The notes below the pieces were generated by a model. It was given only the letters and a program-made list of their open reading frames with translations, was not told the origin of the DNA and made no database searches. Positions 1 to 64,000 of a DNA stretch of 64,000 nt are shown here, piece by piece (position 1 is the first letter of the stretch; every line of letters begins with the position of its first letter). Location of the stretch: positions 7,748-71,747 of the forward strand of contig JAECRA010000014.1 in the NCBI GenBank assembly GCA_015999985.1, written 5' to 3'. The stretch is from Comamonadaceae bacterium (GTDB lineage: Bacteria > Pseudomonadota > Gammaproteobacteria > Burkholderiales > Burkholderiaceae_C). The position numbers were made by a program, and so were the translations under genes.

Positions 1-126
1 CCAGAGTTTGCAGCGCCGGGCCGCCCCAAGCAAGCTCACACCGAAGGCGAAGCCGAAGGTGTTCCAGAGTTTGCAGCGCCGGGCCGCCCCAAGCAAGCTC
101 ACACCGAAGGCGAAGCCGGAGGTGTT
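1..126 (+). repeat. 63-bp tandem direct repeat, two copies
   Basis: Two adjacent copies (1-63 and 64-126) are identical except for one base near the end (gccgaagg against gccggagg). The unit is a multiple of three and has no stop codon in any of the three forward frames, so it can sit inside a gene without breaking it. It lies just upstream of the transglycosylase start and appears to form the 3' end of a gene that begins outside the window. Similar sequence in related genomes would mark it as a dispersed element; that is inference. Confidence 0.85.
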
Positions 127-160
127 CGGGCGGAGGCCGTATGTAGAGAGGACGGCGTGA
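2..160 (+). CDS. 3' end of an upstream gene with a basic repeat tail (partial)
   Basis: Frame 2 is open from the first base to a TGA at 158-160. That stop overlaps the GTG start of the next gene (GTGA), an arrangement typical of translationally coupled genes. The predicted tail is rich in Lys, Arg and Pro and consists mainly of two copies of a 21-residue unit containing QRRAAPSKLTPKAKP, encoded by the tandem repeat. The body of the protein is outside the window, so I cannot name it. All three frames are open across the repeat, so the frame choice rests on the stop/start overlap alone. Confidence 0.3.
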   Translation, partial: QSLQRRAAPSKLTPKAKPKVFQSLQRRAAPSKLTPKAKPEVFGRRPYVERTA

Positions 161-777
161 CCAGACGGAAGCTTCTGTTGTCCGTGCCTGTTCTCGCGGC
201 GCCATTGCTCACGCCTGAAACCGCTTGGGCCGGAGGCCAACTGGAAGAGCCGATGATCGATTCTGTGCGTACGGCGCTCAGCTCGGCCATCGCCAACACC
301 GCACCGCCCGTTCCTATTTTTAGCTCGACTGCCGCGCGCTTGGCCTATCTGCGCTGGCTGTCTGCCATGAGCGACCGGCTATTTGGCCGCAAGAAAGACT
401 TTTCCACTCGCATCGAATTTCTTCAGACTGTCTGGTATGAAAGCAGGCGGGCGGGGCTCGATACTTCGATGGTGCTGGGGCTGATCCAGGTGGAAAGCGC
501 CTTTCGTAAATTTGCGGTTTCCAGCGTAGGGGCGCGCGGCTACATGCAGGTGATGCCGTTCTGGACGCGCGTCATAGGCGATGGCGACCCGGGCAAGCTC
601 TTTCACATGCAGACCAATCTGCGCTTTGGCTGCAATATCTTGCGGCATTACCTGGATCGGGAGCGTGGCAATACTTTCATGGCCCTGGGGCGCTACAACG
701 GCTCGCGCGGTAAACCACAGTACCCGAACGCCGTGACCGCAGCCCAAAGTCGTTGGGTCTGGAATGATCCGGTATAG
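157..777 (+). CDS. Small exported lytic transglycosylase (SLT domain)
   Basis: This 206-residue protein should cleave the glycan strands of peptidoglycan in the periplasm. A signal peptide with two arginines (TRRKLLLSVPVLAAPLL) ends near residue 25. The SLT domain covers roughly residues 85-200. The catalytic glutamate is Glu113 in the motif QVESAF, followed by GYMQVMPFW and, near the C-terminus, the ALGRYNG motif that corresponds to the usual AYNAG segment. The GTG start is supported by an AGAGGA ribosome site about five bases upstream, and it overlaps the stop of the preceding frame. The protein is short compared with Slt70 and resembles stand-alone single-domain enzymes. The family call is secure; the physiological role is not. 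Confidence 0.85.
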   Translation: MTRRKLLLSVPVLAAPLLTPETAWAGGQLEEPMIDSVRTALSSAIANTAPPVPIFSSTAARLAYLRWLSAMSDRLFGRKKDFSTRIEFLQTVWYESRRAGLDTSMVLGLIQVESAFRKFAVSSVGARGYMQVMPFWTRVIGDGDPGKLFHMQTNLRFGCNILRHYLDRERGNTFMALGRYNGSRGKPQYPNAVTAAQSRWVWNDPV

Positions 778-856
778 GGACAGGCTCCCGCAATTTGCCG
801 GGGGCAGAATCCGATAGCCTGCTTCGATCGAGCTCATTTTTACCTAGTACATCCAG

Positions 857-1483
857 ATGTCTCACCCCCAACAGCTTTTCTTTGTTTCCGGCGTCAAGCA
901 ATTCTTGCCGGATTTCTTTACGGGCAAGAAGGTCCTGGAGGTGGGTAGCTTGGACCTGAACGGCTCAGTCAGGCAGTTTTTTACTGATTGCGCCTACGAG
1001 GGGCTGGACGTAGGGACGGGCCCGGGAGTAGACACCGTTTGCCCGGGGCAGGACTACGGGGCGCCTGCGGATGCGTTTGACTTTGTCATTTCCAGCGAGA
1101 TGATGGAACACAACCCCGCCTGGCGAAAGACGTTTCTCAATATGCTGCGCGTACTCAAGCCCGGAGGACTCATGGTCCTGACTTGTGCAACGACCGGGCG
1201 GCGGCAACACGGCACGACCGCTTATAGCCCCACCGATTCACCTCTGACGAATGAGCAGGGGAGTGACTACTACCGCAATCTCACGCAAAGCGATATTGCA
1301 GGCCTGGTGGACCTCGATAGCTGGTTTTCCACATGGCATTTCTATGAAGACCACACCAGCCACGATCTCTACTTTTTCGGTCTGGCGTTGGAAGCATCGG
1401 CAGCGGATATGCAGCGCGGTGCCGAACTCGCGGGTGCTTTGTCAGACTATTACTTCAAGCGCAATATTCTCGGCTTGCAGTGA
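857..1483 (+). CDS. Class I SAM-dependent methyltransferase
   Basis: The 208-residue protein has the class I methyltransferase layout: motif I KVLEVGSLDLNG near residues 24-35, an acidic second strand (YEGLDVG), the motif FDFVISSEMMEHNP near residue 75, and the post-motif LRVLKPGGLMVLTCA. Such proteins bind S-adenosylmethionine and methylate small molecules or sugars; the substrate cannot be read from the sequence. It is followed after 11 bases by a putative glycosyltransferase in the same direction, so a role in modifying a surface glycan is plausible. No signal peptide or membrane segment is visible, so the protein should be cytoplasmic. Confidence 0.8.
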   Translation: MSHPQQLFFVSGVKQFLPDFFTGKKVLEVGSLDLNGSVRQFFTDCAYEGLDVGTGPGVDTVCPGQDYGAPADAFDFVISSEMMEHNPAWRKTFLNMLRVLKPGGLMVLTCATTGRRQHGTTAYSPTDSPLTNEQGSDYYRNLTQSDIAGLVDLDSWFSTWHFYEDHTSHDLYFFGLALEASAADMQRGAELAGALSDYYFKRNILGLQ

Positions 1484-1494
1484 GCTAGCGCAGC

Positions 1495-2376
1495 ATGCGT
1501 ATTCATTTGACGTCTTTCGCCGGCTCGGTGATGGACGAATTGTTAAAAGACGTTATCCAGTCTTTTCTCTGCGCCCTCCAACTGCTGGAGCAAGAGACGA
1601 CCTACGCGCCCGCAAAATTGCGGCAGGATGTGGATTTCAATGTGGTGCTGTTCTGCTTGGAGGTAGATCCTCAGGTACTCCTGCCCATGGCTGGTCGGTG
1701 TGTTTTAGTCAACTTTGAGCAACTGATCTCATCGCAACGCGGTTCTTACACGCAATTGTTGAGCCAGCATTTTGTCTGGGAATACAGCCTTGCGAACATC
1801 TCCAGGTTCGACCGAATGGGAATTGAAAACTTCGCATATTGCCCGTACGGTTATGTAGCAGGTGCCGATAGCGAAGTGAACTTCGCCGAACGCCTTCCGG
1901 ATGCAGATCGGGACATCGATGTTTTCTTTTACGGGGCGATGAGGCCTCGTCGTCGCAAGCTGCTTGATCAAATGAGACAGCGCGGTCTTCGTGTCGTCAG
2001 CAACGACGGAGACTTCGGCTTCAGTAACGATTTTAGAGATGCGCAGCTGCGCAGGGCCAAACTCGTGCTGAATGTGCATGCCTACGACGATTCCCGCATT
2101 GTTGAAGTCGTGCGCCTGGGGCAATTGCTGCGGCGACGTAAGGCAGTCCTTACCGAGCTGTACCCCGATAGCGAGCTTGATCCCGCCTTGCGGTCCGTTG
2201 TATTTGGCGCTCCTTATGAGTTGCTGGCTGATACTGCACAGTTGCTGCTCGCCGCGCCCGGCATACGCGAGCAAAAGGAGCTGTCCGGGTTGGATGCCTT
2301 CAAGTCGCTTGATTTTGCCCAGTCAGTTCGACACGCATTGCAGGCCTACGTCCAATGGCGCCAGGATCGCGTCTGA
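1495..2376 (+). CDS. CgeB-like glycosyltransferase family protein
   Basis: The 293-residue protein resembles the CgeB/GT1-like group. Visible signs are the central segment DVFFYGAMRPRRRKLLDQM, which corresponds to the start of the second Rossmann domain, and the later LVLNVHAYDDSRIVEVVRLG, where a conserved glutamate-containing stretch normally contacts the nucleotide sugar. An N-terminal half without a clear donor motif precedes these. It lies 11 bases after the methyltransferase and probably shares a transcript with it. The pair could decorate a capsule, LPS or glycoprotein. The family assignment is moderate because the motifs are loose. Confidence 0.6.
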   Translation: MRIHLTSFAGSVMDELLKDVIQSFLCALQLLEQETTYAPAKLRQDVDFNVVLFCLEVDPQVLLPMAGRCVLVNFEQLISSQRGSYTQLLSQHFVWEYSLANISRFDRMGIENFAYCPYGYVAGADSEVNFAERLPDADRDIDVFFYGAMRPRRRKLLDQMRQRGLRVVSNDGDFGFSNDFRDAQLRRAKLVLNVHAYDDSRIVEVVRLGQLLRRRKAVLTELYPDSELDPALRSVVFGAPYELLADTAQLLLAAPGIREQKELSGLDAFKSLDFAQSVRHALQAYVQWRQDRV

Positions 2377-2490
2377 CGCCGCGCGGATGATGGGTCAAAC
2401 CCTTCCCTGATCATTCAGGGGCCCGCGCCCGAGTCTTGGTTCCGCTAGTGTCACCCCCAGAAGGGGTTCAGGCTTGCAGGTGGTCAACGG

Positions 2491-3798
2491 TTAGGGGCCC
2501 TTCTCGATAGCTTCGGTTTGGGTGGTCACCAGCACCTGATCGATGCGGTAGTTGTCCACGTCCATTACTTCGAAGCGGTAGCCGCCCCAATGCACACGGT
2601 CCGTGCGGCGCGGCACGCGCCGGAGCATGACCATCAGGAAGCCGCCAAGCGTGTCGTATTCTTCTGGAGCAGGTAGATCAGAGAGATCCAGCGCACGCTG
2701 AACATCTTGCATGGGTGCATGGCCGTCCATCAGCCACGATCCGTCGTCTCTGCGGACTATCAACTCTTCATCTTCCGGCGTCACCAACTCGCCCATCACG
2801 GTGCTCATGACGTCGTTCAAGGTGACCACGCCGACCACGGTGCCATATTCATTGACTATGACGGCGAAATCCTCCTGCTGACGGCGAAACTCAAGCAACA
2901 CTTCGGAGAGTGTCAGGCGATCGGGTACGACGACCACCTTGTGCAGCAGGCTGGGATCGTTCAGGTGAATGGGCCTGGAATTGAGCGCGCACTGAAACAG
3001 ATCCTTGGCATCTACGTAGCCCAGCAACCGATCAAGCTGACCGTCGCACACAGGGTAGGTGGAGAACGGCTCAGCGGCAATTCGCGCGCGAACGACTTCA
3101 TCAGGATCGTCCCTGCTCAGCCAGGCAATGCGATCGCGTGGCGTCATGGCGCTGGACACCACCCGCGTGTCCAACTCGAACACGTTTTCAATGACCTGCT
3201 GCTCAGGCCTGGCCAGTACGCCCGCCTGAGTGCCAGCTTCGGCCAATGCGAGGATGTCGTCTGGAGTGATCCGCTCATCCCGCTGAGTGGGTAAGCCGAA
3301 AAGTTTCATGGTCAAGTCGGAGGCTCTGGTGTAGAACCACACCACGGGTTTGAAAGCGAGAAGGAATTTTTCCATCGGCCCGACCACCCACATCGCCACG
3401 CGCTCAGGTTCGGCCATACCCAGGCGCTTGGGTACCAGATCAGCGAACACCACGAAGACGGAGGTCACGGCTATCACAGAGCCTATGAACGCCAAGGTGC
3501 CTGCAGCGGATGGGCTAAGCCATAGCGCAAGCCACTGACTGAAGTAAGGGCTGAGAAGTCCTTCGCCCACAATGCCCCCAAGGATGGAAATCGCGTTCAC
3601 ACCGATCTGAACAGCCGTGAAGTAGTAGCCAGGTTGCTCGTGGATGCGCAGTACTCGGAGCGCTCTATCGTCGCCGTCGTCGGCAAATTGACGCAAGCGC
3701 AAGCGACGTGAGGCTGCGAGCGAAATCTCTGCTACCGAGAAGAACGCGCTGGCAGCGATGAGCAGCGCAATGATCAGCAGTTGTTGTGTAAAGCTCAT
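2491..3798 (-). CDS. CNNM/CBS/CorC membrane protein (hemolysin family)
   Basis: The 435-residue protein has an N-terminal DUF21 (CNNM) membrane domain of about 190 residues with several hydrophobic helices. A pair of CBS domains follows (about 205-330), with the typical lead-in SAMTPRDRIAWL. The C-terminal CorC/HlyC transporter-associated domain contains the conserved DGSWLMDGHAPMQDV and ends with a YRFEVMDVDNYRIDQV segment. Members of this family are linked to magnesium or cobalt efflux and are often mislabelled as hemolysins. A paralogue of the same architecture lies at 6.6-7.9 kb. The gene is convergent with the glycosyltransferase gene on its left and divergent from the DUF937 gene on its right. 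Confidence 0.9.
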   Translation of the reverse strand: MSFTQQLLIIALLIAASAFFSVAEISLAASRRLRLRQFADDGDDRALRVLRIHEQPGYYFTAVQIGVNAISILGGIVGEGLLSPYFSQWLALWLSPSAAGTLAFIGSVIAVTSVFVVFADLVPKRLGMAEPERVAMWVVGPMEKFLLAFKPVVWFYTRASDLTMKLFGLPTQRDERITPDDILALAEAGTQAGVLARPEQQVIENVFELDTRVVSSAMTPRDRIAWLSRDDPDEVVRARIAAEPFSTYPVCDGQLDRLLGYVDAKDLFQCALNSRPIHLNDPSLLHKVVVVPDRLTLSEVLLEFRRQQEDFAVIVNEYGTVVGVVTLNDVMSTVMGELVTPEDEELIVRRDDGSWLMDGHAPMQDVQRALDLSDLPAPEEYDTLGGFLMVMLRRVPRRTDRVHWGGYRFEVMDVDNYRIDQVLVTTQTEAIEKGP

Positions 3799-4118
3799 GC
3801 GTGCGCAAGAAAAAAGAAAGCCTCAGGCTTGCGTGGGGGCCATAGCGGCATGGCTGACCTCGCTGCATTCCGGCGAGTAATTAACGAGAAATCGTTGATG
3901 AAAGTGCCCCATTTTTAAAGTTTTTAAGGGGTAAAAGAGGACAGCGCTCTGTAGGAACGGGATGACATGAAGGATTCACTGCGCTCCCTATAATGACCCA
4001 GGGCATGGACGTACTCAAGATGCACTCAGCGGCCCCGTTCCCAGGTCCGAACGTACGCTTATGAAGCTGACTTCCTGGAACCCCCATGCAACTCGATACC
4101 TGAAACGAAAGGCCTATT
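3799..4118. other. Divergent intergenic region, no gene
   Basis: This 320-base region separates the CNNM gene (minus) from the DUF937-OmpA gene (plus) and must hold promoters for both. It contains an AT-rich stretch near 3905-3925 and, at its right end, the ribosome site GAAAGG about 6 bases before the ATG at 4119. I see no convincing ORF and no RNA gene. A reading frame on the minus strand overlaps it but has no ribosome site and no recognisable domain. Confidence 0.5.
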
Positions 4119-5180
4119 ATGTTTGACATCTTAATTCGCGAAGCGGCTACACGCTTTGGCGTAGGCGACAAGGCGTTGCCGCTTCTGCAAATGCTGCTGG
4201 CCTATATGACGGCCAAGGAGACTGGAGGTCTCACCGGATTTCTTGAGAAATTCAAGGCTGCTGGTCTGGGGCCCATCGTGCAGTCATGGCTGGGTGGCGG
4301 ACCTTCTGCACAACCCGTCAGCAACAGCCAACTCGAGACCGCCATTGGCGCAAGCGGCGGCTTGCTTTCGCTCTTGACTTCCAAGTTGGGGGTGGACCGT
4401 GAGAGCGTCACTTCTGCTGTCGGCTACTTGCTGCCCGCGGTGGTTGGCAAGTTGACCCCAGGTGGGAGCATCCCGTCTTCTTTGCCCCCTGAGATTGCCA
4501 GCCTGGCTGCAGCCGGGCAGGTGCAGTTGGCAGCGCCAGTCGTGCCTGCAGCATCGGGAGCCACGGGCGCGGGTGGCGCCATGAAATGGTTGCCATGGAT
4601 CATTGTGGCTGTAGCGGCTTTGTTCGGCTTGAGCTACTGCGCCAAGGACCGCACGGGTGAACCGGCGCCGGTCACGGCACCAGCCTCTGCGCCTGGTGCC
4701 GGCGCTTCTGGTGCGATCGGCGGCTGGGGTCCCGGTCCGTCCACGACACCCGCTTCTGCGCCTGCTTCCGCTCCTGCAATGGGTGCAAGCGTGCCGGGTG
4801 GAGACGTCCAGTCAAGTACCGAGCCCGAGGGCTCTGGCATTTTGGCTTGGCTCTCTAGCGAAGCCCCAGCGCTCAAGGTTTACTTTGAAACCGGCAAGAC
4901 CGATGTGTCTGCTGAGTTCGGCGCCAAAGCTACTGAGTTGGTGAACTATTTGAAGGCCAACGCAGATGCCAAAGCGGTCATTTCGGGGTTCAATGATCCT
5001 ACCGGTGACCCAGCGAAGAATGCTGAACTCTCGAAGCAGCGCGCCGAGGCCGTGCAAGCTGCCTTGGTGGCTGCCGGGGTGCCACAAGAGCGCACGGTGC
5101 TCGAAAAGCCTGCGGAACCTACCGCTGGCGCCTCCACGAATTCAGCCGCTCGCCGAGTGGAAGTCGTGGTTCGCAAATAG
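4119..5180 (+). CDS. DUF937 (YidB-like)-transmembrane-OmpA fusion protein
   Basis: The 353-residue protein combines three parts. Residues 1-150 resemble the DUF937/YidB family, with the repeated pattern GGLLSLLTSKLGVDRESVTSAVGYLLPAVVGKL split across this section. One transmembrane helix is at about 158-173 (LPWIIVAVAALFGLSYC). After it come a Pro/Ala/Ser linker (about 180-235) and a C-terminal OmpA-like peptidoglycan-binding domain (about 245-353) with VYFETGKTDVS and a RAEAVQAALVAAGV segment. The layout suggests an inner-membrane protein with a cytoplasmic head and a periplasmic OmpA domain. A bidirectional terminator follows. The function is unknown; such proteins are usually annotated only as OmpA family. 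Confidence 0.8.
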   Translation: MFDILIREAATRFGVGDKALPLLQMLLAYMTAKETGGLTGFLEKFKAAGLGPIVQSWLGGGPSAQPVSNSQLETAIGASGGLLSLLTSKLGVDRESVTSAVGYLLPAVVGKLTPGGSIPSSLPPEIASLAAAGQVQLAAPVVPAASGATGAGGAMKWLPWIIVAVAALFGLSYCAKDRTGEPAPVTAPASAPGAGASGAIGGWGPGPSTTPASAPASAPAMGASVPGGDVQSSTEPEGSGILAWLSSEAPALKVYFETGKTDVSAEFGAKATELVNYLKANADAKAVISGFNDPTGDPAKNAELSKQRAEAVQAALVAAGVPQERTVLEKPAEPTAGASTNSAARRVEVVVRK

Positions 5181-5194
5181 CCCCAAAAATGGCC

Positions 5195-5235
5195 CAACAA
5201 AAAAACGGACGCGTGAGCGTCCGTTTTTTGTTGGA
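5195..5235. terminator. Bidirectional intrinsic terminator
   Basis: A stem of CGGACGC/GCGTCCG with a GTGA loop is flanked by an A-run on the left and a T-run on the right, and pairing extends outward to CCAAC/GTTGG. It lies 15 bases after the OmpA-type gene and 10 bases after the stop of grxD on the other strand, so it can stop transcripts from both sides. Confidence 0.9.
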
Positions 5236-5244
5236 TAGCGGCGT

Positions 5245-5571
5245 TTATTCGCTGGCGCCCACCAACTGCTGCAGTTCGCCCGATTCGTACATCTCCATCA
5301 TGATGTCTGATCCGCCGACGAATTCGCCATTGACATAGAGCTGTGGAATGGTGGGCCAATGGCTGTAGTCCTTGATGCCTTGGCGGACCGCGTCGTCCTC
5401 CAGCACGTTGAAGGTTGTCAGGCTTTGGGTACTGACGCCACAGGCTTTCAAGATCTGGATGGCACGACCAGAAAAGCCGCACATTGGAAAGCTAGCGTTG
5501 CCTTTCATGAACAGGACGATCTGGTGGCCCTTGACCAATTGATCGATGCGTTGCTGTGTGTCGTCGCTCAT
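5245..5571 (-). CDS. grxD: Monothiol glutaredoxin, Grx4 family
   Basis: The 108-residue protein carries the active-site motif CGFS at residues 31-34 and the downstream TIPQLYVNGEFVGGSD segment that binds glutathione. Grx4-type proteins bind a [2Fe-2S] cluster through this cysteine and glutathione and pass clusters to target proteins in the cytoplasm. I place the start at the ATG at 5571 because an AAGGAG site lies eight bases upstream; the frame could extend two codons to a TTG, but that would sit too close to the site. The length is normal for the family. It is transcribed toward the shared terminator. Confidence 0.95.
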   Translation of the reverse strand: MSDDTQQRIDQLVKGHQIVLFMKGNASFPMCGFSGRAIQILKACGVSTQSLTTFNVLEDDAVRQGIKDYSHWPTIPQLYVNGEFVGGSDIMMEMYESGELQQLVGASE

Positions 5572-5672
5572 GAACAATACTCCTTGTTGGATTCAATGGT
5601 GCAATTATCGTAGAAGCAGACGATAGGTGTCGTCGCCCGCTTTTTTGGGCGGACTGAGAAGCGGTGAGCAGC

Positions 5673-5760
5673 GCTAGGGACCCTCTGCAAAAATCGCCTT
5701 GCATCCCATCCCGAGGTCAGCGCCTGGCATCCGCGATGGGTTTTGCAGAGGCTCCCTAGC
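5673..5760. mobile_element. MITE-like element with 20-bp terminal inverted repeats
   Basis: The two ends, GCTAGGGACCCTCTGCAAAA (5673-5692) and its reverse complement at 5741-5760, match in 19 of 20 positions. The element is 88 bases long, or about 82 if CTA/TAG is a target duplication, and contains no gene. Ends of the form GGGA-CCTCTGCAAAA resemble those of IS5-group insertion sequences, whose target sites are often CTAG-like; that comparison is from memory. It lies in the AT-richer gap between grxD and the H-NS gene. Confidence 0.65.
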
Positions 5761-6220
5761 CGCCCGCCACCACCCACCGTTCACGCTTACCGCTCTATTT
5801 GTGCAGAGCTCTCCTCGCCAAGACCTGTACGGCCTATTTTTAGCCGTGGATTTTTTCGGAACACAGGCATCAGACAATCCCTTCGACGGCGGGGTAGTTG
5901 TATTCAACATACGAGCGCACTTGGGCGAGAGCGCTGAACCTATCACCGCAAATTGATATCAGGGCCGAAATAGTCAAAGACCGATCTTCGTTTATCGACG
6001 ACGGGTATTCACAATCGACAAATCACTATTTCATCAGCGGCGAAGATTGATTTGAGTACCGCTTAGTAATTCTGCGTATGTACTCGGTATTCCATGGCTC
6101 GCTGCGTACTGCGAACGACTGCTTACGCTTACCTAAAAAGCAATTTTGCAAAACTGCCTTGCCTTTAGCCGCCAGAGGCAATTTCAAAAAGCAACCTGAT
6201 GTTTTTAATGAAAAATAACT
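5761..6220. other. Gene-free, AT-rich intergenic stretch
   Basis: About 460 bases between the MITE-like element and the H-NS terminator show no reading frame with a ribosome site or a domain. The base composition drifts to clearly lower GC than the surroundings, especially after 5940. It could be a remnant of transferred DNA or a long untranslated region; I see no RNA structure I can name. Confidence 0.5.
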
Positions 6221-6223
6221 AAA

Positions 6224-6245
6224 AAAGGCATCCGAAGATGCCTTT
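6224..6245 (-). terminator. Intrinsic terminator of the H-NS gene
   Basis: On the minus strand the stem AAAGGCATC pairs with GATGCCTTT around a TTCG tetraloop, followed by a T-run. It lies 19 bases after the H-NS stop codon. The stem also has an A/T-rich flank on the other side. Confidence 0.9.
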
Positions 6246-6264
6246 CTTGAATGACTGAGCGGGT

Positions 6265-6558
6265 TTAAGCGATCAGAAATTTTGCGCGGTCTTGGCCTTC
6301 AATCCATTTAGGCGCCTTACCACGGCCAGTCCATGTTTGGCCAGTCGCCGAGTCACGGTACTTAGGGGCTACTTTACCCGTTGTACGGGGCTTGTTGGTG
6401 CGTCGACCGGAAGAAAACACGTCGTCAGCGCTCAGTCCATATTCGCTTACCAATGCGCGAACTCGCTGCACTGCGTCCGAAATCTCCGTTTTGCGAGCTT
6501 CTTCGATACGAAGTGCCAGTGCTTCTTGTTGCTGCAAAAGTTCTTTGTAAGTAGACAT
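6265..6558 (-). CDS. H-NS family nucleoid-associated protein
   Basis: The 97-residue protein has an N-terminal coiled-coil oligomerisation segment (about 1-55) rich in Gln, Glu and Ala, a basic linker (GRRTNKPRTTGK), and the C-terminal DNA-binding motif TWTGRGKAPKWI at about residues 75-86. Proteins of this kind bind AT-rich DNA and silence acquired genes. No good ribosome site precedes the ATG. The upstream stretch is AT-rich and contains a TTGACA hexamer on the minus strand at 6619-6624, which could belong to its promoter. An AT-rich gene-free stretch lies immediately downstream. The length is typical of short betaproteobacterial H-NS proteins. Confidence 0.9.
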   Translation of the reverse strand: MSTYKELLQQQEALALRIEEARKTEISDAVQRVRALVSEYGLSADDVFSSGRRTNKPRTTGKVAPKYRDSATGQTWTGRGKAPKWIEGQDRAKFLIA

Positions 6559-6620
6559 GAGGATTTACGTTCAAATATGGAGATGTACTGAATATATCAC
6601 TTTTTTAATTAACAAGATTG

Positions 6621-7925
6621 TCAAACTGTGGAAGAACCCATTGGGCGCGCCAATATCTTCTCTATACGACGACCTTGCAACTCACGCACCTCAAATATCC
6701 AACCTGCACATTCGATCTGCTCGCCCACGGGAGGCAAATGACCAGCTACGGACAGCAGAAGGCCTGCCAGAGTGTTGTAGCGCCCCTTGTCTTCCTGCGG
6801 TAAATCCTTGATGTCCAGACGTGCTTTCAGCTCTCCCACGGGCATCAATCCGTCGAGAGTCCATGAACCGTCAGCGCTTGGAATGGCCCACGCGTCCATA
6901 TGCGCATCGGGTTTCAATTCACCTGTAATCGCTTCCAGCAGATCGCGCGGCGTCATCAACCCCTGTACCACGCCATATTCGTCAACTACCAATGCCAAAC
7001 GACCGGAATTGGATCGAAGTTGCTCCAGCATTTCCATGACGCTCAGAGTTTCTGGCAGAAAAGCAGCTGGTGCGGCGTGATTTTGGAGCAGTGAATTGTC
7101 TTCCTGGCGGCTCAGCTCCAATAGCCTGGCCACGCTCATAAGACCCACCACATCATCAAGGCCATCATGGCATACCGGGTACCATGAATGGGCACCTTTC
7201 TCTCCGCGGCCTGCCACATAATCCAAAGCTTCATTTACGCTTTGACTTGCATCCAGCCATTCAATGTCGCTTCTAGGGACCATCAATGAGGTAAGTGGTC
7301 GATCATCCAGGTGAAATACGTTTCGCACCATTTGATGTTCGTGTTCTTCGATCAAGCCTGCATCAACCCCTTCTTCCAGGCTGGCTGAAATTTCTTCGGT
7401 GGTCATGCCGCGTTCTTGCGTGTTGTCGATTCGCAGCAGTTTTAAAGTCGCGTGGGTGCAAATCGACAGTAATTTCACAAATGGCTTTGCGCCCGTGGCG
7501 AGCCAGCGCATGGGTTGTGAGACCCAGCGTGCGACAGCCTCTGGATATAACTGGCCAATGCGCTTGGGAACCAATTCACCGAATATGATGGTAGTGAAGG
7601 TGATGATGGTCACAACCAGGGCGGTGGCAATGACTGACGCTGCCGAGGCACTGACGCCCATGCTTTCTACCCAGTCAGCGACGGGGCCGCTGAAAGCCGC
7701 TTCGCCGACGATTCCGTTGAGCATGCCGATCGACGTGATGCCTACCTGCACGGTGGACAGAAACTGGGTGGGGTTATCGAGAAGCTTGAGTGCCGCAGCT
7801 GCACCCGTATCGCCACTTTCTGCCATCGCTGCCAGTCGGGCCTTGCGGCTGGATGCCAGGGCCAGTTCTGACATGGCAAACACACCGTTGAGCAGCGTGA
7901 GAAAAGCAATCAGCAGAAAATTCAT
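6621..7925 (-). CDS. CNNM/CBS/CorC membrane protein (second paralogue)
   Basis: The 434-residue protein has the same architecture as the gene at 2.5-3.8 kb: a DUF21 membrane domain (NFLLIAFLTLLNGVFAMSEL at the start), two CBS domains introduced by SLMVPRSDIEWLDA, and a C-terminal CorC-type domain with DGSWTLDGLMPVGELKARL. The frame extends about 100 codons upstream, but that part runs through apaH on the other strand and does not look like protein. I place the start at the ATG at 7925, where the hydrophobic first helix begins. The start is 36 bases from the divergent apaH start, so the two promoters must overlap. Probable role: divalent cation efflux or sensing. Confidence 0.9.
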   Translation of the reverse strand: MNFLLIAFLTLLNGVFAMSELALASSRKARLAAMAESGDTGAAAALKLLDNPTQFLSTVQVGITSIGMLNGIVGEAAFSGPVADWVESMGVSASAASVIATALVVTIITFTTIIFGELVPKRIGQLYPEAVARWVSQPMRWLATGAKPFVKLLSICTHATLKLLRIDNTQERGMTTEEISASLEEGVDAGLIEEHEHQMVRNVFHLDDRPLTSLMVPRSDIEWLDASQSVNEALDYVAGRGEKGAHSWYPVCHDGLDDVVGLMSVARLLELSRQEDNSLLQNHAAPAAFLPETLSVMEMLEQLRSNSGRLALVVDEYGVVQGLMTPRDLLEAITGELKPDAHMDAWAIPSADGSWTLDGLMPVGELKARLDIKDLPQEDKGRYNTLAGLLLSVAGHLPPVGEQIECAGWIFEVRELQGRRIEKILARPMGSSTV

Positions 7926-7961
7926 AAAAACCGGGATCCTCCCCGGTGGGAAATTGACACC

Positions 7962-8813
7962 ATGGCACTCTACATGATTGGTGACGTTCAAGGCTGCAAT
8001 AGTGCACTTGGACGTTTGTTTGACGAAATCGACTTCTCGCCCAGCCGTGATCGGCTTGTGTTGCTGGGGGACTTGGTCAACCGCGGTCCCCATTCCCTTG
8101 CGGTGGTGCAGCGATTGATGGCGCTGGGCGATGCTGCTCATTGCCTGCTGGGCAACCATGATCTTCACTTGCTGGCGGTGGCCAACGGAGTGCGCAAGCT
8201 TCACAGGGGCGACACCGTGGCAGATATTTTGCAATCAAGCGAGCGAGACGCGATACTGGACTGGTTGCGATCGCGTCCTCTGGCGTGGCGCGATCATGGG
8301 GTGTTGATGGTTCATGCCGGTGTATTGCCGCAATGGAGCTCGGATCAAGTGCTTGCGCTGGCGGCAGAGGTAGAGGCCGTGTTGCGGGGGAACGATTGGG
8401 TGGCTTTCATGCACCAGATGTACGGTAATCAGCCGGATCAATGGCATGAGGGCTTGCAAGGCGCTGACCGCCTGCGGGTCATCGTGAACGCACTCACGCG
8501 GCTGCGCTATTGCACACCTGAGGGCCGAATGGAGTTTGAGACCAAGAGCGGCGGCGTCCAGGATGCCCCGCCGGGCCATCTACCGTGGTTTGACGTGCCA
8601 GGCCGCCTGACTGCAGCAGACGTGGTCGCGTTTGGCCATTGGTCCACATTAGGCTGGCTGAATCGGCCAGACATTTTGTCGCTGGATACCGGTTGTGTCT
8701 GGGGAGGCTGTCTGAGTGCGGTGCGTTTGGGACCAGGGGCGCAGGACCGAGAATTGATTCAGGTGAATTGCGAACAAGCTCAAGCACCAGGCAATCCGGG
8801 TAAGCGCTCATGA
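7962..8813 (+). CDS. apaH: Symmetrical bis(5'-nucleosyl)-tetraphosphatase
   Basis: The 283-residue protein hydrolyses diadenosine tetraphosphate to two ADP. It is a metallophosphoesterase with the full motif series: GDVQGC near the N-terminus, GDLVNRGP, GNHD and, later, VHAG. The segments DWLRSRPLAW and RYCTPEGRME are typical of ApaH. The length matches the enterobacterial enzyme (about 280). A GGGAA ribosome site precedes the ATG. The stop codon overlaps the start of the DUF445 gene (ATGA), so the two are coupled. Gene and function are secure. Confidence 0.95.
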   Translation: MALYMIGDVQGCNSALGRLFDEIDFSPSRDRLVLLGDLVNRGPHSLAVVQRLMALGDAAHCLLGNHDLHLLAVANGVRKLHRGDTVADILQSSERDAILDWLRSRPLAWRDHGVLMVHAGVLPQWSSDQVLALAAEVEAVLRGNDWVAFMHQMYGNQPDQWHEGLQGADRLRVIVNALTRLRYCTPEGRMEFETKSGGVQDAPPGHLPWFDVPGRLTAADVVAFGHWSTLGWLNRPDILSLDTGCVWGGCLSAVRLGPGAQDRELIQVNCEQAQAPGNPGKRS

Positions 8814-10069
8814 GCGCCCGTGTTGCCCAAGCTTCTGCGGGCATGAAGCGCTTGGCGCTGGGGTTGCTGGTCGGCGCTGCCGCGTTGTACGTGCTGGGTA
8901 CGTGGCGGACGCCTTATCACTCGGCCTGGGGGTATGTAGCGGCGTTTGCTGAAGCCGCTATGGTGGGGGCCATCGCTGACTGGTTTGCTGTCGTAGCGCT
9001 CTTCCGGCATCCGCTAGGCGTGCCGATTCCTCACACTGCCATCATTCCCGAGAACAAAGACCGCATTGGAGAGAACCTGGCCAACTTCCTGGGCGAGCAT
9101 TTCCTGGCAACCGACCAGGTGTTGGCTCGTTTGCGGGACTTTGATGCGGCTGGGCGTCTAGCGGGCTGGCTTTCAGTGCCCGCCAATGCAGAGCGTGTCA
9201 GTGAGCGGCTGGTGGAAGTGGGGCGCTGGGCAGTAGGGGCGCTGGATGATGAACGTGTTCGTCAGTTCGTGGCGGAGCTGGCAAGAGACGGCTTGCGTCA
9301 GATAGAAATCACACGTGTTTCGGGCCAGGTGTTCGAGGCCATGACGCAGGATCGCCGTCATCAGGAATTGCTGGACGGTGTCCTTTTGCAGTTGGCGAAG
9401 CTGCTTGGAGAAGACGCTGTTCAGGAAACCATTACCGAGGCCATTGCCCGAGAGATCAAGGCGCTCAAGTACGTGGGCCTTGATCAGATGGCTGCCCGCA
9501 TGGCGACTCGAAAGGTGGTGGTGATCATTGCCAAGACCATCATCGACATGGCAGATGATTCACAGCACAGCCTGCGCTTGCGCTTTGACGACATGGTGAG
9601 CGGATTTGTGGAGCGGCTAAAAGATGACCCGGCCTTGTCAGAGCGCGTTGAGCACCTTAAGGCAGAGCTGCTGGACAACCCGGCAGTGGGCTCTTACGTC
9701 AACCAGCTGTGGTCGCAGTTGCTGGCCTGGCTGCAATCAGACATGGACCGAAGTGACTCAAGCATCCGAGCGCGCATCACCCAGGCGGCGCAAACATTGG
9801 GTGAGCGACTGGCCTCGGACGACGCCATCCGCACGTGGATCAATGGCGAGTTGCAGACAGCGGCGCCGCAGCTGATCGAACGTTACCGGGAGGACATTCG
9901 CCGCTATATCGTTGCCCGGGTTCAGGCTTGGGATGCGAAGGAAATGACGCGCGAACTGGAGCACCACATCGGGCGGGATCTACAGTTCATTCGTGTCAAC
10001 GGTACGCTGGTGGGCGGCTTGGTCGGGCTCATCATCCACGCCTTGACGCAGCTCCTGGGACCGGGGTGA
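8810..10069 (+). CDS. DUF445 family membrane-associated protein (YjiN-like)
   Basis: The 419-residue protein belongs to the DUF445 family. It has an N-terminal hydrophobic helix (residues about 13-30), the conserved MVGAIADWFAVVALFRHPLG near residue 50, and PIPHTAIIPENKDRIGENL just after it. A long, charged and helical middle follows, and a final hydrophobic segment containing GTLVGGLVGLIIH. The function of the family is not established. Its start overlaps the apaH stop by four bases, so it is probably translated from the same transcript. The length is normal for the family. Confidence 0.85.
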   Translation: MSARVAQASAGMKRLALGLLVGAAALYVLGTWRTPYHSAWGYVAAFAEAAMVGAIADWFAVVALFRHPLGVPIPHTAIIPENKDRIGENLANFLGEHFLATDQVLARLRDFDAAGRLAGWLSVPANAERVSERLVEVGRWAVGALDDERVRQFVAELARDGLRQIEITRVSGQVFEAMTQDRRHQELLDGVLLQLAKLLGEDAVQETITEAIAREIKALKYVGLDQMAARMATRKVVVIIAKTIIDMADDSQHSLRLRFDDMVSGFVERLKDDPALSERVEHLKAELLDNPAVGSYVNQLWSQLLAWLQSDMDRSDSSIRARITQAAQTLGERLASDDAIRTWINGELQTAAPQLIERYREDIRRYIVARVQAWDAKEMTRELEHHIGRDLQFIRVNGTLVGGLVGLIIHALTQLLGPG

Positions 10070-10108
10070 GTGCGCCATGCCCATCGCGCAGCCCCGCCTT
10101 CTGCGGGC

Positions 10109-11530
10109 TCAGGAAGGATCGCTTGCCTTGAACAAGGCGGCAATCTTGCGCTTGGGCTTGATGTTGGCCGAAATGCCGGAACGTTGGGGCTTGGCAGCCG
10201 CCTCCCATGGCGCTGGCTGTTCTGGTGCCGCGCTCGTCGATTCATACGGCCGGTTGAAGAACGGGTCTGCGGGTGGTGGGGAAGGAGCGAATGACCGGCG
10301 TTCACCGCCACTGCGGCGGTCCCGCGGAGCCTCTGATTCTTCCTGCCACGCTCGGCGGCCATCATTGAAGCGGCCGCGCGGTTTTTCTTCTTCGAACTCT
10401 ATGTGTTCGACCTCAATTTTTTTCTTGAGCAGCTTTTCCAGATCACCCATCAATCGGCCATCGCCCTTGGTGACCATGGTGACGGCCAGTCCGGAAGCGC
10501 CCGCTCGGCCAGTACGGCCAATGCGGTGAACATAGTCTTCGGCGTTGAATGGGACGTCGAAGTTGAAAACCGCAGGCACATCCTTGATGTCCAGCCCACG
10601 CGCCGCGACGTCGGTAGCTACCAGCAGATCGACTTCACCCGCCTTGAACGCAGCCAGCGCCTTGAGGCGCTCGTCTTGGCTCTTGTCGCCGTGCAAGGCG
10701 GTCGTGCGGAGACCATCGCGCTCCAGCGTACGTGCGAGCCTGGCGCAACCGAGCTTGCTATTGACGAAAACGAACGCCTGCCGAATGGCGCGGTCTTTCA
10801 GGACCTGCTGCAGCGCACGGCGTTTGTCATCATCCGAGACCATGTAGAAATGCTGCTCGACCGTCGACGCTGTCTCATTTGGCCGCGCGACCTCGATGGT
10901 GACCGGGTCTTGCAGGTAGCTGCCAGCCAGCCGCTTGATCTCGGGCGAGAAAGTAGCGGAAAACAGCAAGGTTGTGCGCGACTTGGGCAGATAGCTCAGA
11001 ATGCGCTGGAGATCCGGCAGAAAGCCGATGTCGAGCATGCGGTCAGCTTCGTCCAGGACAACGTACTCAACCTGGTTGAGCACCGCTGTCTTGGCTTCAA
11101 TATGGTCCAGCAAGCGGCCGGGCGTGGCGACCAGCACTTCGACGCCCTTTTTCAGCTCCGCTATTTGCGGCTTCATATCCATACCGCCAAAGACCACTGC
11201 ACTGCGCAGTTGGGTGTATTTGGCGTATTGCTTGATCTGGCCTGCGACCTGGTCAGCCAGTTCGCGTGTGGGCAGCAGCACGAGCGCGCGCACGGGGTGG
11301 CGTGCGGGTGACGTGCTGACGTTTTCGTGCTTCAGCATCCGCTGAAGAAGGGGCAGGGAGAATGCGGCGGTTTTACCGGTGCCGGTTTGCGCGGCGCCCA
11401 TGACATCTCGGCCTTCGAGAACCACCGGAATGGCTTCGGCCTGGATAGGCGTCATGTTTTCGTAGCCCATTTCGGCCACGGCGCGCTTCAGGGGTTCTGC
11501 CAGCGAAAGATTGGAGTATGAGTTGCTCAT
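10109..11530 (-). CDS. rhlE: DEAD-box RNA helicase, RhlE type
   Basis: The 473-residue protein is an ATP-dependent RNA helicase. Motifs in order are the Q motif (YENMTPIQAEAIP), Walker A (AQTGTGKT), PTRELADQV, TPGRLLD, the DEAD box (VLDEADRMLD), SATFS, the FVNSKLG region and HRIGRTGRAG. A basic, glycine- and arginine-rich tail (about 385-473) is typical of RhlE and helps bind RNA, for example in ribosome assembly. The frame extends upstream to 11578, but the ATG at 11530 matches the family start (MSNSYSNLSLAEPL). It is downstream of, and in line with, the metallopeptidase gene. RhlE is the best match among DEAD-box groups. Confidence 0.9.
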   Translation of the reverse strand: MSNSYSNLSLAEPLKRAVAEMGYENMTPIQAEAIPVVLEGRDVMGAAQTGTGKTAAFSLPLLQRMLKHENVSTSPARHPVRALVLLPTRELADQVAGQIKQYAKYTQLRSAVVFGGMDMKPQIAELKKGVEVLVATPGRLLDHIEAKTAVLNQVEYVVLDEADRMLDIGFLPDLQRILSYLPKSRTTLLFSATFSPEIKRLAGSYLQDPVTIEVARPNETASTVEQHFYMVSDDDKRRALQQVLKDRAIRQAFVFVNSKLGCARLARTLERDGLRTTALHGDKSQDERLKALAAFKAGEVDLLVATDVAARGLDIKDVPAVFNFDVPFNAEDYVHRIGRTGRAGASGLAVTMVTKGDGRLMGDLEKLLKKKIEVEHIEFEEEKPRGRFNDGRRAWQEESEAPRDRRSGGERRSFAPSPPPADPFFNRPYESTSAAPEQPAPWEAAAKPQRSGISANIKPKRKIAALFKASDPS

Positions 11531-11611
11531 GAACCCCCTATTATCCCCTTTCGAAGCTACAAGGTGCCTTTTCAGCAAATCAGCGCCTTTAGCGCTGACT
11601 ACAGTGAAGCC

Positions 11612-12487
11612 TTAAAGTGCCTGCGTATTGAAGGTATCGCAGGCCTGAACACTGCCGGTTTTGAGCCCGGTGTTGAACCACCGCTGGCGTTGTGCACTGG
11701 AGCCGTGTGTGAAACTGTCGGGCCTCACGGTCCCGGACTGTTGCCGCTGCAACGCATCGTCGCCGATGCGAGCGGCAGCATTCATGGCGGACTCAATATC
11801 GCCTTGTTCCAGCCAGTTCTTGGCCTGCTGGGATTTGTTGGCCCAGATGCCTGCAAAACAGTCTGCCTGAAGCTCCACTCTGACGCTGAGGGCGTTCTGC
11901 TGCGATTGGCTGACTCTGCCTCGCATGGCGTCGACTTTCTGCGTGACGCCCAGAAGAGTCTGAACGTGGTGGGCGACTTCATGCGCGATCACGTAGGCCT
12001 GCGCAAACTCTCCAGGCGCACCGAGTTGCCGACTGAGCGTGTCGAAGAAATCCATGTCCAGGTAGACCTTTTGGTCGCCCGGGCAATAAAAGGGACCCAT
12101 GGCGGACTGGCCGGTACCGCAAGCCGTGGGCGTGACTCCACGGAAGAGCACCAGCCTGGGGGCTTTGTATTGCGCGCCACCTTCTCGGAAAATCTGGCCC
12201 CAGGCGTCTTCAGTAGAGGCCAGCACGGTGGACACAAAGGCCGCACGGGTATCGCCAGCTGGCGGCTTTTGAGCCGGTCCCTGCTGCTGCACCTGCGGTT
12301 GGCCGCTGCCAGAGATCACGCCTATGGTGGTCAGTGGATTGATGCCAAATACCCCCCATGCGACCAAGGCGATCACGATGGTGCCGATGCCAATCGAGCG
12401 CCCTCCAATGCCGAAGCCTCCGCCACCGCCGCCGCCCGAGCGTCGGTCTTCTACGTTGTCCGACTGCCGATTGCCTTCCCATTTCAT
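11612..12487 (-). CDS. ypfJ: Neutral zinc metallopeptidase, YpfJ family
   Basis: The 291-residue protein starts with the family signature MKWEGNRQSDNVEDRR and a glycine run, followed by one transmembrane helix (about 31-48). The zinc-binding motif HEVAHH is at residues 169-174 (His169, Glu170, His173), and the ELQADCFAG segment further on probably supplies the third ligand. Members are membrane-anchored proteins of unknown physiological role, often described as putative neutral zinc metallopeptidases. It is divergent from the pyroglutamyl peptidase gene, with only 45 bases between the starts. Confidence 0.9.
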   Translation of the reverse strand: MKWEGNRQSDNVEDRRSGGGGGGGFGIGGRSIGIGTIVIALVAWGVFGINPLTTIGVISGSGQPQVQQQGPAQKPPAGDTRAAFVSTVLASTEDAWGQIFREGGAQYKAPRLVLFRGVTPTACGTGQSAMGPFYCPGDQKVYLDMDFFDTLSRQLGAPGEFAQAYVIAHEVAHHVQTLLGVTQKVDAMRGRVSQSQQNALSVRVELQADCFAGIWANKSQQAKNWLEQGDIESAMNAAARIGDDALQRQQSGTVRPDSFTHGSSAQRQRWFNTGLKTGSVQACDTFNTQAL

Positions 12488-12532
12488 GGGTGAACTCCTC
12501 GCCTGAATGCGCTGGTGCGCTAAATTACTCTA

Positions 12533-13216
12533 ATGGTATCCCCAACCAGACCCGTTGTGCATTTTCCACAGACCCTGCCACTATCAGTATTGGTAACCGG
12601 GTTTGATTCCTTCGGCGGCAACACGGTCAACGCCAGTTGGCTCATCGCACAGCAACTTCACGGCAGCCGCATCGCGGGTCACCGTTTGATTTCAGCACAA
12701 TTGCCTACTGTTTTCAGCCAATCAGCTACCGACCTGTACGCGCTCATGCGCGAACATTGTCCTGCACTGGTGATTTGTCTGGGTCTGTCCGAGAGCACGC
12801 GCTCCATTTCCATAGAGCGTATTGCCATCAACGTCGATGATGCCCGCATTGCTGACAACGCAGGCAGGCAACCTATTGATGAACCGGTAGTTTTAGGCGC
12901 TCCGGCTGCTTATTTCAGCCTTCTTCCCATCAAGGCCATGAGAGCTGCCATCAACGCCAAAGGCATACCGGCGGAAATTTCGCAGTCGGCAGGCACTTTC
13001 GTGTGCAACCATGTGTTTTTCAAGCTCATGCACCTTTTGGCTACCGACGACCAATTCAAGGGTGTGCGAGGCGGCTTTATGCATGTGCCACCCGTGAGCG
13101 AAACAGACGGCCAAGGTTTGCCTCTCGCTCAGCTGGTAGATGGTGTGCGTATTGGCGTGCATACCGCCTTGACGGCGGTTGCGGACATTCGTACAGAAGG
13201 CGGTAGCTTGAATTGA
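12533..13216 (+). CDS. pcp: Pyroglutamyl-peptidase I (C15 peptidase)
   Basis: The 227-residue cytoplasmic enzyme removes N-terminal pyroglutamate from peptides. The fold begins with LVTGFDSFGG. The catalytic triad is visible: Glu95 in ISIERIAIN, Cys158 in SAGTFVCNHVF and His184 in GGFMHVP. The length is slightly above the usual 210-215 residues because of an N-terminal extension of about 16 residues; the start ATG at 12533 has no strong ribosome site, so a later start cannot be excluded. It is convergent with dcd. Confidence 0.92.
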   Translation: MVSPTRPVVHFPQTLPLSVLVTGFDSFGGNTVNASWLIAQQLHGSRIAGHRLISAQLPTVFSQSATDLYALMREHCPALVICLGLSESTRSISIERIAINVDDARIADNAGRQPIDEPVVLGAPAAYFSLLPIKAMRAAINAKGIPAEISQSAGTFVCNHVFFKLMHLLATDDQFKGVRGGFMHVPPVSETDGQGLPLAQLVDGVRIGVHTALTAVADIRTEGGSLN

Positions 13217-13244
13217 GCGAGCGGTTCGGCTCGCCGCTCCGGTT

Positions 13245-13820
13245 TCAGGTCTTGGGCAGGGTCACGCCTACCTGGCCCTGGTATTTTCCGCCCCGGTCTT
13301 TGTAGCTGGTTTCGCAGACGTCGTCAGGGTCACTTTCGAAGAATAGCACCTGCGCGCAGCCCTCGCCCGCGTAGATCTTGGCAGGCAGCGGTGTGGTGTT
13401 GGAAAACTCCAGCGTGACGTAGCCTTCCCATTCTGGCTCAAACGGCGTGACGTTGACGATGATGCCGCAGCGGGCATAGGTGCTCTTGCCCAGACAGATG
13501 GTCAGCACATTGCGTGGAATGCGGAAATATTCCATCGTGCGGGCCAGCGCAAAGCTGTTGGGCGGAATGATGCAGACCGGGGCGTTGATGTCGACAAAGC
13601 TCTTCTCGTCGAAATTCTTGGGGTCCACCACAGTGGAGTGGATGTTGGTGAAGACCTTGAATTCCGGGGCGCAGCGAATGTCGTAGCCATAGCTGGAAGT
13701 GCCGTAGCTGACGATCTTTTCGCCAGTGGGTGATTGCCGTACTTGACCGGGCTCGAAGGGCTCGATCATGCCGTGTTGCTCTGCCATGCGGCGGATCCAT
13801 TTGTCGCTCTTGATGCTCAT
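13245..13820 (-). CDS. dcd: dCTP deaminase
   Basis: The 191-residue enzyme deaminates dCTP to dUTP, supplying the precursor for dTMP synthesis. Recognisable segments are [28 protein letters not shown], the nucleotide-binding [11 protein letters not shown] with the neighbouring [14 protein letters not shown] containing the catalytic glutamate, and the C-terminal YQGQ that closes over the substrate. The length (about 190) is normal. The gene is convergent with pcp and stands alone. Confidence 0.96.
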
Positions 13821-14006
13821 TGCGCGAGTTTTTCTGATTGGCTGCAGGGGCAGGTATTGTAGAGAGGCCTGGAGCCGGATGACGGAGTTCCAGACCGATG
13901 TAGGTCATGTGATGACCTCATTGATCATCCTTGACTTGGCTGAGAGCAATTATGGCCCCGGTCTGTAAGCCAGTCCGTGGCCGGGTCTGAGGTGATTCGT
14001 TGTTAT

Positions 14007-14035
14007 TTATTACTATTTAATTAAAAAGTTACAAT
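14007..14035 (+). promoter_or_regulatory. Candidate sigma-70 promoter for the IPTL-CTERM gene
   Basis: In an AT-rich stretch a weak -35 box TTATTA (14007-14012) is separated by 17 bases from a good -10 box TACAAT (14030-14035). It would give a leader of about 55 bases before the ATG at 14096. The 275 bases between dcd and this gene contain nothing else that I can support. Confidence 0.5.
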
Positions 14036-14095
14036 GCGGCTGTCCGGATGGTCACTTCCTTCTGCGGACCAGTACAACTTATCTGGAGAGAGTTC

Positions 14096-14692
14096 ATGTC
14101 CGCATTGAAAAACATCCTGGCGTCTGTGGCGCTGGCATCGTGCGCGTTGACCGCGCATGCTCAAGTAACAACCAACGTGAATTACAACCTGTCCTTATCG
14201 GACCAGCCGTTTACCGGCAGGTTTTATAGCGATCAACCGTGCGATTTCTCCACTTCCACCCCAATCGGCAATCGGTATCGCACCATGACCATGCAGGTGA
14301 CGATGGCCGGAAGCTATGCATTCTTTGATGAAGGTTACGACGTAGGAGCCCCTTATAGCGATGGCACGCTCGGGGTTTACTCCGGCGCTTTCAACCCCGC
14401 CAGCCCATCCACCAACTGCGTGGGTAGCGTGGACGACGATCAACCCTTGAATTTGACTCCAGGTACATATACCTTGGTTTTGTCGTCCTACGATGGGCAG
14501 GGCGATGGTGAGGGAGACGTGGGCGTTCCGGGCCAGTTCTTCTACCAAATTTCCGGACCCGCGCGCGTCGTGCTGCCCGGCAATACCCCACCAGCCGTTA
14601 CGGCAGTGCCTACTCTTTCCGAATGGACTTTGATGCTTCTGGCCCTCTCTGCTGCAGGACTGGGCGCTAGCCGCCTACGCCGCAAGTCCTGA
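14096..14692 (+). CDS. IPTL-CTERM sorting-domain surface protein
   Basis: The 198-residue protein has a signal peptide (SALKNILASVALASCALTAHA) and a beta-rich middle resembling a carbohydrate- or surface-exposed domain. The C-terminal sorting signal consists of VPTLSEW, a hydrophobic helix (TLMLLALSAAGLGA) and a basic end (SRLRRKS). This is the IPTL-CTERM pattern, recognised in related bacteria by a dedicated exosortase-like enzyme (XrtH). The ATG at 14096 is chosen because GGAGAG lies six bases upstream and because it begins the signal peptide. No sorting enzyme is visible in the window, so it must be encoded elsewhere. Confidence 0.85.
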   Translation: MSALKNILASVALASCALTAHAQVTTNVNYNLSLSDQPFTGRFYSDQPCDFSTSTPIGNRYRTMTMQVTMAGSYAFFDEGYDVGAPYSDGTLGVYSGAFNPASPSTNCVGSVDDDQPLNLTPGTYTLVLSSYDGQGDGEGDVGVPGQFFYQISGPARVVLPGNTPPAVTAVPTLSEWTLMLLALSAAGLGASRLRRKS

Positions 14693-14698
14693 CTGGAG

Positions 14699-14718
14699 AA
14701 TCCCGTGAGAGCGGGTTT
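14699..14718 (+). terminator. Possible weak terminator after the IPTL-CTERM gene
   Basis: A short stem AATCCCG/CGGGTTT with one mismatch starts seven bases after the stop codon, and only three T follow it. A second weak stem (AAAGCAG at 14719-14725 with CTGCTTT at 14741-14747) overlaps the end of the convergent gene. Confidence 0.3.
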
Positions 14719-14729
14719 AAAGCAGCAAG

Positions 14730-15626
14730 CTACAGCCCGCCTGCTTTTTGCTCAACCTGCGCCGCTTTCATCTGCATGAGCAGGCAATGCAGCATCTCGG
14801 TGGAAAGCCCGTGTAGCACCAGGCGGTAACCGGCGCGCAAGGTGCTCATCGGCACCAGGGGGTGCTTGTTGTTGAGCAGGATGAGGTGTTCCGGGCTGTT
14901 CAGGATGGTGGCGCAGTAAATGCCTATGGTTTCGTCCAACTGCAGTGAGTTGGCGGCGCGCCAGAAATCATTGTCGGTGAGAAAAAGCTGATAGACCGGC
15001 GTGAAGATCTCGATGGCCGATTGCAGATCAATCGCGTTGAGCCGGCCTTTGGGCATGTCGGCCAAATGCAGCTCGGGTTGCTCCAGCATGCTGAAGTCCA
15101 CCTGATCCAGAGGCACCGGGGCCAGCGTGCTGCCGTTGGCGCGCAGCGCGGTGTTCAGGTTGATGATGAAGTTGTAGAGGTTGAGGTCGTGCTTGAGAAA
15201 AAGCTCGTCCTTCAGGTCATCGATGTCCATGGGCGCAATCGGGCTGAGCTGCACTTGGACTCCGGAGTTCGCGGCGATGAACGCCAGGATCTGCGAACCC
15301 AGGTGGAAGTGCCGCATGATCAACCAGTTGGCTTGCGGAGACAACGTGAGGCGCATGCCACGGGCCAGAATGCGGTGCAACATGCGCGAGGCCGACCAAT
15401 TGCGTGGCAATGGGATCTTCAGCAGTTGAATCAGCACGATGCAGGTGCGTGCCAGCGGCCGGATGAGCGGCAGCAGGTACTGGCGCGACCCCGAAGCCGC
15501 ATCGGCCAGCCAGGCACGCTTGACGCCGTCTTCCAGTGGCGTGCTCTGATCGAGATAGCTGGCCAACCAGGGGCTGGGGTCACGGGGGTCGTGCGAGAGG
15601 TCCTTGGGGTCCAGGCTTTGGCTCAC
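14730..15626 (-). CDS. Unrecognised 298-residue protein, last gene of the lipid operon
   Basis: I do not recognise a family with confidence. The protein is mostly helical, with no signal peptide and no clear transmembrane helix apart from a moderately hydrophobic stretch around residues 50-75 (LPLIRPLARTCIVLIQLLKI). No metal or nucleotide motif stands out, although DMDDL-type acidic patches and several histidines are present (RHFHLGSQ, ELFLKHDLN). The start is a GTG 22 bases after the stop of the synthase-oxidase gene, with no strong ribosome site, so it is probably translated from the same transcript. A partner or accessory role for the upstream enzyme is inference from position only. Confidence 0.75.
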   Translation of the reverse strand: MSQSLDPKDLSHDPRDPSPWLASYLDQSTPLEDGVKRAWLADAASGSRQYLLPLIRPLARTCIVLIQLLKIPLPRNWSASRMLHRILARGMRLTLSPQANWLIMRHFHLGSQILAFIAANSGVQVQLSPIAPMDIDDLKDELFLKHDLNLYNFIINLNTALRANGSTLAPVPLDQVDFSMLEQPELHLADMPKGRLNAIDLQSAIEIFTPVYQLFLTDNDFWRAANSLQLDETIGIYCATILNSPEHLILLNNKHPLVPMSTLRAGYRLVLHGLSTEMLHCLLMQMKAAQVEQKAGGL

Positions 15627-15648
15627 GATGATGTCGGTGTAAATTCAG

Positions 15649-17535
15649 TCAAATGGATTCAAACTGCATAGCGTAAAGCTGTGCCGTGTGTCGTGCAGTT
15701 TGCACGATCTGCTCGGCTGCAGCAGGCTCGATCTCAAGAACCATCGTCACGGCTTGCAGCCAACGCGCCAGATGGTGCTCGTCATTGGCACCATGGTAGG
15801 CCAGGAAGCGGAAGGCGCTGGCAGGCAGGTCTACTTGCTCGCGTAGTAACGGCAGCAAGGCCGGCACGATGCGCTGGCCGGTGCCTTCGATGATGTAGAT
15901 GGCGCCCAGCAAACCCAGCGGGTTGGGCATGGCCGCCAGTCCATGCAGGTAAGCGTTCAAAGCCTCGCCGCCCGGGTTGCGCTTGAGCTGGTCCAGGGGT
16001 AGTTGACCACCTGCAGCTCGGTAGTCTTCGTAGAGAATCTGAAAGTCGTTCTGCTCTTCTCCCGCGTGTTGTCCGATCAGGGCCGCCAGGGGGAGAAAGC
16101 GCATATCCAGAGATGCCGCACCTTCTCGCATCCACTTGCTGCCTTCGCGCACTTGCGGCACCCAGTTGGCAGTCCAGCGTTGGTAGGCGGCGGTATTGAA
16201 GCGCCCGTGAACAAGCTGCTGCATGACGGGGGCGCGCCAAACGCGGGAGCGATAATCCTGCCAGACGCTAGCCAGCGACGTCAATACCGGACGGAGCACT
16301 TCGTCCGCGCTGTCGGGTGCGTGGGGTGCATCCAGCGTTTCGGGCCAAAGTTGGGGTTCGGGGGCTCGCATGACGTTCGTGGCAAGAGCTTGCTTGAGCA
16401 CGCCTTGCGCAGGCACGACTTCGAAGCACATGAAAGCCGCCGTGATGCGCCCTGACTCTGGAATGAAGCAGAGAACGGTGTCCCCGACTTTAGGTGCACG
16501 AGTGGCAAACCACTCCGCCAACATGACAAAAATGGAAGCCGCACCGGTATTTCCGCGAGTGGAGAGGTTGCTGTACCAGCGATCCTTTGGAATCTGCAAG
16601 CCGGCTTTTTCCAGCAGGTCATCTATCACGGGAGCAAATTTGGCGGACGAGTAGTGGCACAGGAAGTGGTCCACCTTACCGGGAACAATCCAGCCTTCAT
16701 GAGCAAGCTTCACATATTCATGAATGCCGACGTCAAAGACGTGGGGCAGCAAGCGGATGTCTTGTCGCAGTGACATCGCGCCCGCCGCTTCGGCCTCGGC
16801 AGCGGTGGCGAAATCCAGAAACGACTTCGAACGGTCATGCGTGAGGCCAAGCTGCATGCACACCGGGTAATCGCCCGAAAAGCTTTTTTGGTGCGTCCAC
16901 TTCAGTTGCAGCGACAGGTCACTTTGGCCGATGGCAGCCGGCGCGCGGCTGACCAGGCAAGCGCCCGCACCGTCGGAAAGCATCCAACGCAGAAAATGCG
17001 CGTCAAAGTCTATGTCGTAGCCTGCGGGCCCAAAGCGCGAGTGCTTGAACATGCGCGAGGGCATGTCCACGCCCACAGCCACGGCCTGCGCATGGCTACC
17101 CAGTTCCACGGCCTGGGCGGCAAACTCCAGGGCCGATACGCCAGCCACGCAGATGCCCTGGGAGGACAGCGTTTGCATGGGTGGCGCGCCAAGCTCACCT
17201 TGAATCATGTTGGCAAACCCAGGCATGAGTGCATCCCCGCCAGATGAGCCGACGGCAAGCAATGAGACGGCGTGTAGTTCAGAGCCTGCGCTGCGCAGGC
17301 ATTCGCGGATGGCTTGCGCCGCCACATGCGCATGGCTTTCACGGGTGCTGCCGTCTGGGTCAATCGCGTAGTGGCGGGTCTTGATGCCGTTTTCTGCCAG
17401 GATCCGCTGCTTGATACGCTGCGATGCCCGATTGAGCGGGGCGACATAGGCGTCCATCTCGTCATTGCTGACGGGTTTTCCCGGCAGGTAGTGGCCAAGT
17501 CCAGTCACATAGGCGCTTTGATAGGCGGTGGGCAA
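15649..17535 (-). CDS. Ketoacyl synthase III fused to a haem-oxygenase-like di-iron oxidase domain
   Basis: The 628-residue protein has two enzymes in one chain. Residues 1-375 form a thiolase-fold ketoacyl synthase III with an intact catalytic triad: Cys129 (SSQGICVAG), His294 (FLCHYSS) and Asn329 (TRGNTGAASI). Residues 430-628 match the haem-oxygenase-like di-iron oxidase group that includes the 1-undecene-forming UndA: QHAGEEQND (His490, Glu493/494, Asp497), YIIEGTGQ (Glu550) and HGANDEHH (His581, Asp585, His588). In UndA the position of Asp497 is a histidine. The first domain should condense an acyl-CoA with malonyl-ACP or transfer an acyl group, and the second should use iron and oxygen on the product. 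The TTG start is backed by AGGAG eight bases upstream. The upstream desaturase stop is 18 bases away. Confidence 0.88.
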   Translation of the reverse strand: MPTAYQSAYVTGLGHYLPGKPVSNDEMDAYVAPLNRASQRIKQRILAENGIKTRHYAIDPDGSTRESHAHVAAQAIRECLRSAGSELHAVSLLAVGSSGGDALMPGFANMIQGELGAPPMQTLSSQGICVAGVSALEFAAQAVELGSHAQAVAVGVDMPSRMFKHSRFGPAGYDIDFDAHFLRWMLSDGAGACLVSRAPAAIGQSDLSLQLKWTHQKSFSGDYPVCMQLGLTHDRSKSFLDFATAAEAEAAGAMSLRQDIRLLPHVFDVGIHEYVKLAHEGWIVPGKVDHFLCHYSSAKFAPVIDDLLEKAGLQIPKDRWYSNLSTRGNTGAASIFVMLAEWFATRAPKVGDTVLCFIPESGRITAAFMCFEVVPAQGVLKQALATNVMRAPEPQLWPETLDAPHAPDSADEVLRPVLTSLASVWQDYRSRVWRAPVMQQLVHGRFNTAAYQRWTANWVPQVREGSKWMREGAASLDMRFLPLAALIGQHAGEEQNDFQILYEDYRAAGGQLPLDQLKRNPGGEALNAYLHGLAAMPNPLGLLGAIYIIEGTGQRIVPALLPLLREQVDLPASAFRFLAYHGANDEHHLARWLQAVTMVLEIEPAAAEQIVQTARHTAQLYAMQFESI

Positions 17536-17543
17536 GAGGGGAA

Positions 17544-17548
17544 CTCCT
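17544..17548 (-). promoter_or_regulatory. Ribosome binding site that fixes a TTG start
   Basis: AGGAG on the minus strand lies eight bases before the TTG at 17535 and immediately after the upstream gene's stop region. No ATG or GTG in frame occurs nearby, and the protein would lose part of the first strand of the synthase fold if it began later. Confidence 0.8.
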
Positions 17549-17553
17549 AGGGG

Positions 17554-18561
17554 TCAGGGTGATTGCGTATTCGCGCTGGGCTTTTCGGCCATCCGCGTGC
17601 GGCTGGCCAGGCGTGGCCATACCATGCCCAACGTCAGCGTGACCAAGGTGTAGCGGGTCAGCGATGTTTCAACCAGGCTGGGGTGCAGTTGCGATGCGTA
17701 GTGCAGGTGGTACTCAGGCAAGTCATTCCAGTGCGCCTTCGGATGCAGATGGTGCGCGGTGTGGTAGCCGATGTTAAAGAACAGCCGGTTGACGCCGCCG
17801 GTGAAGTTGCGCGCAAACTGCAGCCGCGAGTGGCCGTCCGCGTGGGCGTGTTGAAGGTAGTTGGCGCCCAGCAGCCAGTGCAAGGCCAGTGCTTGGGGAA
17901 GCAGGACATACAGGCACCACGCAACGGGGTTCAAAGCGACTAACAGGACGTGAAACCCGGCCACCCACAGCCATTGACGCAGGTAGTAGCGGTGCACAGC
18001 AGGAGCGCGCACCCGAAGGCGAGCATGCCAATCGCGAATCAATGGCCAGAGAATACAAAGGGTCTGGGCGGGATGGAGCAAATAGCCTGCGAGGTGGTTG
18101 GTGTCGCCAAATCTGAAGCGGTAGGTCCGCGCGGCATCCTTGGGGCCATGATGGTGCCGGTGGTGATTGGCGTTGTGCGTGGCATGGAACACGTGGCAAG
18201 CATGGCCTGTGAACATGGACAGCAGGGTATCTGTGAGGCGGTTGAGGCCGCGACGGCGCCAGATGCGCAGATGCATGTGGTTATGTTCAATCACCACCAG
18301 CGCCAGGCTCAAGTAAATCAGCAAAGCGTATGCGAGACCCTGCCCCAAGAGGCTCAACCGACCGCTGTATAAAAGCGCGAGCAAAGCTGGCCAGGCGAGC
18401 AAATAGGCCGTGCTGCGCAAGTCGCTCGGGTGGCGAAGCGCAGAGGACCTGGCGGTTGCAGGGGAAGCGCCATCGACAGCAGGTCCCGGAGGGCCAGACC
18501 CGGCGGCGGACACCGCCCCTTGAGGGGGGCGATGAAGCAACGGTTCAGGGACGGGTTTCAT
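17554..18561 (-). CDS. Membrane fatty acid desaturase
   Basis: The 335-residue protein has the three histidine boxes of the membrane di-iron desaturases: EHNHMH, HATHNANHH and HTAHHLH, separated by hydrophobic segments that fit four membrane passes. It should insert a double bond, or a related oxidation, into an acyl chain using O2 and an electron donor. The ATG at 18561 overlaps the end of the upstream hydroxylase gene by 17 bases, and the frame upstream of it is a shadow of that gene. The first 45 residues are rich in Pro, Gly and Ala and seem to be encoded by a GC-rich repeat-like segment (hairpin at 18513-18530), so the true functional start of the domain is later. It is the second gene of the four-gene operon. 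Confidence 0.88.
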   Translation of the reverse strand: MKPVPEPLLHRPPQGAVSAAGSGPPGPAVDGASPATARSSALRHPSDLRSTAYLLAWPALLALLYSGRLSLLGQGLAYALLIYLSLALVVIEHNHMHLRIWRRRGLNRLTDTLLSMFTGHACHVFHATHNANHHRHHHGPKDAARTYRFRFGDTNHLAGYLLHPAQTLCILWPLIRDWHARLRVRAPAVHRYYLRQWLWVAGFHVLLVALNPVAWCLYVLLPQALALHWLLGANYLQHAHADGHSRLQFARNFTGGVNRLFFNIGYHTAHHLHPKAHWNDLPEYHLHYASQLHPSLVETSLTRYTLVTLTLGMVWPRLASRTRMAEKPSANTQSP

Positions 18562-19384
18562 TCCGCAGGTCGGTGCCGAACCAACGATCCATGAAGGGAA
18601 GCATGAAACCAAAATTGCCTTTGTAGCGCACGTGGTGCATATGGTGCCTGCGTGCGCCATTGAGCCACCAGCGATCGCGCGCTGCCCCAGGCAAGAAATC
18701 GTAGTTGGAGTGTCCGATGTTGTTGAACAGGATGCTGATGACCGGCAGCATGGCCAATGCAAGAAAGCTGAAGTCATGCACCAGCATCGGCGGCACGATC
18801 ACGCTGCCCAGCAGCGCGGCCTCCACGGGGTGAAAGCTGAAAGTCGCCCAGGGCGTGGTGATGACCGAACGATGGTGATCGAGATGAAATCGCTTTAGCC
18901 GATCCGTGTGCAGCAATCGGTGGCAGAGATAGAAGTGCACCTCGTTCCAGAGCGTGAGCACCAGAATTTCCACAGCGATTCGGGTGCCACTAGGGTCTTC
19001 TGCAACGCGCGACCATCCCCATTTAAGTACCAGCCAAGGGGCTATCAAGCCCGTACCAAAGATGAGGATGGACAGGGCCGATTGCCTCCATTCGCGTGCT
19101 CTTTGGCCGGCCGGAAGTGGGCGAGGGTCCAGAACAGAGCCATGGCGCAGCCTGGGCAACACATGCTGGGTGAGCGCCAGGGTGAGAAGAGCCCCGCCCA
19201 CATACAGCGCGCTGAAATACAGCAAACCAAATGCCATGACCTGGTAGAAGGCCAGGTTCACGAGATCGGCATTGGTCAGGTCTGAAAAAGGCACTGAGTT
19301 ATCAAAGACAAGGGTGAAGACGCTATTGTCATCGCAAGCATGCAGCCTGCACGCGCCGGACACCGGGGTACCGTTTGGCGCCAC
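18545..19384 (-). CDS. Sterol desaturase / fatty acid hydroxylase superfamily protein
   Basis: The protein (up to 279 residues) carries the histidine clusters of the superfamily: NEVHFYLCHRLLH, FHLDHHRS and RRHHMHHVRY, with several membrane helices before and between them. Members are membrane di-iron enzymes that hydroxylate or desaturate acyl chains, sterols or carotenoids. The start is uncertain: the frame opens with a GTG at 19384, but the first 45 residues look unlike a membrane protein. An internal ATG at residue 49 (MAFGLLYFSALYVGG) begins just before the first helix. It is the first gene of the lipid operon and overlaps the desaturase by 17 bases. It follows the BMP lipoprotein gene after 90 bases. 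Confidence 0.85.
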   Translation of the reverse strand: MAPNGTPVSGACRLHACDDNSVFTLVFDNSVPFSDLTNADLVNLAFYQVMAFGLLYFSALYVGGALLTLALTQHVLPRLRHGSVLDPRPLPAGQRAREWRQSALSILIFGTGLIAPWLVLKWGWSRVAEDPSGTRIAVEILVLTLWNEVHFYLCHRLLHTDRLKRFHLDHHRSVITTPWATFSFHPVEAALLGSVIVPPMLVHDFSFLALAMLPVISILFNNIGHSNYDFLPGAARDRWWLNGARRHHMHHVRYKGNFGFMLPFMDRWFGTDLRNETRP

Positions 19385-19413
19385 TATCGGGCGCGACGTG
19401 GTCTACCGCTGCG

Positions 19414-19441
19414 GGTGGCGTGCAGGGGCTTGCACGCCACC
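19414..19441 (-). terminator. Perfect 11-bp hairpin after the BMP lipoprotein gene
   Basis: GGTGGCGTGCA pairs perfectly with TGCACGCCACC around a six-base loop. It lies 33 bases after the lipoprotein stop on the minus strand and just upstream of the lipid operon. There is no T-run, so it may reduce rather than end transcription, or protect the 3' end of the transporter message. Confidence 0.5.
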
Positions 19442-19473
19442 GGTTGCGCTTAAGAGTGCGCTTAAGAATGAGC

Positions 19474-20643
19474 TTACTTTTGCTCGCCAGGCACCTTGCC
19501 TTCAACGCCTTTGACGTAGAACATGATGCCGCGCAAGAACTTATCGTCTGCCACCTGGTCCTTGGCCATCACTTCTTTGCCGGTGTTGTCCGTGAGGGGG
19601 CCTTTCCAGATCTGGAAGCTGCCGTCTTTCAAGCCGGCCTTGATCTCATCAAGTTTGGTCTTGATGTTGTCCGGCACGTCGGTCGCCAGCGACACGAGAT
19701 CCATGGCGCCATCTTTCACGCCATACCAGGTCTCGCCAGTGGTCCATTTGCCGTCCAGGACTTCAGACACGGTCTTGGTGTAGTACGGCGTCCAGTTGAT
19801 GATGGCCGAACCCAGGTGGGCCTTGGGGCCGTAGGCAGTCATGTCGCTGTCCCAGCCGAAGGCGCGTTTGCCCATGGATTCGGCGGTTTTGAGCACGGCG
19901 GGGGAATCGGTGTTCTGGAACAGGACGTCCGCGCCGCCATTGATGAGTGAGGTGGCCGCTTCTGTTTCCTTGGGCGGGTTGTTCCAGTCGTTGACCCAGA
20001 CCACCTTGGTTTTGATCTTGGGGTTGGTGGACTGAGCGCCCAGCGTAAAGCTGTTGATGTTGCGCAGCACTTCGGGAATGGGCACCGAGCCAACCACGCC
20101 CAGCGTGTTGGACTTGGTCATAGCACCTGCCACGACGCCTGCCAGGTACGCGCCCTCGTAGGTGCGGCTGTCGTAGGTACGCATGTTGGCCGCAGTCTTG
20201 TAGCCTGTGGCGTGCTCGAATTTCACATCTGGGTGGTCTTGTGCCACTTTCAGAGTGGGTTCCATGAAACCGAAGCTGGTAGTGAAGACGAGTTTGGAGC
20301 CTTGGCTCACCAGATCACGCACCACGCGCTCTGCGTCAGGGCCTTCCTGCACGTTTTCGACGAAGGTGGTGCTGATGCGGTCACCGAATTCTTTTTCCAG
20401 GGCCTTGCGTGCGTTGTCATGCGCGAAGGTCCATCCGCCATCTCCCACGGGACCCACATAGACAAAACCGACTTTCAAGGGCTCAGGCTTGGCCGGTGCC
20501 GGGGCACTGGCGGCAGCTGGCTCAGGGGCTGGCGCGGCCGCTGCAGGCGCTTCGTCTTTCTTGCCGCAGGCAGACAGTGCAGCTGCGGCCATGGCCGAGA
20601 GAGCGACGGCTTTGAATAGCGAGCGTTTTTTTAGATCGGTCAT
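19474..20643 (-). CDS. BMP-family ABC transporter substrate-binding lipoprotein
   Basis: The 389-residue protein has a lipoprotein signal with lipobox LSAC (Cys26), a Pro/Ala linker, and a BMP/PnrA-type binding domain starting at LKVGFVYVGPVGDGGWTFAHD. Other typical parts are TTSFGFMEPTLKVA, EGAYLAGVVAGAMTKS and FGWDSDMTAYGP. BMP proteins bind nucleosides or purine-like ligands in the periplasm and deliver them to the permeases. The two permeases and the ATPase that complete the system are encoded just upstream, with a gap of 116 bases. A hairpin follows. The ligand class is inferred from the family. Confidence 0.9.
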   Translation of the reverse strand: MTDLKKRSLFKAVALSAMAAAALSACGKKDEAPAAAAPAPEPAAASAPAPAKPEPLKVGFVYVGPVGDGGWTFAHDNARKALEKEFGDRISTTFVENVQEGPDAERVVRDLVSQGSKLVFTTSFGFMEPTLKVAQDHPDVKFEHATGYKTAANMRTYDSRTYEGAYLAGVVAGAMTKSNTLGVVGSVPIPEVLRNINSFTLGAQSTNPKIKTKVVWVNDWNNPPKETEAATSLINGGADVLFQNTDSPAVLKTAESMGKRAFGWDSDMTAYGPKAHLGSAIINWTPYYTKTVSEVLDGKWTTGETWYGVKDGAMDLVSLATDVPDNIKTKLDEIKAGLKDGSFQIWKGPLTDNTGKEVMAKDQVADDKFLRGIMFYVKGVEGKVPGEQK

Positions 20644-20759
20644 GGATTCCTCGGGTGCTTTGGAGGGAGTGGAAAAACGAGCATTTTAGAAGTGCGCTGC
20701 CCGTGCTCCAAAAATTCTTGAAAATGGCACGCGTCTGCCCGCAGATAAGAACGCGGTCC

Positions 20760-21680
20760 TTAAGCCCCTGGGTGGAACGGCTTGCCCAACGATGCAGGCA
20801 TGTTCAGGCGAATCCAGGTGGGATTGCGAGAGATCAGTGCCAGCACCACGATAGTGGCAACATAGGGCAGCATGGTCAGGAACTGGCTGGCTATATGCAC
20901 TCCTTGGCCTTGCAGGTGAAACTGCAGCATGGTGACGCCGCCGAACAAATAGGCTCCCAGCAGCACACGAGCGGGCCGCCATGTGGCAAAGGTGGTCAAC
21001 GCAAGTGCGATCCACCCCTTGCCAGCGACCATTCCCTCCACCCAGAGCGGCGTGTAGATGATAGATAAATAGGCGCCAGCGAGGCCGCAGAGCGCGCCGC
21101 CAAATACGACCGCTGCCAGCCGGATGCGACGCACCGGGTAACCCAGTGCGTGAGCTGATGCAGGCGATTCGCCCACCGAACGCAACACCAGGCCAGCGCG
21201 CGTGCGGTAGAGAAACCAGACCAATCCAACCGCAAGGAGCACCGTGCCATAAACCAAAGGGTGCTGCCGGAACAAGGCGGGCCCTATGAAGGGCAGGTCC
21301 TCGAGGAAGGGAATTGAAAAGCGCGGGCGCTCAGGCATCTTGGCCTGTACGTAGCCGATACCGACGAATGCGGAAAATCCCACCCCGAAAAGGCTCAGCG
21401 CCAGTCCGGTGGCGTACTGATTGGTATTGAGCCAGATCACCAGGACGCCCAAAATGGCAGCCAGGAGCGCGCCAGCGCCCATGCCCGCCAGGAACCCCAG
21501 CCAATCATTGCCGGTGTGCACCACGGCCGCAAAACCGGCAATCGCAGCGCAAAGCATCATGCCTTCTGCTCCCAGGTTGACGATGCCCGCTTTTTCGTTG
21601 ATCAACAGGCCCAGGGAGGCAATGGCCAGCACAGTACCTGCGTTCAAGGAAGCGGCGATGAGTAGGGCATAGGCTTCCAT
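20760..21680 (-). CDS. ABC transporter permease (nucleoside type)
   Basis: The 306-residue protein is a BPD_transp_2-type permease with about nine hydrophobic helices and the segment GLLINEKAGIVNLGAEGMML near the N-terminus, which is characteristic of the second permease in BMP-linked nucleoside importers. The loop containing VGESPASAHALGYPVRRIRL is the usual contact site for the ATPase. The start overlaps the stop of the first permease gene (TGATG), so translation is coupled. Confidence 0.92.
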   Translation of the reverse strand: MEAYALLIAASLNAGTVLAIASLGLLINEKAGIVNLGAEGMMLCAAIAGFAAVVHTGNDWLGFLAGMGAGALLAAILGVLVIWLNTNQYATGLALSLFGVGFSAFVGIGYVQAKMPERPRFSIPFLEDLPFIGPALFRQHPLVYGTVLLAVGLVWFLYRTRAGLVLRSVGESPASAHALGYPVRRIRLAAVVFGGALCGLAGAYLSIIYTPLWVEGMVAGKGWIALALTTFATWRPARVLLGAYLFGGVTMLQFHLQGQGVHIASQFLTMLPYVATIVVLALISRNPTWIRLNMPASLGKPFHPGA

Positions 21681-22727
21681 CAGGCTGACCTCCCCACGCG
21701 GATACGGTAGTTGACCATGGTGTCACAAGCCAGCAGCATAAAAAGCAACAAACCTTGGAAAACGCCAGAGATTGATTTTGGCAAACCTAAACGCGACTGA
21801 GCCAACTCACCGCCTATATAGAACATGCTGAGCAAAATAGCCGACAGGACCATGCCCAGGGGGTGCAGCCTTCCAACGAAGGCGACGATGATGGCCGCGA
21901 AGCCATACCCGGCAGGGATGTGCGGCGTGAGTTGACCGACGGGCCCCGCCACTTCAAGCGCGCCTGCCAGGCCCGCTGCGCCGCCTGAAATCAAGAGCGC
22001 TACCCACAAGGCCTTGCGCGAAGAAAAACCCGCATAGCGTGCGGCGGCCGGGGCAAGGCCTCCTACCTGCTGAGCGAAGCCGCTGCGCGTACGAAACAGG
22101 TAAAGCCATAGCAATGCCGCACTCACCAGTGCGATCAATAGCCCGATGCTGGCCCGCGAGCCTGCCATCAAGCGGGGCACGAGCGTGGCGCTGTCAAAGG
22201 TACGCGTCTGTGGGAAGTTGTAGCCGGCAGGGTCCTTCCACGGCCCATACACCAGAAAGCCCAGCAACTGGATGGCCACATACACCAGCATGAGGCTCAC
22301 CAGAATTTCCCCTGCGTTGAACTTGTCGCGCAGGAACGCCGTGATGGCCGCCCAGGCCATTCCGCCCAGGGTGCCGGCCAGCAATACGACCACGAAGATC
22401 CACCGGCCCGTGTCTTTGTCGGCCAAAAGCGCGGTGCCACCCGCGGCAATGGCGCCCACAATGAATTGGCCTTCTGCACCAATATTCCATATATTGGAGC
22501 GAAAGCACACGGCCAGGCCGAGGGCGATCAGCAGCAGCGGGGTTGCTTTCAGGCTCAACTCGCCCAGGGCATAGGCCGATTTGATCGGCTCCCAAAAGAA
22601 AACCTGCAGGCCTCTCAGGGGGTCTTTGCCCAAGGCCACGAAGAGCAGAACACCGAGCAGCACCGTGAGGGCGAGCGCGAGCACAGGGGAGCCGTAGGTC
22701 CACCACTTGGAAGGGGTCGGTCGTGGT

Positions 22728-22741
<14 letters not shown>
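21680..22741 (-). CDS. ABC transporter permease (nucleoside type)
   Basis: The 353-residue permease has the features of the first permease of BMP-linked importers: a longer N-terminus, the segment AVCFRSNIWNIGAEGQFIVG near residue 80, and GGLAPAAARYAGFSSRKALW as the ATPase-contacting loop. It overlaps the ATPase gene upstream by 14 bases and the second permease downstream by three. With that permease it forms the membrane channel of the importer. Confidence 0.92.
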
Positions 22742-24290
<1,549 letters not shown>

Positions 24291-24298
24291 GTTGCGAT

Positions 24299-24973
24299 TC
24301 AGTGTTCGTGATCGTTGCCGGCGGTTTCTCGCCAACTCCGTATCGCCTGGGCAATCGTGGCCCGCTCGAACTCGGGATGCCAGCGGTAACGCAGCATGTG
24401 TTCAATCACGAAAAAACCCAGCAGCGATGCTGGGGAGACGGCGAGTGTAAAGAATCCCCATGCCTTCAAGCCTGCCAGCGCATAGATGGCCACCGAAAGC
24501 AGAGCCATCACAAGGAAATACAACGCCCACGCGCGCGTGAGCTTGCGGGTATAAATCTCCATGGTGGGTGTCAATGGATGCACGCGCCTAGCCACGCTGG
24601 TAATGATTGCTTGCGAACGGAGCGAGGCCGCAAACCAGAGGCAAAGAGTCAAATAAACCGTGAAATATTCTGCGACGTAGAACAGTTCTGCCCGCTCGGC
24701 GTTGTGCCTATAGATGAAATAAAGGCTTATGGGCAGAAGTACAGCCAAAGCTGCACCCAAAAGCCGATGCTGGCGCCAAGCCCAGGTGCAGGCAAAAAAA
24801 ACACAGGGCGCGAGAAAGCTCAGAATGGCCAACGGCGAACGCGGTTGCAGCCACAACACGCCTATGCACCATATTCCATAGGCGATGGCCAGCGCTGCCC
24901 CGAATCCGAGTGTAGACGCACGTTTGGCGCGTGCCTTTGGTGCGGAGTTGGATATATCGGAGCTCAGGGACAT
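24299..24973 (-). CDS. Six-helix membrane protein, COG4648-like
   Basis: The 224-residue protein has about six hydrophobic helices with short loops and a conserved-looking central part (YFTVYLTLCLWFAASLRS, then THR- and Arg-rich PLTPTMEIYTRKLTRAW). It resembles the COG4648 membrane proteins that occur in aryl-polyene and related acyl-chain gene clusters; this match is from memory and is moderate. The ATG at 24973 is chosen over an upstream one because the longer N-terminus overlaps the region before the divergent SUMF1-like gene and is unlike protein. It ends nine bases before the ATPase start, so it leads the transporter operon. Confidence 0.6.
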   Translation of the reverse strand: MSLSSDISNSAPKARAKRASTLGFGAALAIAYGIWCIGVLWLQPRSPLAILSFLAPCVFFACTWAWRQHRLLGAALAVLLPISLYFIYRHNAERAELFYVAEYFTVYLTLCLWFAASLRSQAIITSVARRVHPLTPTMEIYTRKLTRAWALYFLVMALLSVAIYALAGLKAWGFFTLAVSPASLLGFFVIEHMLRYRWHPEFERATIAQAIRSWRETAGNDHEH

Positions 24974-25028
24974 TTGTCGATGATACTGGTGCCTACACTT
25001 CAGAAATCGATTCCGACGGATCATTCCC

Positions 25029-26075
25029 ATGCGCTGCTGGCGGTCGCTTACTCTTTTTTCGCTCCCAGGTGTCCGGATGGGCGTTCTGACGGTGGCCCTG
25101 CTGCTGAGTGCTTGCTCATCTTGGAGTCCTTGGACTTCTAGTCAGACCGTTGTGAACACGCTGGGCATGCAGATGGTGCGCATACCGGCGGGAGAGTTCT
25201 TGATGGGCAAGCAGTTTTCTGTAGATGAGATGACGCGCGACTTTCCAGCCATTGAACGCTCCCGCCTGGATGCGCTGACTGACGAATACCCCGTGCACGC
25301 GGTGCAAATTTCGAAGCCCTTCCTCATGGCGCGGCACGAATTGACGGTGGGTCAGTTCCGGCTTTTTCTCGCGTCCTCTGGCTACGTTCCAGAATCGGTC
25401 GCCGATGGCACTGGTGGCTATGGCTACCGACGCGATTACGATCCAGCGAGCAGCGCCCGAGGAGATGCGTTCGAGGGGCGCGATCCGCGCTATTCGTGGC
25501 AGAACCCGGGCTTTCCACAGAGCGAAGACCACCCGGTCACCAACGTGACCTGGAATGACGCGCAGGCGCTCGCTGACTGGCTGACGCGCACTGAGGGCGT
25601 CCGCTACCGATTGCCTACAGAAGCCGAATGGGAGTATGCCTGCCGTGCAGGCTCGACCGGGCACTATCCACATGGCAACGATGTGGGTCAGTTGGCAAGA
25701 ACTGCCAACACCTTCGATGTTTCTGCCGCAGCCTTGTGGCCGCAATGGCAATCAGTGGCTGCGCCTGGCGACGACGGCTTTCCATTCACCGCACCGGTAG
25801 GGAGTTTTCCACCCAATGCGTTTGGCCTGCATGACATGGTGGGCAATGTCTGGGAATGGGTGAGTGACCTGCATTCAGACGACTACTACGCCCAATCACC
25901 CCACCAAGATCCGCCGGGCCCAACCGAGGGGTCAGTCCGCGTGCGCCGGGGCGGCTCCTGGCATACGTGGCCGGTGTATGCGCGCTGCGGCTTTCGCAAC
26001 TGGAACACCGCCAGCACTCGCTACACCTTGGTGGGTATCCGACTCGTCCGAGAGCTAAAGGCCAACGAGCATTGA
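25029..26075 (+). CDS. SUMF1/PvdO-like lipoprotein
   Basis: The protein (348 residues from the first ATG) has a lipoprotein signal with lipobox LSAC (Cys29) and a formylglycine-generating-enzyme-type domain: MVRIPAGEFLMGK, the middle PVTNVTWNDAQALADWL, RLPTEAEWEYACRAG, and the C-terminal GLHDMVGNVWEWVSD and VRRGGSWHTWPVYARCGFR. In true formylglycine-generating enzymes two cysteines in the last segment bind copper; here only one cysteine is present, so oxidation of cysteine to formylglycine is unlikely. An inner ATG at 25077 would give a shorter signal peptide. The role is unknown. It is divergent from the membrane-protein gene. Confidence 0.85.
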   Translation: MRCWRSLTLFSLPGVRMGVLTVALLLSACSSWSPWTSSQTVVNTLGMQMVRIPAGEFLMGKQFSVDEMTRDFPAIERSRLDALTDEYPVHAVQISKPFLMARHELTVGQFRLFLASSGYVPESVADGTGGYGYRRDYDPASSARGDAFEGRDPRYSWQNPGFPQSEDHPVTNVTWNDAQALADWLTRTEGVRYRLPTEAEWEYACRAGSTGHYPHGNDVGQLARTANTFDVSAAALWPQWQSVAAPGDDGFPFTAPVGSFPPNAFGLHDMVGNVWEWVSDLHSDDYYAQSPHQDPPGPTEGSVRVRRGGSWHTWPVYARCGFRNWNTASTRYTLVGIRLVRELKANEH

Positions 26076-26091
26076 GGCGCGCCGTTTTACT

Positions 26092-26193
26092 CCCTCTGTC
26101 CTTGGCAGAGGGTGGGGCGGGGCCGGCCAACCGGGGGCCGGCCATCCGGTGAGGGCAAGCCTTGACTTCTTCCCCTCTCCCTTTGGGAGAGGG
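26092..26193. repeat. Intergenic palindromic repeats, first block
   Basis: Two hairpins follow the SUMF1-like gene. The first is CCCTCTG/CAGAGGG (26092-26112) and the second is the perfect CCCTCTCCC-TTT-GGGAGAGGG (26173-26193). The segment between them holds GGCCGGCCAACCGG, which recurs at 26651-26664. Elements of this kind are common between genes in proteobacteria. The first could act as a terminator, although no T-run follows. Confidence 0.7.
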
Positions 26194-26249
26194 TAGGGTG
26201 AGGGCATGCAGCGGTTGAGTTGTTCGCGGCGCTTAATAGTTACCTTCTG

Positions 26250-26600
26250 CTCTTGAATTGAGGTCGGAGGCCGGGATTTGCGCCCGGCAGCGCACCTACT
26301 CTTTTTGCTCCGCCAAAAAGAGCTAGGCAGAAAAAGGCGGCCCCACCGTCCGTGTCCCTTCGCTGCGCTACCGGCAACCTGCGCTGCTCGCGCGAGGGGC
26401 GGTGTCGCAGAAACTCCCTGCGTTCACTTCGCTCACTTCGGTCAAACAACTGCGACAAGCTAGATCACGAAGCAACAGCATCTTGCAGTGCTTTTGCCCG
26501 CCCCTCGCCCTCCGCTGCTCAGCACGGCCAAAGGGGTTGGACACCCACTCGGGCCATTGCTTCGCTCGGCCCTCGAATAACTAGTCGCTAGCGCGAGGAT
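26250..26600. repeat. Long non-coding repeat common in Burkholderiales
   Basis: The stretch shows a chain of short palindromes: GCCGGG-ATTTG-CGCCCGGC, CTCTTTTT-GCTCCGCC-AAAAAGAG, and the phrase CTCCCTGCGTTCACTTCG, which echoes itself as GCTCACTTCGGTC. I recognise this order from many intergenic regions of related genomes. It contains reading frames on both strands, none with a ribosome site or a domain. I see no transposase. The whole 648-base gap from 26076 to 26723 holds no gene. Confidence 0.6.
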
Positions 26601-26603
26601 CCT

Positions 26604-26680
26604 GTCCCCTCTCCTGCTTGCGGGCGCCCGGCTAGGGGAGAGGGTTAGGGGGGCCGGCCAACCGGTGAGGGTATGCGGCG
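26604..26680. repeat. Intergenic palindromic repeats, second block
   Basis: CCCCTCTCC at the left end pairs with GGGGAGAGGG at about 26634-26644, and GGCCGGCCAACCGGTGAGGG follows, a near copy of the phrase in the first block. It lies just beyond the 3' end of the transglycosylase gene. Confidence 0.6.
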
Positions 26681-26723
26681 ACTGATTGACGAATGAAGTC
26701 GCGCATGCCCTCGGACAATCGAC

Positions 26724-27962
26724 CTACCGCCTCTCCCCACCTTGCTCCAGCACCCGCAACAACTTCTGTCCACCACGCCCATCCACCTTGTGGCCCAACC
26801 TCTGCTGCTCCGCCTTGATGGCCTCACGCGTTTTCGCGCCGATCATGCCGTCTGCGCTACCAATATCGTGCCCGCGTGCCAGCAATTGAATTTGCAGTTC
26901 ACGATTTTGCGCGCGGCTGAGGCCTGGGTCGTCTGTGGGCCAAGGTGTGACGAATGAGGTGCCTTCTCCAGTTTTGGCTACAAGATCGGACAGGTGTGCA
27001 ATGGCGAGTCCGTAGTTCTCGCTGGCGTTGTAGCTATAGAGCGAATCGAAGTTGCGCCCCACCAGAAACGCCGGACCGCCGCGTGCTGGTATCAGCAGGC
27101 CTGCGCTGGGGACGCTGCCTGGAAGAGGAGATCCATCAACCAGTGTGACGCCGGCGGCCCGCCACTGACTTATGGGTTGCTTGTTTTTGCGGCCAGCACT
27201 GCTGGTGTCAAAACCAGCCGGCAGGCGAACTTCAAAGCCCCAGGGCTCGCCGCGCCGGTAACCTGCGTTTTGCAGGAACTTTGCGGTAGACGCCAGTGCA
27301 TCCGGTACGCTGTCCACGATATCCCTGCGTCCGTCACCGTCAAAATCTACGGCACTGCGGAAAAACGTACTGGGCATGAATTGAGTCTGGCCAAAAGCCC
27401 CTGCCCAGGAGCCCGACAACTTCTCGGGCACGATATGGCCTTCCTGCAGGATGCGCAGTGCGGCTGCGAACTCGCCTCGAAAATACGCTTGTCGACGTCC
27501 GAAGCAACTCAGCGTGGCCAATGATTGCACCAGTGACCTGCCGCCCAGGTTCTGACCAAAGTTACTCTCCACCCCCCACACGCCGACGATCACATTAGCC
27601 GCGACACCGGTTTGCTGCTCGATCTGCTGCAGAGTCTCATTCCACTTCGCGAACCCCGCACGGCCTGCCGCCACACGTTCATCGTCTACCAGGACGGCCA
27701 TGTAGTCCCAAACGGGCATGGTGAATTCCGGCTGCCGATTGAGCAGCACCAGCACGGACGGGTCAGGAGCCAAGCTATCGGTGAAACGAGTGAAGGTAGC
27801 TGGTGTAATGGCCTTGAAGGCTGCCGTGCCTCGCAGCTCATTCAAGCAAGTGCTGAATTCCACGGGATCCAGTTTGGGAGGAATGTCTTGCGCCAGGGCA
27901 GCCGGGGCCACGAAAGCAGCGAGTGAGAGGGCGGAAAGTGTCGTTCGGACGAGTCGGTTCAT
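26724..27962 (-). CDS. Lytic murein transglycosylase, MltB family
   Basis: The 412-residue periplasmic enzyme cleaves peptidoglycan strands. A signal peptide (NRLVRTTLSALSLAAFVAPAALA) is followed by the MltB-type catalytic domain with VIVGVWGVESNFGQNLG (the glutamate is catalytic) and GSWAGAFGQTQFMPSTF. A C-terminal peptidoglycan-binding domain with IGAKTREAIKAEQQRLGHKVDG covers about residues 345-412. The ATG at 27962 is the one that opens the signal peptide; the frame continues nine codons upstream. The length fits the family that carries the extra binding domain. Confidence 0.93.
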   Translation of the reverse strand: MNRLVRTTLSALSLAAFVAPAALAQDIPPKLDPVEFSTCLNELRGTAAFKAITPATFTRFTDSLAPDPSVLVLLNRQPEFTMPVWDYMAVLVDDERVAAGRAGFAKWNETLQQIEQQTGVAANVIVGVWGVESNFGQNLGGRSLVQSLATLSCFGRRQAYFRGEFAAALRILQEGHIVPEKLSGSWAGAFGQTQFMPSTFFRSAVDFDGDGRRDIVDSVPDALASTAKFLQNAGYRRGEPWGFEVRLPAGFDTSSAGRKNKQPISQWRAAGVTLVDGSPLPGSVPSAGLLIPARGGPAFLVGRNFDSLYSYNASENYGLAIAHLSDLVAKTGEGTSFVTPWPTDDPGLSRAQNRELQIQLLARGHDIGSADGMIGAKTREAIKAEQQRLGHKVDGRGGQKLLRVLEQGGERR

Positions 27963-28078
27963 GTAAAAAATGATAGCGCAGAGGTGCAAATAGGAAAGGC
28001 TTGGAATCTTTTCTTAGGTTACGGGAAGTTTTTTGCAGCGGACCTCACGACATGGCGAGCGTGGCGGGCAAGCCGTCT

Positions 28079-30781
28079 TCAGTTGTGGAGGGGCTGAAGA
28101 TCTAATGTCAGTGTTGAGGTGGCCGCAGAATCGGCGCTGGCCTGCTCCACGAAGCCCAATGCCTGGGCAAGTTGACGCATGCGCTGATTCTCGGTGAGCA
28201 CGGTGGCGGTGAGGCTACGCGTGCCGACGGAGCGTTGGTAGCCGATCAGCTTATCCATGAGAATGCGCCCCAAGCCCGTACCCTTGAGCGCAGGGCGCAA
28301 GATGATGCCAAATTCGGCACCGATGTTGTCCGGATCAGCCTGTGCGCGAGCAACGCCTAGCGTTTTCTCGGTTCCATCCGATTCCGTAACGGTCGCAACG
28401 AAGGCCATCTCGCGTGTGTAATCGATCTGCACGAGCCGCGCCAACTCGCTGCGCTCCATGGTGCGGCGGCTGTAGAACACGCGCATGCGGATGTCGTCAG
28501 GATCAAGGCTCTGCAGGAAGGCGCGATGCTGCGATTCGTCCTCCGGACGAATGGGGCGCAGCGTCAACGCCTTGCCCTGCCAGACCATCGTTTCGATCAA
28601 CTTTTCTGGATAGGGCTGGATGGCGAAGTGGGCCGAGCCGGCAGGTGCTTTGGCGCTGACGCGCACGCGTGCGTCAAGTGCTATGGCACCCGTGTGGTTC
28701 ACGATGAGCGGATTGATGTCCAGTTCGGCGATCTCCGGGACATCAGCCAGCAACTGTGAAACCGCTTGAAGCGTGGCAACAATGGCATCCATATCCACGC
28801 GAGGGACATCGCGGTAGCCTGCCAGCAGCTTCGAGACGCGCGTGCGTTCTATCAGTGCACGTGCCAGAGGGGCATTGAGCGGCGGCAAAGCCATGGCGCT
28901 GTCTTTCATCACTTCGACCGCCGTGCCGCCCTGGCCGAACAAGATCACGGGACCGAAGGTTGGATCCACGCTGGCGCCGATGATCAGCTCCTGCGCCTGA
29001 TGCATTTTCACCATCTGTTGCACGGTGAACCCATCGAGCCGCGCCTCAGGGTGGCTGTTGGTGATGCGCGTGAGCATTTCGCGGGCAGCAGTCCGCACTG
29101 CCTCAGCATCTTGCAGATTCAGCACCACACCGCCGACATCCGATTTATGAGAGATGTCTTCCGACAGGATCTTCATCACCACCGGAAAACCGATGCTCGC
29201 AGCTTCGCTTGCTGCGGCTTCCGGATCTGCGGCTACGCTGCGTGTGGCCACTACGGGGATGCGATAGGCTTCACATACGTCCTTGGCTTCGGGTTCAGTC
29301 AGAAGGTCGCGGCCGCTGGCCAGCACCTTGCTCACGATGGCTTGCACTCTTGCAGTGTCAGGCCGGCCTTTATCTGATATGGGGCCTTCGACAGGGGCGC
29401 TGGGCGGGGCTTCGGACAGCTCCGCCTGGTTCTGCCCATAACGCTGCAACATGCCGATGGCCTGCACGGCTTGCTCCGGCATGTCGTAGCAGGCGATTCC
29501 AGCTTCAAGAAAGAGCTCCCTTGCTTCGGCTACAGCGTGTCCACCCACCCATGCGCTAATCAGCGGCAACGCGGGTTTGCCGGTTGGTTGGATGGCGGGC
29601 ACCATGGCGCGTGCGATATCGGTGGCCGGAACAATGGCTGTCGGCGCGTGAATGAACAGAATGGTGCCGGTATCGTCGGGGTGGCGGGCTAGGGCATTGA
29701 GCGCGTCAACGTAGCGCTGGGCGGGCGCATCCCCAATGATGTCCACCGGGTTGCCGCGCGACCAGTTGGCGGGCAGCACCGCATCCAGATCATCAATCAC
29801 AGCTGTTCCCAGTTCAGCAAGTGGCACTTTGCTGGCGGCAGCAGCATCGGCAGCCATGACGCCGGCGCCTCCGCCGTTGGTGAGAATGGTCACGCGGTCT
29901 CCGATCGGTCCCTTGAAGCGGGTGAGGATCTCGGCGGCGAGGAACAGCTCCTCCAGGCTGTCTACGCGCAGCATTCCCGCGCGGGCAATGGCAGCGTCGT
30001 AAACGCCATCTGCACCAGCGAGCGCACCCGTATGGGAGGCCGCGGCCTTTTGCCCCTGCGCGCTCCGGCCGGCTTTGACCACGATCACTGGTTTGTTGCG
30101 CGCCGCTGCGCGCGCTGCCGACATGAACTTGCGCGCCTGATCAATTGATTCGATGTACAGAAGGATGGCGCGCGTGCGCGCATCACTGGCCAGGTAGTCC
30201 AGCATGTCGCCAAAATCCACGTCTGCATGCTCGCCCAGTGAAACAAAGTGCGAAAAGCCAATGCGGCGTGCGTCAGCCCAATCCAGCATGGCCGTCACCA
30301 GCGCACCGGATTGCGAGATGAACGCCAGTTCACCCGGTCGGGCTGGAATATGGGCAAAGCTGGCGTTCAGCCCCGCATGAGGGGCCAGCAAGCCAACGCA
30401 GTTAGGGCCCAGGATGCGCAGCAGGGTGGGGCGCGCAGCGTCCAGCATCGCCTGCTTCTGCTCGGCTGACAGTCCAGCGGTGATGACCACCGCGGCTTGA
30501 GTGCCTCGCAGTGCCAACTGCCGGATCAGGTCGACGACGGTAGAAGCTGGCGTGCAGATCACTGCCAGTTCAGGCGTCTCGGGTAGGTCGGCAACTCGGG
30601 CGTAGCAGCGTTCGCCTGAGAGCGTTTTGTATTTGGGATTAACGGGGTACACATGCACCCCTTCACTGCCCGAGCGCATGTTGCGCCAAAGGGTGCCACC
30701 CACTGAGAATGGCCGCTCCGAAGCGCCGATGACGGCGACAGAGCGTGGGTCGAACAGAGAGTCAAGGTTGCGAATGCTCAT
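28079..30781 (-). CDS. ADP-forming acyl-CoA synthetase with C-terminal GNAT domain (Pat-like)
   Basis: The 900-residue protein combines a CoA-binding domain (SVAVIGASERPFSVGGTLW), a succinyl-CoA-ligase-like domain, an ATP-grasp domain starting near residue 500, and a GNAT acetyltransferase domain in the last 160 residues (KGTGLGRILMDKLIGY). This is the layout of bacterial protein lysine acetyltransferases of the Pat/YfiQ type, which acetylate acetyl-CoA synthetase and other enzymes. The segment SHTGALAGADG is present; in true ADP-forming synthetases its histidine is phosphorylated, so synthetase activity might be retained. The ATG at 30781 fits the family start (MSIRNLDSLFDPRSVAVIG). Confidence 0.88.
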   Translation of the reverse strand: MSIRNLDSLFDPRSVAVIGASERPFSVGGTLWRNMRSGSEGVHVYPVNPKYKTLSGERCYARVADLPETPELAVICTPASTVVDLIRQLALRGTQAAVVITAGLSAEQKQAMLDAARPTLLRILGPNCVGLLAPHAGLNASFAHIPARPGELAFISQSGALVTAMLDWADARRIGFSHFVSLGEHADVDFGDMLDYLASDARTRAILLYIESIDQARKFMSAARAAARNKPVIVVKAGRSAQGQKAAASHTGALAGADGVYDAAIARAGMLRVDSLEELFLAAEILTRFKGPIGDRVTILTNGGGAGVMAADAAAASKVPLAELGTAVIDDLDAVLPANWSRGNPVDIIGDAPAQRYVDALNALARHPDDTGTILFIHAPTAIVPATDIARAMVPAIQPTGKPALPLISAWVGGHAVAEARELFLEAGIACYDMPEQAVQAIGMLQRYGQNQAELSEAPPSAPVEGPISDKGRPDTARVQAIVSKVLASGRDLLTEPEAKDVCEAYRIPVVATRSVAADPEAAASEAASIGFPVVMKILSEDISHKSDVGGVVLNLQDAEAVRTAAREMLTRITNSHPEARLDGFTVQQMVKMHQAQELIIGASVDPTFGPVILFGQGGTAVEVMKDSAMALPPLNAPLARALIERTRVSKLLAGYRDVPRVDMDAIVATLQAVSQLLADVPEIAELDINPLIVNHTGAIALDARVRVSAKAPAGSAHFAIQPYPEKLIETMVWQGKALTLRPIRPEDESQHRAFLQSLDPDDIRMRVFYSRRTMERSELARLVQIDYTREMAFVATVTESDGTEKTLGVARAQADPDNIGAEFGIILRPALKGTGLGRILMDKLIGYQRSVGTRSLTATVLTENQRMRQLAQALGFVEQASADSAATSTLTLDLQPLHN

Positions 30782-31235
30782 GGCACAAGCATAACGGTGC
30801 AACATAAAGTCGCCATTAAACCCCGCGTGCCCACAACTTGCCGTGCAGTTTGAGACCTATCCGGTCGGCCCATTCGACAGTGGCTGAAAATCCTAGGAGG
30901 GCAGGAAGACGGGCAATCGGCTGACGCGGCAGACAATTCGCAAGGGATAGGGGTCTGCCAATTCATCGCTCAATGCAATCGCTGGACCCAGTGGGCATGA
31001 ACTGTCCAGGCTCTTTCCTGAATCCAGTTCTGCCGTAGCGGGCCGTCAGCGTGCGCGCTGTCTCGTTCGCTTGCAGGCCCCGGTAGCTGATTTGCTCACC
31101 CCGACCCTTTTCCGTTATCCCCCGCCAGCAGGAAGCCAGTCCCGCCGCGCGCGGTTTTCCTGGTTCTTGCTGGCGTGAGGATATGGGTCATTCAGCACTG
31201 CTTGCGGGAAGCTTTGGCCTCCACAGTTGCAACGC
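30782..31235. other. Intergenic region between the Pat-like gene and maeB
   Basis: About 450 bases contain no supported gene. An imperfect hairpin with arms CGCCAGCAGGAAGCCAG (31123-31139) and CTGGTTCTTGCTGGCG (about 31160-31175) lies 60-110 bases after the maeB stop and could end its transcript, though no T-run follows. The promoter of the Pat-like gene should lie in the left part. Confidence 0.4.
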
Positions 31236-33545
31236 TCAAGCGTTTCGCCGCGCCGCCGCCTCGGCCACAGAGAGCGCCGTCATGTTGACCAGTCTCCGCA
31301 CGGTGGCTGAAGGCGTCATCACATGTGCCGGCGCTGCTGTGCCCAGCAACATCGGCCCGATGGTCACGCCGTGGCCCACCGTGATCTTGAGCACGTTGAA
31401 CAGGATGTTGGCCGCGTCCAGATTGGGGCACACCAACAGGTTGGCCTCGCCTGTGAGCGTACTTTCCATGACGGCGCGGTCGCGCAGCAGGGATGACAAG
31501 GCCGTATCGCCATGCATCTCACCGTCGCACTCTATCTCGGGCGACTGCTCTCGGAAAAGATCTCGCGCACGCCGCATCTTGAGTGCGGAGGGGCGTTTGG
31601 ATGTACCGAAGTTGGAGTGCGACAGGAATGCGACTTTGGGAGGCAGGCCAAAATTCTCGACTTCCTTGGCTGCCATTTTTGCAATCGCAGCCAGCAGCTC
31701 AGCGCTGGGGTCCTCGTTCACATAGGTGTCAGTCATGAACAGCGTGCGGTCTTCCAGCATCAGCGCGTTCAATGTGGCGAGACCAGGCGCGCCGGGCTCC
31801 ACACCAATGATGGCTTCGATGTGCTCCAGATGCTGGTCGAAGCGACCCAACGTTCCACATAGCATGGCATCGGCATCGCCCAGGTGCACCATCAGCGCTG
31901 CGATGATGGTGCTGGAGCGGCGCACTGCGGCCTTGGCCACTTCAGTGGTCACGCCATTGCGCGCCATCAGGCCGTGATAGGTTTCCCAGTACTGCCGAAA
32001 GCGTGGGTCATCGTCCGGGTTGACGTTCTCAACGTCTTTGCCCAGGCGGATACGAAGGCCGGCCTTTTCAATTCGCTGCTCAATCACCGCTGGGCGACCG
32101 ATGAGGATGGGCAGAGCCAACCCGTCATCTACCGCGATTTGAGCAGCGCGTAGCACGCGCTCGTCTTCACCTTCTGCGTAGGCCACGCGCTTTTGCGCCT
32201 TCGGCACAGCCTTGGCTGCGGCAAAAACCGGTTGCATCACCATCCCGGTCTGGTAGACAAACCGGCCCAGGCTGGCGCGATAAGCATCCATGTCTTCGAT
32301 GGGTCGTGTCGCGACACCGGAAGCGACTGCCGCCTCTGCCACTGCAGGGGCGATGCGCAGGATCAGACGTGGATCGAACGGTGTCGGGATGATGTAGTCT
32401 GGACCAAACTGGAGATCCTTGCCTGCATAGGCAGCAGCCACTTCGGCGCTGGATTCGGCTTTGGCGAGCGCGGCGATTTCGCGCACGCAGGCGAGTTTCA
32501 TCTCTTCTGTGATCTTGGTCGCGCCGCAGTCCAGTGCGCCGCGGAAGATGTACGGGAAGCACAGGACGTTGTTCACCTGGTTCGGATAGTCCGATCGACC
32601 AGTGGCGACGATGCAATCAGGCCGTGCGGCTTTGGCCAATTCCGGACGAATTTCGGGCTCCGGGTTGGCTAGAGCCAGGATCACCGGTTTATCGGCCATG
32701 GTCTTGACCATTTCCTCGGTCAGTACCCCAGGGGCTGAGCAGCCAAGGAAAACGTCTGCGCCTTTGACCGCGTCCGCGAGCGTGCGGGCATCGGTTTTTT
32801 GTGCGTACTTGGCCTTGGAGGGGTCATAGCCACCCGGGCGGCCTTCGTAGATCACGCCCTTGGAGTCGCAAGCGAAAACGTTTTTGGGGTTCACCCCGAG
32901 CGCTACCATGACGTCCAGGCAGGCAATGGCCGCTGCTCCGGCCCCGGAGACCGCCAATTTGACCTGGCCGATATCTTTACCCACCAGCTCAAGGCCATTG
33001 AGCAGGGCAGCTGAGGAGATGATGGCTGTGCCATGTTGGTCGTCATGGAACACGGGAATGTTCATGCGTTCGCGCAGCTTCGTCTCGATGTAGAAGCACT
33101 CAGGTGCTTTGATGTCTTCCAGGTTGACGCCGCCCAAAGTGGGCTCCAGCGCAGCGATCATGTCCACCAGTTTGTCTGGGTCGCGCTCGTCGAGTTCGAT
33201 ATCGAACACGTCGATGCCAGCGAATTTTTTGAACAAGCAGCCTTTACCCTCCATGACGGGCTTGCTAGCCAGAGGGCCAATGTCGCCCAAGCCCAGCACG
33301 GCGGTGCCATTCGTGATCACGGCCACGAGGTTTCCGCGCGAGGTGTATTCAGCCGCTTTCGACGGATCTGCCTGGATGTCAAGGCAAGGATAAGCTACGC
33401 CTGGCGAGTACGCGAGCGATAGGTCGAGTTGGTTGGAGAGGGGTTTCGTGGGTGAAACGGCGATCTTGCCTCGTGTGGGAGACCGGTGGTACTCGCGCGC
33501 AGCATCGCGCAGCGCCATTTCTGTGGGTGAAAGTTGTTGTGGCAT
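31236..33545 (-). CDS. maeB: NADP-dependent malic enzyme with phosphotransacetylase-like domain
   Basis: The 769-residue enzyme converts malate to pyruvate, CO2 and NADPH. The malic domain (about 1-430) shows [39 protein letters not shown] split across two motifs, [10 protein letters not shown] and [11 protein letters not shown] for nucleotide binding. The C-terminal third (about 440-769) is the phosphotransacetylase-like regulatory domain, usually without catalytic activity, that senses acetyl-CoA. The ATG at 33545 has GGAGG ten bases upstream. The length matches MaeB (about 760). Confidence 0.95.
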
Positions 33546-33851
33546 CTTGTGTCGTCCTCCTTGTATCCGTCAGCGAGAGAAGCCCATCATTCGTAAAAGA
33601 ATGGGGGCCGCCCCTTAGCCTAACCCAAAAACCGCATGGTTCCTGGGTGCGGCGAGGAGGGATTTACCTGATACAGATCATTCAAGGTGCCCGGCCAGGG
33701 GAATGCGAGAGCCGCGCTCGCACTTATGGGGCAAGAAGTGGGGACGAGAGATGGGGGCCAAGAGATTGACGAGAGAAGTCACCCGAGGACAGGCTGACTT
33801 CACAGTCAAAGCCAGGCAGCGCGCCGGGGCAAGCCCCGTCGTGAGCCTGAG
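33546..33851. other. Intergenic region upstream of maeB
   Basis: About 306 bases hold the maeB ribosome site (33556-33561) and should hold its promoter. I could not pick out convincing -35 and -10 boxes. The right half, toward the DUF2917 gene stop, contains no gene that I can support. Confidence 0.4.
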
Positions 33852-34307
33852 TCAATGAGGCGCAGCGGCCGGTGCGATACGTTCGCCGCTCCAGAGCAGC
33901 AGCCCTCGCACGAGCCGTACTAAGGCCACACGGGCTTCGTGAAGTGCCCGAGTCAGATCACCTGCCGGCTCGGCAACGGAAGCTCTCCAGGAAGAGGGGG
34001 TGTACTCCCAACTGAAGTTGACGGCCGGCGCGCTGGATGGGCAAACCTTTCCAACAAGGATAGGTTCAAGCACCACTTGTCGGCCCGCGTCCAGCCGCAG
34101 GCGCTGCCCAGGCTGCAAGTGCAAATCGCCCAACGGTCCGCTCCCAAGTCCTTCGTGCGGGCCATTCAAGGTGGCCCACACGGCGCCACTGACGATCAAG
34201 AGCTCGCCGATCTGACGTGGCCGCAAAGTCATCGCCCGCCCCGGCTGCAATGTCCATGTGCCGCTCGCACGTTGTTGCGCGGGCTGATGGGTGGCATCGG
34301 TGATCAT
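33852..34307 (-). CDS. DUF2917 domain protein
   Basis: The 151-residue protein has the DUF2917 pattern: a short beta-rich domain with LQPGRAMTLRPRQIGELLIV, SGAVWATLNGP and LHLQPGQRLRLDAGRQVVLEP. The remaining C-terminal third is helical and charged. The domain resembles cupin-like folds but shows no metal ligands. Its function is not known. It is divergent from a GcvA-like LysR gene with 75 bases between, an arrangement I have seen repeatedly in Burkholderiales, so the regulator probably controls it. Confidence 0.8.
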   Translation of the reverse strand: MITDATHQPAQQRASGTWTLQPGRAMTLRPRQIGELLIVSGAVWATLNGPHEGLGSGPLGDLHLQPGQRLRLDAGRQVVLEPILVGKVCPSSAPAVNFSWEYTPSSWRASVAEPAGDLTRALHEARVALVRLVRGLLLWSGERIAPAAAPH

Positions 34308-34382
34308 GGCGGGCTCCTCAGGGGGACGGTTTCAGAATGAGTTGGTAGTCGCTATCGTGCGCTTACGCTCATTGACAGTCCA
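34308..34382. promoter_or_regulatory. Divergent promoter region, DUF2917 gene and LysR gene
   Basis: The 75 bases between the two divergent starts are the probable site of LysR binding. I see no clear T-N11-A palindrome; the segment CGTGCGCTTACGC is weakly symmetric. Confidence 0.4.
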
Positions 34383-35417
34383 ATGAATTTCAGAGACGCT
34401 ATTGATTCCAGAATCACATCAATGGCCAGTGCCATGCTTCATTCGCAAACCCATCTCAGAAGTCGCCCCATTCAGGCGGGCCATTTGCGCGCCTTCGAAG
34501 CCGTGGCCAGGCATTTGAACTTTCGTATGGCTGCCGAGGAGATGGCGCTTACTCAATCGGCTGTCAGTCGTCAGATTCAGGGCCTCGAAGATGAGGTGGG
34601 TGTGGCTCTGTTCCTGCGCCATACCCGCGCGGTGGAGCTCACCGCCGCTGGCATGCAACTGCTGCAAGCGGTGGCCCAGGCATTGCCACGGATAGATGGT
34701 GCGGTACGGCACATTCGCCAGAGTGCAGGGCGCAAGCACGTCTCAGTGACAACTTTTGCCTCATTTGCGTCGATGTGGCTGATTCCGCGCCTGGAGGTGT
34801 TTCAGCGAGAGAACCCGGATATTGACATCCGGATAGACGCTTCAGATACAGCTTTCGATCTCGAGATGGCCGATATCGATGTCGCCATTCGCTACGCTCC
34901 GGCTGCCAACATGCCGCCTTCGGCGCGCCGTCTGTTTGGTGAGTCCGTTACGCCTATGGCCAGTCCGTGGCTGCTCAACAGCAGCCCGCCGATCCGGCAG
35001 GCAAAAGACGTCCTGGGATTCACGCTGATTGAAGCTGGTGATGCTTACACGCCACATCTTGAATGGCTCACCTGGCGGCGATGGCTTGATTCGAACGAGT
35101 TGGCTCATGCGCACCCCAAGCGCTGGCTCAGCTTCAACTATGCCTATCAAATGGTACAGGCCGCATTGGCAGGGCAGGGCCTGGTACTGGCCCGCCCACC
35201 TCTGGTGGCAGAAAACCTGGCCAACGGAGATCTGATCGAAGTATTGCCAGGTGCGCGCTTGCATTCGCCCATGGCCTACTGGCTCCTGGTGGCCTCACGC
35301 AGTAGTGTTCGCCCGGAAGTGCAGGCCTTCGCCCAATGGCTGTCTGCCCAGGCCGCCCTGACGCGCATCACAAGCGGCGAGGTTGAGGATCCAGATTTGG
35401 TGAACGACCTGGATTGA
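34383..35417 (+). CDS. LysR-family regulator, GcvA-like
   Basis: The protein (344 residues from the first ATG) has an N-terminal winged helix-turn-helix with LRAFEAVARHLNFRMAAEEM and LTQSAVSRQIQGLEDEVG, followed by VALFLRHTRAVELTAAG. The effector domain shows FASFASMWLIPRLEVFQREN and DIDVAIRYA, typical of the GcvA group. The first 30 residues are longer than usual; a start at the ATG at 34434 (MLHSQTHLRSRP) is also possible. It probably regulates itself and the divergent DUF2917 gene. Confidence 0.92.
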   Translation: MNFRDAIDSRITSMASAMLHSQTHLRSRPIQAGHLRAFEAVARHLNFRMAAEEMALTQSAVSRQIQGLEDEVGVALFLRHTRAVELTAAGMQLLQAVAQALPRIDGAVRHIRQSAGRKHVSVTTFASFASMWLIPRLEVFQRENPDIDIRIDASDTAFDLEMADIDVAIRYAPAANMPPSARRLFGESVTPMASPWLLNSSPPIRQAKDVLGFTLIEAGDAYTPHLEWLTWRRWLDSNELAHAHPKRWLSFNYAYQMVQAALAGQGLVLARPPLVAENLANGDLIEVLPGARLHSPMAYWLLVASRSSVRPEVQAFAQWLSAQAALTRITSGEVEDPDLVNDLD

Positions 35418-35623
35418 GAACCATCCCCTCGTCTTTTAATCAGTGCTAACCGGTTCCTCAGGATTGACCTGTTTCAACCCCACGCCCCGGCTCAGTAGAG
35501 CCCGGCGTACAGGTTGAAAGAGATCCGGATCCAAGCCTGCGATTCGGACGGTTTGTCAGCCACTCGCCGTAGGGTGCGTGCGAGGAGGGAATTCACCCTC
35601 GCGTTCGCTACCAGCTCAGGCAA

Positions 35624-36208
35624 TCATTGAGGCCAAACGATCCCGTTGTCGTTCAAGATAGCGTCGAGCGGCTGATCATGAGCCTCTGGTTCGAAGTCGT
35701 CGATGAATCCATTGGTAAAGCCGAGTCCTACCGTGAAGGGGCGCGGCTCAAGGGCGGCGAGCGTACGGTCATAGAAGCCACCACCGTAGCCCAGCCTGTA
35801 CCCACCGGGTGCATAGCCCACGCATGGCACAAAGAGCAGTGTCGGGATGATGAGTTCGGTATCCTTGGGCTTGGGTATTCCGTAGGCGTCCTCTTCCATA
35901 GGGCAGCCGGGGTACCAAACGTGAAATGTGAGCGTCTTGTGAACCTTGTCGATCACTGGTAGTCCTATCCTGCGACGCTGCGCCTCGCCCTGCAACTCTC
36001 CGTCTTCTTTCCAGCGGTGCAGAGCAGGTAGTGGGTCGAACTCTCCCTTGATGGGCCAATAGGCGCCAATCACGGTATCTGGACGGTCGAGCAGCCAAAT
36101 GCGCATGACACTTTGCAGGCTGTCAGCGCGCGCCAATCGGTCTTCCAGATGCAATCGCTGCTCGATCAGACGCTCGCGCAATGCTTTTTTTCTGTGGGAA
36201 TTGTCCAT
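35624..36208 (-). CDS. fau: 5-formyltetrahydrofolate cyclo-ligase
   Basis: The 194-residue enzyme converts 5-formyltetrahydrofolate to 5,10-methenyltetrahydrofolate using ATP. Key parts are the basic N-terminus HRKKALRERL, the IGAYWPIKGEFDP strand, and the signature GYRLGYGGGFYDRTL near the C-terminus. I choose the ATG at 36208 because AAGG lies about seven bases upstream; a second ATG at 36250 would extend the protein by 14 residues into the opposing gene. The two divergent starts are then separated by a single base (CATAATG). Confidence 0.92.
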   Translation of the reverse strand: MDNSHRKKALRERLIEQRLHLEDRLARADSLQSVMRIWLLDRPDTVIGAYWPIKGEFDPLPALHRWKEDGELQGEAQRRRIGLPVIDKVHKTLTFHVWYPGCPMEEDAYGIPKPKDTELIIPTLLFVPCVGYAPGGYRLGYGGGFYDRTLAALEPRPFTVGLGFTNGFIDDFEPEAHDQPLDAILNDNGIVWPQ

Positions 36209-36209
36209 A

Positions 36210-38276
36210 ATGACCTTGATGTGTTTTCCAAAGATTCTGACATCGTTCATAGGCTCCTTCGTATTTCTGGCTTGCGGAGCCTGGCTGCCGGGTCACGCCG
36301 CGGCGCAGGGCAGCCTTGGCAATACGCCTGTTTTGACATCTTCTGCTGTTAGCGACAGCGTCATCCTGGACATGCGCGAGGCTGCCAGGCGCGGCGATAA
36401 GGCCCGCATGGCCGCACTTTTGCCGGCCGCTCGAGGGCACGCTCTGGAACCCTGGGCGGCCTATTGGGAGATGAAGGCGCGGCTGGAAGAGGTCAGCTTG
36501 CAGGAAGTGCAGTCATTCCTGGCCCAGTATGCCGGTACCTACCAGGAAGACCGCTTGCGCAACGACTGGCTGCTGCTGGCAGGTAAACGGCGCGATTGGG
36601 CCGGTTTTGCTGCAGAGTGGCCGCGCTTTCGCATGCGTGATGACCGAGAGGCTCGCTGCTACGCGTCGGCCGTGGAATTGGCGCAGGGGCGTGCTCTGGC
36701 ACCAGAGGCCGTGGCAGAAGTTCGCCGCGATTGGTTTGCTCAGCGCGACCTAGACGACGGCTGCCTGTTGGCGGCGGGATTGCTGCACCAGTCCGGCCAA
36801 CTGCCTTTTTCGGACCTGTGGAAGAAGGCACGCATGGCGATGGAGGCCAATCGGCCAAGCCTTGCACGCGCAGCAGTCAATCTGGACGCACCAGACGCTG
36901 CAGCCACAGTGGCCCAGATCCAGACCAGTGCCATCAAATACCTCACAGGACGCGCAGCAGTGGGCACGCGCAAGGGGCAGGAGCTGATCGTGCTGGCGCT
37001 TATAAAGCTGGCGACGCAAGACCCGGAGCAGGCCACAACGCAGATGGAATCCAAATGGAGTGTTCAGCTCACTCCAGAAGAGCGCAATTGGGTGTGGGGC
37101 GTGATCGGGCGGCAGTCCGCACTCAAGCTGCAGGACAACGCGGTGCAGATTTTTGCCAAGGTCACGCGCGACAGAGATTTGAATGACGAAACTCTGGGCT
37201 GGAAGGCGCGTGCGGCGATGCGTCAAGGGCAATGGCGAACCGTGAAGTCGGCCATTGAAGCCATGGAACCGCAAACCCAGGAAGACACCACCTGGGTCTA
37301 CTGGCGTGCCCGGGCCCTGATGGCTCTCGCTCGCAGCGATGCTGACCGAGAATTGCCTCGCCAATTGCTTGAGAGCATCGCGGGTGTGCAGGGGTTTTAT
37401 GAAAAACTTGCTCAGGAGGAGCTTGGCCGCCTCACCAGCGTGCCTGCCCCCCCGCCTGCACTCACGCAAGCCGAGAAAGCCGCCGCGCGCAACCATCCGG
37501 GGCTGAGCCGCGCCCTGCTGGCAGTTTCAATCGGCCTGCGCAGCGAAGGCGTGCGTGAATGGAACTACACCACCAACCTGCATACGCCAGGCGGTATGCC
37601 AGAACGTGAGCTGCAAGCAGCCGCAGATCTTGCATGTCAAAACCAATTGTGGGACCGCTGTATCAATACCAGTGAGCGCACCCGAACATTCTTTGATTAC
37701 GGACTGCGCTTTCCCATGCCTTTCCGCGATGCGGTGGTCAATCAATCGCGTGCGATTGGCCTCGATCCCGCTTATGTATATGGTCTGATCCGCCAGGAAA
37801 GCCGCTTCATCATTGCGGCGCGTTCAGGGGTTGGTGCGTCAGGTTTGATGCAGGTCATGCCCGCCACCGCCCGCTGGACTGCGCGCAAGATCGGTATGAC
37901 TGGCTTCACGCCCGATCAGATCTACCAGCAAGACACCAACATCCTGCTGGGCACCAGCTACCTCAAGCTGGCGCTGGACGACTTCCAGAGTTCGTTGCCA
38001 ATGGCCGCCGCCGCGTACAACGCGGGTCCTGGCCGGCCACGGGTATGGCGGGCACCCGGTGGTTTGAATCCCACCCTTGATGGCGCCATATGGGCTGAGA
38101 ACATTCCATTTTCGGAAACCCGCGACTACGTGAAAAAGGTGCTTTCCAACACGGTCGATTACGCTGCCATCCTGACGGGCAGGCCACAATCGCTTAAAGC
38201 GCGGCTAGGTACGGTGGGGCCTTTGCCAACGGGTGCGGTGGACTTGAGCACAGAGCTGGACCGCCCTTCAAACTAG
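36210..38276 (+). CDS. slt: Soluble lytic murein transglycosylase, Slt70 type
   Basis: The 688-residue periplasmic enzyme has a signal peptide (ending near GHAAAQ), a long superhelical domain of alpha-helical repeats (about 40-490), and a C-terminal SLT domain. The catalytic residue is Glu530 in LIRQESRF, followed by ASGLMQVMPATA and AAYNAGPGRPRVWR. It releases anhydromuropeptides during wall turnover. The ATG at 36210 begins the signal peptide; another ATG three codons later is possible. It is divergent from fau with one base between start codons, so its promoter must lie inside fau. Confidence 0.94.
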   Translation: MTLMCFPKILTSFIGSFVFLACGAWLPGHAAAQGSLGNTPVLTSSAVSDSVILDMREAARRGDKARMAALLPAARGHALEPWAAYWEMKARLEEVSLQEVQSFLAQYAGTYQEDRLRNDWLLLAGKRRDWAGFAAEWPRFRMRDDREARCYASAVELAQGRALAPEAVAEVRRDWFAQRDLDDGCLLAAGLLHQSGQLPFSDLWKKARMAMEANRPSLARAAVNLDAPDAAATVAQIQTSAIKYLTGRAAVGTRKGQELIVLALIKLATQDPEQATTQMESKWSVQLTPEERNWVWGVIGRQSALKLQDNAVQIFAKVTRDRDLNDETLGWKARAAMRQGQWRTVKSAIEAMEPQTQEDTTWVYWRARALMALARSDADRELPRQLLESIAGVQGFYEKLAQEELGRLTSVPAPPPALTQAEKAAARNHPGLSRALLAVSIGLRSEGVREWNYTTNLHTPGGMPERELQAAADLACQNQLWDRCINTSERTRTFFDYGLRFPMPFRDAVVNQSRAIGLDPAYVYGLIRQESRFIIAARSGVGASGLMQVMPATARWTARKIGMTGFTPDQIYQQDTNILLGTSYLKLALDDFQSSLPMAAAAYNAGPGRPRVWRAPGGLNPTLDGAIWAENIPFSETRDYVKKVLSNTVDYAAILTGRPQSLKARLGTVGPLPTGAVDLSTELDRPSN

Positions 38277-38311
38277 CAATAGCGCAAGAACATTCAAAAC
38301 AGAGGTGCCCT

Positions 38312-38995
38312 TTGCTCAAACTGTACATCGGCAATAAAAATTACTCATCCTGGTCTATGCGACCATGGGTGCTGCTGAAACAATCAGGTATTGCGTTTCA
38401 AGAAGAAATGGTGCGCTTCGATTCATTCGAAGCAGATTCCCAGTTCAAGCGCACCCTGGCGGCGCTCAGCCCTACAGGCAAGGTGCCGTTGCTGGTAGAT
38501 GGCAGTCTTGCCATCTGGGACACCTTGGCCATCGCTGAATACCTGGCCGAAGCATTCCCTGAAAAGCAGCTGTGGCCGACAGACACCAAGGCGCGGGCCC
38601 ACGCACGCAGCGCCTGCGCTGAAATGCATTCAGGCTTTTCAGCTTTGCGTAGCGCCTGCCCGATGAACATTGAAGCCAGCCTGCCACATATTGGCGCTCT
38701 GGTTGTGCGCGACCAGCCAGGCGTGGGGGCCGACCTGCATCGTTTATCCAGCCTATGGAATGAAGCCTTGTCGAACCACGACGGGCCCTACCTTTATGGC
38801 GGTTTTAGCATTGCTGACGCCTATTTCGCGCCGGTCGTCATGCGCATCAAAACCTATGCGCTGCCTGTACCTGCACCCGTTCAAGCTTATCTTGACCGCG
38901 TGTGCGCCCTGCCTGGCGTCAAGGCGTGGATCGACGGAGCCCTGGCCGAGCAGGATTTTCTGGCATTCGAAGAGCCCTACAGGCTTTCAAGATAA
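38312..38995 (+). CDS. Glutathione S-transferase family protein
   Basis: The 227-residue protein has the thioredoxin-like N-terminal domain (LYIGNKNYSSWSMRPWVLLK, with the serine-rich turn as the likely glutathione-contacting site), the cis-proline segment TGKVPLLVDG and LAIWDTLAIAEYL, and an all-helical C-terminal domain containing FSIADAYFAPVVMR. The start is a TTG with AGAGG about eight bases upstream; no ATG lies nearby. It follows slt by 35 bases and probably shares its transcript. The substrate is unknown. Confidence 0.92.
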   Translation: MLKLYIGNKNYSSWSMRPWVLLKQSGIAFQEEMVRFDSFEADSQFKRTLAALSPTGKVPLLVDGSLAIWDTLAIAEYLAEAFPEKQLWPTDTKARAHARSACAEMHSGFSALRSACPMNIEASLPHIGALVVRDQPGVGADLHRLSSLWNEALSNHDGPYLYGGFSIADAYFAPVVMRIKTYALPVPAPVQAYLDRVCALPGVKAWIDGALAEQDFLAFEEPYRLSR

Positions 38996-39026
38996 GGCGA
39001 TATGGCGTGCGCAGACTTAAGGCAGG

Positions 39027-41165
39027 TCAGGGGTTTCTAAGTACAGGTAACCGAGGTATCAGCCACTGCGCCATCAGGTCCGAACCTTGAATCGACAAAT
39101 GGTCACCATCGCGATAAAGCGGCTGGCCATTGAGAACCAATGGGCATTGCTCCTGTGTGCAGAGCAGTGCGGCAGGGTCCAACAGACGGACTGGCGCTGA
39201 ATGCGTCGGCCGATGCGCATTCCATCGATCAACCTCCGTCTTCATAATCTCCCTGTAAACCGCGTTGCGTGCATCGTGGGATTCCACACTGATGGCGCAC
39301 GCCGGGGCCCGACTTAGCCAGCCTTGACCGACCCGTGGCCTCAGGCAGGCATTCACGTCGGCACCCAGCTCCGGCGTGTTAAGCAACCAGACCACCTGTT
39401 TGCCTGCGCTCCGCAGCTCGGTCAGCGTACGGCGAACGCCCGCGCGAAAGACTGAAGCGTTGTCGGCCTGTGGGCCTTGAGAAATCCCGGAAAGATGGGG
39501 AGCCTCGCGCAGCCATCGGCGCGCTTGCGGGCTTGAGGAGATTTTATCTGTGCCGTTGACATAGAAAGCTCCCCGTACGTCAATCAATACCCCCCTGATA
39601 TGTGGGCTTCGCAGCACATGGCGCAGAAACGCTTCGGGAATTTCATGCGGACATTGAAGGCCCATCTCGTCTGAACCTGAGTCCACGCCGTTGAAGGGCA
39701 TGCAACCACCGCCGCCTAGATTCACCCACTGACCCGGCATGGACTTCATGAGTCCAGCGGCCAAGGCGTTTCCGTGGGAGTCCCCCAGCAAGGCCCATGA
39801 TGCGGTGTCGGGATTGCCCCGGCAAAAGAAATCATCGCGCTTGCGGGGATTGACCACGGTGTGGCTCAAGCAGGTGCTGTCCCGATAAAGGGTCGCCTCA
39901 TCCCAAAGAACCCATTGCGAAGTGGCTGAGCTGCGCTGGTCCGGCCAGCTCGTAGGGGTGTGGTGCCAGAGCCAGTAGCCCAGCAGCGCTGTGGCGAGCA
40001 TGCCAATGGTGAGCCCGCTGATCACGGGCTTTGGATGGCTAGAGGCCAGTCGGCGCATCGGTTGCTCGGCAAAACGGTAGGTCAGCGCAGCCAAGCCCAG
40101 CGCCAACACCAAGCCTGGCACCCGTGTCCAGGGCTGGAGATGTTGCGGGTCCAGGCTGTTGAGATAGGCCAGGATGGGCCAGTGCCACAGGTAGAGCGGG
40201 TAACTGATCAGACCTACGTAGCGCATTACAGGGTGACCAAGAAACCGCTGGTTGAGCCCGCTTTGCGCAGTGCAAAGAAGGGTGACTGTGGTCAACACCG
40301 GCAAGAGAGCGAGCGGGCCAGGGAAATGCCAGCCCCTCCACGCGCGTTCATTGATGAGCAAGAACGCCAACATGAGCAGGGCCATGGCAGTCACGGCCAG
40401 GAACATGCGTGACGACGCCACATGGGCATTGCGGGGCTCTGCAGCCTTTTGCGAATGCCAGTCTGCCAGCATGACCCCCAGAAGAAACTCCCAGAAACGC
40501 CCCATTGGCCAATAGAAACCTGCGCTAGGCGCATGCCGGCTTTGCCAAAGGCTGAGAGCAAATGAGGCTGCTGCAAGTGTTGCAAGCAGGAGGAATGTAG
40601 GGCTGGCCCACGGCGGCGTGGCTGAGTTGCCATCGGCGGCTGAAGACACCTGAACTGCGGCGGGCGCTTGTTTTTCTTTGGTCCGATTTATCAGCAGGAA
40701 CAGCAGAGGCAGCAGCAGGTAAAACTGCTCCTCAATGCCCAGCGACCACAGATGAAGCAGCCATTTTTCGTGTGAAACGGCATCGAAGTAGCCAGCTTCC
40801 TGCCAAAGTATCAGATTCTGTGCAAAACCCGCGCTGCCCAGAATGTGTTTGCCCAGTTGGGACAACTGCGGAGTGGGTAGAAGCCAAAACCCCGCTAATG
40901 CAACCACGATCAAGGTGCAGAGCAAAGCCGGGAACAAGCGCCGCACCCGTCGGGCGTAAAACGCTGTGATGCCCATCCCATCGCGCGCCGAGTTACGGGA
41001 GAGCAGACTAAGGCTCACCACATACCCGGAGATCACAAAAAAAACATCAAGTCCGATAAACCCACCAGGTACTGCTTGAGGGAAAGCGTGGAAACCCAGT
41101 ACGCCCAAAATGGCGATAGCGCGTAATCCGTCTATGTCAGGACGGTGGAGCGCAGAGACTTGCAA
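39027..41165 (-). CDS. Membrane O-acyltransferase with SGNH domain (OafA/YrhL type)
   Basis: The 712-residue protein has an acyltransferase-3 domain of about ten membrane helices (residues 1-390) that starts with RPDIDGLRAIAILGVLGFHAF, where the arginine and histidine are conserved. A periplasmic SGNH-hydrolase-like domain (about 430-712) has ALLGDSHGNALAAGL and, near the end, RDGDHLSIQG with the Asp-His pair. Such enzymes transfer acetyl groups to O-antigen or other surface glycans. It is convergent with the GST gene, 31 bases apart. The acceptor cannot be told from the sequence. Confidence 0.93.
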   Translation of the reverse strand: MQVSALHRPDIDGLRAIAILGVLGFHAFPQAVPGGFIGLDVFFVISGYVVSLSLLSRNSARDGMGITAFYARRVRRLFPALLCTLIVVALAGFWLLPTPQLSQLGKHILGSAGFAQNLILWQEAGYFDAVSHEKWLLHLWSLGIEEQFYLLLPLLFLLINRTKEKQAPAAVQVSSAADGNSATPPWASPTFLLLATLAAASFALSLWQSRHAPSAGFYWPMGRFWEFLLGVMLADWHSQKAAEPRNAHVASSRMFLAVTAMALLMLAFLLINERAWRGWHFPGPLALLPVLTTVTLLCTAQSGLNQRFLGHPVMRYVGLISYPLYLWHWPILAYLNSLDPQHLQPWTRVPGLVLALGLAALTYRFAEQPMRRLASSHPKPVISGLTIGMLATALLGYWLWHHTPTSWPDQRSSATSQWVLWDEATLYRDSTCLSHTVVNPRKRDDFFCRGNPDTASWALLGDSHGNALAAGLMKSMPGQWVNLGGGGCMPFNGVDSGSDEMGLQCPHEIPEAFLRHVLRSPHIRGVLIDVRGAFYVNGTDKISSSPQARRWLREAPHLSGISQGPQADNASVFRAGVRRTLTELRSAGKQVVWLLNTPELGADVNACLRPRVGQGWLSRAPACAISVESHDARNAVYREIMKTEVDRWNAHRPTHSAPVRLLDPAALLCTQEQCPLVLNGQPLYRDGDHLSIQGSDLMAQWLIPRLPVLRNP

Positions 41166-41207
41166 TAGGGGGTTCTCCGCAAAACATGTGATGTTTTCGC
41201 AAGCGCG

Positions 41208-42335
41208 TCAATCTAGTGGCCACGGAGCCTGCGGTGATGTTGTAGAAGGCGGGTCAGGTTCGGGAATTGATTCTTTTGGGGCCTCTTGATGGTGATCTCG
41301 GCGCCACCAGGGCGTCACGGAATCCACCTGCACTGGCTGCACGGCTTCGCCCAGGCGCGGCATCACCAGGCGAGTGCCAAACTTTGGCGCCAGTTCGATA
41401 AGCCGCTCAGGAGGTTGATCCCACGAATGCATCGCCAATGCGAACGTCCCCCAGTGAACTGGAAGCAAGGGGGCGTTGCCGAGCAACGCGGCCGCCTCCA
41501 GTGCGTTGTCTGGCCCCAGGTGAATGTCACCCCAGGCGGGGTGGAAGGCGCCCACTTCAAGCATCACCAGATCGAACGGACCCAGGCGCTCGCGAATCGT
41601 GGCGTATTCACCCGTCAGGCCGGTATCTCCGCTGAAGAACACCGCATGGCGCGGACCGCGAATGACCATGGACGACCAGAGCGTGGCATTTCTATCCTTC
41701 AGTCCGCGGCCAGAAAAGTGCTGTGACGGTGCCGCCGTGATCTGAAGCCCCGTGCCGGGAAACTTGAAATCCTCCCACCAATCCAATTCATGGATACGCT
41801 CCGGCTGAATGCCCCAGGCCTGGAGATGTGCTCCTACCCCCAGGGATGTCACGAAAGGCACCTTGCTCTTGGCCAGCACCTTGATGGTGGGATAGTCCAG
41901 GTGGTCGTAGTGATCGTGTGATATGACCACAAGGTCCACGGCGGGCATGTCACGCAGCGTGACCGGTGCCGGCTGAAACCTCTTGGGGCCAACCAGGACG
42001 GAAGGGGAAGCACGGGGACCCCAGACTGGATCAGTCAGCACTCGATAACCGTCGATTTCGATCAATACCGTCGAGTGCCCTAGCCAGGTCGCTCGCAAAC
42101 CGCTGTCTGGTTGGCGCAGCCAGGCCGCGCGTGGGTCCAGGACCGGGAAAGGCGCATCAGGCACACGGCGACCTCCGCGGCTGAGGAACTCGCGGATCGA
42201 TGGCATGGGGACCGTCGGGTCACGCAATCCCGCCGGGATCGGCCTGACATTGCGGAACCCGGTTTCAGCCCAGCGCGGGGATGCGCGCATGCGCTCCAAC
42301 CGGAGACCATCAGCGCGTTTTCCGAGCGATTTCAT
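41208..42335 (-). CDS. MBL-fold metal-dependent hydrolase (UlaG/NAPE-PLD-like)
   Basis: The 375-residue protein has the metallo-beta-lactamase fold in the NAPE-PLD/UlaG variant: ATWLGHSTVLIEIDG, VVISHDHYDHLDYPT (the HxHxDH metal site), FFSGDTGLTGEY and LLPVHWGTFALAMH with the last metal histidine. Family members cleave phosphodiesters or lactones, such as N-acyl phosphatidylethanolamine. I place the start at the ATG at 42335, because the alternative at 42353 is TTG. It overlaps no other gene and begins 15 bases after the stop of the Bug gene, so both likely share a transcript. The C-terminal 20 residues are Pro/Ser rich. Confidence 0.9.
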   Translation of the reverse strand: MKSLGKRADGLRLERMRASPRWAETGFRNVRPIPAGLRDPTVPMPSIREFLSRGGRRVPDAPFPVLDPRAAWLRQPDSGLRATWLGHSTVLIEIDGYRVLTDPVWGPRASPSVLVGPKRFQPAPVTLRDMPAVDLVVISHDHYDHLDYPTIKVLAKSKVPFVTSLGVGAHLQAWGIQPERIHELDWWEDFKFPGTGLQITAAPSQHFSGRGLKDRNATLWSSMVIRGPRHAVFFSGDTGLTGEYATIRERLGPFDLVMLEVGAFHPAWGDIHLGPDNALEAAALLGNAPLLPVHWGTFALAMHSWDQPPERLIELAPKFGTRLVMPRLGEAVQPVQVDSVTPWWRRDHHQEAPKESIPEPDPPSTTSPQAPWPLD

Positions 42336-42349
42336 GGTGAAGACCGAAG

Positions 42350-43324
42350 TCAATCAAGTTTGATGCCGCGTGACTTGATGATTCCATCAAGCAAGGTGGT
42401 TTCCTGGCGTACGCGCTGAGCCAGACCTTCCGGCGACGTGCCCACCGCCTGCCAGCCCTGCTGGAACATGCGTTGGCGCACTTCGGCACTTTTCATGACG
42501 GTGGCAAGTGCCGATGCAACACGCTGTCGGGCTGCAGCGCTCAAGTTGGCAGGGCCTATGAGCGCTGTCCACACCTCCAGATTGAAATCCTTGACGCCTT
42601 CCTGGGCCAGTGACGGCAGTTCGGGCACGAGTGCACTGCGTCCGCTGGTAGTCAGGCCAATGGCCTGTAGTTTCCCGCCCTTGATCTGTGGCATGGCGAC
42701 ACCAGGAGGTATCAAGGCCATTTGCACCTGGCCTCCGATCAAGGCGCCCACGACAGCCGGGTTTCCGTTGTAGGGTACGTGGATGGCCTTCAATCCTGGG
42801 ACGCGAGCTTTCAGCAGTTCCATGCCCAAATGGCCCACTGAGCCCGCGCCCACTGAACCATAGTTCCACTTGTCCCCTTGCCTTCTGGCCTCCTCGAAGA
42901 AGGCCACCCCGCTAGGAAAATTGACCGGAGCCACGAGGATGAGCGGCGCTGTAGTCAGCAGGCTGAGGTAGCTGAAGTCGCGTGCAGGATCGTAGGCGAG
43001 CTTAGGGTAGAGCGTTTTGGAGGAAGTCAGATTTCCGTTGATCACCACGCCAAGCGTGTGATCATCAGTGGCTTTGGCCACAGTGTCCGCAGCAATATTT
43101 CCGCTGGCGCCAGGCTTGTTGTCCACAATCACAGGTTGGCCCAGCGCATGTGACAGTGGTTCTGCGATGGCCCGTGCAGACATATCGGGCGTGGATCCGC
43201 CAGGAAACCCCACCAGAATACGGACCGGCTTGTTAGGCCAGGCTTCGCCTTGCGCGAGCGTGGGCATTGGCGTGGAGATCGCTGTGGCCGCGGCGGCCAG
43301 GCTCATGAACTGTCTGCGATGCAT
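42350..43324 (-). CDS. Bug-family periplasmic substrate-binding protein
   Basis: The 324-residue protein belongs to the Bug (TctC) family that captures carboxylates or related small molecules in the periplasm. The signal peptide contains HRRQFM and may use the Tat route. The typical strings are WPNKPVRILVGFPGGSTPD, VDNKPGASGNIAAD and KWNYGSVGAGSVGHLGMELL. No TctA or TctB membrane gene is nearby, so it is an orphan binding protein. It ends six bases before the FAD oxidoreductase gene's stop side and directly downstream of it, so the two are likely co-transcribed. Confidence 0.92.
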   Translation of the reverse strand: MHRRQFMSLAAAATAISTPMPTLAQGEAWPNKPVRILVGFPGGSTPDMSARAIAEPLSHALGQPVIVDNKPGASGNIAADTVAKATDDHTLGVVINGNLTSSKTLYPKLAYDPARDFSYLSLLTTAPLILVAPVNFPSGVAFFEEARRQGDKWNYGSVGAGSVGHLGMELLKARVPGLKAIHVPYNGNPAVVGALIGGQVQMALIPPGVAMPQIKGGKLQAIGLTTSGRSALVPELPSLAQEGVKDFNLEVWTALIGPANLSAAARQRVASALATVMKSAEVRQRMFQQGWQAVGTSPEGLAQRVRQETTLLDGIIKSRGIKLD

Positions 43325-43330
43325 AGGCTC

Positions 43331-44722
43331 TCACTGAATTGTGTTTGGAAGATTTTCGCCGTCTTTGCCCAGGAAGGCGCCGGATATGAGGAGTTGATTC
43401 TGTAGGCCAGCAACCTCAATGCTCCGCGGCGCCACGCTACGAGACAAAGCCATCGCTGCCCCAGTGCCAGCAGCTTGCCCCATGACGAAGCACCCCCCTG
43501 AGACGCGAGCTGCCGACTGACCTCCGTGGGTCATGGAAGCGCAGCGTCCTGCCACCAGCAGGTTATCCATCCCTTGCGGCAGCAGCATTCGCCATGGCAG
43601 CTGGTTGAAGCCGCGGTTGGCTGCGCGACCTTCTGGCGTAGCGGTGCCTTCAGGCCAGCGGAAACTCACATTACCAGCCACATGCTCCTCTACCATCCAC
43701 CCGTTGACTCCGATCGTGTCGTCAAAGCTGGCACAAGACAGCACGTCTTGCTCGCTGAGTTGGTAGTCGCCGATGACGCGCCGTGTTTCTCGCACGCCAA
43801 TCTGGGGGGGAATGTCCATGAGGTAAGCCGATTCAAAGCCCGGCACGTCGCGGCGCAGAAAACGCAGGAAGTGCGCGGCCTGGCGTCTGCCTTCGGCCTC
43901 CGCTGCTGAAAGTTGCAGCGCGTCTGTTCCGTCCACTGGCCCGCCGTCCGGACGCGCAAGCTGCGAGACGTTGGCGCGCCATTCCGTTGGGTTCTTCTGC
44001 GGCCTCAGGATGGGTGATTTACGCGCGAAACGCTCGCCGCGGGCGCAGGCTTGCTCCATCAGCGAAGCCACGCTGGCCCAGGCCGGGCCGGCTTTGACCG
44101 GATCCACTCCGCCCACTCGCATCATGGTCGAGGGATACATCATGTTGTGTCCATCCACGCCCTTTTCGAATGAGGCGCCCGCGAGAGCCGCAACGTCCCC
44201 ATCGCCGGTGCAGTCAATGAAGCAGCGCGCCCGCACTGCAAAGCGTCCGGATTTGGTCTCTATGAAGACAGCGTCGAGATTTGCAGCATCGCGCATGGCG
44301 ACACCTGCCACCCAGGCATGCAGGAGCACTTGGGCGCCGCTGGCAGCCAGTAACTCGTCTGCTGCAATCTTGAACGCGGCGGTGTCGTACGCTTGCGCAG
44401 CAATGCGGCCGTCAAAAAGAAAATGGGGCGCGTTGAGGCCTCCCAGAGCGTCAATGCGGGAAAGCAAATCATCGGCCACACCGTGGACCACCTGGCGGAT
44501 TGTGCCGTGCACGTTGGCGTGCAGGCCACAGAAATTGGTCACGCCTGCCGCGGTGCCCATACCCCCTAGAAAGCCATAGCGCTCCACCAGCAGCGTACGC
44601 GCTCCTGATTGGGCGGCAGAGGCCGCCGCCGCAAGTCCGGCAGGGCCACCGCCCAGTACCAACACGTCTACCTCATCCAGAACAGAGGTCTGGCGTGCGC
44701 TTTCCGTCAGTGTGCGATTCAT
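43331..44722 (-). CDS. FAD-dependent oxidoreductase
   Basis: The 463-residue protein has a dinucleotide-binding motif VLVLGGGPAGLAAAASAA at about residues 20-37, followed by GARTLLVERYGFLGGMGTAAG. A second FAD contact is the segment ARCFIDCTGDGDVAALAG, and the C-terminal part NLLVAGRCASMTHGG closes the FAD site. This is the FAD_oxidored group; substrates are usually unknown. No signal peptide is present. It leads a transcript with the Bug and MBL genes (gaps of six and 14 bases). It is divergent from cca. A role in oxidising a compound taken up by the Bug protein is inference. Confidence 0.88.
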   Translation of the reverse strand: MNRTLTESARQTSVLDEVDVLVLGGGPAGLAAAASAAQSGARTLLVERYGFLGGMGTAAGVTNFCGLHANVHGTIRQVVHGVADDLLSRIDALGGLNAPHFLFDGRIAAQAYDTAAFKIAADELLAASGAQVLLHAWVAGVAMRDAANLDAVFIETKSGRFAVRARCFIDCTGDGDVAALAGASFEKGVDGHNMMYPSTMMRVGGVDPVKAGPAWASVASLMEQACARGERFARKSPILRPQKNPTEWRANVSQLARPDGGPVDGTDALQLSAAEAEGRRQAAHFLRFLRRDVPGFESAYLMDIPPQIGVRETRRVIGDYQLSEQDVLSCASFDDTIGVNGWMVEEHVAGNVSFRWPEGTATPEGRAANRGFNQLPWRMLLPQGMDNLLVAGRCASMTHGGQSAARVSGGCFVMGQAAGTGAAMALSRSVAPRSIEVAGLQNQLLISGAFLGKDGENLPNTIQ

Positions 44723-44860
44723 GGCGCAACAATAGCACTCCTGGCCGACTGGAGCGGCTTAAAAGTGCTGACTGACCTTGCATGCACAGCTTGCGACCCA
44801 GAATAAGCGCGAGAAAGCCTGGATTTACGCCCGTCCGCGAACGTCATTAATATCGGGCCC

Positions 44861-46102
44861 ATGAAAATCTATATGGTTGGCGGCGCAGTGCGAGACCGCT
44901 TGCTCGGATTGCCGGTGCAAGATCGTGACTGGGTGGTGGTGGGTGCTACGCCGGAGCAGATGGGCGCTCACGGCTTCAAGCCGGTGGGCAAGGACTTTCC
45001 CGTGTTCCTGCATCCGCACACACACGAGGAATACGCCTTGGCGCGCACGGAGCGCAAGAGTGGTCGAGGTTATAAAGGCTTCACGGTCCTGGCGGACGCC
45101 GGCGTGACCCTGGAAGAAGATCTGGCCAGGCGCGATCTCACCATCAACGCCATGGCTGCCCGGGAAGATGCACCAACACAACTGGTCGATCCCTTTGGTG
45201 GCCAGCAGGACCTGAACGCCAAAGTGCTTCGTCACGTGACCGAGGCTTTTGGCGAAGATCCGGTACGCATCCTTCGCGTAGCCCGGTTTGCAGCACGGTT
45301 TCACGACTTTTCAATTGCACCAGAGACCATGGCCTTGATGCAGGACATGGTGCAAGGCGGAGAAGCTGACCATCTGGTGCCCGAACGCGTCTGGCAGGAG
45401 CTTTCGCGGGGTTTGATGGAAAGCCACCCAGAGCGCATGTTCGAAGTGCTGCGCGAGTGCGGAGCGTTGCGCGTCATCTTGCCCGAAGTCGACCGCCTGT
45501 GGGGCGTACCCCAGCGTGCTGAATACCATCCAGAGGTGGATACCGGCGTGCATCTGATGCTGGTCCTTCAAATGGCCGCACGTCTGCAGGCGTCCCTGCC
45601 GGTACGCTATGCCTGTCTGGCCCACGACCTCGGAAAAGGCACTACTCCTGCAGACGTGTTGCCACGCCATATCGGCCATGAACAACGCAGCGCCAAGTTG
45701 CTCCGCGCTCTGTCCCAGCGCCTGCGCGTGCCAACCGAATGCCATGCACTGGCCGACGTCGTGGCGCGAGAGCACGGAAACGTCCACCGCAGCGGTGAAC
45801 TCAACGCAGCTGCCGTTGTACGGCTACTCGAACGTTGCGACGCGTTTCGCAAGCCCGCACGTATGCAAGACATCCTGCTTGCCTGCGAATGTGATGCCCG
45901 GGGGCGTGGGGGCTTGCAGGAATCTGACTATCCTCAGCGTGATCGCCTCTCGGTGGCCCTGGCTGCTGCGCAATCCGTCGCCACTGACGAGGTGGCACAA
46001 GCTGCACAAGCGCGTGGTGCGGTAGGCGAACAGGTCGGCGAAGCCATCAGGCGGGCTCGGATAGCCGCCGTAGCGGCCCTGACACCCTCCACCGCGGGAT
46101 AA
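44861..46102 (+). CDS. cca: tRNA CCA-adding enzyme with HD domain
   Basis: The 413-residue enzyme adds or repairs the 3' CCA end of tRNA. The nucleotidyltransferase head has MVGGAVRDRLLG, the catalytic QDRDWVVVG and ARRDLTINAMA. The HD domain is present with CLAHDLGKG, as in the multifunctional E. coli enzyme, which also shows phosphohydrolase activity; the length (412 there) agrees. No strong ribosome site precedes the ATG. The TetR gene starts eight bases after the stop, so it may be co-transcribed. Confidence 0.96.
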   Translation: MKIYMVGGAVRDRLLGLPVQDRDWVVVGATPEQMGAHGFKPVGKDFPVFLHPHTHEEYALARTERKSGRGYKGFTVLADAGVTLEEDLARRDLTINAMAAREDAPTQLVDPFGGQQDLNAKVLRHVTEAFGEDPVRILRVARFAARFHDFSIAPETMALMQDMVQGGEADHLVPERVWQELSRGLMESHPERMFEVLRECGALRVILPEVDRLWGVPQRAEYHPEVDTGVHLMLVLQMAARLQASLPVRYACLAHDLGKGTTPADVLPRHIGHEQRSAKLLRALSQRLRVPTECHALADVVAREHGNVHRSGELNAAAVVRLLERCDAFRKPARMQDILLACECDARGRGGLQESDYPQRDRLSVALAAAQSVATDEVAQAAQARGAVGEQVGEAIRRARIAAVAALTPSTAG

Positions 46103-46109
46103 TCGCCTC

Positions 46110-46775
46110 ATGGCACGCCCCATTTCAGCTTCCCATGACAAACGCCGCGACGAAATTCTGGACGTCGCGGCGGCCTGCTTCGCTCGCCAGAGCTACCCTG
46201 CCACCAGCATGAACGACATCGCTGCGGCCTGTGGCACGTCGAAGGCGCGGCTCTATCACTATTACGGCAGCAAGGAATCCATCCTCTTTGACCTGCTTGA
46301 CCGCTATACACAAAAGCTGTTGCTCATCATTGGGCAAGCCGAGGCACGGGCAGAACGTCAGGCCATGGACGAGCGCGCCGCACTGCACGAACTGGTGCGC
46401 GCCTTTCTGCGGGAGTATGAGACTTCGGCGACACGGCACGCGGCGCTTTTGGGCAGCACGCAGTTTCTGGCCATGGAGCAGCGCGAGATCATTCTCAATC
46501 GCCAGCGCGATGTCGTGGCCGCAGTGGGGCGGTTTTTGCGCCGTGCGTATCCAACGCGCCTGAACGCACACAACCAGACGGCCATCACCATGACCTTGTT
46601 CGGCATGATCAACTGGACATTCACCTGGCTCCGGCCGGGCGGGCCCATCAGCTACAACGCGTACGCTGATGAAGTCATTGGCATTCTTGAGCATGGCCTG
46701 GCCGCTGAGCCTTCGATGTCTGGTGCTTCGTCGGCAGCAGCACATGGCCCGAGAAGCAATGGAAAAACTGGTTGA
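46110..46775 (+). CDS. TetR/AcrR-family regulator
   Basis: The 221-residue protein has an N-terminal TetR helix-turn-helix: RRDEILDVAAACFARQSY, then MNDIAAACGTSKARLYHYYGSKESILFDLL, typical of regulators of fatty acid and phenylacetate-type catabolism. The C-terminal ligand-binding part is helical. It lies just before the catabolic island and could regulate it. It follows cca by seven bases. Confidence 0.93.
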   Translation: MARPISASHDKRRDEILDVAAACFARQSYPATSMNDIAAACGTSKARLYHYYGSKESILFDLLDRYTQKLLLIIGQAEARAERQAMDERAALHELVRAFLREYETSATRHAALLGSTQFLAMEQREIILNRQRDVVAAVGRFLRRAYPTRLNAHNQTAITMTLFGMINWTFTWLRPGGPISYNAYADEVIGILEHGLAAEPSMSGASSAAAHGPRSNGKTG

Positions 46776-47082
46776 CGATGCCGATATGTCAGAGAGGGAC
46801 GTAGTTGCATGGCCGTCGTAAGGATTGCTCACGGCGATAATAAGCTTACTGACTGGCCGGTAGGTTAGTTCGGGTGCGCTCGCACAGGCGTCGTCCATAA
46901 CAGAGCTTTCCTATTAGAGGACTCCTGGATGTGCGCTGAAGGCTCGCGGCATCTCGCTGGATGGATGCGGTAACACCCGATCTACTGTTGCGCCAGGCAG
47001 TAGCCGTCTTCTTTGGCGGAACGTGATCGTCGCCGAGGAGGCGGAGATCGGGTGCAACTCGGATTGAATCAAAGGACTAAGC
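46776..47082. other. Intergenic region before the catabolic island
   Basis: About 307 bases hold the ribosome site AAGGA (47070-47074) of the alcohol dehydrogenase and should hold a promoter. I could not identify a clear one, nor an RNA gene. Confidence 0.4.
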
Positions 47083-48141
47083 ATGCGAGCATATGCTGTG
47101 AATTCGTTTACCCAGCCACTGGTCGAGGTTGAGCGCGCAGACCCGCAGCCGACAGGGACGGAAGTAGTTGTTGAAGTGAGTCGGTGCGGTGTTTGCCATA
47201 CCGACCTCCATTTGCAGGATGGTTACTACGATATCGGCGGTGGAAAGCGCCTTAACCTGGCAGATCGAGGCATCAAGCCGCCACTTGTGATGGGCCATGA
47301 GGTCCTGGGCCGCCTGGCCGCCAAAGGGCCGGATGCGCCTATTGCCGATTCGGAAATCGGCAAGACATTTCTTGTGTTTCCGTGGATCGGCTGCGGCGAA
47401 TGCGACGTCTGCAAGCGTGGCCAGGAGAACCTGTGCGCGAAGCCAGGCTCGCTCGGTGTATTCCGTTCTGGCGGTTACGCCACCCATTGCGTGGTGCCGC
47501 ATCCCAGGTACCTTATAGATGTGACTGGCGTGGACCCATCCATTGCGGCCACCTACGCCTGCTCTGGCCTGACTGCCTACAGTGCGCTGCGCAAGCTCGA
47601 TATTGACAAGGAAAACGACCTCTTGTTGATCATGGGCTTCGGCGGTGTGGGCATGAGCGGCCTGCAGGTGGCTCAGGGGCTGGGCTATAAAAAGATTGCG
47701 GTGGCTGAGATTGATGCCGCCAAGCGCGAACTGGCATTGAAACACGGCGCGTCATTCGTGGTGGATCCGCGAGAAGCGGGTGCCACAGGCGCTCTTGCCG
47801 AAGCGGGCGGCCTGGCCGGAGCGATCGATTTCGTGGGCGCCAAGACGACCGCGGAGTTTGCAATTGCGGCGCTGCGCAAAGGCGGTATCTATATCGCAGT
47901 GGGTCTGTTTGGCGGGGACATCACACTGCCTCTTCCTCCTCTTGTGCAGCGCGCCATCACGGTGCGAGGCTCCTATGTGGGAAATCTTGTCGAGCTCAAG
48001 CAGCTGATCGAGCTGGTTCGCACCAACAAGATCGCTCCCCTGCCGGTGGAGTCTCTCGAGTTTGCTGCGGTCAATGAAGCGCTTGATCGGCTGCGCACTG
48101 GAAAAGTCCAGGGGCGCCTGGTCTTGGCGCGCGAAATCTAG
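47083..48141 (+). CDS. Zinc-dependent alcohol dehydrogenase
   Basis: The 352-residue protein is a medium-chain dehydrogenase with both zinc sites. Catalytic zinc ligands are Cys35, His39 of CGVCHTD (or His72/Glu73 of GHE). The structural zinc site is Cys104, Cys107, Cys110 and Cys118 (CGECDVCKRGQENLC). The Rossmann motif GFGGVGMSG is near residue 187. It should oxidise an alcohol or reduce an aldehyde with NAD(P). A CMD-family gene follows after 12 bases. These are the first genes of the catabolic island. Confidence 0.92.
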   Translation: MRAYAVNSFTQPLVEVERADPQPTGTEVVVEVSRCGVCHTDLHLQDGYYDIGGGKRLNLADRGIKPPLVMGHEVLGRLAAKGPDAPIADSEIGKTFLVFPWIGCGECDVCKRGQENLCAKPGSLGVFRSGGYATHCVVPHPRYLIDVTGVDPSIAATYACSGLTAYSALRKLDIDKENDLLLIMGFGGVGMSGLQVAQGLGYKKIAVAEIDAAKRELALKHGASFVVDPREAGATGALAEAGGLAGAIDFVGAKTTAEFAIAALRKGGIYIAVGLFGGDITLPLPPLVQRAITVRGSYVGNLVELKQLIELVRTNKIAPLPVESLEFAAVNEALDRLRTGKVQGRLVLAREI

Positions 48142-48153
48142 CAAGGAAACATC

Positions 48154-48684
48154 ATGGCTTCATCGACTCATGTGCCTTTGGTCGAACCGGGCACCCGCCC
48201 GGAGTTGGCGGAACTGGAGAACACCATCCGCGCCGAGCGCGGCGGAGAGATTGCAGTTCTCTACCAGGCCTTGCTCAACAGCCCGTCCATCGCTTCAGGT
48301 TGGGAAAAGATGTTGACGGCGGTTCGAAATCGAACCTCCCTCCCAGCTGACCTGCGTGAGCTGGTCATCTTGCGCGTGGCCGTCATCAACCGGGCATCCT
48401 TCGAGTTCGAGGCCCATGCACCCCACGCGCGCAGTGCAGGGGTTTCGGAGGAAAAGATCGAGGCGGTCAGAAGCTGGCCGGACCAACGCGATCTGTTCAC
48501 TTCCGATGAGCAACTTTCCCTTGACCTCGCAGATGCCATGACGCGAGACATCGAAGTCCCTGAAGCCTTGATGCAAAAATTGCGCGCGCGTTTCGATGCG
48601 CGTGGCGTGGTGGAGATGGTCGCGACCGTGGCCGCCTACAACATGGTCTCGCGCTTTCTTGTCGCTTTGAACATCGTGCACTGA
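48154..48684 (+). CDS. Carboxymuconolactone decarboxylase family protein
   Basis: The 176-residue protein has the CMD fold: RTSLPADLRELVILRVAVIN followed by a segment FEFEAHAPHARSAG with the conserved Glu and His. The CxxC pair of AhpD-type peroxidase partners is absent, so it belongs to the decarboxylase-like or unknown branch. It follows the alcohol dehydrogenase by 12 bases with AAGGAA before its ATG and is convergent with a LysR gene. A related gene lies at 59.4 kb. The substrate is unknown. Confidence 0.88.
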   Translation: MASSTHVPLVEPGTRPELAELENTIRAERGGEIAVLYQALLNSPSIASGWEKMLTAVRNRTSLPADLRELVILRVAVINRASFEFEAHAPHARSAGVSEEKIEAVRSWPDQRDLFTSDEQLSLDLADAMTRDIEVPEALMQKLRARFDARGVVEMVATVAAYNMVSRFLVALNIVH

Positions 48685-48790
48685 GCTTGCTTGGCCCTAT
48701 GCGTATGTGTCAGTACACCATAGGCCACCACAGTCCTCGCCAGTCCACCATCGGTCACACTTGGGTAGGCAAGCTGCCTCGGCCGGCTCT

Positions 48791-49750
48791 TCAGTTGGCC
48801 AGCCAAATACCCTGGCTACCAATTTCGCCCACGATATCAATCAGCCTGTTGGCTACAGCCGTTACAGCCCGAGTTGGCCCCTTGGATTTGGAGTAGGCCA
48901 GAGAAACCACACGGGAAAACGAGGGCTCCACAATCCGGGCGGCTTGAAGTTTTCCTTCCTGGACCTCGTTCCACACCGCGTGAATCGGCAGCACCGTGTA
49001 GAGGCCCTCATCCCTGGTCAGCTGGCGTTGCAGTGGAAGCGAATCGGCCTCAATGGCGGGGGTAATCACAATCCGGTGCCGTCGTGCGCCCGCGTCCAGG
49101 GCGGTCCGCAGTCCGTTCGGAGCAGCAGGCAGGATAAAGGGCAAGCCGTCCAGGCTGGTGAAGTTGACCGTGGGCTGGGCAGTCAGCCGGTTGCCTTTGG
49201 CACCGATCAGATAGCTGTCCACGGTCGCCAGAGACTCTTCGTGTTCAGGCAGCGTAGGCCCATAGCGGTAGAGGATCGCGAGATCCGTCCGGGCATCGGT
49301 CAGCCACTCTTCCACCTGGCCACTCGAACCCTCCAGGATCTTCAGGTTGACACCGGGGTGTTTGGACCGCACATCTGCAAAGAGTTTGCCAATCAAAATC
49401 GTGCCGATGGACGGAAGCGTCGCCACCGTCACGGTGCCTACTGGCTCATGGAGGTCGGCACGTATGTCATGCTCCAGCGATTGCGCGCGCTCCAACAGTT
49501 CTTTCACCTGAGGGAACAGACGCTGCCCCGCCTCGGACAATTCCACGCCTCGGCCTGTGCGATTGAACAGGCGCGTTCCACATTCGCGCTCCAGTCCGTT
49601 GACTTGCCGACTCAGGAATGATTGGCTGCTGTCAAGAAAAAGCGCCGCGCGCGTCAGGCTGCCAAGTTCACCAATGGCAACGAAGGCTCTCCATTTTTGA
49701 AGATCAGCAGTTATATCCAGGGCGAAGTCGGACGCTTTTGGCTTTTGCAT
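48791..49750 (-). CDS. LysR-family regulator
   Basis: The 319-residue protein has the usual helix-turn-helix: WRAFVAIGELGSLTRAALFL and SSQSFLSRQVNGLEREC, then GTRLFNRTGRGVELSEAG, and a LysR substrate-binding domain (about 95-300). It lies between the CMD gene and a Bug gene and is the only LysR gene within the catabolic island, so it probably regulates part of it. The 193 bases upstream of its start contain no gene. Confidence 0.93.
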   Translation of the reverse strand: MQKPKASDFALDITADLQKWRAFVAIGELGSLTRAALFLDSSQSFLSRQVNGLERECGTRLFNRTGRGVELSEAGQRLFPQVKELLERAQSLEHDIRADLHEPVGTVTVATLPSIGTILIGKLFADVRSKHPGVNLKILEGSSGQVEEWLTDARTDLAILYRYGPTLPEHEESLATVDSYLIGAKGNRLTAQPTVNFTSLDGLPFILPAAPNGLRTALDAGARRHRIVITPAIEADSLPLQRQLTRDEGLYTVLPIHAVWNEVQEGKLQAARIVEPSFSRVVSLAYSKSKGPTRAVTAVANRLIDIVGEIGSQGIWLAN

Positions 49751-49943
49751 GTGGGGGATTATCCAGTCCCATGACCCCTGTGGCGATAGCCCTGGCTATG
49801 CCTAAGGGACTAGTGAGCAGGGACTGTTCGGGATTACCCCAATAGCTGCTCAGTTGCCGAATGAGAAGACAAGTTCCGCCGCGTGGCAGTTGACCGCCAG
49901 CGATCTTTAGTAGCTTGCAGATCGCGGCGGTGTGTTGACCGAA

Positions 49944-50921
49944 TTACTCGACGCGGGCTCCGGAGTTCTTCACAATGCGTTCCCATTTTGGGATCTCGCT
50001 GCGGATCAAGGCGCTGAATTCTTCGGGGGTGGAAGCGGTCGGTTCAATGCCCAGGCCGGTGAGCTGCTTTTTCAAGCCTGCGTCGCTCATGGCCTTGACG
50101 ATGGCCCCGTTCAGCCGCATCACCACATCGCGCGGTGTGCCAGCCGGAGCCAGCACGCCCAGCCAGTTGGAGACTTCGTAGCCTTTGAGACCCGCCTCGT
50201 CCAGGGTGGGGACCTGTGGCAAAGCGCCCATCCGCTTGCCGGAGGTCACTCCAAGCGCGTGCACCCGCCCGGTCTTGATGAATTCTTCGTACACCGTGTA
50301 GGAATCGAATGTCGCATCAATGCGGCCTGCCAACAGGTCTGTCAGTAGTGGCGAACTTCCCTTGTAAGGAACGTGCTGCATATCCACGCCCGCCATGCTC
50401 GCAAAGAGCGCCCCGGAGAGGTGGCTGGAGCTTCCGTTGCCAGCAGAACCGTAGGTGATGGTGCCAGGCTTTGATTTGGCCAGCGCGATCAGATCGGCCA
50501 CGTTGCGTGCTTTTACCGATGGGCCAACCACCAGCACGCGAGGCGTGATATGAGTCAGCGCGACAGGTGCAAAGTCCTTGACGGGGTCGTAGCGCAGCTT
50601 TTGATAGAGCGATGCGTTGATCGCATGCGTTCCCATCGTCGCGAAAAATACCGTATATCCGTCAGCAGGGGCACGTGCAACCATCTCCGCTCCCATGGTT
50701 CCACCGGCGCCGCCCCGGTTGTCGATGACAATCTGCTGGCCCAATTGCTCGCCCATATGCAAGGCGAGGCCGCGTGCCATAACGTCGGCGGCACCGCCCG
50801 CCGGGAACGGAACCACCATGCGAATCGGCTTGTCCGGAAATGCGGCCAGCGCCGGGAGGGGGAGGGCGGCCGCTGCGGCAAGAGCGGTGACGAGTGTGCG
50901 GCGGCTGAGTTTATGTATCAT
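49944..50921 (-). CDS. Bug-family periplasmic substrate-binding protein
   Basis: The 325-residue protein has a signal peptide (HKLSRRTLVTALAAAAALPL) and the Bug core: FPDKPIRMVVPFPAGGAADVM, IDNRGGAGGTMGAEMVA, and TITYGSAGNGSSSHLSGALF. The ATG at 50921 starts the signal peptide; the frame extends 16 codons upstream into the region before the divergent CoA-transferase gene. No permease genes accompany it. It is the second of four such proteins in the window. Confidence 0.93.
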   Translation of the reverse strand: MIHKLSRRTLVTALAAAAALPLPALAAFPDKPIRMVVPFPAGGAADVMARGLALHMGEQLGQQIVIDNRGGAGGTMGAEMVARAPADGYTVFFATMGTHAINASLYQKLRYDPVKDFAPVALTHITPRVLVVGPSVKARNVADLIALAKSKPGTITYGSAGNGSSSHLSGALFASMAGVDMQHVPYKGSSPLLTDLLAGRIDATFDSYTVYEEFIKTGRVHALGVTSGKRMGALPQVPTLDEAGLKGYEVSNWLGVLAPAGTPRDVVMRLNGAIVKAMSDAGLKKQLTGLGIEPTASTPEEFSALIRSEIPKWERIVKNSGARVE

Positions 50922-51087
50922 TGGATCAAGTCTCCTGTTTAGCGCGGACTTTATCTTGCCGCAGCCCATTCAGGCATGCGCATGCGCGCAAGGCTGTTAT
51001 TTGGCTCGGCGCCTTGCGGTTGATTTGACTCTTCACAGACAATCACCCGGCCCTCCATCTCTGCCACTTCGTCGGTGGCCGCTTCAC
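50922..51087. promoter_or_regulatory. Divergent promoter region, Bug gene and CoA-transferase operon
   Basis: The 166 bases between the divergent starts should contain the promoter for the long plus-strand operon that begins at 51088. I see no obvious LysR palindrome. No gene is present. Confidence 0.35.
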
Positions 51088-52266
51088 GTGACGCACTCAA
51101 ATCAGGCGACTGGTCCGCTGGATGGTTTTGTCGTACTGGACTTGAGCAGAGTCCTGTCTGGCCCGTATTGCACCATGATGCTTTGCGATCTGGGCGCCCG
51201 GGTGATCAAGGTGGAGCAGCCCGGATCCGGCGACGAGGCTCGTCATTTCCTGCCCATGGCATCGGACGGAACCTCTGCCTACTTTGCCGCCATCAACCGT
51301 GGCAAGCAATCCATAGCGCTCGACCTGAAGGCCAAGGAAGACCGCGTCATTTTCGAGCGATTGCTGGCGCGGGCCGACGTCCTGGTAGAGAACTATCGTC
51401 CTGGTGTTCTGGATCGGCTGGGATACGGCTGGGAAAAGATTCGCTCGCAGCACCCTGGCTTGGTGTTGGCTTCCATTTCGGGCTTCGGGCAAACAGGGCC
51501 TTACCGAGACCGTGCGGCCTATGACGTGGTCGTGCAGGCCATGAGCGGCATGATGAGCATCACTGGTCACCCCGACGGAGATCCTACGCGAGCCGGTTCT
51601 TCCATAGGTGATCTTGGGGCCGCGCTGTTCGCGTGCAATGGAATACAGGCGGCTCTGCTGCGGCGCTCGCGCACTGGGCTCGGTGGGCACGTGGATGTGT
51701 CCATGTTTGAGGCGCAAATTGCCATGCTGGAGGGAGCCATCCCGCAACTATGGTGTACCGGTCAATCGCCCAAACCTTTGGGCGCTCGGCATCCGGGGGC
51801 GGCACCATTCGATGCCTTTCGCGCTGCGGACGGGCACTTGGTCATCGCTGCCGGGTCAGACCACCTGTTTGCCCGGCTGGCTGCGGTGCTTCAACTCCCC
51901 AGCCTTCCGAACGATCCGCGTTTTGCACAACGGGGGCTTCGCGTCGTCAACCACGCGGAACTGAAAATCTCTATCGAGGTTGCGTTGGCCTCTGCTCCCG
52001 TCGCCCATTGGCTTGTCCGGTTGGAAGAAGCGGGCGTGCCGGCAGGTCCCTTGAACGACGTTGCCACCATGATGGCGGATCCTCAGGTGAGCAGCAGAGG
52101 CGTACTGCCGGAGATCGACGGCGGCGGTGGCCAGCGGGCACCGGTGACGCCTATCTTGATGTCTGGTCACGCCTACCCAGACCGGCTGGGTCGGGTGCCG
52201 GAACTGGATCAGGACCGAGAGGCGATTCTCCGTTTTGCAGAAGGCAGCAGCGAACAGATTGCATAG
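51088..52266 (+). CDS. CaiB/BaiF (class III) CoA-transferase
   Basis: The 392-residue protein moves CoA between carboxylic acids. The family start is GFVVLDLSRVLSGPYCTMML, followed by ARVIKVEQPGSGDEAR, NRGKQSIALDL, ADVLVENYRPG and GFGQTGPYR. The catalytic aspartate is Asp175 in SSIGDLGA, the position of Asp169 in formyl-CoA transferase. The open frame runs 157 codons further upstream, but that part overlaps the divergent Bug gene. The GTG at 51088 is the natural start (MTHSNQATGPLDG), although its ribosome site is weak. It is the first gene of the long plus-strand group. Confidence 0.92.
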   Translation: MTHSNQATGPLDGFVVLDLSRVLSGPYCTMMLCDLGARVIKVEQPGSGDEARHFLPMASDGTSAYFAAINRGKQSIALDLKAKEDRVIFERLLARADVLVENYRPGVLDRLGYGWEKIRSQHPGLVLASISGFGQTGPYRDRAAYDVVVQAMSGMMSITGHPDGDPTRAGSSIGDLGAALFACNGIQAALLRRSRTGLGGHVDVSMFEAQIAMLEGAIPQLWCTGQSPKPLGARHPGAAPFDAFRAADGHLVIAAGSDHLFARLAAVLQLPSLPNDPRFAQRGLRVVNHAELKISIEVALASAPVAHWLVRLEEAGVPAGPLNDVATMMADPQVSSRGVLPEIDGGGGQRAPVTPILMSGHAYPDRLGRVPELDQDREAILRFAEGSSEQIA

Positions 52267-52345
52267 CAGCTTTGCGCCCTTGTGGGCTGGCGGTAAGAGC
52301 CGGACTTCCCTAAATTAGGGGGAAACCAAGAGGAGCAGACATTCC

Positions 52346-53566
52346 ATGAGTAGCTTGAACGGCGTGCGCGTACTGGATCTCAGTCGCGTGTTTTCCGGCC
52401 CGTGGGCAGCGCAGATGCTGGCCGACTTTGGTGCCGATGTGATCAAGGTCGAACGCCCTGGTCGGGGCGATGACGTGCGACACCAAGGCTTGCGTGTACG
52501 TGACGCCGAAGGCAACGAAACGCGGGAGACATCCTCTTTCATCTCGATGAACCGCGGTAAGCGCTCGGTCACAGTGGATATCTCTCAGCCCGCAGGACAA
52601 GCTCTGGTGAGGGAACTGGCCAAGGACAGCGACATCGTCATCGAGAACTTCAAGGCAGGCGATCTGGTTCGCTACGGCTTGGACTACGCGTCACTCAAAG
52701 AGGTCAACCCGCGCCTGGTCTATTGCTCGATCAGCGGTTTTGGTCAATCGGGCCCCTACAGCCATCTGCCGGGGTATGACCCCCTGTTCCAGTCCATGAG
52801 CGGGCTCATGAGCATCACTGGTCATGCTGACCACGAGCCAGGGGGAGGCCCGCTTCGCGTCGGCTACTCGGTAGGAGACATTACCGCGGGTTTCTACGCG
52901 GTGAGCGCCATTCTGGCTGCACTGCGCCATAGAGACATGGTGTCGGGTGAAGGTCAGTACATCGATCTGGCGTTACTTGATTCTCAGGTGGCTGCCATTT
53001 CGCATGTAGGCATGATGTACCTTGTCTCTGGTCAACAGCCACCGCGCCTGGGCAACGTCTCGCCCATTACCTGTCCTTGGCAATCCTTCGACTGTGCGGA
53101 CGGTCAGATCGTGATTGCAGTGGGCAACGACACCCAGTTCGCGGCGCTGTGCTGTGAGTTGGGGCACCCGGAATGGGCAACCGACGAGCGCTTTGTCACC
53201 AATCCGCTGCGGGCCAAGAACCGACAGGCCTTGATTCCGATGATCTCCGAGGTCTTTCTCACCCGAGGTGTGCAAGACTGGAACGAAACCCTGGAAGCAG
53301 CAGGTGTACCCGCTGGCCCCATCAACGGCTTCGAAGAAGTTTTTGCAGACCCACAGATCGTGCATCGTCAGATGCGTTTCGATCTGCCTCATACATCGGC
53401 AGGAAGCGTCCCGCAAGTGGCCAACCCGGTCAAGTTTTCTGCCACGCCGGTGCAGTATGACCGCGCGCCACCGTTGCTTGGTGAGCATACGGAAGAAGTG
53501 CTGAGAGAGCGGCTTGGCTTCGACGATGAACGCCTCTCGCAACTGCGTAACGCCAAAGTTATCTAA
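52346..53566 (+). CDS. CaiB/BaiF (class III) CoA-transferase
   Basis: The 406-residue protein has the family pattern GVRVLDLSRVFSGPWAAQML, DVIKVERPGRGDDVR, MNRGKRSVTVDI and GFGQSGPYS. The catalytic aspartate is Asp178 in GYSVGDITAG. The ribosome site AGAGGAG is about ten bases before the ATG. It is closer to the transferase at 62.7 kb than to its direct neighbour. Hairpin-like symmetry (53598-53632) follows after 30 bases. Confidence 0.93.
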   Translation: MSSLNGVRVLDLSRVFSGPWAAQMLADFGADVIKVERPGRGDDVRHQGLRVRDAEGNETRETSSFISMNRGKRSVTVDISQPAGQALVRELAKDSDIVIENFKAGDLVRYGLDYASLKEVNPRLVYCSISGFGQSGPYSHLPGYDPLFQSMSGLMSITGHADHEPGGGPLRVGYSVGDITAGFYAVSAILAALRHRDMVSGEGQYIDLALLDSQVAAISHVGMMYLVSGQQPPRLGNVSPITCPWQSFDCADGQIVIAVGNDTQFAALCCELGHPEWATDERFVTNPLRAKNRQALIPMISEVFLTRGVQDWNETLEAAGVPAGPINGFEEVFADPQIVHRQMRFDLPHTSAGSVPQVANPVKFSATPVQYDRAPPLLGEHTEEVLRERLGFDDERLSQLRNAKVI

Positions 53567-53597
53567 CTCGATCGACTGTGCTTGAGGTGCTCAGAGG

Positions 53598-53632
53598 ACT
53601 CGCGTCTGGGAGCGAGTTGACGCCTCGCGAGT
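53598..53632 (+). other. Small inverted repeat between CoA-transferase and dehydrogenase genes
   Basis: ACTCGCG at 53598-53604 pairs with CGCGAGT at 53626-53632; an inner CTCG/CGAG pairing competes with it. There is no T-run. It may be an operator or an RNA-stability element; the support is weak. Confidence 0.3.
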
Positions 53633-53741
53633 GCGGACGAACCTGAGCAGGGTTTGACCCGTCTGGCTGGCTCTGTGCAGCCTTTTAATTTTTTGATGAC
53701 GCTGGCCGCAGGTGCGAATCAAACGGCTAAGGACGATGAAG

Positions 53742-56039
53742 ATGGTGGAAAACGAATCTATTGCGATGTTTCGCGACAGCGCAGCGGGCTTTCTCGGTGC
53801 CACGGATCAGCGCCAACGCGTACGTGAGCTCGAGGCCGCGGGAGGTGGGTTTGACCGTGCGAGCTGGAGCGAGATCGCCGAACTGGGTTGGCTGTCCATA
53901 CTGGTGCCAGAAGCCGATGGCGGTCTTGGGCTTGGCGTTTCAGAACTGGTCGCCATTGCCGAGGAAGCAGGCCGGCATCTCCTGCCCGAGCCCCTGGTGG
54001 ATGCAGGTGTCCATCCCATTGCCCTGTTGGCTCGCCTGGCGGCGGGCGGCTTGCGTGACCGCTTGCTTGCCGATATTCAGTCGGGTAGTCTTGTTGCGGG
54101 CGTGGCCTGGCAAGAAACAGCGGGGCCACTTGAGCCGGCTGATTTCCGCGTGACAGCCAGTGTGCAGGGAGATCAGGTGACCCTCACGGGGCGCAAGCTT
54201 TTTGTGCGTCCCGGAATTGGAGCGGACGGGTGGCTGGTTTCCGCCGGTGCCGATTCGTCTTTCCTTTTGTGCTGGATAGTCGCTGACGCGCCCGGTTTGC
54301 GGATTGAAAATGAATGCGGTGTCGACGGAAGTGCCATTGCCACGCTCCATTTTGACCAAGCCCAGGGGCAGTTGATTGCCAGGGACGATGCCGCACTGGC
54401 AGCGCTCGGCCACGCCAATGAAATAGCGCGCATCGCCCAAAGCGCAGAACTGCTGGGAATTGCCAGGCGCACGCTTGAGCTCACGCGCGATTACCTCACT
54501 ACCCGCGTGCAGTTTGGAAAGCCCATCGGCAGTTTCCAAATATTGCAGCATCGTTTAGTGGATGGCCTGATTCAGGTTGAACTGGCTACCGCTTGCCTGC
54601 GCGAAGGCGTGGCGGCTCTCACACAAGCTAATCTTGCGGCCACGGCCAGTCGCATCAAGGCGCGCAGCGCTTATGCGGCCACCGAAGTGACGCGCATGGC
54701 CATTCAGATGCACGGGGCCATCGGAACGACCAACGAATACGACGTCGGCCTTTATTTCAAAAGAGCCATGGCACTGGCCAGTCGCTGGGGCAACGCCGCT
54801 GCGCACCGCAGCCGGTGGCAGAAATTGGCCGTGACCACGGCCACCCGTTCACCTGTGACGTTGTCCGACTCGACGCCTGACTTCTCACCAGATCAGGACT
54901 GGCAAGCCATGCCAGAACCTGAGTTCCGTGCATTGGTCCGATCGCTCTTCGCGACGCACTATCCAGAGGCCCGCAGGCACATGCCTTACCGGCAGACCTG
55001 GGCTGAAAGCCGCGATTGGTATATGACACTTTCCCGCCTCGGTTGGCTGGCTCCGGCCTGGCCCAAACAGTACGGTGGCCTTGGTCTGCCGGCGGACAAG
55101 CTGATCGCCTACATCGAAGAAACCGAGGCATGGGGTGTGGCGCGCTCACCGGATCAGGGTCTGGTGATGATTGGACCCATCCTGATGCGTTTCGGAACCG
55201 AGGAGCAGCGCCAGCGCTTCCTGCCCAAGGTGCTGGCCGGCGAACATGTCTGGACACAAGGTTACTCAGAGCCCAATGCGGGCTCTGACCTGGCTGCCGT
55301 TCGAACCGAAGCGGTACTCGATGGAGACCATTTTGTGGTCAATGGCCAGAAGACCTGGACCACTTGGGGCAGTGACGGTACCCACATGTTCATGCTGGTG
55401 CGCACAGACAAAACGGTCAAGAAGCAGGCGGGCATCAGCTTTTTGCTGGTCGATCTCAAATCGCCGGGCATCACCGTTCGGCCCATTCGCAACCTGGCGG
55501 GTGAACAGGAGTTCTGCGAAGTCTTCTTTGACGATGTACGGGTGCCCCGTGAGAATCTGGTGGGCGAACTCAATCAGGGGTGGACTGTGGCCAAGGCCTT
55601 GCTCGGGTTCGAGCGTCTGTTCACCGGAAGTCCTAAACATTCGCAGCACACGCTCCATCAAGTGGAAATGCTGGCTCGGCAACGTGGCTTGCTTGAGGAC
55701 GCCGCGTTTGCAGCCCGCCTGGCAGAGTTGCAGCTGGACACGGCGGACTTGGGGGCTGCCTATGCAGGCTTTGCAGAGATCGCCAAGCGGGGAGAGCCCA
55801 TTCCACCGACCATTTCCATGCTGAAGATCTGGTCCACCGAAACCTATGAACGGCTTGCTCTATTGCTGATCGAGTCTGCGCAGGATTACGGGGCTTTCCG
55901 CGACCATTGCCGGACAGATGAAATTGATCTGCATGTGGTGGCTCCGCTGTTCAATGCCATGAACGCCAAGATCTTTGCCGGCAGCAATGAGATTCAACGC
56001 AACATTCTGGCCAAGACCGTGCTGGAACTTCCTGCTTAA
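53742..56039 (+). CDS. Double-length acyl-CoA dehydrogenase (two fused ACAD modules)
   Basis: The 765-residue protein holds two acyl-CoA dehydrogenase modules. The first (about 1-370) has GWLSILVPEADGGLGLG and RVQFGKPIGSFQILQHRLVD. The second (about 385-765) is more canonical: WLAPAWPKQYGGLGLP, WTQGYSEPNAGSDLAAVRT, KTWTTWGSDGTHMFML and the C-terminal IFAGSNEIQRNI. In the C-module the usual base position next to GSNEIQR is Ala, and GFERLFTG carries a glutamate at the place used by isovaleryl-CoA dehydrogenase. The N-module lacks an obvious catalytic glutamate. Two subunits of a heteromeric enzyme thus appear joined. The ATG at 53742 has AAGGA eight bases upstream. Confidence 0.9.
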   Translation: MVENESIAMFRDSAAGFLGATDQRQRVRELEAAGGGFDRASWSEIAELGWLSILVPEADGGLGLGVSELVAIAEEAGRHLLPEPLVDAGVHPIALLARLAAGGLRDRLLADIQSGSLVAGVAWQETAGPLEPADFRVTASVQGDQVTLTGRKLFVRPGIGADGWLVSAGADSSFLLCWIVADAPGLRIENECGVDGSAIATLHFDQAQGQLIARDDAALAALGHANEIARIAQSAELLGIARRTLELTRDYLTTRVQFGKPIGSFQILQHRLVDGLIQVELATACLREGVAALTQANLAATASRIKARSAYAATEVTRMAIQMHGAIGTTNEYDVGLYFKRAMALASRWGNAAAHRSRWQKLAVTTATRSPVTLSDSTPDFSPDQDWQAMPEPEFRALVRSLFATHYPEARRHMPYRQTWAESRDWYMTLSRLGWLAPAWPKQYGGLGLPADKLIAYIEETEAWGVARSPDQGLVMIGPILMRFGTEEQRQRFLPKVLAGEHVWTQGYSEPNAGSDLAAVRTEAVLDGDHFVVNGQKTWTTWGSDGTHMFMLVRTDKTVKKQAGISFLLVDLKSPGITVRPIRNLAGEQEFCEVFFDDVRVPRENLVGELNQGWTVAKALLGFERLFTGSPKHSQHTLHQVEMLARQRGLLEDAAFAARLAELQLDTADLGAAYAGFAEIAKRGEPIPPTISMLKIWSTETYERLALLLIESAQDYGAFRDHCRTDEIDLHVVAPLFNAMNAKIFAGSNEIQRNILAKTVLELPA

Positions 56040-56049
56040 GAGGTGAGAC

Positions 56050-56508
56050 ATGCTGATTTTGCAAACGCCTTCAGAGTTTTTGGACCATATTGGTCAGAAA
56101 CTCGGCACCAGTGACTGGTTTACCGTTGAGCAACGCCATATTGACGGCTTTGCCGAAGTGACGGGCGACGACTTCTGGATCCATGTGGATACCGAGCGTG
56201 CGGCGCGTGAAATGCCGGAAGGAAAAACCATTGCGCATGGCCTCTTCATCCTCGCGTTGGTGCCTCGTTTGCAACGCCAAATATTCCGCGTCGAACGGCG
56301 TGGCAAGGGCCTCAACTACGGCTCTGACCGTGTGCGCTACACGGCTTCCGTTCCTGTGGGCTCGCGCGTTCGCCTGCACCAGAGCCTGCAGGCGGCAGAG
56401 CGAACCGGAGCTGGCACACGCATCACGACGCTGTGCGAATTCGAAATTGAAGGCCAGCAGCGTCCCGCTGTCGTCGCACAGTTCATCCTGCTGCTGCAGG
56501 ACGAGTAG
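56050..56508 (+). CDS. MaoC-family dehydratase
   Basis: The 152-residue hot-dog protein has FAEVTGDDFWIHVDTERA, which fits the hydratase-2 motif with Asp and His, and GKTIAHGLFILALVPRL. It should hydrate an enoyl-CoA to the (R)-3-hydroxyacyl-CoA. The ribosome site GAGGTGAG is about five bases upstream of the ATG. It follows the acyl-CoA dehydrogenase by ten bases, which fits successive steps: dehydrogenation and hydration. Confidence 0.92.
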   Translation: MLILQTPSEFLDHIGQKLGTSDWFTVEQRHIDGFAEVTGDDFWIHVDTERAAREMPEGKTIAHGLFILALVPRLQRQIFRVERRGKGLNYGSDRVRYTASVPVGSRVRLHQSLQAAERTGAGTRITTLCEFEIEGQQRPAVVAQFILLLQDE

Positions 56509-56547
56509 ATCCATCACCATTTTTTTGCGCCAAACCGGAGACTTCAA

Positions 56548-57513
56548 ATGAAAAAACGTTCCTTGCTTGTCATCGCCGCAGCCGTGTTGGCTGGCACCGC
56601 CGTGCCCACGATGGCGCAGTCCAACTGGCCCGCCAAACCCATTCGGCTCGTCGTACCTTACCCACCGGGGGGACCTGTCGATCAAATTGCGCGTGCCATC
56701 CAGCAGCGTTTGGGCGAGGTTCTGGGGCAGAACATTTTGGTAGACAACCGTTCCGGGGCCAGTGGCATCATCGGGATGGATGCCGCCATCAAGGCAGACC
56801 CAGATGGTTACACCTTCGGCTTTGGCGTGCCTGGTGGCATCACGGTGTTACCGCACTTGCAGAAGATGCCGTATGACATCAACGAGATCAACTACGTGTC
56901 TCTCGTCGCTCGCGTGCCTCAAGTCATCACGGTGGGTCCGCAAGTGCCTGTGAGCAACCTTAAGGAATTGATTGCTTTGGGCAAAAAAGAGCCCGGCAAA
57001 CTCAACTATGGTTCAGCAGGTAACGCCACCACCCCGCACCTTGGAGCCGCTCTTTTCGCGCAGGAAGCGGGCATCAATATGATGCACATCGCTTACAAGG
57101 GCGCAGCCCCGGCTGTGACTGGTTTGCTGGGTGGAGAGGTTCAGGTACTGGCAGCGGATCTCCCTGCAGTGCGTGCTTTCACGGCTCGTGGTGTGAAGAT
57201 TCTGGCCGTGTCCAGTGCACGCCGCTCTGAGTTGCTTCCCGACGTGCCCAGCACCGGGGAGTTGGGACTGCCGGAAGTGGTGGCGGAATCGAACTACGGC
57301 ATCATCGCCCCCAAGGGGCTGCCGGCACCCATCTTCGAGAAGATGCGCCAGGCACTGGTGACCACGTTGGCCACGCCTGACGTCAAGACTCGGCTGGCGG
57401 GCTTGGGCGCCGTGGCCATCAGCACCACCCCAGAGGAGTATCGCAAACTGATGCAATCCGAATCTGCCCGTTGGGGGGCCCTGGTGAAGAAAGCCGGGAT
57501 CAAGCTTGACTGA
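56548..57513 (+). CDS. Bug-family periplasmic substrate-binding protein
   Basis: The 321-residue protein has a signal peptide (KKRSLLVIAAAVLAGTAVPTMAQ), then WPAKPIRLVVPYPPGGPVDQI, VDNRSGASGIIGMDA and KLNYGSAGNATTPHLGAALF. It belongs to the orphan Bug family and sits inside the catabolic operon, 39 bases after the MaoC gene, so it likely captures the pathway substrate or an intermediate. Its end overlaps the start of the following dehydrogenase. Confidence 0.94.
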   Translation: MKKRSLLVIAAAVLAGTAVPTMAQSNWPAKPIRLVVPYPPGGPVDQIARAIQQRLGEVLGQNILVDNRSGASGIIGMDAAIKADPDGYTFGFGVPGGITVLPHLQKMPYDINEINYVSLVARVPQVITVGPQVPVSNLKELIALGKKEPGKLNYGSAGNATTPHLGAALFAQEAGINMMHIAYKGAAPAVTGLLGGEVQVLAADLPAVRAFTARGVKILAVSSARRSELLPDVPSTGELGLPEVVAESNYGIIAPKGLPAPIFEKMRQALVTTLATPDVKTRLAGLGAVAISTTPEEYRKLMQSESARWGALVKKAGIKLD

Positions 57514-58492
57514 CGCTACTGCCGGGCAACTGAACGTTGCCATTCTGGACGATTACCAGCAGCGGGTGACAGGGCTTCCCGTCTGGCGCGCTTTGCCGGA
57601 GGGGGTGCGAGTGCACGCATTCTCCACTCCGGCAGTGGATGAGGATGAGTTGGTACGACGTCTGGAGCCCTTTCAGGTCGTCGTGGCCATGCGCGAACGC
57701 ACGGTGTTCCCCGCAAGGGTCATCGAACGCCTGCCCAAGTTGCGATTGTTGGCAAGCACAGGACTGCGCAATGCCTCTATCGACGTGCAAGCTTGCAAGC
57801 GCCAAGGCGTTGTGGTCAGCGGAGCGCGTGGCGCGCGCAATGGCCGTACCAGTACGTCTGAAATGGCTTTGGCATTGACCCTCGCCCTCGCCAAGCAAGT
57901 GATTCCGTCGCATCAGGCCCTGTTAGAGGGGCGCTTTCAACCTCTCTTGGCCACCAGCCTGGCAGGGCGTGTGCTGGGACTCGCTGGCCTGGGAAACATC
58001 GGTGCTCAGATGGCTCAATTAGGCCGTGCTTTGGGCATGAACGTCATCGCATGGAGTCCCAACCTTACGGCAGCGCGTGCCACCGAGCACGGCGCCACTG
58101 CGGTCAGCTGCGATGAGTTGTTTCAGCGTTCAGACGTGCTCTCTTTGCATCTGGTCCTGAGCGAACGGACTGCCGGCCTTGTATCCAAGGCCCGGTTGGC
58201 ACAGATGAAGCGGGAGGCCTTGTTGATCAATACCGCACGTGCGGGGTTGATCGATGAAGTTGCGCTACTCGACGCTCTGCGGGAGGGGCAGATTGCCGGA
58301 GCCGGGCTTGATGTCTTCTGGCAAGAGCCGCTTGCGGTTTCACACCCGCTGCTCAAGATGAACAACGTCGTCCTGACGCCCCATCTGGGGTACGCCACCG
58401 AGGAGAATTTTGCTGCCTTTTATGCAGGGGTGGTGGAGAATATTCTTGCCTGGATGCAAGGGCGGCCTGTTCTTGCGCTGCAAGAGGCCTGA
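57506..58492 (+). CDS. D-isomer-specific 2-hydroxyacid dehydrogenase family protein
   Basis: The 328-residue protein has the Rossmann motif GLAGLGNIGAQMAQLGRALG, the catalytic arginine in LINTARAGLIDEVALLDAL, and the conserved histidine in VVLTPHLGYATEENF. It should reduce a 2-keto acid or oxidise a D-2-hydroxy acid with NAD(P). The start is a TTG at 57506 that lies before the stop (57511-57513) of the Bug gene, overlapping it by eight bases, which implies translational coupling. No other start fits the first strand NVAILDDYQQ. Confidence 0.88.
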   Translation: MTDATAGQLNVAILDDYQQRVTGLPVWRALPEGVRVHAFSTPAVDEDELVRRLEPFQVVVAMRERTVFPARVIERLPKLRLLASTGLRNASIDVQACKRQGVVVSGARGARNGRTSTSEMALALTLALAKQVIPSHQALLEGRFQPLLATSLAGRVLGLAGLGNIGAQMAQLGRALGMNVIAWSPNLTAARATEHGATAVSCDELFQRSDVLSLHLVLSERTAGLVSKARLAQMKREALLINTARAGLIDEVALLDALREGQIAGAGLDVFWQEPLAVSHPLLKMNNVVLTPHLGYATEENFAAFYAGVVENILAWMQGRPVLALQEA

Positions 58493-58630
58493 GAGTCATG
58501 CCGCAGGCGCGCATAGCAGTATTGCTCAACGGTTCATGACTGGCCTGCGCCGCTCCCCCTAGACTGCAATCCAAGCTTTGGCTGCTTGCCCCAGGCAGCT
58601 CATGTACTTCACAAAAACCGAGACACCCAT

Positions 58631-59407
58631 ATGAACGACCTCACTCAACTCCAAGTCCAGATTGAAGACTTCGTAGCCACTCTGACCTTGAACTCCCCGC
58701 CAGTCAACGCGCTGACGCGTGTGCTTAATGATGAACTCACCCTGGCACTGGATCGCATCTCCGAGATGGACGAAGTGCGCGCAGTGGTTCTGACCGGCGC
58801 TGGCAAGGTATTTTGTGCAGGCGCCGACCTCAAGGGCCGCAAGGATGTCATCAAAGGGCCAGGCGATCTGCCTGCACACTCCCGCCGCACGCGCGAATGC
58901 TTTCATGCCATTCGGGAATGCGCCAAACCCGTGATCGTGGCCATCAACGGTGCAGCGCTGGGTTCCGGCCTGGCCATGGCAGCTTCAAGCGACATTCTGG
59001 TGGCTTCGGAGAAGGCCACGCTCGGCATGCCAGAAGTGGACGTCGGCTTGCTCGGCGGCGGCCGCCATGCCATGCGCCTGTTCAGCCATTCCCGTCTGCG
59101 TTTCATGGCCCTGACTGGCACGCGCATCGATGGGGCTGAGCTCTACCGCCTTGGTATTGTGGAAGCCTGTGTGCCTCCAGACGAGCTGATGGCCAAAGCG
59201 TATTCGATCGCCAAGAGCATCGCTTCCAAGAGCCCGGTTGCCACGCGCATGTTCAAACACACCCTCAACGTGATCGAGGACATGAGCCTGCGCGATGGCT
59301 ACCGCTACGAGCAGGACATGACCGCCCAGATTGCCAAAACGGACGATGCCAAAGAGGCTCAAACTGCCTTTGCGGAAAAGCGCGCGCCTGTGTTCACAGG
59401 CCGTTGA
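58631..59407 (+). CDS. Enoyl-CoA hydratase/isomerase family protein
   Basis: The 258-residue crotonase-fold protein has the oxyanion-hole segment LTGAGKVFCAGADLKG and, further on, INGAALGSGLAMAASSDI and ATLGMPEVDVGLLGG, where the glutamate is the usual catalytic residue. It should hydrate or isomerise an enoyl-CoA. The ATG at 58631 is preferred over one 15 codons upstream because the longer N-terminus does not match the family. It sits between the 2-hydroxyacid dehydrogenase and a CMD gene. Confidence 0.93.
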   Translation: MNDLTQLQVQIEDFVATLTLNSPPVNALTRVLNDELTLALDRISEMDEVRAVVLTGAGKVFCAGADLKGRKDVIKGPGDLPAHSRRTRECFHAIRECAKPVIVAINGAALGSGLAMAASSDILVASEKATLGMPEVDVGLLGGGRHAMRLFSHSRLRFMALTGTRIDGAELYRLGIVEACVPPDELMAKAYSIAKSIASKSPVATRMFKHTLNVIEDMSLRDGYRYEQDMTAQIAKTDDAKEAQTAFAEKRAPVFTGR

Positions 59408-59432
59408 TCTTTCACTCCACCATCGAATCGCT

Positions 59433-60005
59433 ATGCCTCGCATTCCGCTTTTTCCCATCGAAGAGATGAGCAGCGCGCAACGCGCCGTGCTCGACAAGAT
59501 CATTTCCGGCCCGCGCGGGAAGATTCAGGGGCCGCTGCGCGCGGCCTTGCACAACCCGGAACTGGCGGAGAAGTGGCAGGCCATCGGCGCCATCCTCCGC
59601 TACGAGACTTCGTTGCCCCCGCGCTTGTCCGAACTCGCCATCATGATCACGGGCAGGGCATGCAACTCACCATTCGAGTGGTATGCGCACCGCATTGAGT
59701 CCGAGAAGGCGGGTATTGAAGCGCCCATTCTGGAAGCGCTGCTGGCCCAGCAAGAACCTCCGGGCATGTCGCAAGACGACGCCGTCATCTGGAAATACGC
59801 TACCGAATTGAATCGCCATAAATCCGTTTCCGACGCCACCTACCAGGCGGTGGTGGATAGGTTTGGAGTGCGTGCAGTGGTCGAACTCACGGCGCTCGTG
59901 GGCTACTACACCCTGGTGGCGATGACGCTTAACTGCCACGAAATTCCCTTGCCCGAAGGCGTGGAGCCTGCTTTCCCGTTGCCGCAGCAAGGAGAGCTGT
60001 CATGA
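59433..60005 (+). CDS. Carboxymuconolactone decarboxylase family protein
   Basis: The 190-residue protein has the CMD fold, with SLPPRLSELAIMITGRACNSPFEWYAHR split across its core; the glutamate and histidine of FEWYAH are conserved and no CxxC pair is present. The ATG at 59433 is chosen because the earlier frame runs inside the enoyl-CoA hydratase. Its stop overlaps the start of the LigI-like gene (ATGA). The related gene at 48.1 kb shares the fold but has limited similarity. The substrate is unknown. Confidence 0.9.
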   Translation: MPRIPLFPIEEMSSAQRAVLDKIISGPRGKIQGPLRAALHNPELAEKWQAIGAILRYETSLPPRLSELAIMITGRACNSPFEWYAHRIESEKAGIEAPILEALLAQQEPPGMSQDDAVIWKYATELNRHKSVSDATYQAVVDRFGVRAVVELTALVGYYTLVAMTLNCHEIPLPEGVEPAFPLPQQGELS

Positions 60006-60826
60006 CCACGCAAGAGCTTGGCGGCGGTGGGTGGGATTGCCACGCTCACCTTTTTGGCCCCTATGAGCGCTTCCCGCTGGCAGCGGATCGAAGTTACACA
60101 CCTCCGGAGGCGCTTGAGCAGCAGTACATGGCGGTTCTGCGCCGCTTGGGATTGCGCAGCGGTGTATTGGTCCACCCCAGCGCCTACGGCGACGACCACT
60201 CCCTGTTGCTTCATGCCCTGGCGGCGCAGCCAACGCTTCGGGGCGTGGTGGTGGTGCGGCCTGACAGCCCTCTTCCACTGAAGGGGCTGCGCGATCGCGG
60301 CGTGCGCGGTGCGCGTTTCAGTTATCGCAGTGGTGCAGGGACCAACTTTGCGGGCAGCGCTTCCTTTGCTGACCTGCAGGCACTGACTCCGGCGCTGATG
60401 GATGCAGGCTTGCATGCCGAACTTTGGACCGACTGCAAGGCGCTGCCTGAAATCGCCGACGAGGTTCGCAAGTTGCCTATGCCTGTGGTGATCGATCACA
60501 TGGGCGGCTTCGACGTCAAAGCTGGACCTGACGAGCCGGGTTTTCGTGCGCTGCTGGATCTGCTCGAAACCGGTCGCGTGTGGGTCAAGCTTTGCGCCTA
60601 CCGCAACTTGTTACAGGAGCCCGACTGGGAGGCGGGCCGCGTGTTCCAGAAGAAGATGGTCGAAGCCAATCCCGAGCGCCTGGTATGGGGCAGCGACTGG
60701 CCGCATCTGCGGGTTACCCCAACGCCAGATCCCGTGAAGTTGCTGGACATGTTCATGGAATGGGCCGCAAGCGACGCATTGGTCAAGCAGGTGCTGAATC
60801 TCAACCCCGAGAGTCTCTATTCCTGA
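60002..60826 (+). CDS. LigI-like amidohydrolase-fold lactonase
   Basis: The 274-residue TIM-barrel protein resembles 2-pyrone-4,6-dicarboxylate lactonase (LigI, COG3618): WDCHAHLFGPYERFPLA with HxH, the later DHMGGFD histidine, and the C-terminal LVWGSDWPH with the catalytic aspartate. The best guess is hydrolysis of a lactone or related ester bond. Its start overlaps the stop of the CMD gene by four bases, so both are translated together. That pairing suggests lactone handling followed or preceded by decarboxylation. Confidence 0.88.
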   Translation: MTTQELGGGGWDCHAHLFGPYERFPLAADRSYTPPEALEQQYMAVLRRLGLRSGVLVHPSAYGDDHSLLLHALAAQPTLRGVVVVRPDSPLPLKGLRDRGVRGARFSYRSGAGTNFAGSASFADLQALTPALMDAGLHAELWTDCKALPEIADEVRKLPMPVVIDHMGGFDVKAGPDEPGFRALLDLLETGRVWVKLCAYRNLLQEPDWEAGRVFQKKMVEANPERLVWGSDWPHLRVTPTPDPVKLLDMFMEWAASDALVKQVLNLNPESLYS

Positions 60827-60921
60827 TGGTCCCCTGGAGGCTCGTTATACCTCTCAAGTCGCAAAGCTGCTATGACGGCTGTCCCCTTGCTGCGAACCCT
60901 GTGCTTCGAAAGAATTGATCA

Positions 60922-61632
60922 ATGGCAAATGAGAATAAACACCCCACCCCGTTGTTGGACAAAAGCGGGTTTCAATTGGTGGATGGCGACGCGCTGGATA
61001 CCGAAACTGCTTACCGGCTTCTTGTGGGTTGCGTCGTGCCAAGGCCGATTGCCTGGATCACCACCGTCGACGAGCAAGGGCGTGTGAATGCCGCGCCCTT
61101 CAGTTCCTTCAACTATGTGGCCACCAGCCCGCCGATGCTTGCGGTCAATGTCGCATTGCGGCCGGGCAGCGGCAACGTCAAGGACACGGCCCGCAATATC
61201 GACGCCACGCGCGAGTTTGTCGTGAACATCGCTACTGAAGACCAGATGGATGTCATGCACCGGACGGCGCAGGAGTTTGGACCCGAGGTGAGCGAAACGG
61301 AGGCGCTGGGTATAGATCTGCTGCCTAGCAAGCATGTACGTGCACCCCGTATAGCGAACTCACCCGTGCAGATGGAATGCAAGCTCGATCAGATCGTCAA
61401 GCTTGGGCGAGGCATCAACACTCTGTACATCGGCGAAGTTGTTGCCTTCCATCTTGCAGACCGTATCTACGACGGCCACAGGGTGAATTCCGAAGCCATG
61501 CGGCCCTTGGCCAGGCTAGGCGGGCCTTTTTACGCTGGCCTCGGAGAGATTTTTCACCGCCCCATGCTGCAGAAACCGCCGGGCGGAGAAGGCTGGGCTC
61601 CGAGCGGCGAATCTGCCAAGTCCATACCCTGA
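60922..61632 (+). CDS. Flavin reductase family protein
   Basis: The 236-residue protein has the FMN-binding split-barrel fold: CVVPRPIAWITTVDEQGRVN, NAAPFSSFNYVATSPPML and DTARNIDATREFVVNIA, typical of the DIM6/NTAB group. It may supply reduced flavin to an oxygenase or act directly as a flavoprotein. No flavin monooxygenase gene is visible in the window, so its partner is unknown. It follows the LigI-like gene after 95 bases. Confidence 0.9.
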   Translation: MANENKHPTPLLDKSGFQLVDGDALDTETAYRLLVGCVVPRPIAWITTVDEQGRVNAAPFSSFNYVATSPPMLAVNVALRPGSGNVKDTARNIDATREFVVNIATEDQMDVMHRTAQEFGPEVSETEALGIDLLPSKHVRAPRIANSPVQMECKLDQIVKLGRGINTLYIGEVVAFHLADRIYDGHRVNSEAMRPLARLGGPFYAGLGEIFHRPMLQKPPGGEGWAPSGESAKSIP

Positions 61633-61675
61633 CCTGCATTCGAGATTCAATAACTAAACCGAGTTAGGAGACGCC

Positions 61676-62665
61676 ATGGCCAATTCGCTTGTGAAGTCAT
61701 TTGCCCGTCGTGCCTTGCTGCTGTCAGCAGCACTGGCCGCTATTCCCATGGCTCAAGCGCAGAGCGCATGGCCAAGCCGGCCGGTCACGCTGGTTCACCC
61801 CTACGCGGCCGGCGGTCCTGCCGATACCATGGCCAGAGCACTGGGCCAGCAATTGTCCAAACGCCTCAACCAGACTTTCATTGTGGAAGCCAAAGCGGGC
61901 GGGGCAGCCACCATTGGCACAGGTTTTGTTGCACGTGCCAAGCCAGACGGTTACACACTTCTGATCAGCACGTCGGCCGGCCATGTGGTCACACCGCTGA
62001 TGCAGCGCATTCCCTACGACGGCATTGGCGACTTCTCTTTCATCTCGATCGTGGTGAGCCAGCCCAACGTTCTGGTGGTGCATCCCTCGCTTTCGGTGAA
62101 CGACCTGCAGGGCCTGATCACCTATGCGCGACAAAATCCTGGCAAGCTGAACTACGCTTCAGCGGGCATGGGCGGCGCGACGCATCTCGGAGCCGAAGCT
62201 TTTGCTCAGGCTGCCCAGATACGTATGACCCATGTTCCGTATTCCGGTGCAGCCCCTGCCTTGAAGGATCTTCTAGGTGGTCAGGTGCAGCTGGGTATGC
62301 TTAACTTTGCCGCAGTGAAACCTTTTATCGATGAAGGTCGGATCAAGGCCATAGCCTATGGTGGGGCTAAACGCAGCGCACAATTGCCGCAAGTCCCCAC
62401 CATGGCCGAACTTGGCTACGGCAACACCGCTACAGCGACCTGGTACAGCCTGGCTGCACCCAAAGGCACGCCTGCCGAAGTGATCGAAGTCTTGCGTAAA
62501 ACCTTTGAAAGTGTGAGCGCGGACCCGGAATGGCAGAAGGTATTGGTGACACAAGGTGCAGAGCAATTGCAACTGTCACCGGCGGAGACCACTGCTTTCG
62601 TTCAGAAGGACAAGCAGGCCATGCAGCAGCTTCTCGGCACACTGGGGTTGCTTGGGGACAAGTAA
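61676..62665 (+). CDS. Bug-family periplasmic substrate-binding protein
   Basis: The 329-residue protein has a signal peptide (KSFARRALLLSAALAAIPMAQAQ) and the Bug strings WPSRPVTLVHPYAAGGPADTM, VEAKAGGAATIGTGFVA and KLNYASAGMGGATHLGAEAF. AGGAG lies six bases before the ATG. It is the fourth orphan Bug protein in the window, and lies between the flavin reductase and the third CoA-transferase. Confidence 0.93.
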   Translation: MANSLVKSFARRALLLSAALAAIPMAQAQSAWPSRPVTLVHPYAAGGPADTMARALGQQLSKRLNQTFIVEAKAGGAATIGTGFVARAKPDGYTLLISTSAGHVVTPLMQRIPYDGIGDFSFISIVVSQPNVLVVHPSLSVNDLQGLITYARQNPGKLNYASAGMGGATHLGAEAFAQAAQIRMTHVPYSGAAPALKDLLGGQVQLGMLNFAAVKPFIDEGRIKAIAYGGAKRSAQLPQVPTMAELGYGNTATATWYSLAAPKGTPAEVIEVLRKTFESVSADPEWQKVLVTQGAEQLQLSPAETTAFVQKDKQAMQQLLGTLGLLGDK

Positions 62666-62722
62666 GTCCCGGCACACCTTCTGACGTCTTTCTTTGTATT
62701 CTTCTAAAGCTCCCCATTTCAT

Positions 62723-63952
62723 ATGAGCACCCAACCTGGCCCTTTGTCCCACGTCAAGGTACTTGACCTCAGTCGCATCCTGGCTGCCCCTTGGGCAGGT
62801 CAGATACTGGCCGATCTGGGCGCCGAAGTCATCAAGGTCGAACGGCCCGGTGCTGGCGACGACACCCGAAGCTGGGGACCTCCGTTTCTCAAGGACGCGC
62901 AAGGCAAGCCCACCAAGGAGGCTGGCTACTATCTCGCAGTCAACCGGGGCAAGCGGTCCATCACCGTCAGTCTCGACAAGCCCGAAGGGCAGCAAATCGT
63001 CAAGGAGCTTGCCAAGCGAGCCGATATCGTTCTTGAAAACTACAAGGCCGGAACCTTGGAGCGCTATGGCCTGGACGAAGCCTCTCTGCGTCAAATCAAT
63101 CCGCGCTTGATCTATTGCTCCGTGACGGGCTTCGGCCAGACAGGCCCCCGTCGCGATCAGCCAGCCTATGATTTTCTGATCCAGGCGATGGGTGGTCTCA
63201 TGAGCGTGACCGGTGAGAAAGATGGCAAACCAGGCGGCGGTCCGCAGAAAGTCGGGGTGCCCATAGTTGATCTGATGACCGGCATGTACACCGCGGTTTC
63301 TGTGCTGGCAGCGCTGGCTCGGCGCAATGAGACAGGTGTAGGCGGCTATATTGATATAGCCATGCTCGATGTCCAGGTGGCCACCCTTGCCAATCAGGCC
63401 ATGAACTATCTGGTCAGCGACAAGGTCCCCCGCCGCAACGGCAATGCCCATCCCAACATCCAACCGCAGGACGTCTATGCCTGCGCAGACGGCGACGTGA
63501 TTTTGGTGGTCGGCAATGACGGCCAGTTTGCCCGGCTGTGCAAGGTGCTCGGCAAAACCGAATGGGTAACTGACGAACGCTTTACCACCAACGCCCAGCG
63601 CGTGCGAAATATTGGTGAGCTCTCTGAAATGCTGCGTACCGAGTTCGCCCGGTGGACCAGGGAAAAGCTGATTACCGAACTGGACGTGGTCGGCGTCCCA
63701 TGCGGACCCATCAACAACGTGGCCGAAGTATTTGAAGAGCCTCAAGTCAAGCAAAGGCAGATGCTGCGCCATGTGCCGCACCCCTGCGGTGTGGACGTTC
63801 CGTTGGTCGCCAGCCCCATGCGTTTTGAAGGCGATCCCCTGCCTATCCGTTCTGCGCCGCCGCTACTGGGCGAACACAGCGAGGCTATTCTCGCGGAATT
63901 GGGCTATGCGCCTGCTGATATTGAGGCGCTGCGCGCTTCGGAGGTGATCTGA
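62723..63952 (+). CDS. CaiB/BaiF (class III) CoA-transferase
   Basis: The 409-residue protein has VKVLDLSRILAAPWAGQILA, EVIKVERPGAGDDTR, NRGKRSITVSL and GFGQTGPRRDQPAYD. The catalytic aspartate is Asp183 in VPIVDLMTG. It is clearly similar to the transferase at 52.3 kb, with which it shares the VIKVERPG(A/R)GDD string. Its stop overlaps the ATG of the next gene (TGATG), so the two are coupled. Confidence 0.94.
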   Translation: MSTQPGPLSHVKVLDLSRILAAPWAGQILADLGAEVIKVERPGAGDDTRSWGPPFLKDAQGKPTKEAGYYLAVNRGKRSITVSLDKPEGQQIVKELAKRADIVLENYKAGTLERYGLDEASLRQINPRLIYCSVTGFGQTGPRRDQPAYDFLIQAMGGLMSVTGEKDGKPGGGPQKVGVPIVDLMTGMYTAVSVLAALARRNETGVGGYIDIAMLDVQVATLANQAMNYLVSDKVPRRNGNAHPNIQPQDVYACADGDVILVVGNDGQFARLCKVLGKTEWVTDERFTTNAQRVRNIGELSEMLRTEFARWTREKLITELDVVGVPCGPINNVAEVFEEPQVKQRQMLRHVPHPCGVDVPLVASPMRFEGDPLPIRSAPPLLGEHSEAILAELGYAPADIEALRASEVI

Positions 63953-64000
63953 TGAACGAAAAATTGCAACTGCATTGGTCTCCCAGGTCGCCCTATGTGC
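63952..64000 (+). CDS. Start of a glutathione S-transferase-like gene (partial)
   Basis: The window ends 49 bases into this gene. The visible 16 residues, MNEKLQLHWSPRSPYV, fit the first strand and active-site turn of a thioredoxin-fold glutathione S-transferase. GGAGG precedes the ATG at the normal distance, and the start overlaps the CoA-transferase stop. The rest is outside the window. Confidence 0.6.
   Translation, partial: MNEKLQLHWSPRSPYV

Follow-up and report, generated by a model that had tools for sequence, protein, structure and literature searches.

The window analysed here is a stretch of 64,000 nucleotides from a Comamonadaceae bacterium (contig JAECRA010000014.1), and its positions 14730-19384 hold four minus-strand genes that are transcribed in the order HYD, DES, KS-HDO fusion and DUF6999:

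18545..19384, minus strand: HYD, membrane fatty acid hydroxylase of the sterol-desaturase superfamily (PF04116)
17554..18561, minus strand: DES, membrane fatty acid desaturase (PF00487), 335 aa from the ATG at 18561
15649..17535, minus strand: KS-HDO fusion, 628 aa (NF005293, PF14518, PF08541)
14730..15626, minus strand: DUF6999 protein, 298 aa (PF22523)

HYD and DES overlap by 17 bases (given a DES start at the ATG at 18561), 18 bases (17536-17553) lie between DES and the fusion, and 22 bases (15627-15648) between the fusion and the DUF6999 gene, i.e., all three of the spacings given in an earlier reading of the same DNA from its letters alone (hereafter the sequence-only reading) were reproduced from the ORF positions. 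The ATG at 18561 is the most likely start of DES, with a TTG at 18420 as the alternative, and an overlapping ATG is found at the same place and in frame in Ottowia thiooxydans. The longest listed ORF of DES reaches 18777, with its first 72 residues inside the HYD gene in another frame, and relatives also match the N-terminus of this longer ORF when the full-length query is used; these matches would be explained by conservation of the HYD DNA and thus lend no support to the longer start. The predicted start of HYD (GTG at 19384) is uncertain, the matches of its 79 relatives beginning at a median of residue 41 (lowest, residue 8).

The two membrane enzymes had been named a sterol-desaturase-type hydroxylase and a desaturase, and both names hold: HYD matches PF04116 (7.4e-24, 85.1 bits against a cut-off of 31), DES matches PF00487 (7.5e-20, 72.2 bits against a cut-off of 29.7, residues 148-366 of the listed ORF), and histidine clusters are visible in both translations. 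The third gene had been taken for a fusion of KAS III with an oxidase, of which the fusion stands but the generic KAS III label does not. Its ketosynthase half (residues about 1-378) has NF005293 (StlD/DarB) as best NCBIfam match (1.1e-96), and StlD is the best solved structure both by sequence (phmmer, 3.6e-56) and by fold (Foldseek on the AlphaFold2 model, 1.1e-29, TM-score 0.83 on the target), the model of the whole fusion having a mean pLDDT of 82.7 and a pTM of 0.58. OleA structures match the ketosynthase fold too (Foldseek, 5.7e-18), and PF08541 is found in the fusion at 8e-7. A generic KAS III identity was dropped, as StlD is a far better match than FabH-type proteins are.

C129, H294 and N329, which we take from knowledge of the family to be the catalytic Cys, His and Asn, align with the catalytic residues of StlD and FabH and are invariant in an alignment of 55 rows, in which the window stands with 48 of the 80 fused loci and the 6 split loci (both described below). 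Of the 90 columns that are invariant in 9 DarB rows, a mean of 65.7 is kept in 22 fused rows and 62.8 in 6 split rows, against 32.0 in 4 FabH rows. In a maximum-likelihood tree of 41 rows, which carries a long-branch warning, the fused, split and DarB rows come together, apart from FabH; the branching order among the fused, split and DarB rows is open in this tree. Sequence and modelled fold mark this half of the fusion as a divergent relative of the StlD/DarB synthases, which form rings. Its score against NF005293 is 324.1 bits, under the curated cut-off of 450, and the ketosynthases of the module genomes that were scored lie at 302-348 bits; with a score so far below the cut-off, its product may differ from that of DarB.

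Characterised members of the StlD/DarB group link two acyl chains to form a ring. The original work on the DarA/DarB route is reportedly that of Fuchs et al. 2013. DarB is the DAR-cyclase and DarA the DAR-aromatase (available text of PMC3949708), cyclohexanediones are intermediates of the dialkylresorcinol route as well as signals sensed in Photorhabdus (available text of PMC4414361), and DarB-type products serve as pigment parts and cell-to-cell signals (the same portions of PMC3949708 and PMC4414361).

The oxidase domain (fusion residues about 409-628) belongs to the heme-oxygenase-like proteins, with a match to the Pfam family Haem_oxygenas_2 (PF14518, 1.3e-11, 45.1 bits against a cut-off of 28.9), and PF14518 was confirmed in both of the stand-alone oxidases of split loci that were tested (30.7 and 41.2 bits). 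A profile of the domain found one convincing relative in the PDB, the heme-oxygenase-like 3dde (5.1e-13), the other two rows having E > 0.5. The fusion model is helical at high pLDDT, and its top 50 Foldseek rows all come from the ketosynthase half. UndA is absent from the PDB matches of the oxidase up to E 1, by sequence and by profile, and a relation is possible despite this absence; the UndA-type decarboxylation that had been proposed is likewise possible, but the profile match to 3dde and not to UndA leaves it without specific support.

As candidate metal ligands we propose E464, E494, D497, E550, H581, D585 and H588. Position 464 is Glu or Asp among the alignment rows listed, and H490, E494, D497, E550, H581, D585 and H588 are invariant in all 55 rows. 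The invariance of these seven His, Asp and Glu residues over two classes of bacteria suggests a working metal site. The residues that fill the 3H/3C and 3H/4C ligand sets of the superfamily, as we take them to be, were placed on the oxidase by alignment, and by this placement the second core helix has ExxD and not ExxH in 55 of 55 rows, i.e., the oxidase departs from the usual 3H/3C or 3H/4C set. ExxH stands at the same place in all eight of the other homologues used as a control (matches to the oxidase part in related genomes); these also have His at the first helix where the module has Glu or Asp, and thus represent a different subfamily rather than a plain reference. With Asp in the place of the usual His, the metal site may be altered, and it is possible that H490 compensates for the missing ExxH histidine. 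Aromatisation of a ring is not known to us from any heme-oxygenase-like enzyme. The available text of a 2026 review (PMC13108848) gives 3H/3C and 3H/4C as the ligand sets of the superfamily, counts the fatty acid decarboxylase UndA among the heme-oxygenase-like oxidases and puts those with a validated function at only about a dozen; the words "resorcinol" and "ketosynthase" do not occur in that text.

The fourth protein had been called unrecognised, which is right insofar as its family has no assigned function, but the family itself exists in Pfam (PF22523, 3.7e-123). Its AlphaFold2 model is all-helical (mean pLDDT 81, residues 251-269 under 50) and gave no match with E <= 0.001 in the PDB; likewise, DUF6999 was not found by name in the literature covered, i.e., open-licence full texts, with subscription journals mostly outside. 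Invariant residues in 53 rows include H84, H106, H146, D147, D200, E206 and D220, together with D231, E232, H247, H255, H272, E277 and H280, a set of polar residues that would suit a metal or acid-base site.

A search of genome contigs confirmed 206 relatives of the fusion (the nearest named one found being that of Ottowia thiooxydans, 89% identical), and the best 80 of these 206 were taken into the analysis of loci. All four genes are present in the same order and on the same strand in 78 of the 80, a proportion that is biased upward as these loci are the closest relatives. The idea of four unrelated neighbours was dropped on this count; the sequence-only reading had suggested looking for the same order across genomes, and the opposite outcome that it named, genes that never occur together, did not arise. 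The medians between the match ends of neighbouring genes are 148, 28.5 and 48 bases. As for the two exceptions, in one locus (L024) the contig ends 100 bases past the fusion, and in the other (L083) HYD was not found. Relatives of HYD (50-89% identical) lie at the same place in 79 of the 80 loci and those of DES in all 80, the DES query being the conserved part, cut at residue 119. Organisms with the module include Achromobacter, Variovorax, Bordetella, Collimonas, Iodobacter, Deefgea, Chitinimonas, Azoarcus, Cellvibrio and one member of the Lysobacteraceae, and the named hosts of the fused form are Beta- and Gammaproteobacteria. The distribution is patchy, with full-length relatives of the fusion in 3 of 29 genomes of the window's genus and DUF6999 in 11 of 299 genomes of its family.

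DUF6999 was also recovered from 6 of 289 genomes of another class, which is taken to be Alphaproteobacteria from a Caulobacter control (where DUF6999 and the module-type ketosynthase are both present) and from the look of the neighbouring genes. In all six loci, three ORFs in a row encode the ketosynthase, the oxidase and DUF6999 separately, with neither HYD nor DES adjacent. No relative of DES was found anywhere in these six split-form genomes, and the only relatives of HYD, distant at best, lie elsewhere in the genome in three of them. As the six split loci are without HYD and DES, the core of the module consists of the ketosynthase, the oxidase and DUF6999, and by the same comparison HYD and DES are extra genes of the fused branch. 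The set of four genes that had been proposed as a unit is thus conserved, but two of its members lie outside the core.

A larger conserved cluster was considered and rejected (37 loci, ORFs of at least 90 aa, 30 clusters listed), as the extra recurrent genes are mostly confined to close relatives (Iodobacter-like, Cellvibrio) or belong to generic families, e.g., LysR and GntR regulators and ABC ATPases. The four module genes were counted in 32, 25, 23 and 22 of the 37 loci in this search, numbers that understate the module since the longest ORF was picked and some genes were lost to antisense ORFs. Among the 30 clusters listed, no further enzyme, such as a ligase, is found repeatedly next to the four genes; with only ORFs of at least 90 aa taken, the gene of a small carrier protein lying outside the operon could have escaped notice.

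How closely these genes keep company is best seen in 299 evenly drawn genomes of Pseudomonadota. StlD/DarB-like ketosynthases (E <= 1e-40) occur in 12 of them, five at 302-344 bits and the seven others, which are canonical, at 560-601 bits. DUF6999 is present in five of the 299 genomes, exactly those with the 302-344-bit ketosynthase, and the canonical ketosynthases are found elsewhere. As a query for DarA we used a protein from a canonical locus (L020, coordinates chosen by hand), which we take to be DarA because it precedes DarB and looks like a flavodoxin; neither NCBIfam nor Pfam gave it a name. This DarA adjoins the canonical ketosynthase in all seven canonical genomes of the sample and is also present in two further genomes (G033 and G083). 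No match was obtained in any of 13 module genomes, including that of the window (79% complete). Another 43 module genomes were reached through loci, two of which are assemblies already counted (as G011 and G018); the module ketosynthase is present in all 43 and a canonical DarB additionally in three. Strong matches to DarA were seen only in those three dual genomes, 5 to 26 bases from the canonical DarB, and weak DarA-like matches in two other module genomes (E 4.6e-5 and 2.9e-4) lie on contigs other than that of the module. In none of the module genomes searched does DarA adjoin the module: DarA follows the canonical ketosynthase, not the module.

We consider that the module is real and conserved and that the partnership of its genes is well supported, while its product is a prediction from sequence. 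Our tentative reading, which with the ring included we place a little under even chances, is that the four genes make up a compact pathway to a lipid derived from fatty acids, with a StlD/DarB-type ketosynthase of a DarA-free branch as its base. The ketosynthase would draw on ordinary fatty acid synthesis for two acyl-ACP units, which, by analogy with its relatives, it would condense and cyclise to a 2,5-dialkyl-1,3-cyclohexanedione. Lipid chemistry, as in the sequence-only reading, is plausible, but this type of ketosynthase points to the joining of two chains into a ring. It is likely that the oxidase acts on the ketosynthase product, which the fusion and the close gene partnership name as the probable substrate, and the fusion also points to a direct hand-over from one half to the other. 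If the module ketosynthase makes the same ring as DarB, the simplest reading is that the oxidase replaces the aromatase: it would use O2 to carry out the step otherwise left to DarA, either aromatising the ring or adding oxygen to it, and so give a resorcinol, a hydroxylated resorcinol or a quinone-like lipid. DES and HYD would modify the alkyl chains, and DUF6999 would accompany the ketosynthase and the oxidase as a constant partner that may pass on the hydrophobic product or complete it. The bolder proposal, i.e., an undescribed class of two-chain ring lipid (a hydroxylated resorcinol or a quinone-like compound) made through a new ring oxidation, by an oxidase whose metal site is altered (ExxD) and which is fused to the ketosynthase that forms the ring, with DUF6999 as an obligate partner protein of a new kind, appears to us somewhat unlikely.

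The same genes could also be fitted to a linear route, in which an OleA-like ketosynthase would leave a non-cyclised beta-keto acid that the oxidase would cleave or decarboxylate in the manner of UndA, yielding a ketone or an alkene. Such a route draws on the match of OleA structures to the ketosynthase fold, on the direct hand-over that the fusion suggests and on a superfamily that includes the fatty acid decarboxylase UndA (available text of PMC13108848), but OleA is much weaker than StlD (5.7e-18 against 1.1e-29 in Foldseek), neither sequence nor profile searches of the PDB recovered UndA and the oxidase has ExxD instead of ExxH, and we judge the route to be improbable. It is close to the view taken in the sequence-only reading. 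The six split loci, which keep the oxidase without DES and HYD, and the fusion of the oxidase to the ketosynthase and not to DES or HYD speak against an enzyme that spares the ring and oxidises or desaturates an acyl chain (carrier-bound or on the product) along with DES and HYD, the ring staying a cyclohexanedione. This would explain the missing DarA and would accord with DES and HYD, both of which come from acyl-chain families, and cyclohexanediones are perceived as signals in their own right in Photorhabdus (available text of PMC4414361); even so, we think it unlikely.

Finally, the oxidase domain could be a metal-binding part with a protective or structural role, like the Acinetobacter desiccation factor DtpC, in which case the ketosynthase alone would make the lipid. 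One studied domain of the same fold guards against peroxide and desiccation (available text of PMC13232832), and the usual metal histidine is Asp in the module oxidase, whereas the seven invariant His, Asp and Glu residues in 55 rows from two classes suggest a working metal site. Such invariance would be compatible with protection as well, since DtpC too needs its ligands; we nevertheless regard a protective or structural domain as very unlikely.

If the preferred reading is right, i.e., a two-chain ring lipid with the oxidase in the place of DarA, then the DarA-free branch, which occurs in many genera (DUF6999 and this ketosynthase type being present in the laboratory model Caulobacter as well), would add a lipid pathway that genome-mining programs now label simply "resorcinol". 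For DUF6999, to which Pfam assigns no function, the partnership likewise provides a context that can be put to the test.

Regions of the antiSMASH "resorcinol" class are already in print for Achromobacter mucicolens IA, with DarB as core gene, and for Variovorax sp. S12S4, where the region resembles no known cluster (available text of both reports). It is probably a DarB-like core gene that triggers this label. The only StlD/DarB-family ketosynthase of A. mucicolens LMG 26685 at E <= 1e-40 is that of the module, and the "resorcinol" region of strain IA is thus probably this module, as judged from a different strain. Among the literature matches listed, which come from open-licence full texts (subscription journals lie mostly outside), we recognised no characterised cluster with this gene set. 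The claim of an undescribed pathway therefore keeps its ground as regards characterised clusters but has to yield to these printed regions of A. mucicolens and Variovorax.

Set against known systems, the module differs from the antiSMASH "resorcinol" class in that the label implies a resorcinol product and the module is known here from its genes alone. With UndA, SznF, BesC and CADD it shares a PF14518 match above the cut-off and most of the candidate metal positions; its oxidase departs from theirs by the fusion to a ketosynthase and by ExxD for ExxH in the second core helix, and in our searches UndA gave no sequence match to it. Compared with DarA/DarB, the module is without DarA, has an oxidase domain (fused or adjoining) and DUF6999, scores 302-348 bits with its ketosynthase against the 450-bit cut-off and carries DES and HYD as extras in one branch. 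What it has in common with DarA/DarB and with Photorhabdus StlD is the ketosynthase family, the catalytic triad and two acyl chains as the likely substrates.

Two features of the window lie within or beside the four-gene operon of hydroxylase, desaturase, ketosynthase-oxidase fusion and DUF6999:

14048-14692, plus strand: gene, convergent with the operon, for a small protein that looks secreted
18545-18777, minus strand: long open second frame within the hydroxylase 3' end, in line with the desaturase

The small protein has a putative sorting signal at its C-terminus, resembling IPTL-CTERM. Relatives also match the second frame, which most likely stays open and recognisable because the overlapping hydroxylase is conserved.

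The spacing and content of the module vary among its relatives. Between the fusion and DUF6999 matches, measured from match end to match end, the median distance is 48 bases in the best 80 of 206 fusion relatives, and 236-467 bases separate the two in six loci (L023, L027, L028, L030, L032, and L033). The locus of Variovorax sp. KK3 (L083) has the other three module genes in order and gave no hydroxylase relative; as a naturally occurring variant, it could reveal what the hydroxylase contributes.

At L106, where ketosynthase, oxidase, and DUF6999 are separate consecutive genes, a large ORF (10904-14305, reverse strand numbering) directly follows DUF6999; by eye, it resembles the LplT-Aas phospholipid repair transporter-acyltransferase. 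Four Iodobacter-type loci carry an ORF a few kilobases from the module (e.g., L032:16165-18045) that likewise looks LplT-like by eye.

Genome-wide matches placed DUF6999 and a StlD/DarB-like ketosynthase in the same control genome, that of the laboratory model Caulobacter vibrioides. The DarA-free module and a canonical DarA-DarB (aromatase-ketosynthase) pair are both present in three genomes, i.e., G672 (module locus L042), G689 (L073), and G696 (L092), so that a cell with one of these systems can also have the other.
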